Part shown: positions 1-64,000 of the stretch, piece by piece
How the letters are laid out: every line of letters begins with the position of its first letter
How positions within the stretch are numbered: position 1 is the first letter of the stretch
NCBI GenBank assembly: GCA_018398765.1
Contig: JAHBMJ010000609.1
Span: 1 to 64,000 of the forward strand
Source of the DNA: Chromera velia
Taxonomy: Eukaryota; Sar; Chromeraceae
Length of the DNA: 64,000 nt
Reading direction: 5' to 3'
Notes under the pieces: generated by a model
The model's input: only the letters and a program-made list of their open reading frames with translations
Told to the model about the DNA's origin: nothing
The model's database searches: none
Program-made: the position numbers and the translations under genes

Positions 1-24
1 GCCCACACACACACACACAGAGAA

Positions 25-63
<39 letters not shown>

Positions 64-98
64 GAAAAAGGGCACATATAAATGCACACGCCGCTGAC

Positions 99-1187
99 CC
101 CCCCAATTGGCGAATGTCTGCGCGTCCGTCTCCTCAAACCCCAGAGACCCCGGATACCCCCCACAGGTCTTCGTGCCACAGTCCGAGTAGATTCCAAATT
201 TCAGGCCCTGTGAGTGGATGTACTCGCCCAGGGCCTTCATGCCCGAAGGGAACTGTTGCGGGTCTGCCCTGAGTTCTTCCTTTGGATCCTCTGGAGTGCG
301 CGTCTGCGTCTTCTCAGTCCAGCAGTCGTCGATGTTCACGTACACGTAGCCCTTGTCACGGAGACCTGAATGGGCGGAATTGGGCCGAAGCACAATCGTT
401 CTGCTGAAATAAAATCAAGAAAGCGAGTAAGCAAAGGAAGCCACGGAGGGTTGAAGGAAGGAAGGAAGAAAGGAATGGGGAAAATGGTCTCTGTTGTTTC
501 TTTCACCGTTGTCAAATCCCGCCGAAGTGCTTCATAGGACACGCTTGGTCAAAGATGTGGAGAAGGTGTGGTATGAGGAGAAGGAATAAGCTGAACTGAA
601 GAGAACAGGTACACAGAGATGACGATCGAAATTCTCTCTCATGTCTCTGGCGTTGGATCCCTCTTGTGCAAGCAACACTTTCTTTCTTGAGCCTTCTAAC
701 AATTAGCACAGCACGCACTGCGAAGGATCAAAACACGGTCATAGCACCCCACGCACACCTTGCTCGAGTTCCTGTGTCCTTGGTGTATCGATCTGACAGA
801 TGCAACACTGATGCTCTAAATTCTCTGTACCAGCATAGAGTTTCGTGAGCAGCAAAAGAATGTCTCTTGTTGCAAGTCTTGAAGGTACACATAGAGACTT
901 GGACAAACGATAGAAAGGAAAATTGAAGGCAACCTGCCTGACTAACCTGTTCGGACGATTGTGTCTGCCACTTCCTTGATCACCTTCTCGTTCACAAGTT
1001 CAGGTTTGCACCCGAAAATGTTCCATGTGTTCCACCCCATGGGCGGCAGAGCCAGTCCACTGGGGCGCAGTTGAGGCGCATCAGTTTGACAAACACCCTC
1101 TGCTGTCTCGCACGTCGACGCCAGGTGCGCATTGCAGCCAGCGAGGAGTGAAGCGAAGAGCACAACAGGCAAGAGGAGACGTCCCAT
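99..1187 (-). CDS. alpha-galactosidase (GH27), 5' exons only
   Basis: Secreted glycoside hydrolase, expected to remove terminal alpha-galactose. Two exons fit: 947-1187 and 99-365, joined across 366-946 (donor GTTAGT, acceptor ttcag). The gene continues past the left edge after a GTCAGC donor. The start ATG at 1185-1187 opens a hydrophobic signal peptide ([18 protein letters not shown]). An in-frame upstream extension to 1292 is rich in Arg and less likely. The mature N-terminus shows the GH27 signature [10 protein letters not shown], and exon 2 carries YVNIDDCW, then [11 protein letters not shown], then FANWG, all in the family order. The catalytic Asp residues of the barrel lie further on, outside the window. 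It is divergent from the gene starting at 1698. Seen: motifs and splice phases. Inferred: secretion and substrate. Confidence 0.88.
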
Positions 1188-1697
1188 CCTTTTGTCTATC
1201 GATGTCTCCAAGGGATTTCCTGTCTGAGTGTCGCTTCTTTTTCGGTGTCTTCTTCTTCGCACCTGTCTGTGACCGTGCTTCGTTCCTGTCAAGCTTGCAG
1301 TCGGAGAGACTGTCGATAACTCAATGAATGAATCGCGACCGGTGCATGGGACACTTGTTCAATGATATTGACTCTCCAATGATCGATCAGACTATATCAG
1401 ACTGAAATTAACTTCAAGGTGGCGGCGTATGGCGGCGCCGCGCGCGCGGACCGCAAGTTATATATATAATTAAATATAATTAATGGGTCGATCTTCTATT
1501 ACATGCATGCGCCGCCGCACACATTACTGCGCGGCCACAATTCAAGGTCAGGCAAAGTCTTCGACTAAGGAGAGTGGAATGGAGGACTCTGAGTGAGAAA
1601 AGCCCGTGTGCAATCATCCAACAAATCGGATCGTGCAATCACCACCTGAGCATCTCAGCAAAATAGGAAGTTCCTGGTAGTCTCTTTCTCGTGCAAC
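1188..1697. other. divergent intergenic region
   Basis: About 500 bases between two divergently transcribed genes, so both promoters should lie here. There is a GC-rich patch with CG runs near 1425-1450, then an AT-rich TATATATAATTAAATATAATTAAT stretch around 1458-1482, then another GC patch near 1508-1535. No gene was seen. Confidence 0.5.
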
Positions 1698-4600
1698 ATG
1701 AGTATACGTCTCTCTCTTCGATTTCTGTTGTTTGTGTCGTTCTGTCTCCTTTCGGGAGGTTTGAGGAGCAGGGAAGAGAAAGGCTCTCCCACCAGTCTCT
1801 CTCTGTATCCAGTGAGAAGACCATCACCCTCCGTCAAAGCACCAGCTGCGTACATCAACTTCAACTTTCCCCCAGGGTCGAAAAGATCCCGTCTCGATGA
1901 AATAATCGGAGAGAGCAGGGGAAAGGCGATCTATGTCAGTCAGGCAGGCAGGGAGTCTCACCGACCTGCTTCTAGGGTTCCAAGGTCTGTGCTATGTTGA
2001 GCATTGTTTCCTTACTAGACTTTTTGTATGAACGTGTTCTCTTCGATTCTGTGCAGGTTGACGCGGAATTGAGGGACCTCATGCTCCTCTTCGGCCGTCT
2101 TGCTGAGGTGAGTGGCGTCTCTGCACGTTCCAAGTCCTCCGTGTGGAGATTTAATTCCCGCTTGTGCGCTTGAAACTTTCAGTTGATCTTGTGGGGAACG
2201 ACAGGCGGACTGCGGAGGGGGCAGAATGGAAGGCTGGAGAGAGAATGATGGAGACGGGGAAACGAGACGGCAGTTGAGATGTCAACGTATCAGAGAAGGA
2301 TTGCGCAACTTGCACCCAATTGTGGTACGGTGGCACGTGTGTGCAATGTACCCTGCAAGATTGTGACAAAAGGAACCAAAGGTGGCGAGGAGAGCGGTCC
2401 AATGCTGACTATTGCCCTGCGTACGTTCTCTGTAGAAGCATAGGAATGAAGCAGTCGTACTGCGCATGTTCATGCTTGCAGGATTATTATCCCCCGACAC
2501 CCGAGCAGTCACGAAAGGGAGAACCTTACGCCATGTACATTCAGGGTCCGTCTGCATGGGCGTTGTGCTGGTGGTTCTGGCTTTTTGTGGTTCTCTTTTG
2601 TCAGATTCTATTCTGAAAACTCCTTCCTTCCTTTCTTTCCACTTCGTTATTTACTACCTCACTAATTCGTTTCAAGAGTACTGTACTGATTTGCATAAGG
2701 GCATTTGACTCTTTGTTGTCTCTTTGTTGTCTGCTCTGCCTCCCATTTCGTCTCGCTTCTTGCCACCCTCCTGTCTTCCGTTCTCATTTCTTTTCACGCT
2801 GTCACTTGCTCACACGCTCAATGCGAGCTTCCAGGTGCCCATGAAGACGCACACATAGATTAACACGCAATATGCACACGCACACACACACGTGCAGGTG
2901 CCCCCAGTTCTATCCAGGGAAGGCTGGAGATGCAGACTGAGCCTTCCCGGCAGTGGCACAAACTGTTCATGTCCGACCAGGGGGTGAACCAGGAGGAAGT
3001 GGGGTTTACAACTCTGAAGGTGGGTAAGGAGGGGATTGGATGTGTGTACACGCGCCTAGCTGTGGGAATCAGCAAAAGGGCTACTCTCGCTGTTTGTCTC
3101 TCTGTGCCTCCTCGCACGCCCTGCTTTCTCTCATTGTCAGTGAGTGAGTGCGTCTGTAAGAGTGTGGATGTTTTCTTTTCTGCGATTCCTTCTACACTCG
3201 CGTTTCGCTCAATATTGCGCGATATAACGCGTGTGCGTGTGAGCCGTTTTTGTACTTTTCATTCTTCCAAGCCACGTTGTTTGCCCTTTTCTTTTTTCCC
3301 CTGCATGCAGAATCGTTTGAAGAGACTTCCCCTCAGATGGCCTGTCTACCAAAACGAGACGGCAGTTTTGAAACCTCTATTGAACGAAATGATGGAAGCA
3401 AATTCAGTCGTCAGTCCTGTGTCCCCTCTTTCGATGCGCTTCGTCGTCCGTTCGTCATTGAGTTAGCCCGTCTGGCCGTCCGTTTGTCAATGAGTCAATT
3501 GCAATGCCTTTCACTGAGACTCTGAACGCATCAGTTCTTTCAAGCGGTCTGTCGCCAAGTCATTCGCAGTAGTTGCGTCATAAATGACGAGAGACCAGAG
3601 AACGGAAACAGAGACAGACAGAGAAGTGACAGACAGTCCGTTGAAAGAAAGACATCTTGACAAAAGACCCTGGGAAAAAGCATTCGCCCTCTGTTTCTTT
3701 CCTTCCCTCTCTCTGTCTGCGTTTGACTCCCACGACAATGAGTGTGCAGGCTCTGGAAATCATCCCTCGCAACGACGCAAAATTCCATGTGTGTGGGTTT
3801 GTTGGATGTGCCCTGTTTCTTCTTTTTGGAGATGAAACCGGGATAGCTTTGATCCTTTTCACTTTGGGTCTTCGTTTCCTTCTCTTTTTTTTTTTTGCCC
3901 CGATTGACAGACGTCTTTACTCTCTTATGTGAGCATCGCTTTCTGTAGAATTCCACTTGATCCATTCCTTCCTTGTTTCTGCGTTTGTGCGCTCTTTCTT
4001 CGCTGAACGTGGAAAGCAAGAGTGTCTTTGTATGGTCTTCTATATTTTTCGTGTGGATCGGCCGACCCCTGTCCGACTAAGTGCACAATTGTCCCGCAAG
4101 GCTCTCGTTGTTCCTTTATCTCCTTCGTTGCCCTTTATTCCCCTGTGAGTTTTTTCCATCTTTTTGTTCTTCATGATCATTCCCTTAATTATTCCTCTTT
4201 TTCTTTTCTCTGCTTCGTTCCTCCCTTCTCTCAGCGCTACGTGCTGAAGATGTCGAGTGGGAACAGAGGCCTGGCTCCTGTGATCTCCACAGCAATCATC
4301 CAAATGGAACAGAAGGGAATGGACCCTAGATTCATCCATGAGTCAGCCAGCTGGGGTGTGTGGGTGTGTTTGTGATACTCTTCTGCAAACGGACAAGACG
4401 CTTTTCTCTTGCGCTTGCACGACTCTCAACCAATCCTGGTCACTGGAAGCGGAGGGAAAAGAAGGCAACTGACCTGACTAGGCCATTGTCTGTTGAAATA
4501 TCTGCCTGCCAGTCTTTGTGTCTTCTTTCCGGATCTTAGTCTTTCGGTCTTTCCTTCCTTCCTTCCTTCCTTCCTTCCTTTGTTTTGCCCACAATTGTGT

Positions 4601-5665
4601 ACATCAAGCGCAAGGACAGCCTGATGCAGACCAAGTGCAAAGGCAAAGGGGTCACAGAAGAATCGAAAATGCACTGTCTCTCTCCATCCGACCGTCCGTC
4701 CATTCCTCTGCATATCTGTCTGTCTGTCTGACTGTTTGTTTCTCTGTCCGCTTTTCTATCCATATCTGTCATAAGGAACAGAGAAGGAGAAGTCACGCAG
4801 TCCATCTTCGTGTCCGTGCAGCTTTGTGAAGAATCAGTTGATTGGAGGAGAGCTGGGAAAGTTCTTCGCCAAGCCTGGGGGGGGGATCATGGGCATGATT
4901 GGGGTTCCTTTGGGATCGGGAGGGGGTGAGATAGAGAAGGAGAAGCAGAGACAGCTGGCCGAGGCCAAAGAGAAGGAAGAGGAAGAACGACGGAAGAAGC
5001 TGCAGAACGATCCTCTAGGAGACGCCCAATGGGATGCAGTAAAGAAACAAGCAAGAAAGGCCTTAGATGACGATTGGGTTGACGATGTGTCTCAACCAGA
5101 GGAGGGGGGAGGAGAACGAGAAGCAAAGCCTGACACAGAGTCTTTGAATATAGATGAGCTGTTTGCACGTGAATTAAAAAAACGTCAGCTATCCCGATCG
5201 ACCTCTTCTTCTTTGGGTTCCGATTCTTCGACTTCTCCCTCAGAGTCGTCGAAAGAGAGGGGGCAGGGATCTTCAGGGGGGGAGGATGATGGTGATGAAA
5301 GTCTAGAAGGAGTGTTTCAGAGAACGGAAAAGAGGCAGAGGAGCAAAAGTGATGCACGACGAGTGACGACAGGGCAAATGGCGTCGCAAGAAATTGATCC
5401 GTCAGTCGCTTCTCTAGTTCGTTTCCATAGACCAGAAGATATGCGAGTGAAATGCCGGGTTGAATCTCACTGATACAGTCCCATATAGTCCTTGCAGCGC
5501 TTTGTCGTGTCACTCACTGTGTTGGTGCTATGCGCTGAACATTTTCATCTTTTCGTCTCGGAGTTCAGTCTTTGTGGTATGTCTCTCCTCGTCTTTCCTG
5601 CTGCCCCTGCGTTTTTTTACCCCTCTCTCTCTCTCTCTCTCTGGTATATGTGTGAGTGCGCGCGC

Positions 5666-5696
<31 letters not shown>

Positions 5697-6203
5697 TGTG
5701 TGTACATCTTTCCTTTTTCTTGTGCAGGGCTGTGGTGAATGTTGTATGGATGGACTGGTTTGGAGACGGCACTCAAGCGATCACAAAAGAAAAAATGGGC
5801 GCGGCCATCGGAAAATGGGCTGGGCCTTTCTCTGATGGTCAGTCTGCCAGACGATCGGTCCGTCCATCAGTCAATTGGACAGTTGGTCAGTCAGCCAACC
5901 GGCCAGTCACTATTCAATGCTTCCTATCTCAACCTTCTATCCACAGAACCACAAATTACAACGACGCGTGATCAAATGCTTATGATTCGGTATGAATGTC
6001 TTGGTTCTCACTTTCTCGCGCTCACTCTGCCTGCTGCTCTTCCCCCAACCTTGTAAGCAGGGAAAGTCGACTTTGAGTCCTTTCTACGGGGGTATGTGGC
6101 GGCGAAGTTGCGGCAGGAAGCGAGTGCAGCCACGACGACGACAACGACAACAACAACAATGGACACAATGGGGGGGCTTTTCAGGTTTCCGAGAACGAGG
6201 TAG
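1698..6203 (+). CDS. secretory-leader protein of unknown function, EF-hand-like C-terminus
   Basis: Nine exons join in frame to 509 residues: 1698-1934, 2057-2107, 2482-2545, 2898-3019, 3311-3409, 4235-4359, 4822-5400, 5728-5837, 6061-6203. Residues 1-22 are a signal peptide (MSIRLSLRFLLFVSFCLLSG). They are followed by about 50 Ser/Arg/Pro-rich residues resembling a plastid transit peptide, which in algae with complex plastids suggests import by a two-part leader. Residues 80-260 form a compact region I do not recognise (includes SSGNRGLAPVIS). A Lys/Glu then acidic and Ser-rich stretch follows (about 265-420). The end has WFGDGTQAITKEKM and DGKVDFESFL, which look like degenerate EF-hand loops, then a Thr run. 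Several donors are GTCAGT. The 5401-5727 intron holds CT, CG and GT runs. Exon 6 to 7 uses a GTGGGT donor chosen for phase. Function is unknown and plastid targeting is inference. Confidence 0.6.
5625..5704. repeat. CT / CG / GT microsatellites
   Basis: Within the intron 5401-5727 lie consecutive runs of CT, then about ten CG dinucleotides, then GT. Long alternating CG next to GT can adopt left-handed DNA. Here it sits shortly before the tgcag acceptor, in the place of a polypyrimidine tract. Confidence 0.85.
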
Positions 6204-6518
6204 TCATCTGACAGAGAGTGCCAAACTCGCAGTTCAGGTTGCATGCTTGCATGGTGCCTCAGCCGCGCCTGACAGCCGCCTGTGCACAAATTCTTGCATG
6301 TTTTATCAATAAAATCAAAAATGTCAGAGTAAAAAAATTTGCAATATCTTATGCAATCAACTTGAATAACATTGTTACATCAGGACTTAGAACTATATTC
6401 ATAGCATTGTGAAGGTCTGGCATGTAATCTGGCATGTAATTATGTCATGTAATATCAAGCAATCGTGTCAGGACTGCGTGGAAAGTGCACGCAACGTCAA
6501 GCTTACCTAGAAACGTAC

Positions 6519-9492
6519 TGTGAGGTGATTGCTAGGAAGTCTGGGCTTGTGGGGCACTGAACTAGAATTGGCATTGCTTAGCTTAGCGGCCTCGGCTTGC
6601 ATGAGAATGGTATAGCTCGCGGCGCGCGCGTATAATGACTGATCGATATATGAGCATGCGTAGTGATGCTATCAGTAGATCAAACATAAGAGTAGGTCTG
6701 ATTCCAAGAGTCATCGCATGAGGTCTGACTGACAGACTTACCAACTTTTCCCTCGGAACTATGTAGACTTTGACAAGTCTTATAGTAGCGCTAGAGTACT
6801 CTCTACAAGAAGCTATTGTTACTTAAGAGCCCCGTACGCCTCTTACAGTTGGTTAGCAGAGCTTTTGGTTGCACAGGGGTACTAGCAAAGGCAGACAGTG
6901 TGGTGAGATCTCTTGAGATGAAAGAATAAAGATTGTCGAAGGCAAGTGGGGTTACCATGTGAAGTACCAGGATATGTAGAGTGCGGTGGCAGCCAGAGGT
7001 TTGACAGCTTAGGACAAATTGAAATTTTTTCAGCTTCGATATGTTGTTTCGTTTTATCTTGAATGTTGTGGAGTTTTCGAGAAAAATGAGGAGCTGAAGA
7101 CTTTCCAGGCATGTTTCTGTTTTCTACCGCTTGTGGTGAGAGAGCAAGAGTTAAAAAACATACCAGAGTAGAAGGAGAAGGAGCCGGAGTTGAAATGAGG
7201 GAGAAGTGAGGGAGAAGATCAAGGAGACAGATATTGACCTCTGGTGATGTCATCGATCAGAGCAACTGTTGCCCACCAAGAAAGTGCCCCAAGGAGGATA
7301 GGAGCTTCCATTTGAAGAGAACAGAGGTCTCTTCCTCTTGCGAACAGAGAGAATAATATATACATTAAAAGGGGGAGACTTGACTGAGGAAGGATCTCTA
7401 CTCTCAGTCTTATTACTGGAGTGGAGAAGCTCTGGAACTTGAGTGCCGCGTGCTAATCACACATAATAGTGCCATGGGGGCACCGCGGCTGTGTTACTCA
7501 ACGGCAGAGCAGTTGCGAAAGGCTTCTAAGTTGGAAGAAGACTTTGGAGGCTGCAGACTTTTATTGTAGTGGGGGTTGGAGATGGAGGAAGAGAGGGAGA
7601 CTGACGAGAGTGTGCTTTGAGGGAGGTGAGAGTGAGTATGGTGTGGAGGCTTGTTTATGAATGAATGTTTCTGTCTCTTTGCATCTCTCTGACTGTTTTC
7701 TTTCTCTATTTATGAAAGATGAATGGGGAGGAGAGATAGTTGGGGAGAAAAGAAAGTGAAAGAGCAATAAAAGAAAGAGAAGAGAGACAGAGACTAAGAG
7801 AGTGAAGGTATTGAATACTTGTGAGAGGTTGTTTGCTTTCTTGACTTCTATTGTTTAAGCTTTCCCTCTGTTTGTCTGAGTATGGGAAAATATTGAAAGC
7901 AAAAGAAAGAGGGAAAAGGATTGAAAGGGAAATCAAGAAAGGAAACACATAGAATCAGACACTCTGCAAAGCAAAGAAGAGAAGAAAAAAAAAAAGAGAA
8001 AAGAAAAAAAAGAAGGATGAGAGATTGATACTTTAGATCTCCAATGTTCTGCTGTTTTCGAGAGTGGCGTACACTGCGTTCGACTTCGGTCGGACTGTTC
8101 AAGATGTTGTGCAGTTCTCTGGCCCTGCAGCTGGCCAGGCTGCGGTGAGCTGTGCAGCATCCAAGGGCAGCGGGCAATGACCATTCACGCAGAACGGGAG
8201 AGCTCAGTCTGTTACCGGGAATGAAGGATTGTGTCGATCTGTGTTGGTTTGTTTAAAAAGAAAGAAGAGAGCTTCACTAAGATTTTTGCAGTCAAAGGGC
8301 ACACTTCGAGTGATTTTTAGGAATGTGTGCTTTCTGTTTTCTATCTGACTAGATGGTGTTTTGTTAATAACCTCTGAGACGACTGTTATGCTCAGTTAGC
8401 GTGCAGTCTTCCATAGAGCTTTCAAAGCTTCGAGTCTTCTGAGTATGTGCAGTTGAGCTCCTTATACTCTGTCTGCGATCGCTTCATATAAGAGAAACCG
8501 AGTGTGTGTGCATTGCTTGGGGAGTGCCCGGAGCGTATACAAGAGTGGCCATGTTTTGTTTGCCACCTATATTTACAGCTGGCTGCATTGCGTGATATCT
8601 ACTCGGTCAAAAGAAGATAAAGGAAGGAAAAATGACGACCAGTGACTCAAGTCTATCCCCTGTCTGCACGTGTATTGTGGGCTGAGCACTGCATATGCTG
8701 TCGTGAAGTCTCCCAGTGAATATCAGTGATTAAGTGAGTCCTTCCAGTGACCCTGAATGGGAAGATTCTAGACAGAGAGAGTGAGTGCATCCAGTCAGAA
8801 ATCACTGGAATCCTCTAAGACAGTTGCATGCATAAATGCTTTGCGTTTGCGATGCATTGGATGCAAAAACCACGTGAATGAATCTTTGATCTCGCTTGTG
8901 CATGCTTGGGAAGCATGCCCTCAGATGAGATCGCAGAAGTGCGGATCGATGTCAAAGCGAGAGGAGACTTGCACAAGGAGAGTCTCAGGCCAAAGTTATG
9001 AGTCAGAGTGTCTGATGTATTGTCGGATATATTGTCTGATGCCTTGTTTGATGCATTGTAAATTGTTGATATTCCTATGTACCCTCCCTGTGAGCAAACA
9101 TGTGTGAGGTGCATACTTGAATTTGAACCAAGCATGGACGTTGGTCTAGTAGGCGGACATGTGTGAGGTGATTGCTAGGAAGTCTGGGCTTGTGGAGCAC
9201 TGAACTAGAATTAGCATCGCTTAGCTTAGCAGCCTCGGCCTGCATGAGAATGGCATAGCTCGCGGGCGCGCGCGTATAATAACTGATCAATATATGAGCA
9301 TACGTAGTGATGCAATCACCAGATCAAACATAAGAGTAGGTCTGATTCTAAGAGTCATCGCATGAGGTCTGACTGACAGACTTACTAAATTTTCGCTCGG
9401 AACTATGTAGATTTTGACAAGTCTTATAGTAGCGCTAGAGTACTCTCTACCAGAAGCTATTGTTACTTATGAGCCCCGTATGCCCCTTATAT
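6519..9492. mobile_element. short LTR retroelement, apparently non-autonomous (fossil)
   Basis: Two direct repeats, 6519-6848 and 9162-9492, are about 330 bases long and roughly 93% identical by eye. Both begin TGTGAGG. The whole is bounded by the 6-base duplication ACGTAC (6513-6518 and 9493-9498). Just inside the left repeat is GGTTAGCAGAGC, which resembles a Met-tRNA primer binding site. The 2.3 kb interior shows no recognisable gag, protease, reverse transcriptase or integrase, only short open frames and a CT-poor purine-rich stretch. It is therefore probably a non-autonomous (LARD/TRIM-like) element. The LTR divergence points to moderate age. No orientation beyond the primer site can be given. 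Confidence 0.75.
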
Positions 9493-9498
9493 ACGTAC

Positions 9499-12400
9499 CG
9501 TTGCATTGTGAGGTTGTAGGCATTGTCAGAGCTGCATGTAGTGCGCGCATATTAAGCGTATGACGCATATGTATGTGCATGCATGCATTGTATTAAATGG
9601 TTTGCACGCAAGTTAATTCAGAAGTAGAGTCTTGCCTGTGTGTAAGACTAAAGAGAAATAACTCTATGTGGCAGCAGAGCAGGTCGGTCAGGGACCAATC
9701 TGTTCTGTTCATGATCAAAGACGAATCTCTGTATTGTTGAACGGCAGACAGCAGGCATTTTTTCGCACCAGAGGACGATCTTCTCTGGGTGTATTGAGTC
9801 TGTTCACTTTTCAGAGTTCTTATAGATCTTTCTCTTGTTGTTGCAATGACATTGTCAATGAGGCTCCATAGAGAAGTGGGCCCGATTTTCTGTATAATTG
9901 CATTCCTCATGAAGAGTGTAGAGGCTAGTGTAGAGGAATTGAAGGACGTCTCCGTTATGACCCTGGATGACCGATACGAGTCTGTTTGTCTTCTTCTGTC
10001 CGGAGTCGCTAAAAAAATGCAGCGATAGTTGCCCTTGGGGTCCATGAGCAAGAAGAAATGCAGAGTGAGGAAGGGTTGCAAGCAATCGAAGGACGTCATT
10101 CAGGAGCATCAAGATAAACAGCCGGAAAAGAAGAAGAAGACGCGCCGTGGTTTACGTTTTTCGAAGACCCAATGGAATGAGAAGGCCCTTGAATAAACAC
10201 ATAGCAAGAGAGATGGGAGGAAATCGGATGATGACCAGACTGCTTCCTCAATGAAATGGAAGGAAGCAGATGGGTTCAAGGCGCACAGACTTTTACACAC
10301 TCTGCATATGCCCACGGACGACTGAGGACCCCAACGCCCTCAGAGTGATGTTGTGGTGAGTGAACCCTAAACAGCAGCAAAGAGCTTCACAGCAACACTA
10401 GGTTTCCAGAGAAGTGACCAAGGAGGATATTCGTTCAAACTGCAGGGACGACGTTTGACTTTCAAGGGTACAACAATGCAGGAGAATCTGAATTCGAAGC
10501 AGTATTGCCAGTAGGTCTTTCCGGACACGAGGATACAGATATGGGAAACGGAGACAGTCAGTGGGAGATCAGTCAGAAAGCAGCATCCCTTTTTCCAGAG
10601 TCAGCGCTGTTCATTGCCGGAGAAACTGAAGTTGCCCCCATGAGGATTGGGAGAATAGAACTAACCTGAAACGCAGAAAAAGCAGAGAGAAAGAGAGAGA
10701 AGCAGAGAGCAAAGAGAGGGGCAAAACAAATAGAAAGACATGCAGCGCTGCTGAACATGATCCGCTCAGCTCGCGCTCAAGATCATGAGATGCCCCCCGG
10801 TGGAGTTCCGTATAGAGAGAGATTCAGTGCATAAACACCAGAAGTGGGGAGACGAGTTAGGCCTGTCTGCACTGGAATTCGATCAGGCCTGACGGAAAGA
10901 GAAAGAGTGCAACTGGTATTCGAACGTTAAGAGTGAGAACGTACTGCTGCCTTAAATATGATAAGGTAGAACATGATGAGGCAACAGCGTTCAGGTGTGA
11001 CCGAATGGAAGGGGTACAGCCGACAGTCTTGAGATTGGATTGAGAAGACGGTATTCACCCCACTGTAACAGTCCCATTTGCGTGTTCGATTATCTGTTCC
11101 ATCCATGAAGCCCATTTATTTTTTTTTTTCAGCTGCGTCTGCCTTTGACTTCATCTGCATGGCCGTGCAGACACGGCCTGGAGGAGAGGGGGCATGTAAC
11201 AATGTACTGTGTGTAGGTATAAAAGAGGCAGTGCATCTTTGCCCCTCTACCTGAGCAGAAGTGAAATGCAGGATAGACAAAAAAAAGAGAGATGAGAGTA
11301 TATGAGAGAGGAGTCAAAAGACATAAGAAGAAAAGAACACAGAATGTTCCGAATCGCTGGGCAAAAGCTTCAAACATCATCAAACGTCCCAAATCCGGTT
11401 CTGACAATGCTTTGTAGAGACATGCACGTCAAGCCTGATCGCTCCCGTCTTATGAAATAAACCTTGCAACCCCTGTCTGAGTTCAACAGCTGAGTACATC
11501 CATATGAAAGTATCAGGACAACACTCTGGGGGAGGTGGCACTGGGTAGCACGTTGCATTGTGAGGTTATAAGCATTGTTAAAGCTGCACGTAGTGTGGGC
11601 ATGTTGAGCGTATGACGCATATACATGTGCATGCATGCATTGTATTAAATGGTTCGTATACAAGTCAATTCAGAAGTACAGTCTTGCCTGTGTGTAAGAC
11701 TAAAAAGAAGTACGAACAATGCATGTCCGACTCTCAGATCTTATAGCCCCATACGTTAGCAGCGCGATAACTCTATGTGGTAGCAGAACAGATCCGTCAG
11801 GGACCAATCTGTTCTGTTCATGATCAGAGACGAATCTTTGTATCGTTCAACGGCAGACAGCAGGCATTCTTTCATACTAGACGACGATCTTCTCTGGGTG
11901 TATTGAGTTTGTTCACTTTTCAGAGTTCTTGTAGGTCTTTCTCTTATTGTTATGATAACGTTATCAATGAGGCCACATAAAGAAGTGGGCCCGATTTTCT
12001 GTGCAATTGCGTTCCTCGTGAAGAGTGTAGAGGCTAGTGTAGAGGAATTGAAGGACGTCTCCGTTGCGACCCTGGATGACCGATACGAGTCTGTTTGTCT
12101 TCTTCTGTCCGGAGTCGCTAAAAAAATGCAGCGATGGTTGCCCTTGGGGTCCATGAGCAAGAAGAAATACAGAGCAAGGAAGGGTTGCAAGCAATCAAAG
12201 GACATCATTCAGGAGCGTCAAGACGAACAGCTGGAAAAAAAGAAGAAGACGCGTCGTGGTTTGCGTTTTTCGAAGACCCAATGGAATGAGAAGGCCCTCG
12301 AATAAATACACAGCAAGAGAGATGGGAAGAAATCGGATGATAACCAGACTGCCTCCTCAGTGAAACGGAAAGAAGCAGATGGGTTCAAGGCGCACAGACT

Positions 12401-13874
12401 TTTACACACTCTGCATACGCCCACGGACGACTGGGGACCACAACGCCCTCAGAGTGATATTGTGGTGAGTGAACCCTAAACAGCAGCAAAGAGCTTCACA
12501 GCAACACTAGGTTTCCAGAGAAGTGACCAAGGAGGATATTCGTTCAAACTGCAGGGACGACGTTTGACTTTCAAGGGTACAACAATGCAGGAGAATCTGA
12601 ATTCGAAGCAGTATTGCCAGTAGGTCTTTCCGGACACGAGGATATAGATATGGGAAGCGGAGACAGTCAGTGGGAGATCAGTCAGAAAGCAGCATCCCTT
12701 TTTCCAGAGTCAGCGCTGTTCATTGCCGGAGAAACTGAAGTTGCTCCCATGAGGATTGGGAGAATAGAACTAACCTGAAACGCAGAAAAAGCAGAGAGAA
12801 AGAGAGAGAAGCAGAGAGCAAAGAGAGGGGCAAAACAAATAGAAAGACATGCAGCGCTGCTGAACATGATCCGCTCAGCTTGTGCTCAAGATCATGAGAT
12901 GCCCCCCGGTGGAGTTCTGTATAGAGAGAGATTCAGTGCACAGACACCAGAAGTGGGGAGACGAGTTAGGCCTGTCTGCCCTGGAATTCGATCAGACCTG
13001 ATGGAAAAAGAAAGAGTGCAACTGGTATTCGAACGCTAAGAGCGAGAACGTACTGCTGCCTTAAACATGATAAGGCAGAACATGATGAGGCAACAGTGTT
13101 CACGTATGACCGAATGGAAGGGGTACAGCCGACAGTCTTGAGATCGGATTGAGGAGACGGTATTCATCCCATTGTAACAGCCTTATTTGCGTGTTCGATT
13201 ATCTGTTCCATCCATGGAGCCCATTTGTTTTTTTTTTTCAGCTGCGTCTGCCTTTGACTTCATCTGCATGGCCGTGCAGACACGGCCTGGAGGAGAGGGG
13301 GCATGTGACAATGTACTGTGTGTAGGTATGAAAGAGGCAGTGCATCTTTGCCCCTCCACCTGAGCAGAAGTGAAATGCAGGATGGACAAGAAAAAGAGAG
13401 ATGAGAGTATATGAGAGAGAAGTCAAAAGACACAAGAAGAAAAGAAGACAGAGTGTTCCGAATTACCAGGCAAAAGTTTGAAACATCATCAGACGTCCCG
13501 AACCTGGTTCTGACAATGCTTTGTAGAGACATGCACGCCAAGCCTGATCGCTCTCGTCTTGTGAAATAAACCTCGCAACCCCCGTCTATGTTCAACAGCT
13601 GAGTACATACATATAAAAGTGTCGGGACAACACTTTGGGGGAGGTGGCATGTTGCATTGTGAGGTTATAGGCAGTGTTAGAGCTGCACATAGTGTGCGCA
13701 TGTCAAGCGTATGACACATATGTATGTGCATGCATGTATTGTATTAAATGGTTCGCATGCAAGTCAATTCAGAAGTACAGTCTTGCCTGTATGTAAGACT
13801 AAAGAGAAATATGAACAATGCATGTCCGACTCTCAGATCTTATAGCCCCGTACGTTAGCAGCGCCATAACTCTA
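9499..13874. mobile_element. tandem LTR array: three LTRs, two interiors (fossil)
   Basis: Three related LTRs lie at about 9499-9666, 11551-11775 and 13650-13874; the last two are 225 bases. Between them are two interiors (about 9667-11550 and 11776-13649) that are nearly identical over most of their length. All LTRs start CGTTGCATTG or TGTTGCATTG and end near ACTCTA. Each interior begins with a Met-tRNA-like primer site (GGCAGCAGAGC or GGTAGCAGAAC) and ends with a purine tract GGGGGAGGTGG. No reverse transcriptase, integrase or capsid gene is visible. A short frame shared by both interiors (about 9846-10028 and 11952-12305, +) is Lys/Arg-rich and unassigned. The array abuts the previous element's target duplication exactly. 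It looks defective, and the two interiors look younger than the flanking element. Confidence 0.7.
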
Positions 13875-14691
13875 GGCATACGTCAGTAACTCGAACGGTA
13901 CCTCTGCCACAATTTTTAAAATTTATTTAATTTAAAACACTTAATTCAGTACTATTGAATTTATATTATATTTATGATAAACACTATTCAACATCCGATG
14001 AATCATGATAAACAAAAATACAACAAATCGGTCTGATGGTCCCTGTTAAATTTAGTCGAGTGAACCCAAAGCGTGGGCCAAACGGTGCAAGCCATGACTT
14101 GCCCGTTAATTACTCAAACTGTCACCTTTCGGCCGTCCACTGCCAGTGACAGTGTATACCTCGAGACAACCCCAGAGTATAAACCCAATCCTATCCAATT
14201 AAATTAATTCTAGAGTTAATTCGAAAGTTTAAGGATAACTTATACTAAATTAAATTGATATGACTTACTGGCAATTTTCAGTCTATTGTGACCGACGTAC
14301 TAGCCTGAGGTAACTGATTAAAGCTATCACTACCCCTAGCACTGCACTTAGCGCCCTAGTCACTACCTTGCTAAAAGTAGCAGTAACAGCACTTTTTCTT
14401 CCGGTCTCAGCGGCCTGAAAAAACATGAAAGACGTTTAATCAATCAAGTGGGTCTCAAAGCTCCGCGACAGTCGTGGTGGCGGTGGTTGACCAGTTGCCT
14501 TGCAATGCCTTCCGAGTCATCACGCACGTCTCGATCAGAATCCACACCCTTCAAGGTACTGAGCGAGGATCACAAACAAAGCAAACAGAATACATAAAGA
14601 AAGGAAGCAAGGAAGGGGGAGAAGGAAGGACAGAAGGAAAGCAGGAAGTGAGTAAGGAAGGAAGACAAGGACGGAAGGAAGGAAGAACGGA

Positions 14692-14739
<48 letters not shown>

Positions 14740-15294
14740 AACGAGGAAAGAAGACAACAAGGACAGAAGGAAAGAAGGAAGGAAGGAAGGAAGGAAGGAA
14801 GGAAGTAGGAAGGAAGGAAGGAAGGAAGACAGAAAGGAAAGAAACCAGATGGGCAACATTCAGATTTACGGCGTCTCAAAAGAGCAAGCCCGAGGAACCC
14901 AAAGATGAAATCAAACAATGTTGAACGACTGACCGTAATAAAACAAAAAAGGCTTCAGGTTTAACGGAAGAAAGAATGGCTTCAGAATCTGAAGACTGAA
15001 TACTGCCAGTGGAATGGAAACCCTCCTGTGCTGTCTGATAGCTTTCTTTCTGCACGGAAATGCGGCATCACTTTCCCTTATAGACTTTGTCTTCCGACTC
15101 TCAAACTTCTTGTTCATTCCGCTGCGGCGTTGCCATTTGTTTGCTTCATCTCTTTATTCCTTTCTGCTCGTGCGTGCACCCAAGGAGCATTTTAAAATGA
15201 AATAAATGACTGCCGTGAAGTCCATTCACATACACACACATACACTCACACATGCACAGGGAGGGAGAGAGAGACTATCCATCCCCCTACCCAC
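13875..15294. other. intergenic region with purine microsatellite
   Basis: 13880-14430 is AT-rich single-copy-looking DNA with no gene seen. 14560-14850 is a long purine tract of AAGG and AAAG units (GAAA core near 14690-14740). 14900-15230 shows nothing firm, although the 3' exon or exons of the mL49 gene on the minus strand should lie in this stretch; I could not place them. Confidence 0.6.
14586..14842. repeat. (AAGG)n/(AAAG)n purine microsatellite
   Basis: About 250 bases of almost pure purine on the plus strand, with a perfect AAAG core flanked by GGAA units. Open frames across it are low-complexity artefacts. Confidence 0.9.
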
Positions 15295-15529
15295 TTGTTT
15301 GATGATGTTCTTGTGTCTCCCCCTGATTTCAAATTTGTCCCCGTGGTCGATCACTGGTGCCTGACAGATTGCCTCCAGTTCTCTCTTGAAGGCCTCGCGG
15401 TCCCCCTTCACCTTTCGCACAAATGTGGAGCACTCGTTTTTGTTCTTCTTAAAGTCCAGGTACACCACCAGGTTGTCAGCCGCTGCATGGGTCGACACAC
15501 CCAGAATCACTTGGCCATTCAAACGCAAA

Positions 15530-15570
<41 letters not shown>

Positions 15571-16118
15571 TCACTCACTCACTCACTCACTCACTCACTC
15601 ACGTCGGGGAGCGGCGGTTCGGAGAAGGGCGATTTCGTGCAATATGGAAGAGAAAAAGAAGTTGCTGCAGCCGGAAAAGCAGAATGAAAGTGGAAAGACA
15701 AAGCAAAGACTGCGGAAGTTCCCAAAAGAAAGAGGTCAAAAGGGGGTGAGGAGAAGAACACAAAGAAGAGGATGCTGTCAAGTATCACAGCAAAGGGAGT
15801 AGGGGTGCTGGTGCATGAATTGGTTCCAAACGTTTTGCATGGATACTTTTTTTTTCACAGGGAATCCAATGAAGGGGGCGCCACCGGAAACAAATGAATC
15901 TTCGTTTCTTTGAGCTGACCTGATCTGTACACTATGAAAGGCGCTTTTTCTCGCCTCTTCATTTCATGTCTGATGATTTCCCTCCCAACCCCGAAGGCCC
16001 GTTGTCTGCACAAAAGCCAAGCCTGTGTTGCCTTCTGCGGCACTTCTCTCGACCACAGGGGACGGAACAGGGAGAAGGCCGGGCCGGTCGGCAGGAACGA
16101 GGAGCCTCCTCTCTGCAT
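15295..16118 (-). CDS. mitochondrial large-subunit ribosomal protein mL49 (IMG2 family), 3' end not located
   Basis: Component of the mitochondrial ribosome large subunit. Two exons: 15920-16118 and 15295-15482, joined with phase 1 across 15483-15919 (donor GTCAGC, acceptor tgcag). The start at 16118 gives an Arg-rich, acid-poor N-terminus suited to mitochondrial import. The join reads PFIVYRSAADNLVVYLDFKK, which matches the family pattern PF.V.RT...NLPVYLD. It is followed by TFVRKVKGDREAFKREL and FEIRGRHKNIIKQ, the IMG2 core. The next codon should start the conserved WL...GF tail, but the last exon after the GTGGGT donor was not identified. The intron holds CT, CA and CTCA runs (15534-15600). 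The gene is divergent from the PIWI gene. Family assignment rests on motif memory only. Confidence 0.6.
15534..15602. repeat. (CT)n-(CA)n-(CTCA)n microsatellite
   Basis: Three adjacent simple repeats on the plus strand within the intron of the minus-strand mL49 gene. Confidence 0.9.
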
Positions 16119-16935
16119 GCCGACGTCAGGAGACGGCCGTGAGCTCTCAAACTTTTTTCTGAATTATTTTCCGTCGACAGATAGAGTGGCGGGCACGCGG
16201 CGGAGTGTGTCAAACAGAGAGGGATGAGGAGGCAAGGCAAGGTGGTAAGATATGGAACAGACAGATCCGCGCTGGACTGGGGGAGAGGGGCAAGACCACG
16301 AGAGGCCCAGTCAAGCTGCAAAGGAGACGGCGTCTCGCCCTCTTCCATTAGACTGGATCGATTCCCCGGATGACTGAGCTAAACCGTGACTTATGCATCT
16401 GAATGGAAAACTGCAAAGTTTCACTGCAAACAGACACGTATGGTGTCATAGCGGCTGACATAGCCTCCGACTCAGCAGGCTCCGAGTCAATGGACATCGG
16501 ATAGAAGGCCTGCTATAGCTTTGGCGAAATTGGCCGGGGGCAGCTATAGGCCGCCGCGTCCCACTACACGCACTGAGTGGACCCCGGACCAGTCTCGGAC
16601 CAGTAACTCGGAAGCAATCTTCTCGGCAGTCTGAGAGTGAGGTGTCGAAGGAACTGAGTCGGCAGAGGTGGCCCTGTGACCTGTGTTTCTCGAGAAGCCG
16701 TGCAGGTATTGACAGCTAAAGCAGTGCATTGATGTTTCATTGGGTTGAACATTCTTTGTGAAGAAGCGCAGCACATGGTCTTCGGGGGGTGCATTGGAGA
16801 GGCGTCTCTTCTCATCAGACTGTGAAAGTGATCTGATGGAAGCATGGAGGCCTGTCATCGTGATGTCCCTTTCATCTGACTGACTGCGTTCCGCCGCTGT
16901 AGACTCTTACGTTGTACTCTTCTGTCGCTTCACTG
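16119..16935. other. divergent intergenic region between mL49 and PIWI genes
   Basis: About 800 bases holding the 5' flanks of both genes. A minus-strand open frame at 16544-16858 has no recognisable motif and no supporting splice sites. A cgctgtag at 16894-16901 could be an acceptor for an upstream PIWI exon, so the PIWI start below is provisional. Nothing else was seen. Confidence 0.5.
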
Positions 16936-18047
16936 ATGCTGAGGCAGAGGCCCAGTACTGGCTTTGACCGCGAGATTCTGCACCAGACCAACTACCGCTC
17001 CCTCCGGTTGAGGCCCCAATGCTATCATTTCTGCGATGTGGAATTCGATCCTCCTCTTCCGGTCAGTCTCTCACGGAACCGCGCGTTCTTTGCTTTTTCT
17101 CTCCTTTGACTCCACGTTGAACCGTTTCTGCGCTGTGGAATTCGATCCTCCTCTTCCGGTCAGTCTCTCACGGAACCGCGCGTTCTTTGCTTTTTCTCTG
17201 TCTCCTCCGACCCCACATAGAGTCGTAAACCACGCCTACAGGGTTTGGTTGACTGGTGAGCTGCTTACTGTCCTCGATTCCCTCTGTCTGCTCTGCTCTC
17301 GTCGCTTCGATACATGCACGGGCATTCAATCAGACACGGGGGAACATGCGTCTATCCATTCACGCATGTCCCGCACGTCATGCACAAGTCTCACGGACAC
17401 ACGGAATGAAAAATCACAGAAGCAAACAGACCTGTACTCAAGTCACCCATCCTTCCAAGAAGGCATTCTTCCTTTCTCTCACCCTCCGATTTGCTCTCGT
17501 TCTTCCCTTGATTCCACTCTGCTTTTGTTTGCAGATAGATACCGCAGCCGGCACTGCACACAGGCTGGTGGGAAAAAACAAGGCGGCGATTTTGGAGGCC
17601 CTGAGCGGAGCGACTGAAATCCAAATATCTGGACGGAACTGCTATGTGATCAACTGCGATCAAGAGACGATCGACGTCCACGTGGTCAGTCAGTCAGCCA
17701 GTCTCTCTCCTTCCTCTTTCTTTGTGGAAGGAGTAGGTTATGGAAAGATTTGTGTGTCTTCAACTGTACTGTGCAAATCTGTAGTCAGAGGGCCCATCGG
17801 TCCATTTTTTGTTCTTCTTTTCTTTCTCGTTTCCTTCCTGACTTCCTTCCCTTCTTTTCTCCTTTCTTATTGACTACGTTCCCGGTTTCTTCTTTTTGTG
17901 CTGCCTTGCGTCCCCTCTTTGCTTCTCTCCTTCGCTCCATGTCCCCCCTTCCTTTCTTCCTTCCAATACAAAATCTCTCTCTGAACGTGAGGAATACGTT
18001 TCATTCGGAGACGGGAGGGAAGAATGCCCTTCTGCGTTTTGTGTTTC

Positions 18048-18085
<38 letters not shown>

Positions 18086-21000
18086 TGTGTGTGTGTGTAT
18101 GTGTGTGTGTGTGTGTAGTGGTCTTGTCTTCGCGTTCGTGTGTTAACGTGTCTGTCAATGGGACCTTCTTTCCGGATCCATACAGACTGGTGGCGTCCTT
18201 TTGTGTTTGGTTGAATGGTGAAAAAGAAGTGAACCCCACGCGTGCAGAAGAAGACCATTCCGATGACATTCAAGCACAATGAATGTATGCAGGTCGTCTC
18301 TCTCGATGGGAGAGGAGAGAAGGCCTTGAGAGGGGAAGGGGAAGAGAACGAAGACGGAGACGGAGACGGAGAGACTCCTTTGGGAGTCCATAGGATGAGA
18401 ATCAAGAGTCTGCAGCAACCAGCGGAGTTCGAAGATGAGGAGGGGAGGAAGCATCTTGCTCTGTTACTCAACAGAGGATTCAGCGCTTCTATCAGAGGTT
18501 CGTCATCCTGTCTCGTTGCCTTCTTTTCTTTCTTTCTTTCTTTCTTTCTTTCTTTCGTTCGTTCGTTCGTTCCTTCGTTCTCTCCCCCGTCTCTCTCTCT
18601 CCCCCGTCTCTCTCTCTCTCTCCCCCCGTCTCTCTCTTTTGTTGTCTGTTTTGCATTCCTTAACTCATTCCCCCTCCCTCATTCCTTCCTTCCTTCCTCC
18701 CGCCCCTCCTTCTCTCCGCCTTGTTTGAAAAACAGAAGTCGCATAGTCTGTCTTGCATGCTTACTGTGGGGTCTCTTAATTGTCGAATTTGCTGCTGGAT
18801 CCACAAAATTAAGATTCTATCATTTTGTTTCGCTTTTGAGGGAACAAACAGCTTTTGTGCTTCTGCATTCACACACGCAGCCGCTCGTTTGCTGACTGAT
18901 TCAGAGCCCCGCATAAGTCACGCCCACTCCTCCAGACTCCCTCTTTCGAACAACACGAATCCGTCTGTCCTTCCGACTCTCTCTCTCCTTCTCTGTGCAG
19001 CTGCGGGATTTCGCAAAGACGGAAGTTGTTTCTGGAACCCCAAGAAGGGCGACGCCTTCATCAACAGGGGGAACCTGAAGCTCTTCCAGACCTACTCCGC
19101 ACCCATCCACTTCTTCCAGAACACGCCTGTGGTGCTGTTGGAGGGCAGGAAGCAAGTGCGGCAGGACGAGACTGCCCTGCAGGTGCTCGAGAAGATTCGG
19201 AAGAGGAATCATTCTTCCGAGGAAGCATTCCGTTTTGAGTGTGAGGAGGCGTTGCTGGATAAGTATGTGGTGACGATGCATGGGAATGACGCCCAGGTGA
19301 GTCCTTCATTCCCGTCTCTCTCTTCTAATGCCTCTCCTCAAGTAAAGTGGTTTCATTGCTCTTTCTTCAACATACAGACTTCCTTATGCTGTGCGTCTGA
19401 GTCACTCAAGCCATTTGAAGACATCAGAAAGATTTCCTTTTCTACCCTGCCAGTGGGCTGTTTCCAGGCGTCTTGTCTTCTTTGGTTGAAGGTCAAGGGC
19501 TTGTTAGTTTTCGTGATTCTCACTTCACTTGGCACGAAAAAGGCAGCTTCGCTCTCTCTCTCTCTCTCTCCTCTTTGTTTCTTTTTCTGCGTGTGTATGT
19601 GTGTGGGTGTGCGTGCGTGTGTGGGAGCGTCTGTAGACAGACTTGCTGAAAATGCAACATGTTGCCTGTCTGTCACCTCCCTCCTTCTCACCGGTGCAGC
19701 GATACCGAATCTCTGAGATTTTGTGGGACCAGAATATCGACTCGGAGTTCGAGAGGGAGACTGGAAAAAACGTACGAGGATGGGTGGCGAGAGGGATGGC
19801 TTCTGTCTACACGGACTGCAGCACGTTTGAATTTTTCTTTTCTTTTCTTTTCTTTTCTTTGCCTGCACTCCGACCCTTGCAATTCTCTCCCTACTGTCTG
19901 TTTCTTTCTCTCTCTCTCTCTCTCTCTCTGTGCGTGTGTTCATGTGTATCCCCACCGACTGAGGTGTGAATCTTCCTTTTCCTGTTTAACATTTCATGCC
20001 ACCTTTTCCTTTTGGTATAACCTTTTTCTTGCGCAGATTTCCTTTCGAGACTTCTTCAAGCAGCTGTATAACATCACACTGAATGCGCCCAAGGGGGTGC
20101 CGATCCTTCGGACAAACCGCAAAATCCGAAAGAGGGCACCCGAAAGGAGCGCTCCGGCGTTGAGCGAGGAGCTTGGTGCAGGTGGGCGGTCCAAGACGAG
20201 GACTGTGGAGCTGCCTCCGGAAATCTGTTGGGTGGGCCGTGTGGCTCTGGACAGAAGAAAGAAGAGAAAGAAGTCATCATGGCTGTGTGTTTTGATATTT
20301 CCAGTCACGCTTTCCTATGTCTTCCAACTCCTTCAACCACCGTCACTTGAGCGAATCGAGTGCCAGTAGCTCGCCTTCGGTTCCGTTTCTAGAAGATTAT
20401 CATGGTGCACTCTCCTGATTCTGGTGATCCGCTCTCTAGCCCCTAATGCTTGACAACATCTGTTTTTCTACTTGTTTTTCTGTCCACCCCCTCACGATAA
20501 AATGTCTGAGATGTCCTCGTTGTTGACAGAAAATGGGCATTGAGACGGTAAAAGTGCGCTCATAGTCCTGCATTAATGCACATACAGAATAAAGCACAAT
20601 TTTGATCTGTGCAGGTTCTCGGTGTTGATAGAGAGGCACAGGCTGACTGGCAGATGATGAGAAGATTGTCGGAATTCTGTCGGCAGACTCCGGCACAAAA
20701 AGTGGATGAGGGAAAGAAGCTCTTCGACATGCTGAGAGTCAGTTGAGAGCAGTGGGACTGTACCATTCAAAGCATCTGTATGCTTTCCATAGTGTAAGAA
20801 TCAGTTCAGGGCAGACGCTGAAAACAGAAGAGACACCAATGGACCTACTCAAACCCGGCGGAGCATCCAACCAAGTGCCGTGCACGTTCGAAAAATCGAT
20901 CACTTAATTGCTCTCTTGCGCTTTGCAGACCGCAAAAGGAGCGCAAGAGATCACACGATGGAAGAAATCCTTTTCCTTTCCAAGTTTCCAACCCCGTCCC

Positions 21001-21609
21001 CGTCCTTTTCCATATGATGTCTCTGATGAGAGGTCTCACTGACCTGTTCTCTCTCCTGCTCTGCCCACAGGCCCACCGGAGCGCCTCAGGACTTCTGGAG
21101 TCTTTCGGGATTGAGTTGGGGGACCAGCCGTTTGAGACTGTGGGGCGACAGGTAGCCCCCTCTCGTCTTCTTCTGATGACCGGAAAAGAAGGTCGGTGGA
21201 GCCGTTGGAAGAAGAATCGCTGTGAGATAAAATCAAATTGGAAAGGGACGGTGGATAGTGATGGCGGGAAGGGAGGGTCGGAAGAAGCCAAGGAAGTACA
21301 TGCAGCAACTGAATTTCTCAGTATCCTGTGTGCATCAACGAAGCGTCTCGTGATTCATTGACAGCTCGGAGGCCGGTCGAGAAGAAGTCCACGACTAGAT
21401 TCAAGCACACCAGCACAAGAACACAAAAGCGCTCGATACAGGAAGGCGTTTTCTCCTGTTCTGTCTCATGTGTGTTTGTGGGGGTGGGGGGGTGGTGCGT
21501 GTGTGTGTGTGTGCGTATGCGTGTGTCGCAAGACACAAGAGACAGAAACTCAAAGAGTGGTCGAAAGACCAACATAAGCTTTATGTTTGCCAACAGATCA
21601 GCCCTCATC

Positions 21610-21682
<73 letters not shown>

Positions 21683-24018
21683 CTTCTGGTTTTTTGTCTT
21701 CGTGTGAGCAGATCTTCAAAGAGCGAAGGCCCAGAGAGGTGACGACGAGGCTCCTGGTGTTCAGCTGAACATGACGAATTTGAGTCTACAGAAGAACATT
21801 GAGAAAGAGGTGGCGGGGTTTGTCGGGAACTGTGAGGGATTCAAGAATTGGGCAGTTGCCTATTTTCCAAAAGATAGGAATGCTTCACTTGAGTTGACAA
21901 ACAAGTTATATGAGATTGCACAAGAGCGTGGGATGGACAAGGAGACCGAGGGGCCGAAAGAGATAGCGCTGGACGTTTCAGACCCCGTGGGTGATTTGCA
22001 AAAACAGTTGAAGGAAAAGTTCTCCACCCCGCGGGGCCCGCCCAGCATCATTCTCGTGGTTCTGCCGAAGCTTCAGAAGTCGAGGAGCTCTCCTCATTAT
22101 GCGAAGCTCAAGGAAGCCTTCTGCACAGGGTTGTTTGCACTTCCTACGCAGTGTGTGCTGGCCGACACGATAGAAAAGAAGGGAAAGGCCGCAGCTGTGA
22201 GGATTTTCGATCAGATGATCTGCAAACAGGTCTGTCAGAAAGGCAGACAGGTGGTCAGGAGTCTGCTCTCTCTCTCCCTTCTTCTTCTGCCTTTCTCGCA
22301 TTCTCCAGTGACTTTCTGTGATATGTGAGTGCATGTTTCAGTACGTGCATCGCCTCAATTCATCTCCTTCCCGTTTTTGTCTGTCGTCGACGAAGAGGGA
22401 TACTGCAGTTCCCCTTCTTGCTTTGAGTGTTGTTTTCTTTTGCTGTGTGGAGAAAGGGAACATGTGGGGATCTCGGCTTGAACCTTTGGAGAGTGATCGA
22501 GTGGATAGTGCGTTGGTGGACATGTACAACGAATACGTAAATATGCGTGTGAATTGATATGGATGGTGCAAGAGTAGTTTTGTCTCCCCTGATGCTGTCT
22601 GTGCGTGTGCAGGGAGGGTACATCTGGGCAATCAATTTGAATGTTCCCGGGGCGAGTGGGCCGAAGAGAACGATGGCGGTGGGGGTGAAGACGCTGACGG
22701 CGAAGGGGAGAACTTTGGTTGCGTTCTCTGCCAGCAGGAACGCTGTACATACGAAGTACTTCAGCTACTCGCGATGGCTTAGTGGGGGGCCTGGGGGAGG
22801 CGGGAGGAGCCATCAGGCGATAGGGCCGATTTTGAGGGAGTTTCTGCGGCAGGCGCTGGTATTCTTCCGCGACAACTGGGAAGAGGTCAGCGTTGCTTCC
22901 TTGCTTCCTTCGACATTTTTTCTCTTTCTTTTCTGTTTTCGTCCTTTGTTGCTCTCCATGGGAATGAAGGAGGAGCACACATTGTTTGACTTGGGGGTCA
23001 CCCACTCGGATGCCTGAGCAAATTGGTGCAGCAAGAGAAGCACATTTCCGCTCTCCTTTGTTTTGAATTTGAGGTGACCTGAAGCACTGCCCTCTGCGTC
23101 GCTCTGCTTTGGTCTGGATGCATCGTGGGAGGATAGTTGTAGCTTTGTCCAGATTTGGTCACACCAGACACACAGAAAGATGGACAGTGTTCTAGGCATT
23201 TGCATAGCATGCAGCGTGATAAGTCTGACAAGCAAAGACTGCCTCAGAAGAATTTGGATGTTGGGTTCACGCGATGGTGTCTTTTATTGTGGAGTGCACG
23301 AATGGAATGCATGTTTGACTATTTTTTTTCTTCTGCGACAGTTTTCTTAGTGGTTTCTTGCTTTCCCGACATTATTGCGTTCGGCTCTTCCTCGATCTGA
23401 GTGCAGGCGGACGGAGAGTGTCCAAAAGAGGACAAGGACCGGATCCCCCACCGAGTGGTCATCTATAGAGACGGCAGCGGTGGGCCCTCTGTGAGACAGC
23501 AGGCGGACCATGAGGTCCGGGAGGCCAAGGCCGCGTTCCGGGAAGTGGACGAGAGGTGGGGGAAGGGGGGCGATTGGTGCTCGTACCTAGAGTTTGTTTT
23601 TCTGTCTGTGTACAGAGACACCAGACCTCGATTCTTTCGGGTCAAGGAGGGGGGGGGTCTCGTGAATCCTCTCCCCCAGACGGTGTTTTCAGACGGGGTC
23701 CAGGGTCCAGATGTACATTTCTGTATGAACAACTTCTACATCAACCACCACTCCGTTACGCAGGGGTGTGCAGCTCCAACGAAATATGCTCTCGTTGCTT
23801 GGGAGAACAAGCCCGCGAACACCGAGTGGGCGACAGATGAGCTGCAAATTTTGACGGCTCAGCTGTCTCTTTTGTATCAGAACTGGCCGGGAGCTGTGCG
23901 TGCCCCTGCCCCGCTCATGTATGCAGACAAGCAGTGCAAACTTTACACGGAAATTCAGTCACGCGACGCAGTCAACCGCCAATTTCCATGGATGCTCAAG
24001 CATCTGTACTTTTTGTAA
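16936..24018 (+). CDS. PIWI-clade argonaute with degenerate slicer site
   Basis: Small-RNA-guided protein, expected to bind piRNA-like guides. Eleven exons join in frame to 911 residues: 16936-17061, 17535-17684, 18248-18497, 19001-19296, 19700-19771, 20037-20231, 20615-20737, 21071-21191, 21712-22229, 22613-22885, 23407-24018. Order: N domain (HFCDVEFDPPLP), PAZ about 200-365 (FRDFFKQLYNI, LPPEICW), MID about 440-615 (FKNWAVAYFPKD, TQCVLADTIEKKGK), PIWI 618-911 (ICKQGGYIWAINL, VIYRDGSGG, NPLPQTV, YQNWPGAVRAPAP, C-terminal LKHLYFL). Length and end match the PIWI clade. The catalytic positions are abnormal: the first Asp after VG is Lys (about residue 643), the Asp of YRDG remains (about 730), and the His of PTHY is Lys (PTKY, about 834). 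The glutamate-finger region reads SHQAIG. This predicts a guide-binding but non-cleaving protein. The first exon may not be the true start. Confidence 0.9.
17027..17202 (+). repeat. duplicated exon end plus 5' splice site in PIWI gene
   Basis: About 77 bases, from tttctgcg through ctttttctct, occur twice: near 17027-17103 and 17126-17202, separated by about 22 bases. The unit contains the last coding bases of PIWI exon 1, its GTCAGT donor and the first part of the intron. Copies differ by very few bases, so the duplication is recent or maintained. Confidence 0.85.
18056..18118 (+). repeat. (GT)n microsatellite in PIWI intron 2
   Basis: Run of GT interrupted by CT and AT, within the intron 17685-18247. 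Confidence 0.9.
21612..21682 (+). repeat. (CT)n(GT)n microsatellite in PIWI intron
   Basis: CT run followed by GT run shortly before the acceptor of the exon starting at 21712. Similar pairs occur in many introns of this window. Confidence 0.9.
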
Positions 24019-25120
24019 AAAGTGGTACTGAGGGTACTGGCTGCTTGAGTGCAGTTGTAACTCTTAAAGTTACTCTTTTGTACACAACATTTCCCTCATT
24101 CTATCTAGCATTTTACCTCATTTTGACATTGATAACTTGGCCCAAAAAGGTTGGCTGGTCGGCTTTAACCTAGGCTTCAACGACTTAAAATTCAATTTAA
24201 ATTCAGTTTATTTGTCATAATGTATCATTTTATTATGATTTTTTTTAAAAAATATTATTTCTTTTTTATTTTTGTAAATTAAAGTACATCAATGATTCAA
24301 ATCGTGTCGCTTAATAGATATTAATTAGTTTTTTGGGCGTTTAATAAAACATGGGTAGAACCCTGCAAGTTGCCAGGAATATGAAGGAATTTTGGGTAGG
24401 AATATGCAGGAACATGGGTTAGGAATATGAAGGAATATGCAAGATTATGCAGGAATATGAGGTAGGAAATTTATTACTAGGAATCTACAGGTCAAAATTG
24501 ATAGGAATTTAGAAATCAAATTCCTGTGAAGTAGGAAATTGAGACGAAAATTCCTAACAGCAGGAATTTGATAAAAAACATAGGTAGGAATATGAAGGAA
24601 TATTATCGAATATACAGGAATATAAAGGAATTTGGGGTAAGAATATGAAGGAATATGCAGGAATATGGGGTAGGAATATGAAAAAAATATTAATTTTCTG
24701 ATGCGAAGAATTTTGATTCAAATTCCTACCGATTTTTACCTGTAGATTCCTACCTCATATTCCTGCATAATCCTACATATTCCTTCAAGTTCATATTCCT
24801 ACCTCATATTCCTACATATTCCTTGAAGTTCATATTCCTACCTCAAATTCTGTCATATTCTTGGCAACTTGCAGGGAAGCCTTATAGGCAGTATAAGTAT
24901 TAAATCTTGTTTTACTAGAAATATTAAAGTAGAAATATCTGGAATTATTTTCTCTTATGCATTCATTAACGTTCATCAGCGCTGAGGGAGAACGTGGAGA
25001 TTAAAAATAAGAACGTCTTTGAAATTTTTTTTTTACAATATTCAGAACTATTCACAACGCGCAATTCATCTTAGTTAATTATTCTTTATTTTGTTTTTGA
25101 ATTTAATAGCAGACTCGTAT
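24019..25120. other. AT-rich intergenic DNA with foldback element
   Basis: Strongly AT-rich DNA after the PIWI stop. It has no gene and contains the foldback element listed separately. An A/T homopolymer-rich stretch runs from about 24180 to 24350 and again from about 24880 to 25120. Confidence 0.6.
24361..24876. mobile_element. foldback element built of GGAATATGA-type repeats
   Basis: The ends are inverted repeats: CCCTGCAAGTTGCCAGGAAT at 24361-24380 is matched, with one mismatch, by the reverse complement of 24857-24876, and the match continues inward (ATGA). The left half is made of imperfect AGGAATATGAAGGAAT units. The right half is made of their reverse complement (ATTCCTACCTCATATTCCT), so the whole can fold into a long hairpin. 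It has no coding capacity. No convincing target-site duplication was seen. This could be a foldback/MITE-type DNA element or an inverted minisatellite. Confidence 0.65.
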
Positions 25121-25297
25121 CTAGGGTTGGACACTAAAATTTTAAAGTTTTTTTTTTGCCCTTTAGACTTTATTTTAAAAAAATATTTTTCAATCAGTTT
25201 TTGAGTAGATCGTTAATTAAGTTAGTCATAAGTTAGACTCATAACTAAACTAATCAACTAGCCTACATAAAAGATGGCACAAGCTTAGTCTCTTTAA

Positions 25298-26577
25298 TAG
25301 TGACCATATTTGATTTGATTTGATTTGATTTGATTTGAGGTAGGGCTTAAGCTCAAATCAAATATCCAGTCAAGGAGGACCTAGTGTTTAAAGACCTATC
25401 AAATACGATCAAATATTTGATCAATATGACTTTCAACCTCAAATATGAAGGTCCCGAAAAAACTTTTGCAAGTACCAATCCGTCATGCATGCTGATTCAA
25501 ATGAAAAAACCTAAATCTTGATGGTTTGCTCTAAAAAAAAAAACCGTTTTGAGCTGCACTGAAATTGACGTTTCACTCCTTTTTACTTCATGCAGAGGTA
25601 AACCGATCAGCTGAACGTTTTCCTGAACAGCTGTGTTGACTTTTCTGGTGCTGGAACATCTTTTATGGCCCTCTTTTTGAGCGTCTGCAAACATTTTACA
25701 CCCCGCAAAGACATGTCACACAATCATGTCACGTCTGACAAACATGTGCAGCTGCTCCAAGAAAGACAGGAGAAGCGGTTGGAGGGGGTGGAGGGGGCTT
25801 CTGCAGGGCCCGGCGGGAGGACCAATTTAAAACCAAAGGAGACGGCCGCAGACGCAAATGCTGAGAAGGCTGGGGGGAAACTTCCCCCTCCTGAGAAAGT
25901 CATCACTCCGGGTGAAGAAGGCTACCGACCTCTCTATATTCACCTCTAACACAAGGGGCTTGTTGTCGGCCCTGGCGCGGCACAGAGGGTAGCCGAACTT
26001 ACCAACTCTGGATGCTTAGCTGCCCAGAAACAGGACGGTTCCAACACCAACAGCAATAGCAAACGTGTGCGCGGTTCTCCGTCTTACCCCGTTGTCATCT
26101 CTCCGTAACCGAATAGAAGCTCAGGAGCACCCACTCCTGGAAAGCCGAAAAGCCAGAGAAAAAGCTCTCAGCAGCTCCCACCACCGATCGATTCGATTCA
26201 TATTGAAGAAAGTGATCATGAAGAAGAGGAAAAGGAAGTGCCATAAAGCTGAGTGATTGCCACCTCAATTTTTGTACGTGCTCTAACTTTATTGTATGAA
26301 CAAAAAGTCATATGCAATTTCAAATCTATCAATTTTACGTTCTTAATCTCTATTAGTACTAGAGTGAGAATTTTATATATATTTTTTAAAATTTTTGAAA
26401 CACACATCAGAAATGTTCTCATAACTATTGTCATGAAAAAAATGATCAGAGTGACAGTAAGTCAGTGACTCAGTAAGGAACCCTAAGAGGTTAACCTCAA
26501 ATCTTACCTCAAATATCAAATATTTGAGGTTGAAGCTCAAATCAAATCAAATATTATCAAATCAAACATGGTCACCA
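25298..26577 (+). mobile_element. hAT-family element copy 1 with TTTGA-repeat termini
   Basis: Inverted ends (TAGTGACCATATTTGATTTG left; TGGTGACCATGTTTGATTTG as reverse complement of the right end) enclose 1,280 bases. The target duplication is CTCTTTAA (25290-25297) versus TTCTTTAA (26578-26585), 7 of 8. The subterminal region consists of TTTGA pentamers. Compared with copy 2 it lacks the zinc-finger coding block. It retains a frame at 25665-25949 (+) that shares the VTSDKHVQLLQER segment with copy 2 and then diverges into a Gly/Lys-rich tail. It is non-autonomous and nested in an older element. Confidence 0.8.
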
Positions 26578-26823
26578 TTCTTTAAGTTGAAATTTATGTT
26601 TACATTGAAAACAATCATCAGCGAGATCGATCGGATCTAGCATCGGAAGAAAAATGATCGGATGACATCATGGATCAAAAGTTCGGATGTACTTGCACCG
26701 GGAAGTAAACACTCGCAATCATTAGAATCAATGGATTTCAGATCAGGTATACAACGCAGGAATTCCCTTTCATCCAGCGACTTGACATAAGAACGTGCCT
26801 AAAAACGCATATCAAGAAAGTCT

Positions 26824-27060
26824 ATGTATGAAGCCATCAAGAGATCGAATTCAAGAATCATGTACACAGAGTTTGTGCTCGCGACATTTATCAAACACAT
26901 GGCAAGGAGTCCAGCAATTGAGGAGTACTACATAGATTTTCTGCATGTGATAGGCGATCAACATAAATGTACACAAAGTGATCGGATGACTTTGAATTGG
27001 CAAATATCAAAGATGTTGTGCCAACGTTGGCATACATCGAGAAGAGACCCAGAGGAGTAG
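26824..27060 (+). CDS. orphan 78-residue open frame in transposon interior
   Basis: ATG-to-stop frame starting MYEAIKRSNSRIMYTEFVLA, with a balanced residue composition unlike the surrounding AT-rich noise. It lies inside the outer hAT-like remnant, downstream of the nested copy. I recognise no domain. It may be a remnant of the outer element's protein or chance. No splice or promoter evidence. Confidence 0.25.
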   Translation: MYEAIKRSNSRIMYTEFVLATFIKHMARSPAIEEYYIDFLHVIGDQHKCTQSDRMTLNWQISKMLCQRWHTSRRDPEE

Positions 27061-27483
27061 TAGTTGCAAGCAGCTACCACCATCTGTTAGGAGAAGTGAT
27101 TGTTGGAAAAAAAGAAGTGGATTTCTTGGAGAAGGATCCCAGAGGACCAAAGTTACCGGTTGTTTGAATTTATATTAACGTTGTTTCTAGGAATTTTTGT
27201 GAGAATTGTAATTAATATAGTAATGCATTATATACATCGTTTTCAAATTTAAAAAACTTTTGCATAACTATAGTATATCTAGTAATTTATAAAGCATCAA
27301 CTTTATCTGCAATAATATAAATGAAACCAACTTCTCTAGCAATGTCTTTTAAATGAGCTTTTGCATGTCTGGTTGCATGTTTACTTTTAACTAGACTTTT
27401 CAAGTTTTAAAGTTAAAGTTTAAAGTTTTGCAAGCAAACTATATTATAAAAAAAAACTTTAATGTTCAACCCTAGACTTATAT

Positions 27484-28802
27484 TAAGAGTTAGAGAAATT
27501 AAAAAGAAGAAACTACATTGTGTTACATTACATGAAGTGTTGTAAACAGGTTAGAACAGGTTGAGAGAGATAGAGAGAAAGAAAAAATATATCCTTTTAA
27601 AAAATATAATATATCTCGAGGAAAAAGAAAGAAAAATGAATTAGAGGAAAGTGAAAAACTGAAGATGAAGGGAGATGGATGGAAGAAGGAAATCGACTAG
27701 AAAGAGGGTAGATAGGTTGGGTCTTCTCTTGATTAAGGTCTTTTTCTTGGGGCGAAAGGTAGCTTTTACCAAGGGAAAAGCGGGGAAAATAATGTTATAA
27801 AGGTTTTGTCCTGCTTTTTTTCTTTCTCTCTGGTTCTCCTATCATGCAGTTGAGGGTACGAGTGATGAGCCACGCATTGAAAGTAATCGATGAACAGACG
27901 TGCTGTTAGACAATCAGACAAACTAGGCTAGATCCGCTCCTTCGACCTCCTTGAACCTAACTACCACTTCAAAGTTTGAGCCGCATTTTTAGATCAGCTT
28001 GAAAGTCCGCGCCGCAGACGCGGATCATTTATGGTGTCTTGAAAGCCAAAGCCGCATATCTGGACAGTGTCTTGACCGTTCAGACCGCAGGTGTGGACGG
28101 TTTCTTGAAAAACGATGCCGCAGATAGAAATCATCTTGATTATATTTTTTCAAGTGGTACTTAGGTTCAGGAAGGTTGCTCCTTCTATATGGGGACGCGG
28201 CATGCATAACAAAATCTTCAATCATCAATATATCTGGTTGTGGGACTAGTATAAGAACTATAGCAGTTCTATGTACAACAATACAGAACATAACAGAACA
28301 TTGAGAACAAAGAAAGGCGGTGGGGCACGAGGGGGACCGAATAGGACCGGAAACTATACCAAGCGTTGCTCTCGTCTCATTTTGGGCCTCTCGGCTATTC
28401 TTGGCTGCTTTTGTCTACCGCGAATGTTGAGATGTGGGGGGTTACCGACATGTTGCTACATGTTGTGCGTAAGCGAATTTTTGTGTGTCCCGGCCCACGC
28501 GTGCCCACGCATACTAGAAGCCCTTTTCGCTTTCCGGGCCATCCACGCATGCACCTTGAATTGCTTTCCGGGCCACGCGCGCCTCGTCGGCTCGGAAGTC
28601 TCAAAACTCTCAAATTTCACATGCAGTCGATCGCCTTCAATTAATGATCGATCTCCAAAAATCTTCTGTCATTACGCAGTGTTCCTCTCTAACTGGCGGC
28701 TCTGAGTGACATATCAACAGAGTGATTGCAGGAGAATTTTTTTGTTTTGTTCGCCTATCGCATTGTCGTTTTTTGCAGTCCGAAACGACCTTCAAAAAAA
28801 CC
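27484..28802. other. intergenic region upstream of COG0523 gene
   Basis: 27484-27950 is AT-rich with purine runs. 27966-28140 holds a degenerate tandem repeat (listed separately). 28180-28215 contains TATGGGGACGCGGCATGCATA, which recurs in similar form at 38356-38377. 28300-28720 is GC-richer and should contain the promoter of the gene starting at 28803. No gene was seen. Confidence 0.5.
27966..28140. repeat. degenerate tandem repeat, about 36-42 base unit
   Basis: Four to five imperfect units share the frame CTTGAAAG-n5-GCCGCA-n5-GGA, for example CTTGAAAGTCCGCGCCGCAG, CTTGAAAGCCAAAGCCGCAT and CTTGACCGTTCAGACCGCAG. Spacing between anchors drifts by a few bases. Function unknown. Confidence 0.6.
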
Positions 28803-30875
28803 ATGAGCAGTTGCGGAGACGCCTCTTGTACTGAGACCCACAATGAATACGCTGGTCGCAGAGTGCCGGTGACGGTGCTGACTGGTTTTCTGGGTTCAGG
28901 AAAGACCACGCTGCTGAACCATATTTTGAAATCGCAGGAACACAAGATGAAGTTTGCCATCATCGAGAACGAGTTCGGTGAGGTCGGTGTTGATGAGAAG
29001 CTACTCGTCGGGGAGGGTGGCAAGATGAAACTGGACGACGAGATTGTGGAGGTGATGAACGGGTGCATTTGCTGCACTGTGCGCAATGACTTGGTTGAGG
29101 CTCTGAAACGCCTTTACGAGAAGGTGGAGCAATTCGATGGAGTCCTCATTGAGACCACCGGGATGGCCGACCCGGCCCCTGTGGCGCAGACGTTTTTCGT
29201 CGACAAGCAGATCGAGAAGATGTACCGCCTGGACGGGATCGTCACCGTCGTGGATGCGATGCACATCGAGTATCATCTTGACAAGGAGGTGAAAGAGGGG
29301 GCAGAGAACGAGAGCGTGGAGCAGTTGGCCTTCGCCGACCGTATCATCCTCAACAAGTGCGACCTCATCCGGGGTGCGTGCAGCGGGGAGACGGCTGTCA
29401 GCGATAGGGAGACGATCGCGAAGTGCCTTGAAGAAGGTGCGACCGCAGACCAGTTCTACCAGAAGAAGAATCTCCCTGTATCTGGAGAGGTAGAGGACCC
29501 CGATCTGAAGCTGCAGAAGCTCGAGACGCGCATCCGTCAGATCAACCCTACAGCCACCATCCTTCGCACCGAGTTCTCGAAAGTCGAACCCTCGAAGCTC
29601 TTGAATGCCCAGGCATTCTCGCTTGACAGGGTGATGGAGATGGACCCCGAGTTTCTTAACGTCGACGGCGAGCACGAGCACGACGACTCCGTCTCCTCCG
29701 TTGCGTGGAGTTTCCCCGGAATGGAGCTGAACATCACCAAGCTGAGGTGGTGGGTCGGAGAGTTGATGCGCGACCTGGGAACGGAGTTGTACCGTTTCAA
29801 GGGCGTGCTTGCAGTGAAGGGCAAGAAGGAGAAGTTCATTTTCCAGGGCGTGCACATGCTCTTCGAGGGAAAGTTTGCTGAAGATCAGGAGTGGGGAGAG
29901 GACGAACAGAGGGAGTGCAGGTTGGTTTTTTTTTTTTTTTTCGGGGAGGCTGGTGGGGAAGTAACGTTGGTTGCGTTTGCCGTGCGGCAAGTATGCCAAG
30001 CTTGCAGAAACATGCTGATCCGTATCTCTGATGAATACAGCGTCTTTCCTGCCCCATCTCTATTTTCTTCGCTTTCTTGCGTGAGAGAGAAGGAGAGCCT
30101 CCAGTCGATCGACGCTGATGACGTTGCATGTCAAAGTAAAGTTGTGTATGTATGTAGATTTGCATACGTGCTCGTCTGCGCAGACGACTAGAAACTCATG
30201 AACTCATCCGATCAATTGATCGATCCATTGAGCGCAGGTTTGTTTTTATCGGCAAGCATGTCAAGCAGCAGCACGCCGGTCGTCTCAAGTCCGAATTTCT
30301 GGAGCTCCAGGCTGAGGACCCCCTCCGGTTCAAACAGGGGGAGATCGTCCTGGCTCGGCACTCCTCGGGCTGGCGCAGGTGCGTGGGAGAAGAGAAGTAG
30401 TACCTAGAACACTCATGGCCATTTCATCTAGAGCGTTCGTCTTTTCCTTTGAAGGCAAATCTGTGACAAATGAAAATGGTTGAATTGACTGTATCGAAAT
30501 TCAATCAGATCGACGCTCCACGGCGTGTACCGTAACGATGAGGGAGTGCGGTGGTCCTAGTGATTGTTTTCCTCGTTTCTTGTCTTGTTGCTGCTTTTTT
30601 CGAAAGACAAATCCAACCGTGCATGCAGGTGCCAGGTGGTGCGGACCTGGGCCGAGGGACATCCGTACCAGCTGGAGGTCCAGAGCTTCGGCATTCCGAG
30701 GCAGCTGGTGTGGGGACCGTTGGATGACGATTTCTGCATCCGGCCGTACGAGGAAGGCGGGGAGGACCCGTTGCCTAAGTCCACCACGGGATTCTCTTCA
30801 CCTATTCGGGCAGGGAGGGACGGTGATCCTCCAGCCTCCAAGCGCTCTCGCACTGATGCGGGTGCGCAGGCATAA
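28803..30875 (+). CDS. COG0523-family G3E GTPase metal chaperone
   Basis: Metal-handling GTPase of the CobW/ZNG group, thought to hand zinc or a similar metal to client enzymes. Three exons total 501 residues: 28803-29920, 30238-30378, 30629-30875, both junctions phase 2. Walker A GFLGSGKTTLLNHIL, the switch-type ENEFGEVGVDEKLL, the metal motif GCICC, ETTGMADP, and the guanine-specificity motif NKCDL are all present in order. The CobW C-terminal domain follows (FQGVHMLFEG, then CRFVFIGKHV across the first intron). Extra Cys near the N-terminus (SSCGDASC) and EHEHDD before the C-terminal domain could also bind metal. ATG at 28803 was chosen. An in-frame ATG at 28722 would add 27 residues. After the usual end there is an extension of about 80 residues, finishing in a Lys/Arg-rich tail. 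The client is unknown. Confidence 0.92.
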
Positions 30876-33154
30876 GGGAGGGACTGCAGAGGACCAGCTG
30901 AGGTGGCCCTGCATGTCTAGAGGGGGTGCATGAGTGGGGTGGGAGGGGGGACAGAAGGCGTGTTCGGCCGGACTTGCGTGGAGAGACAAAAGAAGAAGCA
31001 TAGAGAATGCAAGGCAACGGCCGCAACTCTCACCGTCGTGCATGCATACGGGTTTGCAAGTTGTTCTGTTGCTGCAGTAGGAGAGCGGTTGACAATGTGT
31101 GTTCAGAAGAGCAGTGAAGGGAAGGAAGGGAGGGCCCCAGAGAGTGGGTGCCATCTTGGATCAAGAGGAAGAATCGATCCGTATGGCAACTAGAGAGTGT
31201 GGGTGCGTGGGTAGAGTGAATGGAAAGAAAGAAAGAAAGAAACAGAAAAAAAGAAGAACATGCTGGTCGGAACGGGCAGTTGAGGTGCTGGATTGATGAC
31301 TTTGACTGGATTCGTGTAACAACATTCACTCTCTTCCCTTTCTGTTTCTTTTCTTTGGACACCTCATACCCCTCTTCAATCCCCACTCCTTTCAATTGTT
31401 TTCTTCTTTTTCCTTCTCGTTCCTCCTTCATGTTTCTTCGTCAGTCTCTGCCCGAGGCCGGCAAGTTCTCGAGTGCCCTCAATTCTTACGAGTTTTTTTC
31501 GCCCCCCTCTTACGCCCGCCCTTTTTTTTGTGAAGTTCTGCCTTTTTCTATCTCAGCCTCATTTACTTCTCCATGCTTCACAGTCTTCTGTTGCACCCAC
31601 CCGTCATCCCACCGTCTTCTGTGAAGTTCCGTCTCATTGTTTGATTCCTAGGTGTGATTCATCCACTCAGCTTTTGCCTCCTGGGTTAATTGATTCATCA
31701 TTTCAGATGCGGGCCGGCGTGAACTTCAGGAGTGCAAGGGAGATCAACGGCAACCATTGCCAGCAAGATACTCAATGCGGGATTCTTTTCATTCATTCCA
31801 AATTAAATATGGCCTTGAAGTTCGTTTTTTCGTTTGGATCGAGTCAGCCAAACTCATACACGCAGTCTTCGTCGGTGTCTATAGACTCTTTGTCTATCGT
31901 CCCCACTGGCAGTTGTCTCATCCTTCGTATGTTTCCCCATGCAGTCATTGCAATGACAGCTAGATTCCGTTCCACACTGTTGGACCAGACACTTGATTCA
32001 CTGACCACTGCAGTTGGCGCCAAGACGTCAGCGACTTGGTGTAGAATCGCCACAATTTTGTTTTGGACATCATTGTACTTTTGGCATGGGTGGCAGACTA
32101 CGTCCCATTCATCATTCATGCGCAATTAAGCGGCAAGCATGCTGCTCCGGAAGTAGAAGAGTTTGAAAAGAAGCATCCTGGTTGAATTAAGTATAAATCA
32201 AAGTGAACTGCTGTTATAAAGAACCGAACTGCCTCGTGCGTTGCCGCCGAACGCTAGACGCCTATTTGTAGGCCGATGGCGATGGCGTATGATGGTCATG
32301 ATGATGGTAGTGATGATGATGTACTCAACTAGGTACCAAGATTTTATCATAGGTGTTATCCGGCTTATAGTAGTATAGTAGCAGTAATCTGACTACTTTA
32401 ATTGAAAGCTAGATTCAAAGATTTTAGGATTAGGATTAGGATTAATGTCCGGAGGATTGGCCTTCCACCCCAATGCCGAATGTCCGACGTGCGGCTTCCA
32501 GGGAAAGCGCCTAGACGTATCAGACCTCCCTGGCCGGCCCACACAGGTCTAGCCTGTGTCGCAAACGGATCACATTGAACAGTCAATCACCTGCATGTGT
32601 ATGCGAGAGGGCTCACTCCATTCTAAAGCAGGGTTTGAAAGGGAACGATTCCAGAATTGTAGATGAACAGCTCGAAACGAGTTCGAAAACCTCCCAACAT
32701 CCCATCCTCCTCCTTTTTCCCTCCTCTTTTGCTTCCTTTGTATTGCTCCACACTCTTTCATATTCTTTAATTCTTCCCTCTCTTTCTTTCTCACTTTTCT
32801 AAGTCTCCTGATGCAACCTATCTAACTCTTTTCCTAAAGCTTCACTCAAATTGTCTCCCTTTTTTCTTTTCCATTCTTTCACTACCTGTTTTTTCATCAT
32901 GACGTCAAAACCAGCTTCAAACGAAAAAAGATTTTACAGAGCAGATTTCCATGAATTTAGTATTCAATATAGACGTAGAGTCGTAGACACTGGCTTAGAC
33001 AATGTGGGAGACATAAAGTAAAACTATATATAAACGCGATTATAGACGTGCAACACTCTTATGGATTGATCTAAAACAAAGTACCCTGCAGGACTGATAC
33101 GTAACAGCAGTCTCAATCATCTATAAACTCTCCATATCTTCCCACGACTCTGCC
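30876..33154. other. intergenic region, no gene recognised
   Basis: About 2.3 kb. 31220-31260 has AAAG units, 31320-31630 is strongly pyrimidine-rich, 32270-32320 has GATG/ATG repeats, 32420-32443 has three TTAGGA units, and 32498-32559 holds two hairpins (separate entry). 32600-33140 is AT-rich. Open frames at 31473-32129 lack any domain signal. Confidence 0.5.
32498..32559. other. two adjacent perfect-stem hairpins
   Basis: CCAGGGA (32498-32504) pairs with TCCCTGG (32527-32533). ACACAGG (32541-32547) pairs with CCTGTGT (32553-32559) around a 5-base loop, with the palindrome GGCCGGCC between them. This could be a structured RNA or a transposon end. No known family matched. Confidence 0.35.
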
Positions 33155-34413
33155 TAGTGACCATGTTTGATTTGATTTGATTTGATTTGAGGTAGGGCTT
33201 AAGCTCAAATCAAATATCCAGTCAGGGAGGACCTAGTGTTTAAAGACCTATCAAATACAATCAAATATTTGATCAATATGACTTTCAACCTCAAATATGA
33301 AGGTCCCGAAAAAACTTTTGCAAGTACCAATTCATTACGCATGCTGATTCAAATGAAAAAACCTAAATTTTAATGGTTTGCTCTCAAAAAAAAAACGTTT
33401 TGAGCTGCACTGAAATTGATGTTTCACCCCCTTTTACTTCATGCAGAGGTAAAACCGATCAGCTGAACGTTTTTCCAAACAGCTGTGTTGACTTTTCTGG
33501 TGCTGGAACATCTTTTACGGCCCCCTTTTTGAGCGTCTACAAACATTTTACACCCTGTAAAGACATGCCACACAATCTGACAGGGTCGAACGGGAAGAAG
33601 GAGGCATTTGGTTTTAGAGCCGGGTACGCAAAAAAAATATGGTCCGTGCAAAAGGGGGCAAATATGATTCAGTGTCAGGTGAAAATACAAGGAGCCGAGG
33701 GGGAAGGAGAAACTATTTGTGGCTGTGAATATGCAGCAGCGGCAACCAGTTCTTTTCAAACCCACCTCATCAATCAGCATGGCTTGACGATCACGTCTGA
33801 CAAACATGTACAGCTGCTCCAAGAAAGATAGGAGAAGCGGTCGGAGGGGGCAGGGGGGACGAAGCAGCCTGACATGCAAACGTTTTTCCCCATCAAAGAT
33901 GAAGCAGAAGCCGTGGTCGCACCATATGCAGAGACGCACGAGAAGAGAATCAAGTGCGATATGCTGATCACTGACTTTCTGGCCAGTGTTGGCTAGCCTT
34001 ATCTGACAGAAAACGAGGCATTAATTGCGAAAGCTGGTCAAGGTACTAGACCTCCGCTACGATCTCCCATCTGTGGGGAAGGTGCAGAGGCATATTTTTT
34101 TTATGGAACTGATAAGTTATAATTTTGTATATATTTTTTTAAATTTTTGAAACACACATCAGAAATATTTTGATAGCTATTGTTATGAGAAAAATGATCA
34201 GAGTGACAGTAAGTCAGTGACTCAGTGAGGAACCCTAAGAGGTTAGAAGAAGAATGAAGAAGAAGAATGAAGTTGGCTTTGCTAGAGTGGAGCCGTGCTC
34301 TTTAACCTCAAATCTTACCTCAAATATCAAATATTTGAGGTTGAAGCTCAAATCAAATCAAATCAAATCAAATCAAATCAAACTAAATATAATCAAATCA
34401 AACATGGTCACTA
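33155..34413 (+). mobile_element. hAT-family element copy 2 with BED-type zinc-finger frame
   Basis: Terminal inverted repeats TAGTGACCATGTTTGATTTG (left) and the same sequence inverted at the right enclose 1,259 bases. They are flanked by a perfect 8-base target duplication ACTCTGCC (33147-33154 and 34414-34421), diagnostic of hAT. Subterminal TTTGA pentamers follow both ends. A frame at 33373-33831 (+) includes CQVKIQG, ICGCEY and FQTHLINQH, a BED-like zinc finger such as begins many hAT transposases. After a stop the same frame continues with KRIKCDMLITDFLASVG, resembling the region after the finger. The catalytic core and dimerisation domain are absent, so this copy is an internally deleted derivative. 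Confidence 0.85.
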
Positions 34414-34421
34414 ACTCTGCC

Positions 34422-35661
34422 TTTAATATCTGTTTAGAACGGCTAATTATCTTTTTTTTTAGCTAGGTGCAGCCGCTGCCCTATAGCCGCTGCCGCTGCC
34501 CCTCTCTCAATGCTCACTCTTAATTTGCACCTCCCCTCTGGTGCCCCCGCAGGCACCCGATGGCTGCTTTATGGTACGCTGTCTACATTCTTGCACTTAT
34601 ATATATACACACCTGCCCGTATGTCCTATCAATCCCACTTAAGACTCACATTGTGCACTATTTCCTTTAGGAACATCTCTGATATGTAGAACCATGCGCA
34701 GCACTCTCAATTAAAGCGCAACACTCTGATGTGATACTGCTTTAGGGCCAAAAACTAGGCCAAAGTAACTTAAAAAGTGAGGGGATGATATAGGTGATAG
34801 GTAGAGTAGCAGTCAGGACCTTAAAGTAAAATCAAAAGCATAATTCAACCCTAAGTTTTAAACGGTTTCACTTTTATTCTATTTTATATTAATATTATAT
34901 ATAATAATGTATTCCTAAGTGGTTAGGGTAAGACAAGTCCAATATATAACTAGATATATAAACTTCAATATGACCCTAAAAAATACTAGTAGTCAAAAAT
35001 GTTTGCATTCCGATATACCATAGTAGTACATGTACAATGATGTGCTCTAGGATGTGCCAACTTAATTCTGAGAGTGTTAACTTGAGCTCTTAGAGGTCCT
35101 AATAGAGGGCCTTGAGGGCCTGGTCCACCTGGAAAATGCTCACAAAGCTCTTAATACTAGTCTCAATATCAGTTTCTCAGAGACTCGCATTCCAATTTTG
35201 TCCCAGTTTCAAGAACTTTTGACGCAGAACTGCGAGTCTCTCAGGCTTTTCATTATTTGAGAGTTTGATACTAGCTGCGTTCGATCAGTGCCCTCCAGAC
35301 AAGACAGTATACAGGGGTTTTTTGACAAAGGAAGCGGCACCACTCACTCTGCACGTCAGAATGAAGGTATTGCAGCAATATGTGTCCACTGAACGGGCCC
35401 GGTTAGCCAGGATTCAAGCTTTGACTGCAAAGCGCCTCATAGCAAGCAAGTAAGTGGTCATGCGCATTCACTGTGTAACGAAGTTTTATTTCACACAAGC
35501 ACACCCATTCTAAAAGTGGTTTTTTCCCTTTCTGCAATGAAAACAGTCTTCATGCAGAGAGGTCATGCGAAGAGCACTCCTTTGACTCCCACCAAAAACT
35601 GCTCTCACTGGCAGTGCTAACCAGTTCTCAGTCTCAAAAAACAGGGAAAGCGACTACTTAC
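34422..35661. other. intergenic region, no gene recognised
   Basis: 34445-34520 has GCCGCTGCC repeats. 34550-35060 is AT-rich. 35265-35453 (+) is an open frame of 62 codons without recognisable domain. The missing 3' part of the minus-strand LRR gene would be expected here but no further repeat exon was found. Confidence 0.45.
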
Positions 35662-38136
35662 CGTTCAAAATGATCCTTTTGAGCGCTGCCGGCAGGACTG
35701 GGAAGTACTGCTTGACCTTCATGTGATCGAAGAAGCAACCTGCAAACACAGAGTCCAAAAAGGCATGTAGTGGAAACTTAAGCGAATCAATCCTTCTTCC
35801 TGTCAACCGCCCCCCGATTCAGATAGGCAGGTGCCCTCTCCATGAAGGAAATGGGAAGCCAATTCATGGTTCTTAGCCCCCACCCGAACCGAGCACTGCT
35901 TTGCCCTTCACACCTGCCCACTCTAAATGCTTCTACACACTAGCCCTCTGCAAACGCGAATGCAGAATTGAAGGCTTGACTGACAGGATAGGTCCAGCCT
36001 CTTCAGCCGTGTAAGGTCCCACTGCCCTGCAATCCTATGTTCCAAGCCGAATATTTTTGCAGTCTGTCCTTCTGAACCCCCTTTCCTCCCCCCAAAAGTA
36101 GCCACGCAACTGACGTTGAAACCAGAGACTCCTCAAGCAGAAACCGTCTGCACCCTTTCCCCCCGAGTCAGCCAAACGCTTCAAAAACCGGCAGAGGAGA
36201 TGGGAACCCCCTCTGTTGAAGAATTAACGACCTGCAACAAGCAAAATGCAACAACGCAAAGAAGTCCAGTCAGAGCAGAAGTCCAGCGGGACTTTAAAAA
36301 AACAGAAAACAGCAAAACAAGAGGGCACACTGTGAGGGAGTTCCAAAGAAAGGAAAATAGGAAAAGGTCGAAAAATCTGGTGAATGGGGCAGTCTGAGAC
36401 GAGTGAGGACTTAGGGGAGAGAGCGGCTCCTCGAAAGACTTTGTGGAGAGACACCAACGGAGGGGGTCTTCAAAAACGATTTCAGAAGACCGCACAAAGA
36501 AAGCGAGACAGATGGATATGCGAAGGAAAACGAAAGGCCTCCGAATTCAGATGTCTGTCTGTACATCGATCGAAGGCCGAACAAAAGAATTGAAAAACCT
36601 GTTGAATCAGACAAGAAAGCGAAGCAGCTGTCGGGCGCTGACCAAATTTCAGTTCCTCCACAGACTTTGGCAGAGATGCCAGGAGAAGGAAAATCTTCCC
36701 CGGGGAGAGTTTGCAGTCTGAAGAGGGTGGGTTCAATTGGAGGACAAGCGACGGACAAGCATATTCAATCCACGCATACAAAAAGGTACTTTTTGTTTTC
36801 TCTCTATTTTTCAATTGGATTTTTTTCCCCCTTGCCCGCCGTAAGATTGCCTTTTCCTTCTCATGTCGGTTGCCAAAAGTGTGCGATTTGAGGAATTTGA
36901 ATGACCTTTGCATCCGCAAGAAAAGGGGGCGGATGCCGCTACTCAGCCCCTTGTGGCGCAATCACTATCCTGGAAGATGAAAAGTCCAGCGAAGTGTCCC
37001 ATCAAATCTCAGTAAGAGCGACCATGAAAAGCACGCAATTCAACATTTGGCGCAAAAAAGCTTGCTCCGGAAAAACTGCGGGAATAGTTGAGCCGTGTAT
37101 CACAGATGCATGCATTCAGCCGTGAGCTTTCTCCATCCTTTTCTCCCTCTCTCGTCGATGATTCGAGGATTATTGGTATGCATTGGAAGGCTGGTTCAAC
37201 CGCAAGATTGTTTCTCCTTCCTTCCTCTTCTTGTTCAACAAATGAAGTGTCCCGTCTTTCTTTGCCCACCTCCTCTTCTCTCCGTCAACAAAAGAAAGCC
37301 TCCCTTTTGCGCATGCATAAAATGACTCACCTGAGAGCTCCAGGATCTCCAGCTTCTCTTGGGAGGTGGCCTTTTCCTGAGACAAAGGCATAGAGACAGG
37401 GAGGGCGGAATACGGGTTGAAGATTGAAAAGCCACCCAGGCAGGCAGGCACTCACTTGATTCGACCGTCACGCTCAGTTGATGCGTGCAGAGCAGAAGAG
37501 AGTCTTCGAGAAGGGTGAGAACAAATGGAATTCATCTCACACGGCTCCATGCACCCGCCCGTCTTTAGCGGCCGGGAGAGGAGAGGAACGAAAGAGAAAG
37601 AGAAGAAAGGAGGCGCAGGCAGTGACGCGATGGGCTGCTTCTAGCCCTACCTTCCGACTTGATTCTTTCAAAGCGATCATGCAATCAAGAGGGGCCAATC
37701 AGAGAGCGTACCTTCTTCATAGAGCGAATGACCAACCACGCCATGCCGTACGATGCCCTGCTTTGCACGCGCTCAGAGACGTCCTGCGAGAAGGAGAGTG
37801 GGGACAAAGGGACGAGGACGTTGACGAAGGGACAGAGGAGGTTGACAAGCACGAGCCACAACAGAGGTGAAGAGCTGGAGAGAAGGGAGCTGCACACCAA
37901 CTAGGAAACAACTGGAGGGACCAAAATCAAGGCGAACGAGTGTCGTCACAATGGCAAAGCAATCAGCGGTTGAAGGAGGGAGACTGCGTGCAGATAGATG
38001 GTGCAGATAAAAAAATGTATTTATACATCCACTGTCTGTCTCATGAATGCACTGCACTCACCAGAGGGGATAGACCTGCATGATTAAACACGACTGAGAG
38101 TGCGTCTTCCGCCCCGATCGCCTCTTCCTGCGTCAT
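35662..38136 (-). pseudogene. decayed LRR gene, inverted paralogue of the 47256-53601 gene
   Basis: Seven exon copies align one to one with the intact LRR gene on the other strand: 38062-38136 (75), 37712-37783 (72), 37331-37376 (46), 36643-36717 (75), 36115-36231 (117), 35985-36026 (42, a shortened repeat) and 35662-35739 (78). The first five have exactly the same lengths, phases and splice-site types as their partners. Shared protein segments include [53 protein letters not shown], and [32 protein letters not shown]. In the 117-base exon the third codon is TAA where the partner has TCC, so the frame is broken there. Later repeat exons are missing. It is probably a pseudogene, although a regulated short product cannot be excluded. 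It is divergent from the Patched-like gene. Confidence 0.75.
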
Positions 38137-38912
38137 CTCTCCCTCTTTGTGCGTCTTATATACTAGATACTAGATGCACCAACGCTTCCGCTTCAATATA
38201 TATACGATCAGCTCCCACAAAAGTATGTTTCTTGTGTGACAGCCTACGTATGGATCGAGAGCCCGGTTTCTTTGCATGCCCTCGTCTTTGCAGTGAAAGA
38301 TTCCTCGCCTCGTGCATGTCAATGATGTGACATGGACTGTCAGTTTGCCCCCTCCATATGGGAACGCGGCATGCATACCGAACCCTCAATTATTCTCACT
38401 GACGTCTGCATGACAAAAACTTGAGGCAATTTTTGTCTGTAACAATAACACAGAGGTAGGATGCATACCGGCCAGGTGCAGGACCGGAGAGACACTATTA
38501 AAAGACTCGTAAAGAGTTTGTCTGACCTATGTCTGATCTACAAATTGAAAACGCATGCATGCATGCGATTGACGCACGCGCACAATTCAAGCCACCTTTA
38601 TCTGACGCACGCATTCATTGACGCACGCGCAATGCACGCGCAAGTTAATCGGCTCTTATCCGAAAAATCGGATCTGCTTCCAGAAGTTCGAATACAGTGT
38701 GATTACTGATGAGAAAAGCTCGTACAGAGCCTCTGCAACTTCATGCAAACCCTGCGCTGCTCCGTAACATTTTCGAGAGAGACTCTTGACACACTTGGCC
38801 ACCAAGCCACCAAATTCGCCGAATCCTTACGGCACAATTTACTTGCCCGCGAGACGGATCTTCTTGTTCTTTCAATCGTTCGAGATCCTCGTAAGTTTTA
38901 GAGCCAGATGCA

Positions 38913-41900
38913 ATGGGCACCACTCCTGCAGAGCCCAGCAAGTGTGGTGCCTTTCGCATCCGCGAGAAGACATCGCAATGTTTGACAAGGTTTTTTGAGT
39001 GGTTGGGGGCCCTGGCTTACGACTTTCCTCTCCCTGTAAGTTGCGTGTTGTTCTCGTCTGCTTGATCACCCGAAGACGCTGACGTGAAGACGCTAACGTT
39101 CACTTTGAATGCGACTGTGTGCAGATGATTTCGGTTTCATTCACTCTGTGTGTGGTCCTTGGGTGTGGTCTTCTCTATGCGGAGTCCCTTTTCAACTGGG
39201 AGGATGCATATGGCGCCATGAGTGGAAGGGCTCGACAGGTCCGTCCACCGTCTGACTGGATATGGCAGGTGTCCATCGGCATCTTTCGGTTGATGTCTTT
39301 CTGTATCTGCTTTGTTTCTGCGTCTGCAGGACTTGTCAGCCTACAGGGATCTTTATGGAGAGCCACACGACGTTGTGTGGGTCCAGGTGAAGGCACGGGA
39401 CGGGGTGAACCTGATGGATACGTCAGTGATAGAGGAGCTGTATGAAATGGATGCAACCATCAGAAGCCTCCATGTGCGCTTACACGAACACTCAGAGAAG
39501 AAGTTTCGGTACAGCGACGTGTGCCTGCTTCGAGGAGACGGAATCTGTGACTACATCTCCTTTCCCCGTCTCTTCGCCAGCCCGAACAGATTTGGTCCGG
39601 GGAAACTCTCTTACCCATTCGTGACGTTTGACTCCCATGGTGCGCGTCGCGCGCTTCCCGACCTTGGTATCTTCTTGGCTGGTCAGGAGGTGCGTGACGG
39701 GAAGTTGTGGGGCGCTTCTTCAATGATGTTCGGGTACCGTCTGCAGGGGGGGGAGGGATTGGAGGAGACGGGGGAGTGGGAAGCGGCAGAGATGGACGAG
39801 AGAAACAAAATGTACAGAATACCCACAGGACCCACGGAACCCCGCAATGCGACGAAGGAGGAGGTGTGGGCATGGATGCAGACAATTGAGAGGGAAATGA
39901 GGCTCCCAGAGTTCTCAGAGAGTCCCTCCTTCACTGTCACGGTCTTCACTTCCAGAAGCATTGGTCGGTCGGCCTTCTATCTGATTTTCTGAATAGGGAC
40001 AGACTTGACACAATCAGAAAATAAAGACCACAATCTCATCTTTGGTTGCCTACTTGCTCTTCTTCTTGCGTTCCCTCTCCTCGCTCTGGCGCCTCTTTTT
40101 GTAGGCTACGCAATGACCCTTTTCATTATCTCTCTCCATGCCCTCACGCGCGCCTTTTCCATTCCTCTCTCCTCGCAGATGACGCCATGAGAGCAGCTCA
40201 GGACTCGATCTTCGACCTTCGGGATCTTCTCTTGTACGCTGGCGTCGTTTTTCTGGTCTCTCTTTACGCATCTGTGATGACGTACACAAAGAGAACAGAA
40301 GAGTGGAAGATCGCGTCCGCTCTTGCTGGGTGTACTGCCCCAGTGTTGGCGTATCTGGGTTCCTCTGGGTTCCTGTATTTCTGTGGTCTTCCCCACACAC
40401 CCACAAACCTCGCCGTGCCATTCTTGATTCTTGGAATTGGTGTGGATGACTTCTTCGTGATCCTGTCGGCGTATGCACTCATGTGGGGGGACGCGCGGAG
40501 TTTGAGGAGGCAGAGAGAAGGGAGAGAGAAAGCGAGGCCGAAAGAGCGTTTGTCAAAGGCACTCGGGGAGGCAGGTATCTCAATTACGTTGACTACTGCC
40601 ACAGACGTGACAGGCCTTCTCTTCGGTTTGATTTCCGATTGTTTTGCGATTCGTAATTTCTGTGCATTCACGATCATGGGCCTTCTCTTCGGTTACGCCG
40701 TCTGTTTGACGTTCTTCCTTGGTTACCTCGGACTGGACGCCAAGAGAGAGGCTGCCGGAGAGAAGGGCTACATGGGTGTGATGAAGAGAGCATGGGTGAT
40801 GATGAGGAAACCATTCGAGTCTCAGAGCACGAGAGATGCGAGGGAAGAAATCGCAGAGGAGAAGTCACACAGACGTTTGAGAGTCCGCGCCTCCACCACA
40901 TCTCTAGAGGACGGAACATCAGATCCCTCAGTGTTCCATGAGAACGAAGAGGAAAGTGAAGACCCCGAAGAACCCTCTGCTTTTCATTTCCACACCCAGC
41001 GTAGAGATTCCCTTTCGTCGTCTGACGAGGATGAGGTAAGGAGGGAGGTGGAAAGTGTGGATGGGCAGATGGACACACATCAATTGTTGTACATGCACCT
41101 TGCAACATCACAAGCAGCAGCTCCAGGAGACTGGCCGTGGATCGTGCCTGTGTCTGACTCTGCTCTCGCGTCCTGGCATGAGAAGAAGCAGAGAGTGAGA
41201 GCAAGAAGGAGGGAAGACGGGAGAAGAGCAGACTTTTCAGGCGAAGATGACATCGCGATTTTGAACGTCACGGGTGCCTCCGCATACCCGGGGGGGGCGC
41301 TTGTTCGAGCAGTAGATGCGAAGGCGGCCGTCTCTCTTGGAGAGGGGCGAGTGCAGGCGTCCGTGCTCCGATTTGTTCAAAATTCTTGGGCCCGAATCCT
41401 CCTGCATCCTTTCGTGGCAGGCACAGTGCTCCTCGCATGGCTTGCTCTTCTGGCAACCTCTGTGTGGGCGGTTGCGGGAGGAATGGGGGGACTTCAGTAT
41501 GGTATGCAGGTGGTTGAGTTGACAAATTGGGACAGCCCTCTCCGGGATTTTTTCCGGGACTACCGTGAGATGACCGGAGGGGGGTATGTTGGTGAGGTCT
41601 TTTTTGATGAAAATGTGGAGGGCAGAAGGACTGAGTGGTGGAGAAGGGAGATTCAAGAGAAGTTGGTGGAATGCGTGGAGGGGCTAGAGGACGAGGAATT
41701 CTTTCGCCTCGCCAGCCCCCCCCTTTATCTTTTCTTGAAGGACAAGGGTGAGGAGCTGAGAGAAAAGGGGGAAGACGACAGAGAGACGTTTGAGGCCTCT
41801 CTGCGTGAGTGGCTGGACAACAGGAGGTTCTTCAAGTGGGACTTTGTGTGGGAAGATCCTCTCAAGCGTCAGTCAGTGCGTGAGAAAAGGGGAATCTACT

Positions 41901-43596
41901 TCAAATTGCTTCGGGAACGTTGTTTTTGGGTTTTTTGTGGGGGGTTTGTAGATTCGTTCGTTGACTGTTTTGTAGGTCCGGTAGAAGAGACAAGAAAGAC
42001 AGATATCCAGACCAACAACCCGTTAGACTTCCTTTTGTACTCTTTTTCTGTTGTGCATTCATTGGGCTGTGGGCCCGTCTCTCTGTTTTTGTCGTCTCCC
42101 CCGACGAATATAAATGCAGTTTTCTTCACGGCTCTTCCTACGGATGCTTGCAGGAACCGGACTGAGGTCATGGAGGTTCCAGTTGGTGGAGCGTTACTGT
42201 ACAGATTCGGCCTGTGTGAGGGGGGTGATGGAGAAGTCCAGAGAGTACTTCGGAAGCTTCAAGGAGTCCTTCTCAGCAAGGTCAGGGAGGCAGGGAAATT
42301 GTTGAGAGGAAACAAAAAGTGAGGTGGGGGGAGAGTAGAGAGTATGCTGTGGAAGAGTCAGAGAAATCCGCTTCGAGAGTCTGGGGGAGAGAGACTGGAA
42401 AGGGGTGTGACAGAAACAGGAAAAACGCCAAGCACAAGACAGGAAAATGGACGAAACAAAAGAGGAAGCTCAGAAGACTCCTCCTTTATCCTTCTTGTTC
42501 TCTCTGTCATGTGCAGAGATTACCACCTGATGTTTGGATACGTGTATACATATACACATACATCATACACATACATACATTCATACATACATACATACAT
42601 ACACACATACGCCTTCTGTTCTGACGTACAGGTACTACCACGAGATGTTTCTTCTTGCCGAACTTGACCTGACGATTCTGAATTCAACCTTGATTGCGAT
42701 GGGGGGAGTGCTCCTTGCTGCCACCCTCGTTTCGTCTCTCCTGCTGAAGGAGGGGGGGGCGTGGGCTGTCGGGTTCATTCTTGTATGCGTGGCGGCGATT
42801 GACTTGAGCCTGTTTGGCGTGATGGTCTGGTGGGGTATCTCACTCAACCTCATGTCTGCAACCATACTCGTGCTTGCTGCTGGTCAGTCTAAATGGACGC
42901 TTTTCTTTTCATTTTGTGGGCAGAGACCCCAGGACTTCTGGTCCTTCCACTTCTTCCTCTTCCCCTCTGCCCGTGCTTGCATTCGCTTTCCTCTTCCTCT
43001 TCGCATTTCTTCCTCTTCCTGAAGTCATCAATCCATTCTTGTTCTCTAGCTGTGAGTGTGCTACGCAAGTCCATCATCTCACCTGCATGTCTCCCTCGGC
43101 CTACTGCATGAGATGAAGAGGAAGGTGATTCTTTTCATTTCTATTACGCTGTCTATTTCTTTCTGCTGCAGGCTTTGCTGTTGACTACATCGCCCACGTC
43201 TGTCACGGCTTCACCGTCTCCTGCAGTCGTGAGCGAGGCAGCAGGGTGGCAGAGGCGCTTTGTGGGATCGGGCCTGCAGTCTTCCATGGTGCAGTGACTG
43301 TGTTCTTGTGTGGTTTGCCTGCGATGTTTTCGAGAAGTGCCATCGTGTTTTTGTTCTTTCAACTGATTTCCGTGGCCATTGCCCTCGCCCTTGCTCATGG
43401 GATCGTGGTCCTGCCGGTGCTGCTGCTCTTTTTTGGCCCGAAAGACACAACTGGGGAGGTAGAGAGGAGACGGGAGGAGGCCGTGGGGAAGCTGATTGAG
43501 CGACTGAAGACAGACAGGAAACAAGTGGTGCCACTGGAAGTGGATGAACTTCATGCGAAGAGAGGCCTGGCGGGATTGGCTCCATTCAATGAGTGA
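38913..43596 (+). CDS. Patched/NPC1-like RND-family membrane protein
   Basis: Large membrane protein of the RND superfamily, members of which move sterols, lipids or lipidated ligands using an ion gradient. Seven exons total 1,137 residues: 38913-39035, 39125-39238, 39330-39963, 40179-41918, 42154-42280, 42632-42882, 43172-43596. The N-terminus has FFEWLGALAYDFPLP and then a hydrophobic first segment (residues 42-61). A large lumenal loop follows, then a sterol-sensing-like block starting about residue 305, with GIGVDDFFVILSAYA (TM4 acidic pair). A long acidic/Ser-rich cytoplasmic loop (about 450-690) comes next, then the second hydrophobic half ending with GFAVDYIAHVCHGF, the mirror-image motif. 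Internal symmetry and both Asp motifs support RND function. I cannot tell Patched, Dispatched or NPC1 type apart. The last exon ends in a Lys/Arg-rich tail. Confidence 0.88.
42541..42612 (+). repeat. (CATA)n microsatellite in Patched-like gene intron
   Basis: ACATACATACAT-type repeat in the intron 42281-42631. Just before it, 42517-42537 resembles the start of the next exon (see findings). Confidence 0.85.
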
Positions 43597-45252
43597 AGAG
43601 TGTTGATTGGGTTGGGATTCGTTGCTTTTATGGGCCATTCACATAAAGCTTTCCGGGATGAAATCTGAGCACATCTCTGACTGCTCTCGACGAACAGCTG
43701 ATGAGAAAGAGACGGAAAATCCCTTGTTTGATGACTTAGAGGGAAAAAAAGATTTCAAGCTGCTTGTGGCCACGATCCTCATGCTCTGCTCTGTTTGGTA
43801 ATGCATCTACCAAAGTCCCTCATTTCTCACGCTAACTCATGAGCAAGTCCCTGCGCGCTGCTTTTCAACTCTATGCATGCATGTCTGCGGAGATTGGTGA
43901 GCATTCCTTCCTGTGCGTTTGCGTGTCGATTGTCCTGCTGCCAGTGCTCCCATGTCACGCTGATGTCAAAAAAATGAGTGAGTGAATACACGGTGGGTGG
44001 ATGGATTGGTCAGGAATGAATCGTTTCAATTGTCAGTGAGTCGACTGTGAAAACAGCCTTGATATGCAAATTCTTTGACTGCATGTGAACATGTTGATGT
44101 TGAATGATTTCGACTCTCGTTGAAAGCTTTGGAATGCCGTTGAAAGCCCGTAACGCACGTCGTCTAATCTGGTTAAGTTTTGTCTGATGCCTAGTCTGAT
44201 GCGCGTTTCATGCTAACAGAACGTACAATATGGTGTAATATAGTACAACAACAGTGTTTGGAATGATATTCATTGAATAATTCGGGCACAATACCAGGAA
44301 CTAGGCCAAGACTTTATATTAAATACATACTTTAACTTGAATGTTTTACAATCTAGTTTATAACACAATACTGTTAATTATTAAAATAAAAAAAAAATTA
44401 AAATAAGACTCAATCTCAGAGTAGAAGTAAAATTAAAAGCAAGATGAAAAGTTATAGATACTTGTTTAAGAAACAAAGATAGAAACAAACTAAAACAAAG
44501 TAAGTTAAGACAGTACATCACTCTTAATTGATGCTCAAAATCCAAGATCATACCAAATTAGTAAAAAAAATAAGGAACCAGTTCGTTTTGCTTTTAAAAA
44601 CACGATTCTTAAACCAGATAATGGTCCAAGTTTCAAAACACCTAAGTTACACCTTGAAATTTATACTAAAAAACAGATAACTTTGAACAGTCAAATTCAA
44701 ATAAAAGTTACTGACAGTAAACAATCTGAATAACTTGAAACATTTATTCCCAGATGTGTTTCAAGTCTAGTTTCAAGTTCAAAACTTTTCATAGAGGCAT
44801 GCATGTGCACTTTCATAGAATTCAGTGTATGTTTCAATTAACACACGCTCGCGCACAAACACACGTACGTTGGTTGAGAACTTATGTTTTTTCTTGTAGG
44901 TTTGGGGAATTATGCACTGCGGCCACTGCCAGGGAAGTCGCTCTGTTTTGGTGCTTCCCCCCAGGCTGTTTCCGACAGCAGCACCCTGAACAGATGCCCT
45001 CCATCCCCCCGCCCTTCTTCTTCCTTCTTGGCTCGGAGGCTGCCGCGTGCGCGTCCGGTCGACTCAACGAATGATCAGCCTTGCTCCATCTGTTGACGAA
45101 GAAGAGACTCGCACGCACACACAGTGAGAAAGGCGTACCCAGGCACGCACATCCACATGAAACTGCTTTGAATCATTCGCCCAGATTTTTGCTGAACGTT
45201 GAAACCTCAGTCCTCCCTGCCCTGACCGCAGCCAACCCGTCGTGCCTAAAGA
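43597..45252. other. intergenic region between Patched-like and histone-doublet genes
   Basis: The two genes converge here, so both 3' ends lie in this stretch. 43597-44200 is of mixed composition. 44220-44760 is AT-rich with no coding signal. 44880-45250 has open frames of Pro/Arg-rich character but no domain. Confidence 0.5.
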
Positions 45253-46500
45253 TCAGGTGTCGGTGCGGATTGCAAAAACGCCTGCAATATCTCCATGAGG
45301 CGTGAAGCCTGCAAACACTACGGGGTAGGTGTTGATCAACTCAGTCCCCGAATCTGCCGCTCCCCGAAAATGAAACCAGTCGGTCAACTCTGCGCGCATG
45401 GTGTCAGAAAATCTCTTCTCGAATGGGTGGGGGTCCCCGCCACCATCTGGGAAAGGAGTCAGCATGTGGTCGGCATATTCTGGTCCGATAGGCAGCGCAA
45501 ATGCGCTTGCGTACTGCTCGTTGAGACGCAACCTGCGTGCAAGCCAGACAGCCACATCAGCCGGGTTTCGGCTCGGCAGCTCATCCGGGGGCACGTACGC
45601 GGAAATTGCCGTGTACTCCGCGTCCACGTCCGAGCATTCGTACCGTCCCCAACAATTGACGTGGGTGGTTAGAGCGATGGCGATGCGCTCCATGGTACGC
45701 ACTCGCTCTGGGTCGTGATTGGAGTGGTCGACGCTGCCATCCTCCGCCGGCATCCAGTGACCGCAGTTCCAGCGCTGCAGGGGAAACGCGTCAGTGCCGT
45801 CACACTCACGACCCACCGTCTGCCAGTACAGCAAACAAGGGATCCCCACTTGATCTTCGAGATCCTCTGTGTTACACCACTGCCGACAGGCAGACCCCGC
45901 CTCAGTAGATGCCTGCTGCTCCTGCTGGGCGCCTGTCTCAGGCTGGGCTGCAGCCCCGCCAGTGCCCTGTGCAGGTGCCCCGATGCCCTCGAGTTTGGAA
46001 TCGAAAAAGCGACAGAGCTCCTCGTCATTCTTGAGGGCGGTTCGAATATCAGCAGCACGAATTCCGTCGACACGCGCTGATTTCGCCGCCTCGTGTCCGA
46101 GTTCGATGCACTCCGCAAGCATGTACTCCACAATTGCTACGACCGCAACGGCCTGCTCCACGGTCGCCTCGGGGTAAAACTTCAAAACCTCTGCAGGGTT
46201 CAGCTCAAGACCGGCAGCTTTCGCAGCTTCTTCGTGCACAACACCAGACGATGCCTTGCCGAACTTAAGACGCGCTTTCACCATCTCACTGTGTGCGTGC
46301 TTTCCGAGCTCCTCACCGAATTCGGCTGCAGATCGTGTGCCAGTCTCTCCTTCTTCCCCGACCAGAACCACTCTGGCGGCCGCATGCGTAAGGATTTCCG
46401 CAATTTCAGAAAGGAGGCTCGCAGCAGACGAAGAGACCTCCACATCTCGGCCTGCAATCTGGCCGCAGACAGCCGCGATGCCAGCTTCAAAGAGTGACAT
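45253..46500 (-). CDS. H2B-H2A histone-fold doublet with extra C-terminal domain
   Basis: Intronless frame of 415 residues, starting at ATG 46498-46500. Residues about 1-86 resemble H2B: VSSSAASLLSEIAEIL aligns with ISSKAM.IMNSFVNDIF, and FGEELGKHAHSE aligns with the H2B C-terminal helix start LPGELAKHAVSE. Residues about 91-170 resemble H2A: VAIVEYMLAECIELGHEAA aligns with [20 protein letters not shown], and IRTALKNDEEL aligns with LQLAIRNDEEL. The H2A acidic-patch positions (E and E of AECIEL; D, E, E of NDEEL) are kept. Basic N- and C-terminal tails are missing and the protein is acidic. An Ala/Gln-rich linker (171-205) leads to about 210 residues with several Cys (CRQWC, NCGHW, NCWGRYEC) that I do not recognise. 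H2B-H2A doublets are known from some giant viruses. Here the gene lies among intron-rich genes, suggesting recent capture or retroposition. Confidence 0.72.
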   Translation of the reverse strand: MSLFEAGIAAVCGQIAGRDVEVSSSAASLLSEIAEILTHAAARVVLVGEEGETGTRSAAEFGEELGKHAHSEMVKARLKFGKASSGVVHEEAAKAAGLELNPAEVLKFYPEATVEQAVAVVAIVEYMLAECIELGHEAAKSARVDGIRAADIRTALKNDEELCRFFDSKLEGIGAPAQGTGGAAAQPETGAQQEQQASTEAGSACRQWCNTEDLEDQVGIPCLLYWQTVGRECDGTDAFPLQRWNCGHWMPAEDGSVDHSNHDPERVRTMERIAIALTTHVNCWGRYECSDVDAEYTAISAYVPPDELPSRNPADVAVWLARRLRLNEQYASAFALPIGPEYADHMLTPFPDGGGDPHPFEKRFSDTMRAELTDWFHFRGAADSGTELINTYPVVFAGFTPHGDIAGVFAIRTDT

Positions 46501-47255
46501 GCCTGACCTTCGCACCAAGAAGAAAAGTTTTGCCTTTCACGTGAAGTGTGCAATAAAGATATATAAAGGAAGTGAATCCTGAGGCAGAACGCCACACGAT
46601 GGAATGCGTATTTCTGCAGAGGCAACACAGCTAGTGTGGGTGTGGCGCAGAGGACACTCGATCGCTACGTTGGCCGATCGACAGCTAGAGCACAACCGTT
46701 TGCCAGACTTTTGCTCGCAATTCATGCTGAATCATGCAACGATTCAACCGATTAATCGACTGGATCGAGTGCATGCCCGGGCCATCCACCTCGCCCCTGC
46801 ATGATCGGCACGCGGCAGACCGGACAATTTAAGTTCCGTCCCCGACTATAATTAAGGTCAGACAATTGAAAACTGGCATGCATTGTAACAACAGCTGTGA
46901 AGTGCACGAGCCAATCTGTTCAAGATTCTGTTGCAGAACGAGATTTCAGATGCCAGACAGATATACCACGCCTCTATCGTCGAGATTGCATCGGAGTGCG
47001 TGGTTGGCGTACCAGGGAGTCGGCTCATATACAGTTTCATAGTCTCTTGTCACATGTGACGTTCTCAAAGCGCGGGGATGGTTCCAACCATTTTTCAGAG
47101 AAGCCGTGTTTTCAGATGCACGTGAAAGACGCAGTTCTCCCAGTATACAGATCTTTGCAAAGGAAACAGCTTCATTTGAGAGCCACCGGGCACAAGGAAC
47201 AAGGCTTTAGCACTGGAGTCGCAGTCAGAAGTTGGGCAAAGAGAGACAGAGAGAG
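46501..47255. other. divergent intergenic region, histone doublet / LRR gene
   Basis: About 750 bases between two divergent genes. It contains a TATA-like box for the minus-strand gene (separate entry). No gene was recognised in the remainder. Confidence 0.5.
46556..46567 (-). promoter_or_regulatory. TATA-like box upstream of histone doublet
   Basis: On the minus strand the sequence CTTTATATATC lies about 56-66 bases before the ATG, a plausible distance for a TATA box with a short leader. Such boxes were not obvious at the other genes here. Confidence 0.4.
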
Positions 47256-50200
47256 ATGAGGGGGGAGCAGGTGATCGTGGAGAGGGACGCACTCTCAGTC
47301 GTGTTGAACCACGCAGATCCGTCCCCTTGGGTGAGTACAGAGCATTTATCTGGCTGTTAGTTGATGCCATTGGCAGGGCGGAAGAGAAGACACCGCTCTC
47401 GATCGATTGCGTCGTCCCTCTGCATGCATGTCCCAGGCTCTTGGCCATAATAATGCATATATACATCCAAAGTGCATGCAGTCTCCCTCTTTCAACCAGC
47501 GATCCTTTAGCGATCTGATCCTCACTTGCAATTTGCGCAAGAATTTCTCCTGGCGGGCGGCCTTCGTCTCTCTTCTCTTGAGCTCTTCACCTCTGTCCTA
47601 GTACTGACTGATCAATCTCTTCCGATTCCTGTTCGTGCTTGCGTGCCCTCAACATCCTTCTCGCAGGAGGCCTCCGAGCTTATGCGCACAAAGACTTCGT
47701 ACGGTATGGCATGGCTGGTCCTTCGGTCCATGAAGAAGGTGAGACGTGGCAACTCTTTCACTTCAGCATTTTGACAGAGGTCGGGAGACGTGTGGGCATG
47801 CGCCCTCTTAGTGCTTTCTTTTCTTCGTTTTGCCTCTCCCTCTCTCTGACCCTCTTGTGTTGTAACCCGAGGTTCTTTTATTTGGCATGTTGGTGTGTGC
47901 TTGCGGACGGAGCGCAAGGAGTGAGTGCCTGCTCAGCCCTTCTGTCTGCCTCTTGTCAAATCTGCTTTCCCCTCCTTGCTGCTTGGCTTTGGTGCAGGAG
48001 AAGATCTCCTCTCAAGAGAGGCTCCAGAGTGTGAACATCTCAAGTAAGTGAATCAGCCGAAGTGTCTGCATGGGAGTCTCGGAGGGGGGGNGGGGGGGGG
48101 GGGGAGGGGGATCTGCCCACAGACAGATGGATGCTTTTAGCAGCAGCAAGGAACAAGAGGGAGAACTTTGGCCGGTTCAACAAGTATCTCGAGTTCAGCG
48201 AAAAAGAAAATGCTTTTCGATTCGCAACATCAGCACTATGAGAATGAAGTTTCCGTCCTCTCTGCAACCCCTGAACCAGCCTGCCTCCTTTCTCTCTCAC
48301 TGAGACCGCACAATCGTTTGAAGTCCAACTTGGCGGAAATTAAGCCTTCTGTTTCTGTGTCTTTCGGGGAAAGCGAGGGAAACAGTGTGATGGGAAAGTC
48401 AGAGGGAAGGAAAAAGAAGCGTTTCAAGCAATGCGAAGACCACAAGGGCTTGCAATGATAGGAGGGAGTGTATAGACATACGTATTTGGAAGATGAGGAT
48501 GTACATGGAAGATGAGTATGTGCACTGTTCACTGCATGCTGTTCAGATTGCGAGTTCTCCACGAGAAAAATTGTTCTTCTACTTGCCTCTCTCCCCAAAT
48601 CGGTGAAGGAACTGAAATTCGGTCAGCAATGAAGGCAGCCAGGCAATGCGCAGTCAAACAGCAGCAGATGGTTGTTTTCTTTTTCACTCAACAGATTTTC
48701 TGCTTTTGAAGTCATTCGACTTCACACGGCTCGGCATTGCGATCTTGTATATCCGGCCATCTTTCTCCCGCAGTCTGGTTGGACTTCTGCCCTGATTGAA
48801 TTCTGTTGCGTCGCGGGTTTCTTTTGCAGGTCGTTCCTTCTTTGACAAAGGGGGCTACCCTCTTCTCTGCGGGTTTCTGAAACGTTTGGCTGAGTTGCAA
48901 GAAAAGGGCTCGGGGGTCCTCTGCTTAAGGAGTCTCTGTTTTCTACGTCAGTTGTGTGGCTGGGTTGGCGGGGGGGAAGGGGTGGTTGACAAGGGAAGTG
49001 TAGAGGAAGACGGCACTTTGACCGGCTTTGGGATGGAAGAAATGAATGAAGCACACCAATGGTAAGACGACTGGTAGTGTGAGAGGTTCTTTGAGGTACG
49101 CCTCCACTTTGACCACATGCAGAGGGGTTGGATGAAAGGGAATTGACGGGTCGTCGTTCAAAAGGCCATTCTTGTTTCGGTATCGTGAACTTGTCTTGAT
49201 TTCGTGTCTTTTTGAAGGAAAACCGATTCGCCCTGCCAGAGTTTCTCCTGTGCAGTGACCGGCTTGGAGAAAAACGACAGTATGCAATCTTCATGTAACG
49301 AAGTTCCAGCTTCCGCAGAGACAGGGTGACGGGACTGGCTTGCGTGTACTTCCACACACCTCCGTTCAGCACGTTCTCATCATTTCGCGACGTGATGCAT
49401 ATTTTCTCTGAGCTGCAGGTTGCAAGTTGAATAAAGTACAGAACTTTTTTACGTCACTCCCACTGACGCTTGAGGAGCTGAACCTTTATGGTCAGTCGTC
49501 ATTACTTTTCATCGCTGCATGAAAGCGGATAGTGCAAAAAAAGAGGGTGCATCATGTGATGCTGTCCTTTCTTCTGATTGAAAAAGTCTTTTCTCGACTT
49601 CGAGACATCAGGCATGTCTTCACTCAGCTGCTTACGAGGGCATGCAGCCACTGAGTGAGTCTGCATCAACACAGGCCACTCATGCATGTATAGGAGGAGC
49701 TTACTGGCTGGCTGACTGGCTGCTCGACGCTTGCGGACTGTTCTCAACACCTACATGCCGCTGTACAGGCAACGAGAGCATCACCTTCCATGGGTGGGCG
49801 TCTCTGGGAGAGCGTCTGAACAGCCTTGAACGTCTGAAGAGACTTGACGTTAGGTGTAAGTTGGTGGCTGTGTTGGGGGTGATCGGGGGGGTCCCGGGTA
49901 CGCACCGTCCGTGTTCCGTGTTCCGCACTCACGTCGGGGTGGGGGGGCCGAGGGATTGTGGGCCTCTGGGGCTCCGATTGCCTTTCAGCTGAATGGTCAT
50001 ACACGCTTTTTGGTGTGCCTGTCTGTCTGTCTGTCTGTCTGTCTGTCTGCGTGTCTGTCTTTCTGCAGACTGTTGCTTGGATGACGCGAAAGCGGACCAG
50101 ATCTTCCACTCCCTTCCGCTGACACTTGAGGAGCTGGGGATTGACTGTCGGTAAAAGCTGTATGTACCACGAAGGAATGAGAGGAGAGGGGCATTGCTAC

Positions 50201-50597
50201 TTTGATGTGTCCGAGCACAAGGGAGTGTCTGCCTGTCTTTCATTCTGTGTCTGGAAGCTCATTCTGCCGCAAGAGAAGGGAAAACTTTCAACTGTTCGAT
50301 GCTGCGCGTGTATGAGAACAAGCGGTCAGTGGGTCCTTGATGCCTTCATGCATGCATCGGTCCACAAAATGTGCGCGGGGCTTAATTGCTTGATAGTGTG
50401 AGCAAATGCCCATATTCCTTCCCGTGTGCAGGGAATTCTGGAGTCAGCGCGTCTAGGTGGTCGTCTCTGGGAGCGCGTCTGGAGAGCCTTGAACGACTGA
50501 AGACCCTTCGCCTTTCCTGTCAGTCTGGAAGAGTGTGTGTGTGTGTGTGTGTCTGTGTCTGTGTCTGTGTCTGTGTCTCTGTCTGTCTGTCTGTCTG

Positions 50598-50630
<33 letters not shown>

Positions 50631-50667
50631 TTCCGTGTCTGTGTCTGTGTCTGTGTCTGTCTGTTTG

Positions 50668-50709
<42 letters not shown>

Positions 50710-50791
50710 CGTGTGTGTGTGTGTGTGTCTGTGTGTGTGTCTGTGTGTGTGTGTCTGTGTGTGTGTCTGTGTCTGTGCCTCTGTCTGTTTG

Positions 50792-50845
<54 letters not shown>

Positions 50846-50877
50846 TGTGTGTGTGTCTGTGTCTGTGTCTCTGTCTG

Positions 50878-50935
<58 letters not shown>

Positions 50936-53601
50936 TCTGTGTGTGTGTGTGTGGATGTTATGCACGGAGGGATCTACAGGAGACGCGGCTGCGAGAGTAG
51001 TTGTAGACGAGTTAGATGTCCGGTCTTGTTTATTTCGGGCGACCCTCCATGCATCAAACGCGAAACCTCTTGGCAGAAGAGCATGCGTCTGTCGTTGGGT
51101 CTCGGACTGTAAGTCAGATGAGCGATTTCACGTGCTTCACGGTATGTTTGCCTGCAGGGTGCGAGTTGTATGACGAGAAGGTCGAGATGTTTTTCCCATC
51201 TCTTCCAGTCACGCTGGAGGAGCTGCATCTCCAAGGTCAGCCGGCTCGCATTGGTGATATTCCATGCATGTCCACCTTGAGCTGAGAGGAACAAATGGGG
51301 GTCTATGTGCTGCCCTTTGAACAGGTCAGGCAACATCTCTGCCCTGTTCTTCCTCAATTGTTCTGCATCTTAGCCGTCATTCCAGAGGCATGCAGGCGTC
51401 GCCCTGTCTCAAATACAAAGACGTCTAGTCAGCAGGCCCGCATGCAAACGTGCGCAAGTGCGTACACGAGTTCGATGTATCTGCGTGGCCGGTAGTCCTA
51501 CTTGTTGTCCACGATTGTATGCGACCTTGCAGCCAACAACAAAATCAGCTCTGTTGGGTGGGCATCTCTGGGAACGCGTCTGAAGAGTCTGGAGCAGCTG
51601 AAGAAGCTGGACCTCTATAGTCAGCCGGGCCTGTGTGTCTGAAAAGGTGTTCAGGTGTACGTGCAGTACGTAACGAAATGCAGGGAGGAAGAGGCTAGAT
51701 TTACTGCCGGGGGGGAAGAGGTCCAGGCCGATTATCCTGTTTTATTGGCGAATTCTGAACAGATGGAACGCATGTGTGGTGCATGTCTCTACACGTCTGC
51801 ATGCAGGCTGCGGACTGGAGGCTGCCAAGGTCCAGTCTCTGTTCCCGTCCCTTCCGACCTCGCTGGAGCACTTAAATCTTTCCGGTCAGTTCGCCTACTC
51901 AAACTCTTTGTAGAGATTCCTCATAAGGGCCGGGTAGTGTGGAAGATCCGGCCGCATGGAGGTAGAAGCCACAGGCAACTAAGCTGTCCAAATCTGTCCA
52001 GCATCCCTCTGCACGGTCTGAAGGCGGTGAAGGAAATTAGGCCTGCGTTTATACGAAGAAATTTGCGGGGGGGGCGTCGTGCATTGAAAAAGTGGATACT
52101 GAAAAATGTCTCTTTCCCATACATTCATGTCGTTTTCGACACCTGCCTACTTGATTGTGCAGGCTCACATCTGGGTATCGACGGGTGCAGGTGTTTGGAA
52201 GCACGTCTGCGGTGCCTCGATCGGCTCAGGATGCTCGATCTTTCTTGTGAGTCAGGGCTGTGTGTCCTCACCTGCGCCAAAGAAGAAGCAACTGTGACTG
52301 CAAAGCGGTTGGACTTTTTTGTGAGAGCGTGCTTTCGTGCCAGGCATAGGGGTCCAAGCAACCATCCATTCAGTTTGGGGATGACTGTATCTCATCTGAC
52401 TGCATGGCACATTCCTGGTCTCCTTTTTTGTCTGCAGGGTGCGGACTGCAGGACGGGACGTCCCAGCTGCTGTTTCCTTCTCTTCCGGTCACGCTGGAGG
52501 ATCTGGATTTGCAGGGTGAGTGAGGCTTTCTATATGCCGGAGGACGTTTACACGAAGAAGCTCGAGGACCTGAGTTTTCAGGGTCCGCTGCCAGTCTCTA
52601 ACCTAGTTTAAGCGTTTTGCAGGTGAACAAGAGAGAGATGGTGCGGAAAAGAGTTAGCCTGCGTGTGCAAAAAGGTTTTGCAATGCCATGATCGAGAACG
52701 TGTATTCATGCATGTTTTGGAGAGTACTTGAATGCTGCCTCGTGTCTCCTTTCAACAGTTGCACGTTGTTATCGACTCGGAAACCCCTGAATGTTGTTCT
52801 CAGGCAACGAGAATCTCGGAATGATTGGATGGACATCTCTGAAGGAGCGTCTAGAAGACCTTCAGCGACTGAAGAAGCTAGACCTAAGCAGTGAGTCTGG
52901 TTTGGAGTGCGGGTTTGCCGCCAGATGCATATTCAGAAAAGAATCCGGCAAAGGGGTTTGTTGCGATCGTATCAGGCTGTAGGAAGCTCGGAACGGGCGC
53001 ACAACCGCATGTCTCAGTTCAGTTGGACTCCAGTTGTATGCCCCCTGATTGTTTATCCGATTTATGTGGCATTTCTCCCTGCAGTGTGCGATTTGAATAA
53101 CGAGAAGATCGAGCATCTCTTCCCATCGGCTCCGGATACGCTGGAGGAGTTGGTTCTTCAATGTCGGTAGGCGCCGTTTGAAGTTGTGAGAAGCTCTAGC
53201 TGAGAGAGAAACGCAAAAGACGTGGGAGGCTTCGTGCGGGTCGGGGAATCCCCATTTCCACGGATGCGGGTCGAGAAAGTTTTCTCCACTGTCGCTTGTG
53301 TGTGACCAGCTAAACGGACGACAGGCCAGCTAGGAACACTCAACCAAGGTTTATTTATGACTCAGAAAGGATTCGAACAGGGGGCCCGAAATTCCATGAA
53401 CTAAAATGCTGGTGCAATAGAAGCTGGAAAGATGAATTGATGCATCGATCTCTACGATGGTTGCATGACATGGTTTTTGGCACCCCCTGCATGCATGCCG
53501 GTTTGTTTGCAGTCAACTCGGGTCTGAATGCCGCGGGATGCGCGTCTCTGAAAGAGCGCCTGGGCAGTTATGTCCGAATTGTGTGTGCGTGGGACGCCTG
53601 A
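47256..53601 (+). CDS. leucine-rich repeat protein, one repeat per exon
   Basis: Seventeen exons total 455 residues: 47256-47330, 47667-47738, 47998-48043, 48547-48621, 48830-48946, 49419-49490, 49769-49855, 50069-50146, 50432-50518, 51158-51235, 51533-51619, 51807-51884, 52163-52246, 52438-52515, 52804-52890, 53085-53162, 53513-53601. The first two introns are phase 0 and all others phase 1. Each later exon encodes one repeat, alternating a 28-29 residue type A (for example [20 protein letters not shown]) and a 24-26 residue type B (for example [19 protein letters not shown]), in the manner of ribonuclease-inhibitor repeats. The final exon stops part-way through a type A repeat. There is no signal peptide or membrane segment, so it is probably an intracellular binding protein. 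The N-terminal 49 residues ([20 protein letters not shown]...) are unassigned and shared with the inverted paralogue. The partner is unknown. Confidence 0.87.
48081..48110 (+). repeat. poly-G tract with one undetermined base
   Basis: About 24 Gs with an N at 48091 within an intron of the LRR gene. The true length is uncertain. Confidence 0.9.
50530..50953 (+). repeat. about 420 bases of GT/CT/GTCT repeats in LRR intron
   Basis: Intron 50519-51157 is dominated by alternating blocks of GT, CT, TGTGTC and GTCT units, with at least three cycles of (CT)n followed by (GT)n. The long open frames here are low-complexity artefacts. Confidence 0.95.
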
Positions 53602-56600
53602 GGTGAAAGAGTCTGCAAGATAACTAATAAAAGCGCCTGTTGCTTTTTGTTACAGCTCACTGCCGTGCTGGTTGCTCTACATTTTGCATAGCATATTCAG
53701 TTTCTGGCTCATTTAAATGTATTGACCAGGATTTTATTACATTTTTTTGCATCACAAATTTGCCATTGGGGTGGAATATCTGATATAGATTTTTTTTTAA
53801 TCCAGCAATTTTGCTAATTGCGCTTTTGATTGCTTTATCTAGTGCTTACGTAGTCGTAGCTCAGTGTTTTCTAAAAAACTTAGAATATATGCTTTTTAAT
53901 TATTTAAAGTGAACACAATCATATATAACATACTTCAGTTTTTTCGGCAGTGTGTCCTTTCAGTTCTATTGTTTCTCTTCTATATTTTATAATGATGTTT
54001 TTATGATAGCAAAGATATTTATTGTTCAGTTTATACTTGGGTTTGTTCTAATAGAGAACTTTGAAACTTTAATTAGCGTTTTGATTATTGGATGGCTAGG
54101 CTCTATACTCCATAAATAAAAAAAAAAAAGAAAAAAAAGAAAGTTTCCAATCTTTTATTATTTTTCTTATTAAATTATCAAAAGATTGGGTCATGAATTG
54201 CATGCAATGCCCCGTCACTGAGCGGTCAGGTAGTAATAGTAATAGCCGATTAGCCGATTCTTTTTTTTTCTCTTTCCAGCCTGGGACGCGAGTCGGCATA
54301 TAATATTTTGCCCGCTTTCCGGGACCCAATTAATGCGCCTGCGGGGAATGACCAGAATTAACGCGTAGCGGGGGGTACTTACAAAACAGCTCAAGAAAGG
54401 GAGCAGAGTTTCATGATACACTCAACTTTAGCAGGTGAGTGCCTCAAAACAGTTTGCTGAACGAGACAGTTTTAAGATTTAAAAATTATGGACGCAACCC
54501 ATAGATTTTATGTGAAGTGCAGCTTCTGGGGGCCTTTTTTGTTGCTGAGCTGCTATTTGTAAACTGCTGTATGCAAGAGAGCATATATGCATGTCTCTCA
54601 CAAAAAAAAAGCCCCGGAAAGATCCCACCCCGAATAGTCTAGAAAAGTGTGAACCCGTCGCTATACATGCGTACGTGAGATGGATGCCCCCGGAAAGCGA
54701 AGCCGGGGGCATTTATACCAAAAATTGTGGCTAACCCGGTATGACCTGCGATCGATGCATGCGTTAGGTTGCCGAAAGGAAAAAACATGCTTTCCAGGAT
54801 CGTTTGCACGCTTACGTACGTCAGATTAAGCAGAGAGCACTTACGAACTTTTGTGCTGGGAGCTGCCTATACTGTATGATCGCATAATCCACATGCAACG
54901 CAGAATCCTGCCAAGGCTGTCATACAGGTCTATGTCACTCTATAACACTCCATGGCCTGGAAAATGAAACTGAAAGGGAACTTATGAAAATCTGACCACG
55001 CATGTTGGTCTACTGTTAGATCGATGTGTGATCGATGATAATTAACAGTAATTGACATGAGGATTTAATGTATGCAAAATGTGGCCTATACGATACTATA
55101 CATACAAAAAAACTAAAGATTTTCTTAGTTGTCTGCTGCAATTACTAAGACAGCTTACTATAACTAGTCGATCTATTTATACTGGATCTAGGCTCCGCAC
55201 TACATTAAAAAAAATAAAAGAAGAGAAAAAGTTTTTTTTATATAGATTTTTTTTTTTATCATGACATTTAATAGGTAAACAACTGTTGTTCAAGTGTTGC
55301 AAGAGTGTTGCACGCCGCAATGCACGGGGTGTTGCGTTGAAAACCATATACTTTTCAGTTGATAAAAAAAAAATAAATAAAAAATTGGAAACTTTTTTTT
55401 TTTTTTTTAATAGAGTGCAAAGCCTAGTACTGGATATGTAGATTGCGAGCAATCTATAATAGTTTGCTAGTTTATAGTAAGTTTAATGATTCAATAATGA
55501 AATTATAGTACCTAATAGCCTTAGTCCTAGCGTTGAACAAAGTTTTTAACAAAGCCGCCCAGTGCGCCCACGGTGTATGATGGTGAACGTTTTTTCCAGC
55601 TACTAGTAATTACAGGCATTATCATAGTGGTCCACAAGGGCTAGCCGGGGAGCATCCAGAAAATAATTCTTATGCTAGATTAAATTTCATCAGAAGATCT
55701 TATGCTACTCTATCTATAACTGTTGTATGCACGCGTGGTGAACGCTATAAGGTCTAAACTGGAATGAAAAGTATAAGATCCAGCAAGCTGATACATGCTG
55801 GTACCTTCTATGCAGCTTCAAAAGCCGCCCCGAACCTGCGACGCCGAATCAAGGGCACCAAGAATGCCGCTTCGACCATCGGCCAGGACCGGTGACAAAC
55901 AACTGAGTTGAACAGTACTCAAACTGACCTGGCCAGTCTGGTCACTTTTCGATTGATTCAATCAATGAATCGCTGACGACTAAACAGACAATCAGTCAAG
56001 GGTAGGCAGGCTGGTGTTTACAGGCTTGCAACAGCGAATTCTGTTAATCGGTCTCCATCTCAAACATATTGGAGCAATTCAGGAGAGAAGGGCAGCATTT
56101 TGTGTCTGTCTGCGGGTATCTTTCAATGACCAAAAAGTCGGGGCATACATGCATACACGGCATTAAAAGGTTTTGCTGCTGTCACAAACACGCTTACCCC
56201 AGCCTTGAATGCGCGGGGAGAATCGACAACTCGCCACGCACAAAACCAAAGTCTGACTTTATGTCCCTCCGCCCGTCTCTCCCTGTCGGGAAGATTTCGA
56301 AGAAAGTTGCCAGCGTGTGTCTATGTTTTCACCTAGATTTTCACCTGTACATACGTTCCGTCATTCCGCAAACTTGCTGACAAGGACGCAGCACAAATGT
56401 GTGTGACGAACAGTGGGACAAGAAAAGAAGTGCAACCATGCAGCGAATCTTGCAAACAGCCGTGCGTGCAGAACACGTGCATGGATCATGCAGACGCAAG
56501 AGGACAACAAGAAGGACGATGCCCGCACACGGGTAGAGCAGAAAGAGACACGCCAGCTCACGCGAGAAGAAACGAAGCCAAACCAAGCCAGTTAGAGGAA

Positions 56601-57300
56601 GGAAGAAAGAGCAACTGCATTCACAGGAATCAGATGAATCACAAGATCAGATTGCAAGGTCAAACAGACGACTGGATCAAACTCCAATTATTTCATTCAA
56701 ACTTGAATTCGTCGGACAGCCAACTATTTTGGCGCATGAATTAAGGGCGGATCAAACTTTTGTCGCTGCCTTCACATAAAAAAACACCAATCATTCATGG
56801 CTCGGGGTACAATTCATGAGATGGATACAAAGGAATTAAGAGAAAAAAATCAGATCCATCTGTCCACACGCAAGCGTAGATGCGCACCGTGGCAGAACCC
56901 TCAAACTTGAATGACACACGGCGAGTTTAGACCCCCCCCCGCCAAAGAGTCTCTCAGGACCTCTTCTCTTTTGTGGGTTCAAGAACTCAAGTCCTCTGTT
57001 GTCTCTCTGACTTTCCATCACTCTTTCTGACCCAAGAGCCATCCATCCCGCCTTCAAACAGGCAGAAAGGCAAGCAGGGACATCGGCCTACACAGGAAGA
57101 GACGAACAGACAGTAAGCTGTATTACAACAACAGCTAAAGGGGGCAAACAAGGAACGCAAGAGCGCGTGGATGCATCGAACCGCACCCTTTCCTTCTCTG
57201 TCGAAAACCAGCCAACCCCCCTGACCCGTCTTTTTCGTCTTCCTTTTGCAACCGCATGCAGGAAAGAAGGGAGGAAGCTGATCTCGCCTCGCCACGTCTC
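53602..57300. other. AT-rich intergenic region, few features
   Basis: About 3.7 kb after the LRR gene. 53640-54120 and 55030-55500 are strongly AT-rich. A MITE lies at 55188-55427 and a possible related end at 54093-54120. 54220-54400, 54640-54720 and 55800-56700 are GC-richer but show no domain-bearing frame. No tRNA or rRNA was recognised. Confidence 0.5.
55188..55427. mobile_element. 240-bp hAT-like MITE
   Basis: The ends are inverted repeats: CTAGGCTCCGCACTACATTA at the left and, inverted, CTAGGCTTTGCACTCTATTA at the right, each running into A/T homopolymers. They are flanked by a perfect 8-base duplication TACTGGAT (55180-55187 and 55428-55435). Small size, no coding capacity and an 8-base duplication fit a hAT-type miniature element. 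Confidence 0.8.
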
Positions 57301-59900
57301 TTTTAGAGCGGGCGAGCGGACACAGCCTGACCGAAGCATCTTAAACAGTTGAAATAAATCACGAAAGTAAACAAAACAGGGAGAAGCCCCCTGCTGCAAT
57401 TCACGAATGGACAGGCAACACGGCCAATAAAAAAAAGGGGGGTTCACGCTGCCCCAATGTCGCAGGAAGGAAGGAGATTTTCCTTGACGCACTGTTCAGG
57501 TTTGCTTCATTTTCTGTTTCTTCTCCTCCAAGCTTCCACTGCTCTCACCGAAAATGAAACAATAAATAAAATGACTTCCATTGACCAGCGGACTTCCACT
57601 GCACTCACTCCCTTCACCCTCCTTGACCGACACACCCTCAGTCTCTCCACCTCTGTTCCCTCTCAACTGAAAACGAAGCAACCAATCAACCAACTCCTCC
57701 CAAGTCGCGTGCCCCCATCCAGCGAAGGTCAATGGTGGGAGTGATGGGTCGATACGCTCTCCCATGAATGATTTCATGGCGAAGATGACTTCATTGCTTC
57801 TTTCCCCGATTTTCACAGCTGAGCGAGAGAGAAAGGGGGGCATGAAGGGTTGTATGAGATGGGGACTTAATCTGTTCGTTTCGAGACCCGTTGGGTGAAG
57901 GGGAAGGAAAGGGAGCAGGGGAGAAAAAAGAAAAAACAGTCTAAAGGCAGCTTTTTTTGTGAAAGAAAAAGGGAGACAAGGAAGAGTATGCCAAACCCAA
58001 TATGACCAAAGTGAAGCCTCTCGATCCTCGCTAGTCTCTTCTTTCTCACCTAGAGAAAAAGACAGAGCTCACCGAAACAGCCGACACCCAAACACTCTCT
58101 GCCAACCTGTCGAGATGGCTTACCGACACCAATTTGAGTCTTGCCGGGTATACCCCCCTCCGTTCCCCTCCCCTTCCCTTCTCTGGCTACAGTGGTGCGA
58201 AGAGAATAAAACCAGAAAAGAAATGGGATGGGAGAAGGAAAACAGAAAAAAAAGTCCGGATCAGAGAGGGCATCAAACGGACTGCCGTCTCCCTGTCCCT
58301 CTCTGCTGGATTCCAGTCAACTCACCCACTCGAAGATCGCTTGAGTGGAAGGCACAGGGATCTCGTTACTGCTTAAAACCAGTGAGACGAAGAAACAGTT
58401 TCGAAGGAAGAAGAAATCCAGGTTCCATCAAGGTCAGACAGTGTCATTGCTGAAGAGGCAGAGAAGGAGAGAGAGCGAGTGAGAAAGAGAGAGAGAGAGG
58501 ACAATCTTGTCCACTGACAGAAGAGTAAAGGAGAAGGACAGGCTGGGGAAGCCAGGATGGACAGACAGACAGTAGCAAGGTAGTGAGAAAGGTCAGGAAA
58601 CGCTTTGCCCAGCGCTTCCTCCTCAGCCTTTCCCTCCCTTCTGATGTCTCTTCGCATGGTCCTTTCGAGAGTTAGAACTGAATTGCAATCAAACAATCAG
58701 TCTTGACACACAGGAGTGTCATGAAGAAAATCGGGCCATACAAAGAAAACTCAAACACCAAACCCCCTACACGCATCAACATGCATGCAGGCATGAACAC
58801 ACTTTTCTCACACAGAAACCCTTCGCATCCCGGCCGTCTCGTCTCTTTTCACTGATTCTTCTTCTTCTCCACCTTTCCTTCCATTCGTTCTGGTGAATAG
58901 AGACATGGGGGCAAGATGAAAGGAGCACGGGAGACTCTCACGTTGTGGTTTTTCTTTTTTCATCATTTCCTGGCTGGCTGAATTGCGTCCCGTGCGTGCG
59001 GACTGGGTCCTCAAAAGTCGGTCGGTCGATCCATTCTCTCTTCCTCTCCTCCCATTCATTCAACCACAGACCCCGCACATGCATGCATATGTCGTCGTAC
59101 CCATGGGTAACGATCAACAACGACCGCCGGTCATTCAGTCAATCCGGTTATAAAGTCTGTTGCAAAGTCTTGAAAGTCACTTTCTCACTCCTTTAAATCG
59201 CTTCTCTCTTTCTACCTCAACGTATTAAATGGGTGCCCGGAAGGAAACTTCTCTTCCTGCACATCTGCCTGTGGTCACTCACAGCATTTTTCTGTGAGGA
59301 TGAACTGTTCCTGATTCTCCAACGCGCCCTTCTTTCTGGGTGATCTTGTAAAGTCGCTCAAGTGCTCCAATGAATTGAATGACGTTGAAGGGCGTCTGAC
59401 GGACAGATAAACGAAAGACGACGCAAGGCCGCTGCATTTTTTGCAAGTCCGCCTATGCAACGCCAAAGTCGGCCTTCATACAGCCAGGCGATCAGAACCG
59501 GGAAGAAAAGAAAATAGTGTGGGAGAGGGGGGGGGATGGCGGAAGCTCTCGCTTTCCCCTTTTCAATGTCCTCCAGCAGACAGATAGACAGATAGAAAGA
59601 GAATGAATTGATCGACTGATCGAATGCTCTCGGTTCTAAACAAAGACCTCTGCACACACCAATCCATCCACAAATCTCTCGCTCCTTCATTTCTGTCTTC
59701 TCTTGCCCCCCCTTCGACCCTTTTCTTGCTTTCCTTTCCACAACGTCATTTTCGTATTTTTCGTCTTCTTTTTCCTTTTCTGTCCTTGTGGCACTTTGAT
59801 GTCTAGCCGTCACCCGCCTCGCCCTTTTACGTTGAAGGCGTCCTGGGTATTCGAATGTCTGTAAATCCAAGCAACGAATGTCTGAGCGCAATCAATGTTT
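57301..59900 (-). CDS. probable multi-exon gene of unknown function (limits uncertain)
   Basis: Several minus-strand segments look like exons but I could not chain them with confidence. 59283-59395 reads TPFNVIQFIGALERLYKITQ and onward, with acceptor gtcag and donor GTGAGT. About 58563-58676 reads LTLERTMRRDIRREGKAEEE then ALGKAFPDLSHYLAT. About 57700-57816 reads VKIGERSNEVIFAMKSFMGE then DPSLPPLTFAGWGHATWEEL. About 58810-58890 is a Glu/Lys-rich piece. They share strand, spacing and splice-site style with the genes around. No family was recognised. The alternative is chance open frames in purine/pyrimidine-rich DNA. It would end close to the carotenoid oxygenase 3' end on the same strand, in tail-to-head order. 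Confidence 0.3.
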
Positions 59901-59987
59901 TTTTCATCCAGTTTTCGCATACATGTATTCATTTATCCATTTCCACCCGGGAAACAAACAAGGAAGAAAAATCAAGTAAGCTTATCG

Positions 59988-62900
59988 TTATCGTGGAGGA
60001 AAGTCTCCCTCCTCCCCCTTTCCCTCCCCACCCACTCCCTCTCCCTCAACGAGAGAAGGCAAAGAAGTTGCCTCTTCCCGCCCTCTACCCAGACCCCAAG
60101 TCCCTCTCCCTCCTTTTCCCAAAGAACCTTTCTGAGCAGCTGCAGAAATCTCCGACAGAAGAGAGACGTCTGCAGAAGGCACGAATGTCCCGTGCAATCC
60201 GTGAGGGACGGCCGCCTTCAGGGGAAGAGAGGAGATAGGGCCGCGAGTGATGTCACGAGCGTCGAAAATCACCAGCTGCATGCGAGAAGAGAGCACACCA
60301 GACAAGAGTTAGCGAGGGAGCGAGAGAGCGAGCGAAGGCAAGTGAAAACGTGCGGATTGCTTGCCTGACGGTACGCGTTCTACTCTGCACCCCCAGATTG
60401 ATCATACGGACGTGCACGAGTGCGGGACTCAGAATTTTTTTTTCGGTCTCGACGTTTCATCAAGGCAGTGCATGCAAGTTCATGCGTGGACAAGTCGAAG
60501 AACAAAATCAAACCCGAATCTCAAATTGCGGAAAGACTGATGGAAGGACAGACAAGAAGACGCACACACACCAACGGACCGATGAGCTGTTCTTCCTGCC
60601 GTCGAACATGAACGACAGAAGGTAACCGTCGTCCTCGTCTCTCTCCTCCAGGGCGGGCAGGGGAGTCCGGGTCTTCCCCTCTGCTCCTCCTCCTATCTCT
60701 TCAAAAAGAGATGCGTCCTGCTGCTGCTGTCTGTCTACAAACTGGCACTCCCCCAAGAATTGCCAGGGCGCAGGGAACCAGGTCTGCAGGGGGGAATGGG
60801 GAGGGAGGGAACCGTAAGGCATTTGGGGGGTTGCGAGAAAAAAACAAAAAACGATGACGAATGCAAGGAGAGGATAAAGAGACAAAGCGTACGGCTGAGT
60901 GAGCGAAAGATCGGAGAAAAAGAGAGTTAGAGAAGAGAGAAATTGAGAGCGGAGAGACCAAATCCATCCCTACCCGTCGCTGCATGTCGGTTCTTCCCAG
61001 TCCAACTTGCAAAACCTTCCTTCCCCTCCCTGTGATCTCGCCCCACACCACCCCCACCGCACCCCAACCCCATCCCACCTGGCTACTGTTTGTTGCCAAG
61101 TCGACCTTCACCAGTCCCTGCAATGGTGCCGAGACGTACGGGTCTGCTCCCGAGAGCATGTACACGTACCGGTAGGGCCTGCCTTTGTACCTGCACACAG
61201 AGCCACGGCCATCCATCATTCGACAGTAAGATTGTCATGCACCTTTTCACAAGAATTCCCGTCGTGCGCCCCGACGGGGTCTTCCTCTATGTATGTATGA
61301 AATCCGCGTGGACACATGGAGACAGTCAGAGGCCACCACACAGCGACAGTTCCGAGCAGTGAGGAACTGAGAGGAGAAAAGTAAGGACGGCCACCGCATT
61401 GCATGCACACAGTGATAGCTGATAGAGTCGGGTGGATAAAGAACCTAGCCCGGAAGCGCTTTGCAAACCCTTCTCTTCACCGACTAATCCACAAGCAAAA
61501 GAATGAACCGACAGCTCCTTTTTCATAGAAGCCTGTGTAGAGACAACAGTCAGTCATTTTTTCGATATCAAAACCAACGTGGACAGAGAGTCCAATGTGT
61601 CCGTCGGAACCCTTACCACATGTCCAGCCACCAAACCAGTCAGGCAGTTCTGGCTGACAGACGGTGACTACGCTTGCATATTTGCCCTCAAATACCCACC
61701 CACACATAGAAAACAGCACTCACACACCCATACAGCCCCCGCCCTCGACCACCCACCTCCCATTGATTGTCGGGAACTCGGAGAACCTCCTTGTCAAAGG
61801 GACCGCCTCAAACTCTTCCGTCTGGGGATCCACCCTGTACCTCCACAGGGTCGCATGAGGGACTCTTCGCTCTACACCTTCCCAGTCCCAAATTGGCTTT
61901 TCCCTGTCCAGCACGAACTCCCTTCTTTGGTGGAAGTTGTGAGGCAGAGGCTCGTCGGAGCCCTTCAGCCTCAGGGGAGGGGGGTGCTTGGCAAGGAACT
62001 CGTCGGGGTCCTCCCAGAAGGCAGAGTCGAACAGGTAGCGCTTGACACGAATGATGTCAAACACCAATTTGCCTGACAAAGGAAAAGAGAAATGGACGGA
62101 TGAAGGGGCGTGGTGGATCAATTTCGTGTGGGATAAGTGCGCGAGTGAGTTGAGGTGAAGTGTGTGTGTGCGTACGCGCGCGTAAGAGACCCGCGCGCGC
62201 GCAAGAGACCGAGTGAGTGAGTGAGTGATTGACAAGAAAAATGAAGACAACGAGAGAAAGATGCTTGAACCGAGGAGCAGAAGGTGGAACGGAAAGAAGT
62301 GCAGGATGATTGAAGGGCTGGCGGACATGCCATCCGACTCACCATTTTCCTCGAATGCGTTTGCGAAGTGGAAGACAAAGAAGTTGTCCAATTTCATCTC
62401 CTTCACCTTCGTGTCACCAGCTGTAAATTTCAACTTCACAGGCACGGCCTTCTCCTCCTTCTGCGTCTCCTTTTCACAGTCCGGTCTCTCCTCACCACCG
62501 TGTGAAGAGACAGACAAAGGCAAAGAAGGTGAAGAGGAATCCGACGTTTCTGATCTACCTCCAGCTGCCCACCTCCAGACTGCCCTTGCCCATCTGTTCA
62601 GTCTGTCCCTCTTTTTCTCCCTCCCTTTCTCCCCCGATTCCTCCCTCACCCCCGCCTCAGGCCGTTTCAATAAATAGAGAGTCGACTCTTTGTCTGCATC
62701 GTGCTCCAGAGTCTCCCCGATTCCTCGGAGACCCAGAAGAAACTTCAAAGGCGACAGAGTCAAATGAGCGTTTACAAACAGATAGTGGCTGCAAACACAC
62801 ACAACACGGTAAAAGAAAATGATGATGATGGGGATTGTGGAGATGAGATTTAGAGAATAGAAGCGAAAACCACATGACGAACCACCAAAAGTCACCCCAG

Positions 62901-64000
62901 GGACGAGAAAAATCACTGGGAAGATATAGAGAGGCATTTTCTGGTTGCATCATGCATCAAATTGCACGGAGGGAACGAAACGACACAGGAGCCAAGGGAC
63001 AAAGAGGAAAGGGTCCGAACGACGCGTCACCCAACCATGCAGGCGTGTGGCCCTCACCCTGAATTTCTTCATCTGATTTCGAAGCCCTGAAGGAAACATC
63101 CGGAGACGGATAGCGAGGGGATAAATACTCAGAAAGAGGGGGGAAAGAACCTACTTGTCTGTGACTCCAAAGTCGTGAAGGAAGGCGACGCCCTTGATTG
63201 AGAATTTTCTCTCGCTCAAAACTTCCATGTCTTTGGAGATCTCCCAGACGCGAACCTGCACGGAACAAAAGTGAAAACATGTTCACAATGAGTCTTCTGT
63301 TAGGAGTTGCCCCTTTCGCAGAAACTTCCTGCCCCTGTGTTCGCTACAAATGCACTCATTGCTGCGTGAAAAAGCTTTCCGCCCGCCCGTCCGCCCGCCC
63401 TGCCTGTCTCGTCAAGCTACCCACCTGGCTTGTTAGCGGTCCGATTTTTGATGAGAAGGCGACGAGGACGTCTCTCTTCGGATCGTGCACGTAGTGCGCA
63501 GCAAGGGGGATGCCTTTCTTCAACAATGCGTGGGCTTTGCACTCTCCCAGCGTCTCTAGGGTCGCTGGGTCGATGCGGTGAGGCAGACCTTGTTCCCTGC
63601 AATTTTGGATTCACGGAAAAGAGAGCGGAGAGATCCAAGCGTGAACACGACCGAGGGTCGATGGATGAATGTACTGCATACACGGATGTTCCGATACTAC
63701 AGGTTCTGGGTCCATGTTCCTTTTCTGTGTAACGTACGGAAAGGAACCACACAAAAGACCAATCGTCATACACACACGATACACGGTACAGACATAGGGT
63801 TAGAGAGATTGACTCACCACAGGGCAAACAGTTTCTGATTCCACCAGAGAACACCCGTGTTGGCGACGTTCTTCAGGCGATAATCGAAGATGTTCTGCAT
63901 CCACCCCCCTTTCTTGTGAGTCCCAAACACCCCTCTGTACTTTACTCGCCCCTCCCTCTCCTCCTCCTCAAATCCCTTCGTTCGAATGAAACGACTACGG
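59988..64000 (-). CDS. carotenoid oxygenase (CCD/RPE65 family), 5' end beyond window
   Basis: Non-haem iron enzyme that cleaves carotenoids or related polyenes. Eight exons: 63818-64000 (partial), 63425-63596, 63155-63255, 62343-62788, 61757-62072, 61079-61190, 60580-60783, 59988-60275, all in phase. Family order is clear: KNVANTGVLWW, then the four iron-binding histidines in AHYVHDP, FLHDFGVTDN, FHFANAFEENG and GLHGTFV. Also present are FPTINGRYKGRPYRYVY and EDDGYLLSFMFDG. The N-terminal strand (GVFGTHKKGGW) is at the right edge, so the start lies outside. Two insertions are larger than usual: about 90 Lys/Glu/Ser-rich residues between LYLLKRPEAG and VKLKFTAGD, and a Gln/Gly-rich stretch before EDDGY. 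The C-terminus after the last His is a Gly/Glu-rich tail and could hide a further intron. Its substrate cannot be told from sequence. Confidence 0.9.

Follow-up and report, generated by a model that had tools for sequence, protein, structure and literature searches.

The window analysed here, bases 1-64,000 of a 119,848-base contig in the 177.8-Mb, 4,040-contig assembly of Chromera velia, carries on its minus strand a complete open reading frame of 415 codons plus stop (45253..46500), which runs from an ATG at 46498-46500 to a TGA at 45253-45255 without internal stops and is preceded by an in-frame stop 12 codons before the ATG. The encoded protein begins with an H2B-like histone fold (residues 1-84; 46249..46500, minus) and continues with an H2A-like histone fold (residues 95-170; 45991..46218, minus), both assigned from the corresponding histone profile, a structural model and the acids of the acidic patch. 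These are followed by a Q/A/G/E-rich linker (residues about 171-205; 45886..45990, minus), whose borders were set by eye from the sequence and which the model leaves at low confidence over 171-190, and by an acidic, Cys- and Trp-containing C-terminal part (residues about 206-415; 45256..45885, minus) without any family match. A first, sequence-only reading had announced a single 415-residue H2B-H2A frame; the frame is indeed complete and open, on a strand that this reading left unstated, and the fused doublet describes the first ~170 of the 415 residues, the linker and ~210 further residues having been omitted. The gene has no second copy in a six-frame search of the assembly, and no flanking repeats of at least 16 bases occur around it at 44200-47600. 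Its third-position GC is 0.61, four neighbouring exon pieces lying at 0.59-0.71; RSCU correlations fail to tell the frame from its own antisense, and codon usage thus speaks neither for nor against a foreign origin. Among the 7,993 candidates scored in a full-length database search, those sharing most words with the query, the sole match is a 372-aa copy of the protein itself (P0001), whose 1,816-base contig may be transcript or genomic DNA and hence carries no weight as evidence of expression. A 200-aa piece of the protein found no match at E <= 10 among 3,225 candidates from the protein database, a search in which E-values are scaled to 5.8 billion sequences, so that even known doublets may stay hidden.

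The surroundings are those of a eukaryotic nuclear genome. Ten frames were picked by eye from the 151 frames of at least 110 aa in the window and scanned against Pfam: five exceed the cut-off of a family (Melibiase_2, Piwi, CobW, Patched SSD, RPE65), one more matches RPE65 below cut-off and the other four match nothing. By our own reading of translations, H3 genes, an H2A.Z exon and several H2Bs are present elsewhere in the assembly, two of the H2Bs opening in the middle of the gene, as if an intron preceded them; the 15 rows of the assembly histone search include none identified as H4. Such host-type families, together with ordinary-looking histones, indicate a eukaryotic nuclear genome, in agreement with the original reading of the locus. 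An intact virus insertion is not supported, as six of the ten scanned frames match host-type families. Several other frames of the window look like dispersed repeats, including recurring frames at 49747-51741 (minus) and a PNFSS.TD.GR frame common to 36642-36977 (plus) and 48239-48622 (minus). Two plus-strand frames, 25602-25946 and 33367-33828, have TDQLNVF.NSCVDFSGAGTSF and SDKHVQLLQER in common and are probably a transposon relic, the first of them lying within an AT-rich island (24-28 kb, 36% GC).

A run of N truncates the 5' side of the best-matching host H2A gene (L020, on C3925). A divergent H2B (L010; C2162:96772-97011) has an altered C-terminal helix (RGEIGRNANSEGTRSLV). Diverged host H3s, judged from their sequences, look like CenH3; three such H3/CenH3-like copies lie on C1557, C1899 and C821 (L008, L009 and L015), and stops interrupt two of these. 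C3452 carries a further acidic, divergent frame of 260 aa with H2A-like character (107643-108422, minus; L028:1459-2238). Its last ~60 residues are H2A-like, scoring 28.7 bits on the H2A profile against a shuffle maximum of 4.2 and matching PDB H2A at E 6.4e-5; the profile detects no H2B half in this frame.

Domain annotation alone misses the doublet gene: no Pfam family lies above cut-off on the whole protein, and Histone (PF00125) reaches at best 12.4 bits on the H2A piece against a cut-off of 26.4. Matches far below their cut-offs, to Mur_ligase_C on the H2B piece (E 0.037, presumably chance), to DUF5860 (E 0.05) and to two short-chain-dehydrogenase models over residues 13-113 (E 0.05-0.08), are likewise read as chance. 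In a phmmer search of PDB chains, single collinear matches span both halves in the order H2B then H2A; these include an engineered H2B-H2A.Z chain (6k0c_D, E 5.9e-9), a Marseilleviridae doublet (7n8n_B, E 8.4e-8) and 4nft (E 1.3e-7). In the reverse direction, a whole-genome search with a Marseilleviridae doublet finds the locus at E 4.5e-7 with 33% identity, in one match across both halves, the only better match being a host H2A (E 5.2e-15). Taken separately, each half scores on its own profile and not on the other, which places an H2B and then an H2A on one chain. Residues 91-180 reach 39.6 bits on the H2A profile (best shuffle 7.6, 1,800 scored) and residues 1-90 reach 21.1 bits on the H2B profile (best shuffle 10.0, 1,868 scored), out of 2,000 shuffles made; swapping halves and profiles yields 2.6 and 0.0 bits. 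On these sequence scores the H2B half is clearly the weaker of the two. Shuffles and PDB matches together lead us to reject chance or mis-framing, and the motifs quoted in the original reading (AECIELG, IRTALKNDEEL and GEELGKHAHSE) are all present.

The profiles, the model alignment and the tree all derive from one doublet profile search, in which 7,981 candidates were scored, all at E <= 10, and 120 matches were listed. From these, 53 doublets entered the profiles, 50 the model alignment and 46 the tree, after removal of rows lying mostly on one half and of engineered PDB chains; P0073, P0080 and P0105 were then left out of the model alignment, and P0016, P0092, P0093 and P0101 also out of the tree. 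Some of the retained rows probably stem from mis-annotated animal genes; P0080, which entered the half profiles, is the gar case named in PMC9145170. The alignment-based model predicts two consecutive histone folds on one chain with a pLDDT of 87.7, in line with the profiles and with fold matches, among which LCMAC101 proteins appear in BFVD; as the model was built on the doublet alignment, the fold may be favoured by its input. Its helices span residues 5-16, 24-47, 53-61 and 63-83 in the H2B-like fold and 102-108, 114-141, 149-158 and 160-166 in the H2A-like fold, and a short helix at 89-95, just ahead of the latter, may be the H2A alpha-N helix. A single-sequence model, the only one to include the C-terminal part, reaches a pLDDT of 38 and has helices at similar positions.

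In the C-terminal part, residues 175-415 have a net charge of -20; residues 186-415 match nothing at E <= 10 in Pfam (Ras-GEF and DH-PH domains included), NCBIfam or PDB, nothing at E <= 1 in plasmid records and nothing better than E 0.32 in PHROGs, and the genome holds no convincing paralogue of the C-terminal part (best non-self E 0.55).

The charge of the double fold sets it apart. Residues 1-170 have a net charge of -11 and a pI of 4.9 (-32 for the whole protein), while the fold of the Marseilleviridae doublet P0003 carries +7 and the host H2B fold and H2A piece +5 each. The acidic patch is the nucleosome surface that many readers grip with arginines. The positions compared here for the patch and for DNA and H4 contacts are taken from nucleosome structures, and the alignment has 16 further natural doublets, 13 of which are covered by the residue counts. 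Aligned on the Xenopus single-chain dimer, the Chromera doublet has a basic residue at only 3 of 14 DNA-contact positions, against 8-14 in the 13 other doublets. The patch consists of eight acids (PMC9145170), all of which are present: E64 and E72 in the H2B half, equivalent to H2B E105 and E113, and E125, E130, E133, D159, E160 and E161 in the H2A half. The patch acids reported in the sequence-only reading are thus complete (8/8), against 6, 5, 6 and 6 in four Marseilleviridae doublets; the remaining nine retain 7 or 8. The comparison of 8/8 patch acids with 3/14 DNA-contact basics gives a Fisher p of 0.001. The contrast weakens when the count is confined to columns that are near-invariant (at least 90% one residue) across 50 doublets, of which the Chromera doublet keeps 31 of 66: 8/9 acidic, 3/8 basic, 15/27 hydrophobic and 5/22 other, with p 0.05 for acidic versus basic retention, or 9/10 versus 4/10 (p 0.06) once the alignment is stripped of its four Marseilleviridae rows. 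As patch acids are mostly near-invariant in doublets generally (9 of 13 rows keep 7-8/8), some of them may serve folding. Both H2A loop 1 and the H2B alpha-2/alpha-3 stretch are shortened, the docking strand of H2A (GGVLPNI-type) is absent after residue 170 in sequence and alignment, and so is any basic tail, as had been noticed from the start. The H4-contact positions of H2B are 3/10 identical to Xenopus, a count that does not separate the Chromera doublet from four Marseilleviridae doublets (1-3/10), and K79, the equivalent of H2B K120, is kept.

The closest parallels in chain order are the viral doublets. Those of the Marseilleviridae (H-beta-H-alpha; PDB 7n8n, 7lv8) and others related to them have the same H2B-then-H2A single chain, and the Marseilleviridae proteins have an FG/YG..LG.HA..E..KA motif in common with the Chromera doublet. 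However, viral doublets combine a basic fold with tails and wrap DNA, those of the Marseilleviridae group forming nucleosomes according to PMC12297534, whereas the Chromera doublet has an acidic fold that has mostly lost the DNA contacts and, compared with Marseilleviridae proteins, a fuller patch and a large C-terminal part. A Melbournevirus mini H2B-H2A variant (mel_149; PDB 9cvt) of 168 aa is present in the virion and, together with viral H4-H3, binds about 90 bp of DNA. A likeness in overall plan, compared by description, is offered by the LCMAC101 doublet, in which ~190 extra residues likewise follow the H2B-H2A unit (PMC9145170); LCMAC101 differs in coming from a viral metagenome and in having a C-terminus related to a neighbouring viral gene. 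Among eukaryotic proteins, the histone (H) domain of Son of Sevenless (Sos) is a pseudodimer in H2B-H2A order that lacks DNA-binding charge within a multidomain protein, according to PMC13088155; it is 21% identical to the Chromera doublet over 154 aligned residues, and the Chromera fold similarly lacks the DNA-binding charge. Sos is an animal (and Capsaspora) Ras exchange factor, while the Chromera protein has no GEF-domain match. ABTB2/Cca3 and Cca3S, compared by description, also place an H2B-like before an H2A-like fold with low identity to histones, as the same source reports; they belong to animals, and ABTB2 has ankyrin and BTB domains, neither of which finds a Pfam match in the Chromera protein.

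What such a protein might do can be approached from these gains and losses. Residues 1-170 would fold on themselves into a predicted pseudo-H2A-H2B heterodimer, as the profiles and the confident alignment-based model suggest. From its acidic fold, its few remaining DNA contacts, the shortened H2A loop 1 and H2B alpha-2/alpha-3 stretch and the missing docking strand, we infer that this pseudodimer would neither wrap DNA nor dock onto H3-H4; on balance, its sequence points to a poor DNA packager and a poor H3-H4 partner. Since all eight patch acids are kept, the likeliest mechanism is judged to be a docking surface: the intact patch would offer an H2A-H2B-like face to arginine-anchor chromatin proteins or, alternatively, to H2A-H2B chaperones or import factors. 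The protein could thereby serve as decoy, tether or scaffold, and the C-terminal part linked to it would form a second module. We favour, with a probability of roughly 45%, a eukaryotic double-histone-fold protein whose pseudodimer presents the patch as a mimic of the histone dimer. Of the three explanations first put forward (a captured viral gene, a divergent host dimer for special chromatin, and a mimic that binds acidic-patch readers), the last fits the sequence best, and the second is weakened by the acidic fold and by the loss of DNA contacts and docking strand.

The main rival to the mimic is intramolecular regulation of the Sos type, in which the double fold would be a structural or regulatory module packing against a cytosolic partner or against the C-terminal part of the same protein, its acids being leftovers and chromatin proteins playing no part as partners. 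Sos itself indicates that loss of DNA binding and a role in signalling are open to a eukaryotic H2B-H2A pseudodimer (PMC13088155); we nevertheless regard this alternative as less likely for the Chromera protein, in which retention of the whole patch seems to exceed what a role away from chromatin would need, and no Sos chain occurs among the best 60 of its 207 PDB sequence matches. A working packaging or variant histone, pairing with H3-H4 and wrapping DNA in special chromatin like the Marseilleviridae doublets, would agree with the overall pseudodimer fold of the model, with the conserved K79 and with H4 contacts no worse than in the nucleosome-forming Marseilleviridae group. It is nonetheless very improbable, given a fold of pI 4.9, DNA-contact basics far fewer than in any of the 13 doublets counted, and the lack of docking strand and basic tails. 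There is similarly little to be said for a functionless frame, be it a decaying relic or a product of chance: the very long branch in the tree and the absence of any relative other than the self copy from the full-length database search would suit it, but 415 codons remain open, and both the patch acids and nearly half of the near-invariant histone columns are kept, the latter across both halves.

The origin of the gene is a separate matter, and capture of a giant-virus H2B-H2A doublet by the host nucleus, followed by drift, would be compatible with either the mimic or the Sos-like function. When the H2B half is scored against 125 sequences, its four best partners are Marseilleviridae doublets (87, 87, 80 and 78), followed by the next sequence at 69 and host H2Bs at 51, 45 and 39. 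The G/G of the FG..LG motif and other residues of this half are common to Marseilleviridae (9 of 46 diagnostic columns), the frame is intronless, and a viral doublet with a long C-terminal addition, LCMAC101, is on record in PMC9145170. The diagnostic columns lose force, however, beside a divergent control, P0118, which reaches 8 of 48 (the next of 46 control doublets reaching 5), and the H2A half shows no special affinity to viruses, host H2A scoring 84 against 76, 73, 72 and 66 for Marseilleviridae and up to 105 for other doublets. In a phylogeny built with 46 doublets, the Chromera protein adjoins Marseilleviridae, but its end branch measures 8.95 changes per column and the tree comes with an explicit warning of long-branch joining. 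Those frames of the window that match Pfam resemble host genes; capsid and VLTF3 have no match in the genome, although control genomes are silent too, so that this is no proof of absence. Four scans of viral contigs likewise confirmed no relative and say little on absence, as a Marseilleviridae doublet used as query was equally silent. Viral capture is thus a tentative proposal. An ancient fusion of host H2B and H2A genes, diverged almost past recognition, is held just as tentatively: host H2A outscores the four Marseilleviridae doublets on the H2A half, and the acidic frame on C3452 indicates that divergent H2A relatives exist in the genome, but host H2Bs do no better on the H2B half than the best of 300 shuffles against P0003 (57).

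Eukaryotic double histone folds listed in a 2026 review (PMC13088155) comprise the Sos H domain, ABTB2/Cca3, Cca3S, SPT3 and animal fusions of high identity (HSIH-DHF), and the architecture itself is therefore not unheard of in eukaryotes. A 2022 review (PMC9145170) reports no confirmed doublet among eukaryotic histones and blames animal cases on splicing mis-annotation, an explanation that does not apply to one uninterrupted frame on a eukaryotic contig. Neither published list (PMC9145170, PMC13088155), as far as consulted, includes an H2B-H2A doublet that is acidic, keeps the patch and bears an unrelated C-terminal part in a host with ordinary-looking histones. Two further H2B-H2A doublets come from protists, P0025 and P0100 (one a transcript in MMETSP, one a gene model in EukProt); other protist records may therefore contain real doublets or genes of infecting viruses, and plain doublets may be commoner there than published lists say. 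P0107 and P0116 are doublets on contigs of 484,729 and 464,302 bases, which are likely giant-virus genomes.

In discussions of the origin of the nucleosome, fused histones of the core type occupy a central place. In its fullest and more speculative form, the mimic reading would make the Chromera protein the first nuclear H2B-H2A doublet outside animals to have turned from a packager into a free-standing mimic of the nucleosome surface: acidic, with a whole patch, having shed DNA and H3-H4 binding and acquired a new C-terminal module, it would titrate or recruit patch readers off chromatin, and it may descend from a giant-virus doublet. If the mimic is real, it would constitute a natural separation-of-function histone, keeping the patch without the DNA and suited to probing acidic-patch readers, and would be evidence that reuse of a histone dimer as an interaction surface is not confined to the animal examples.
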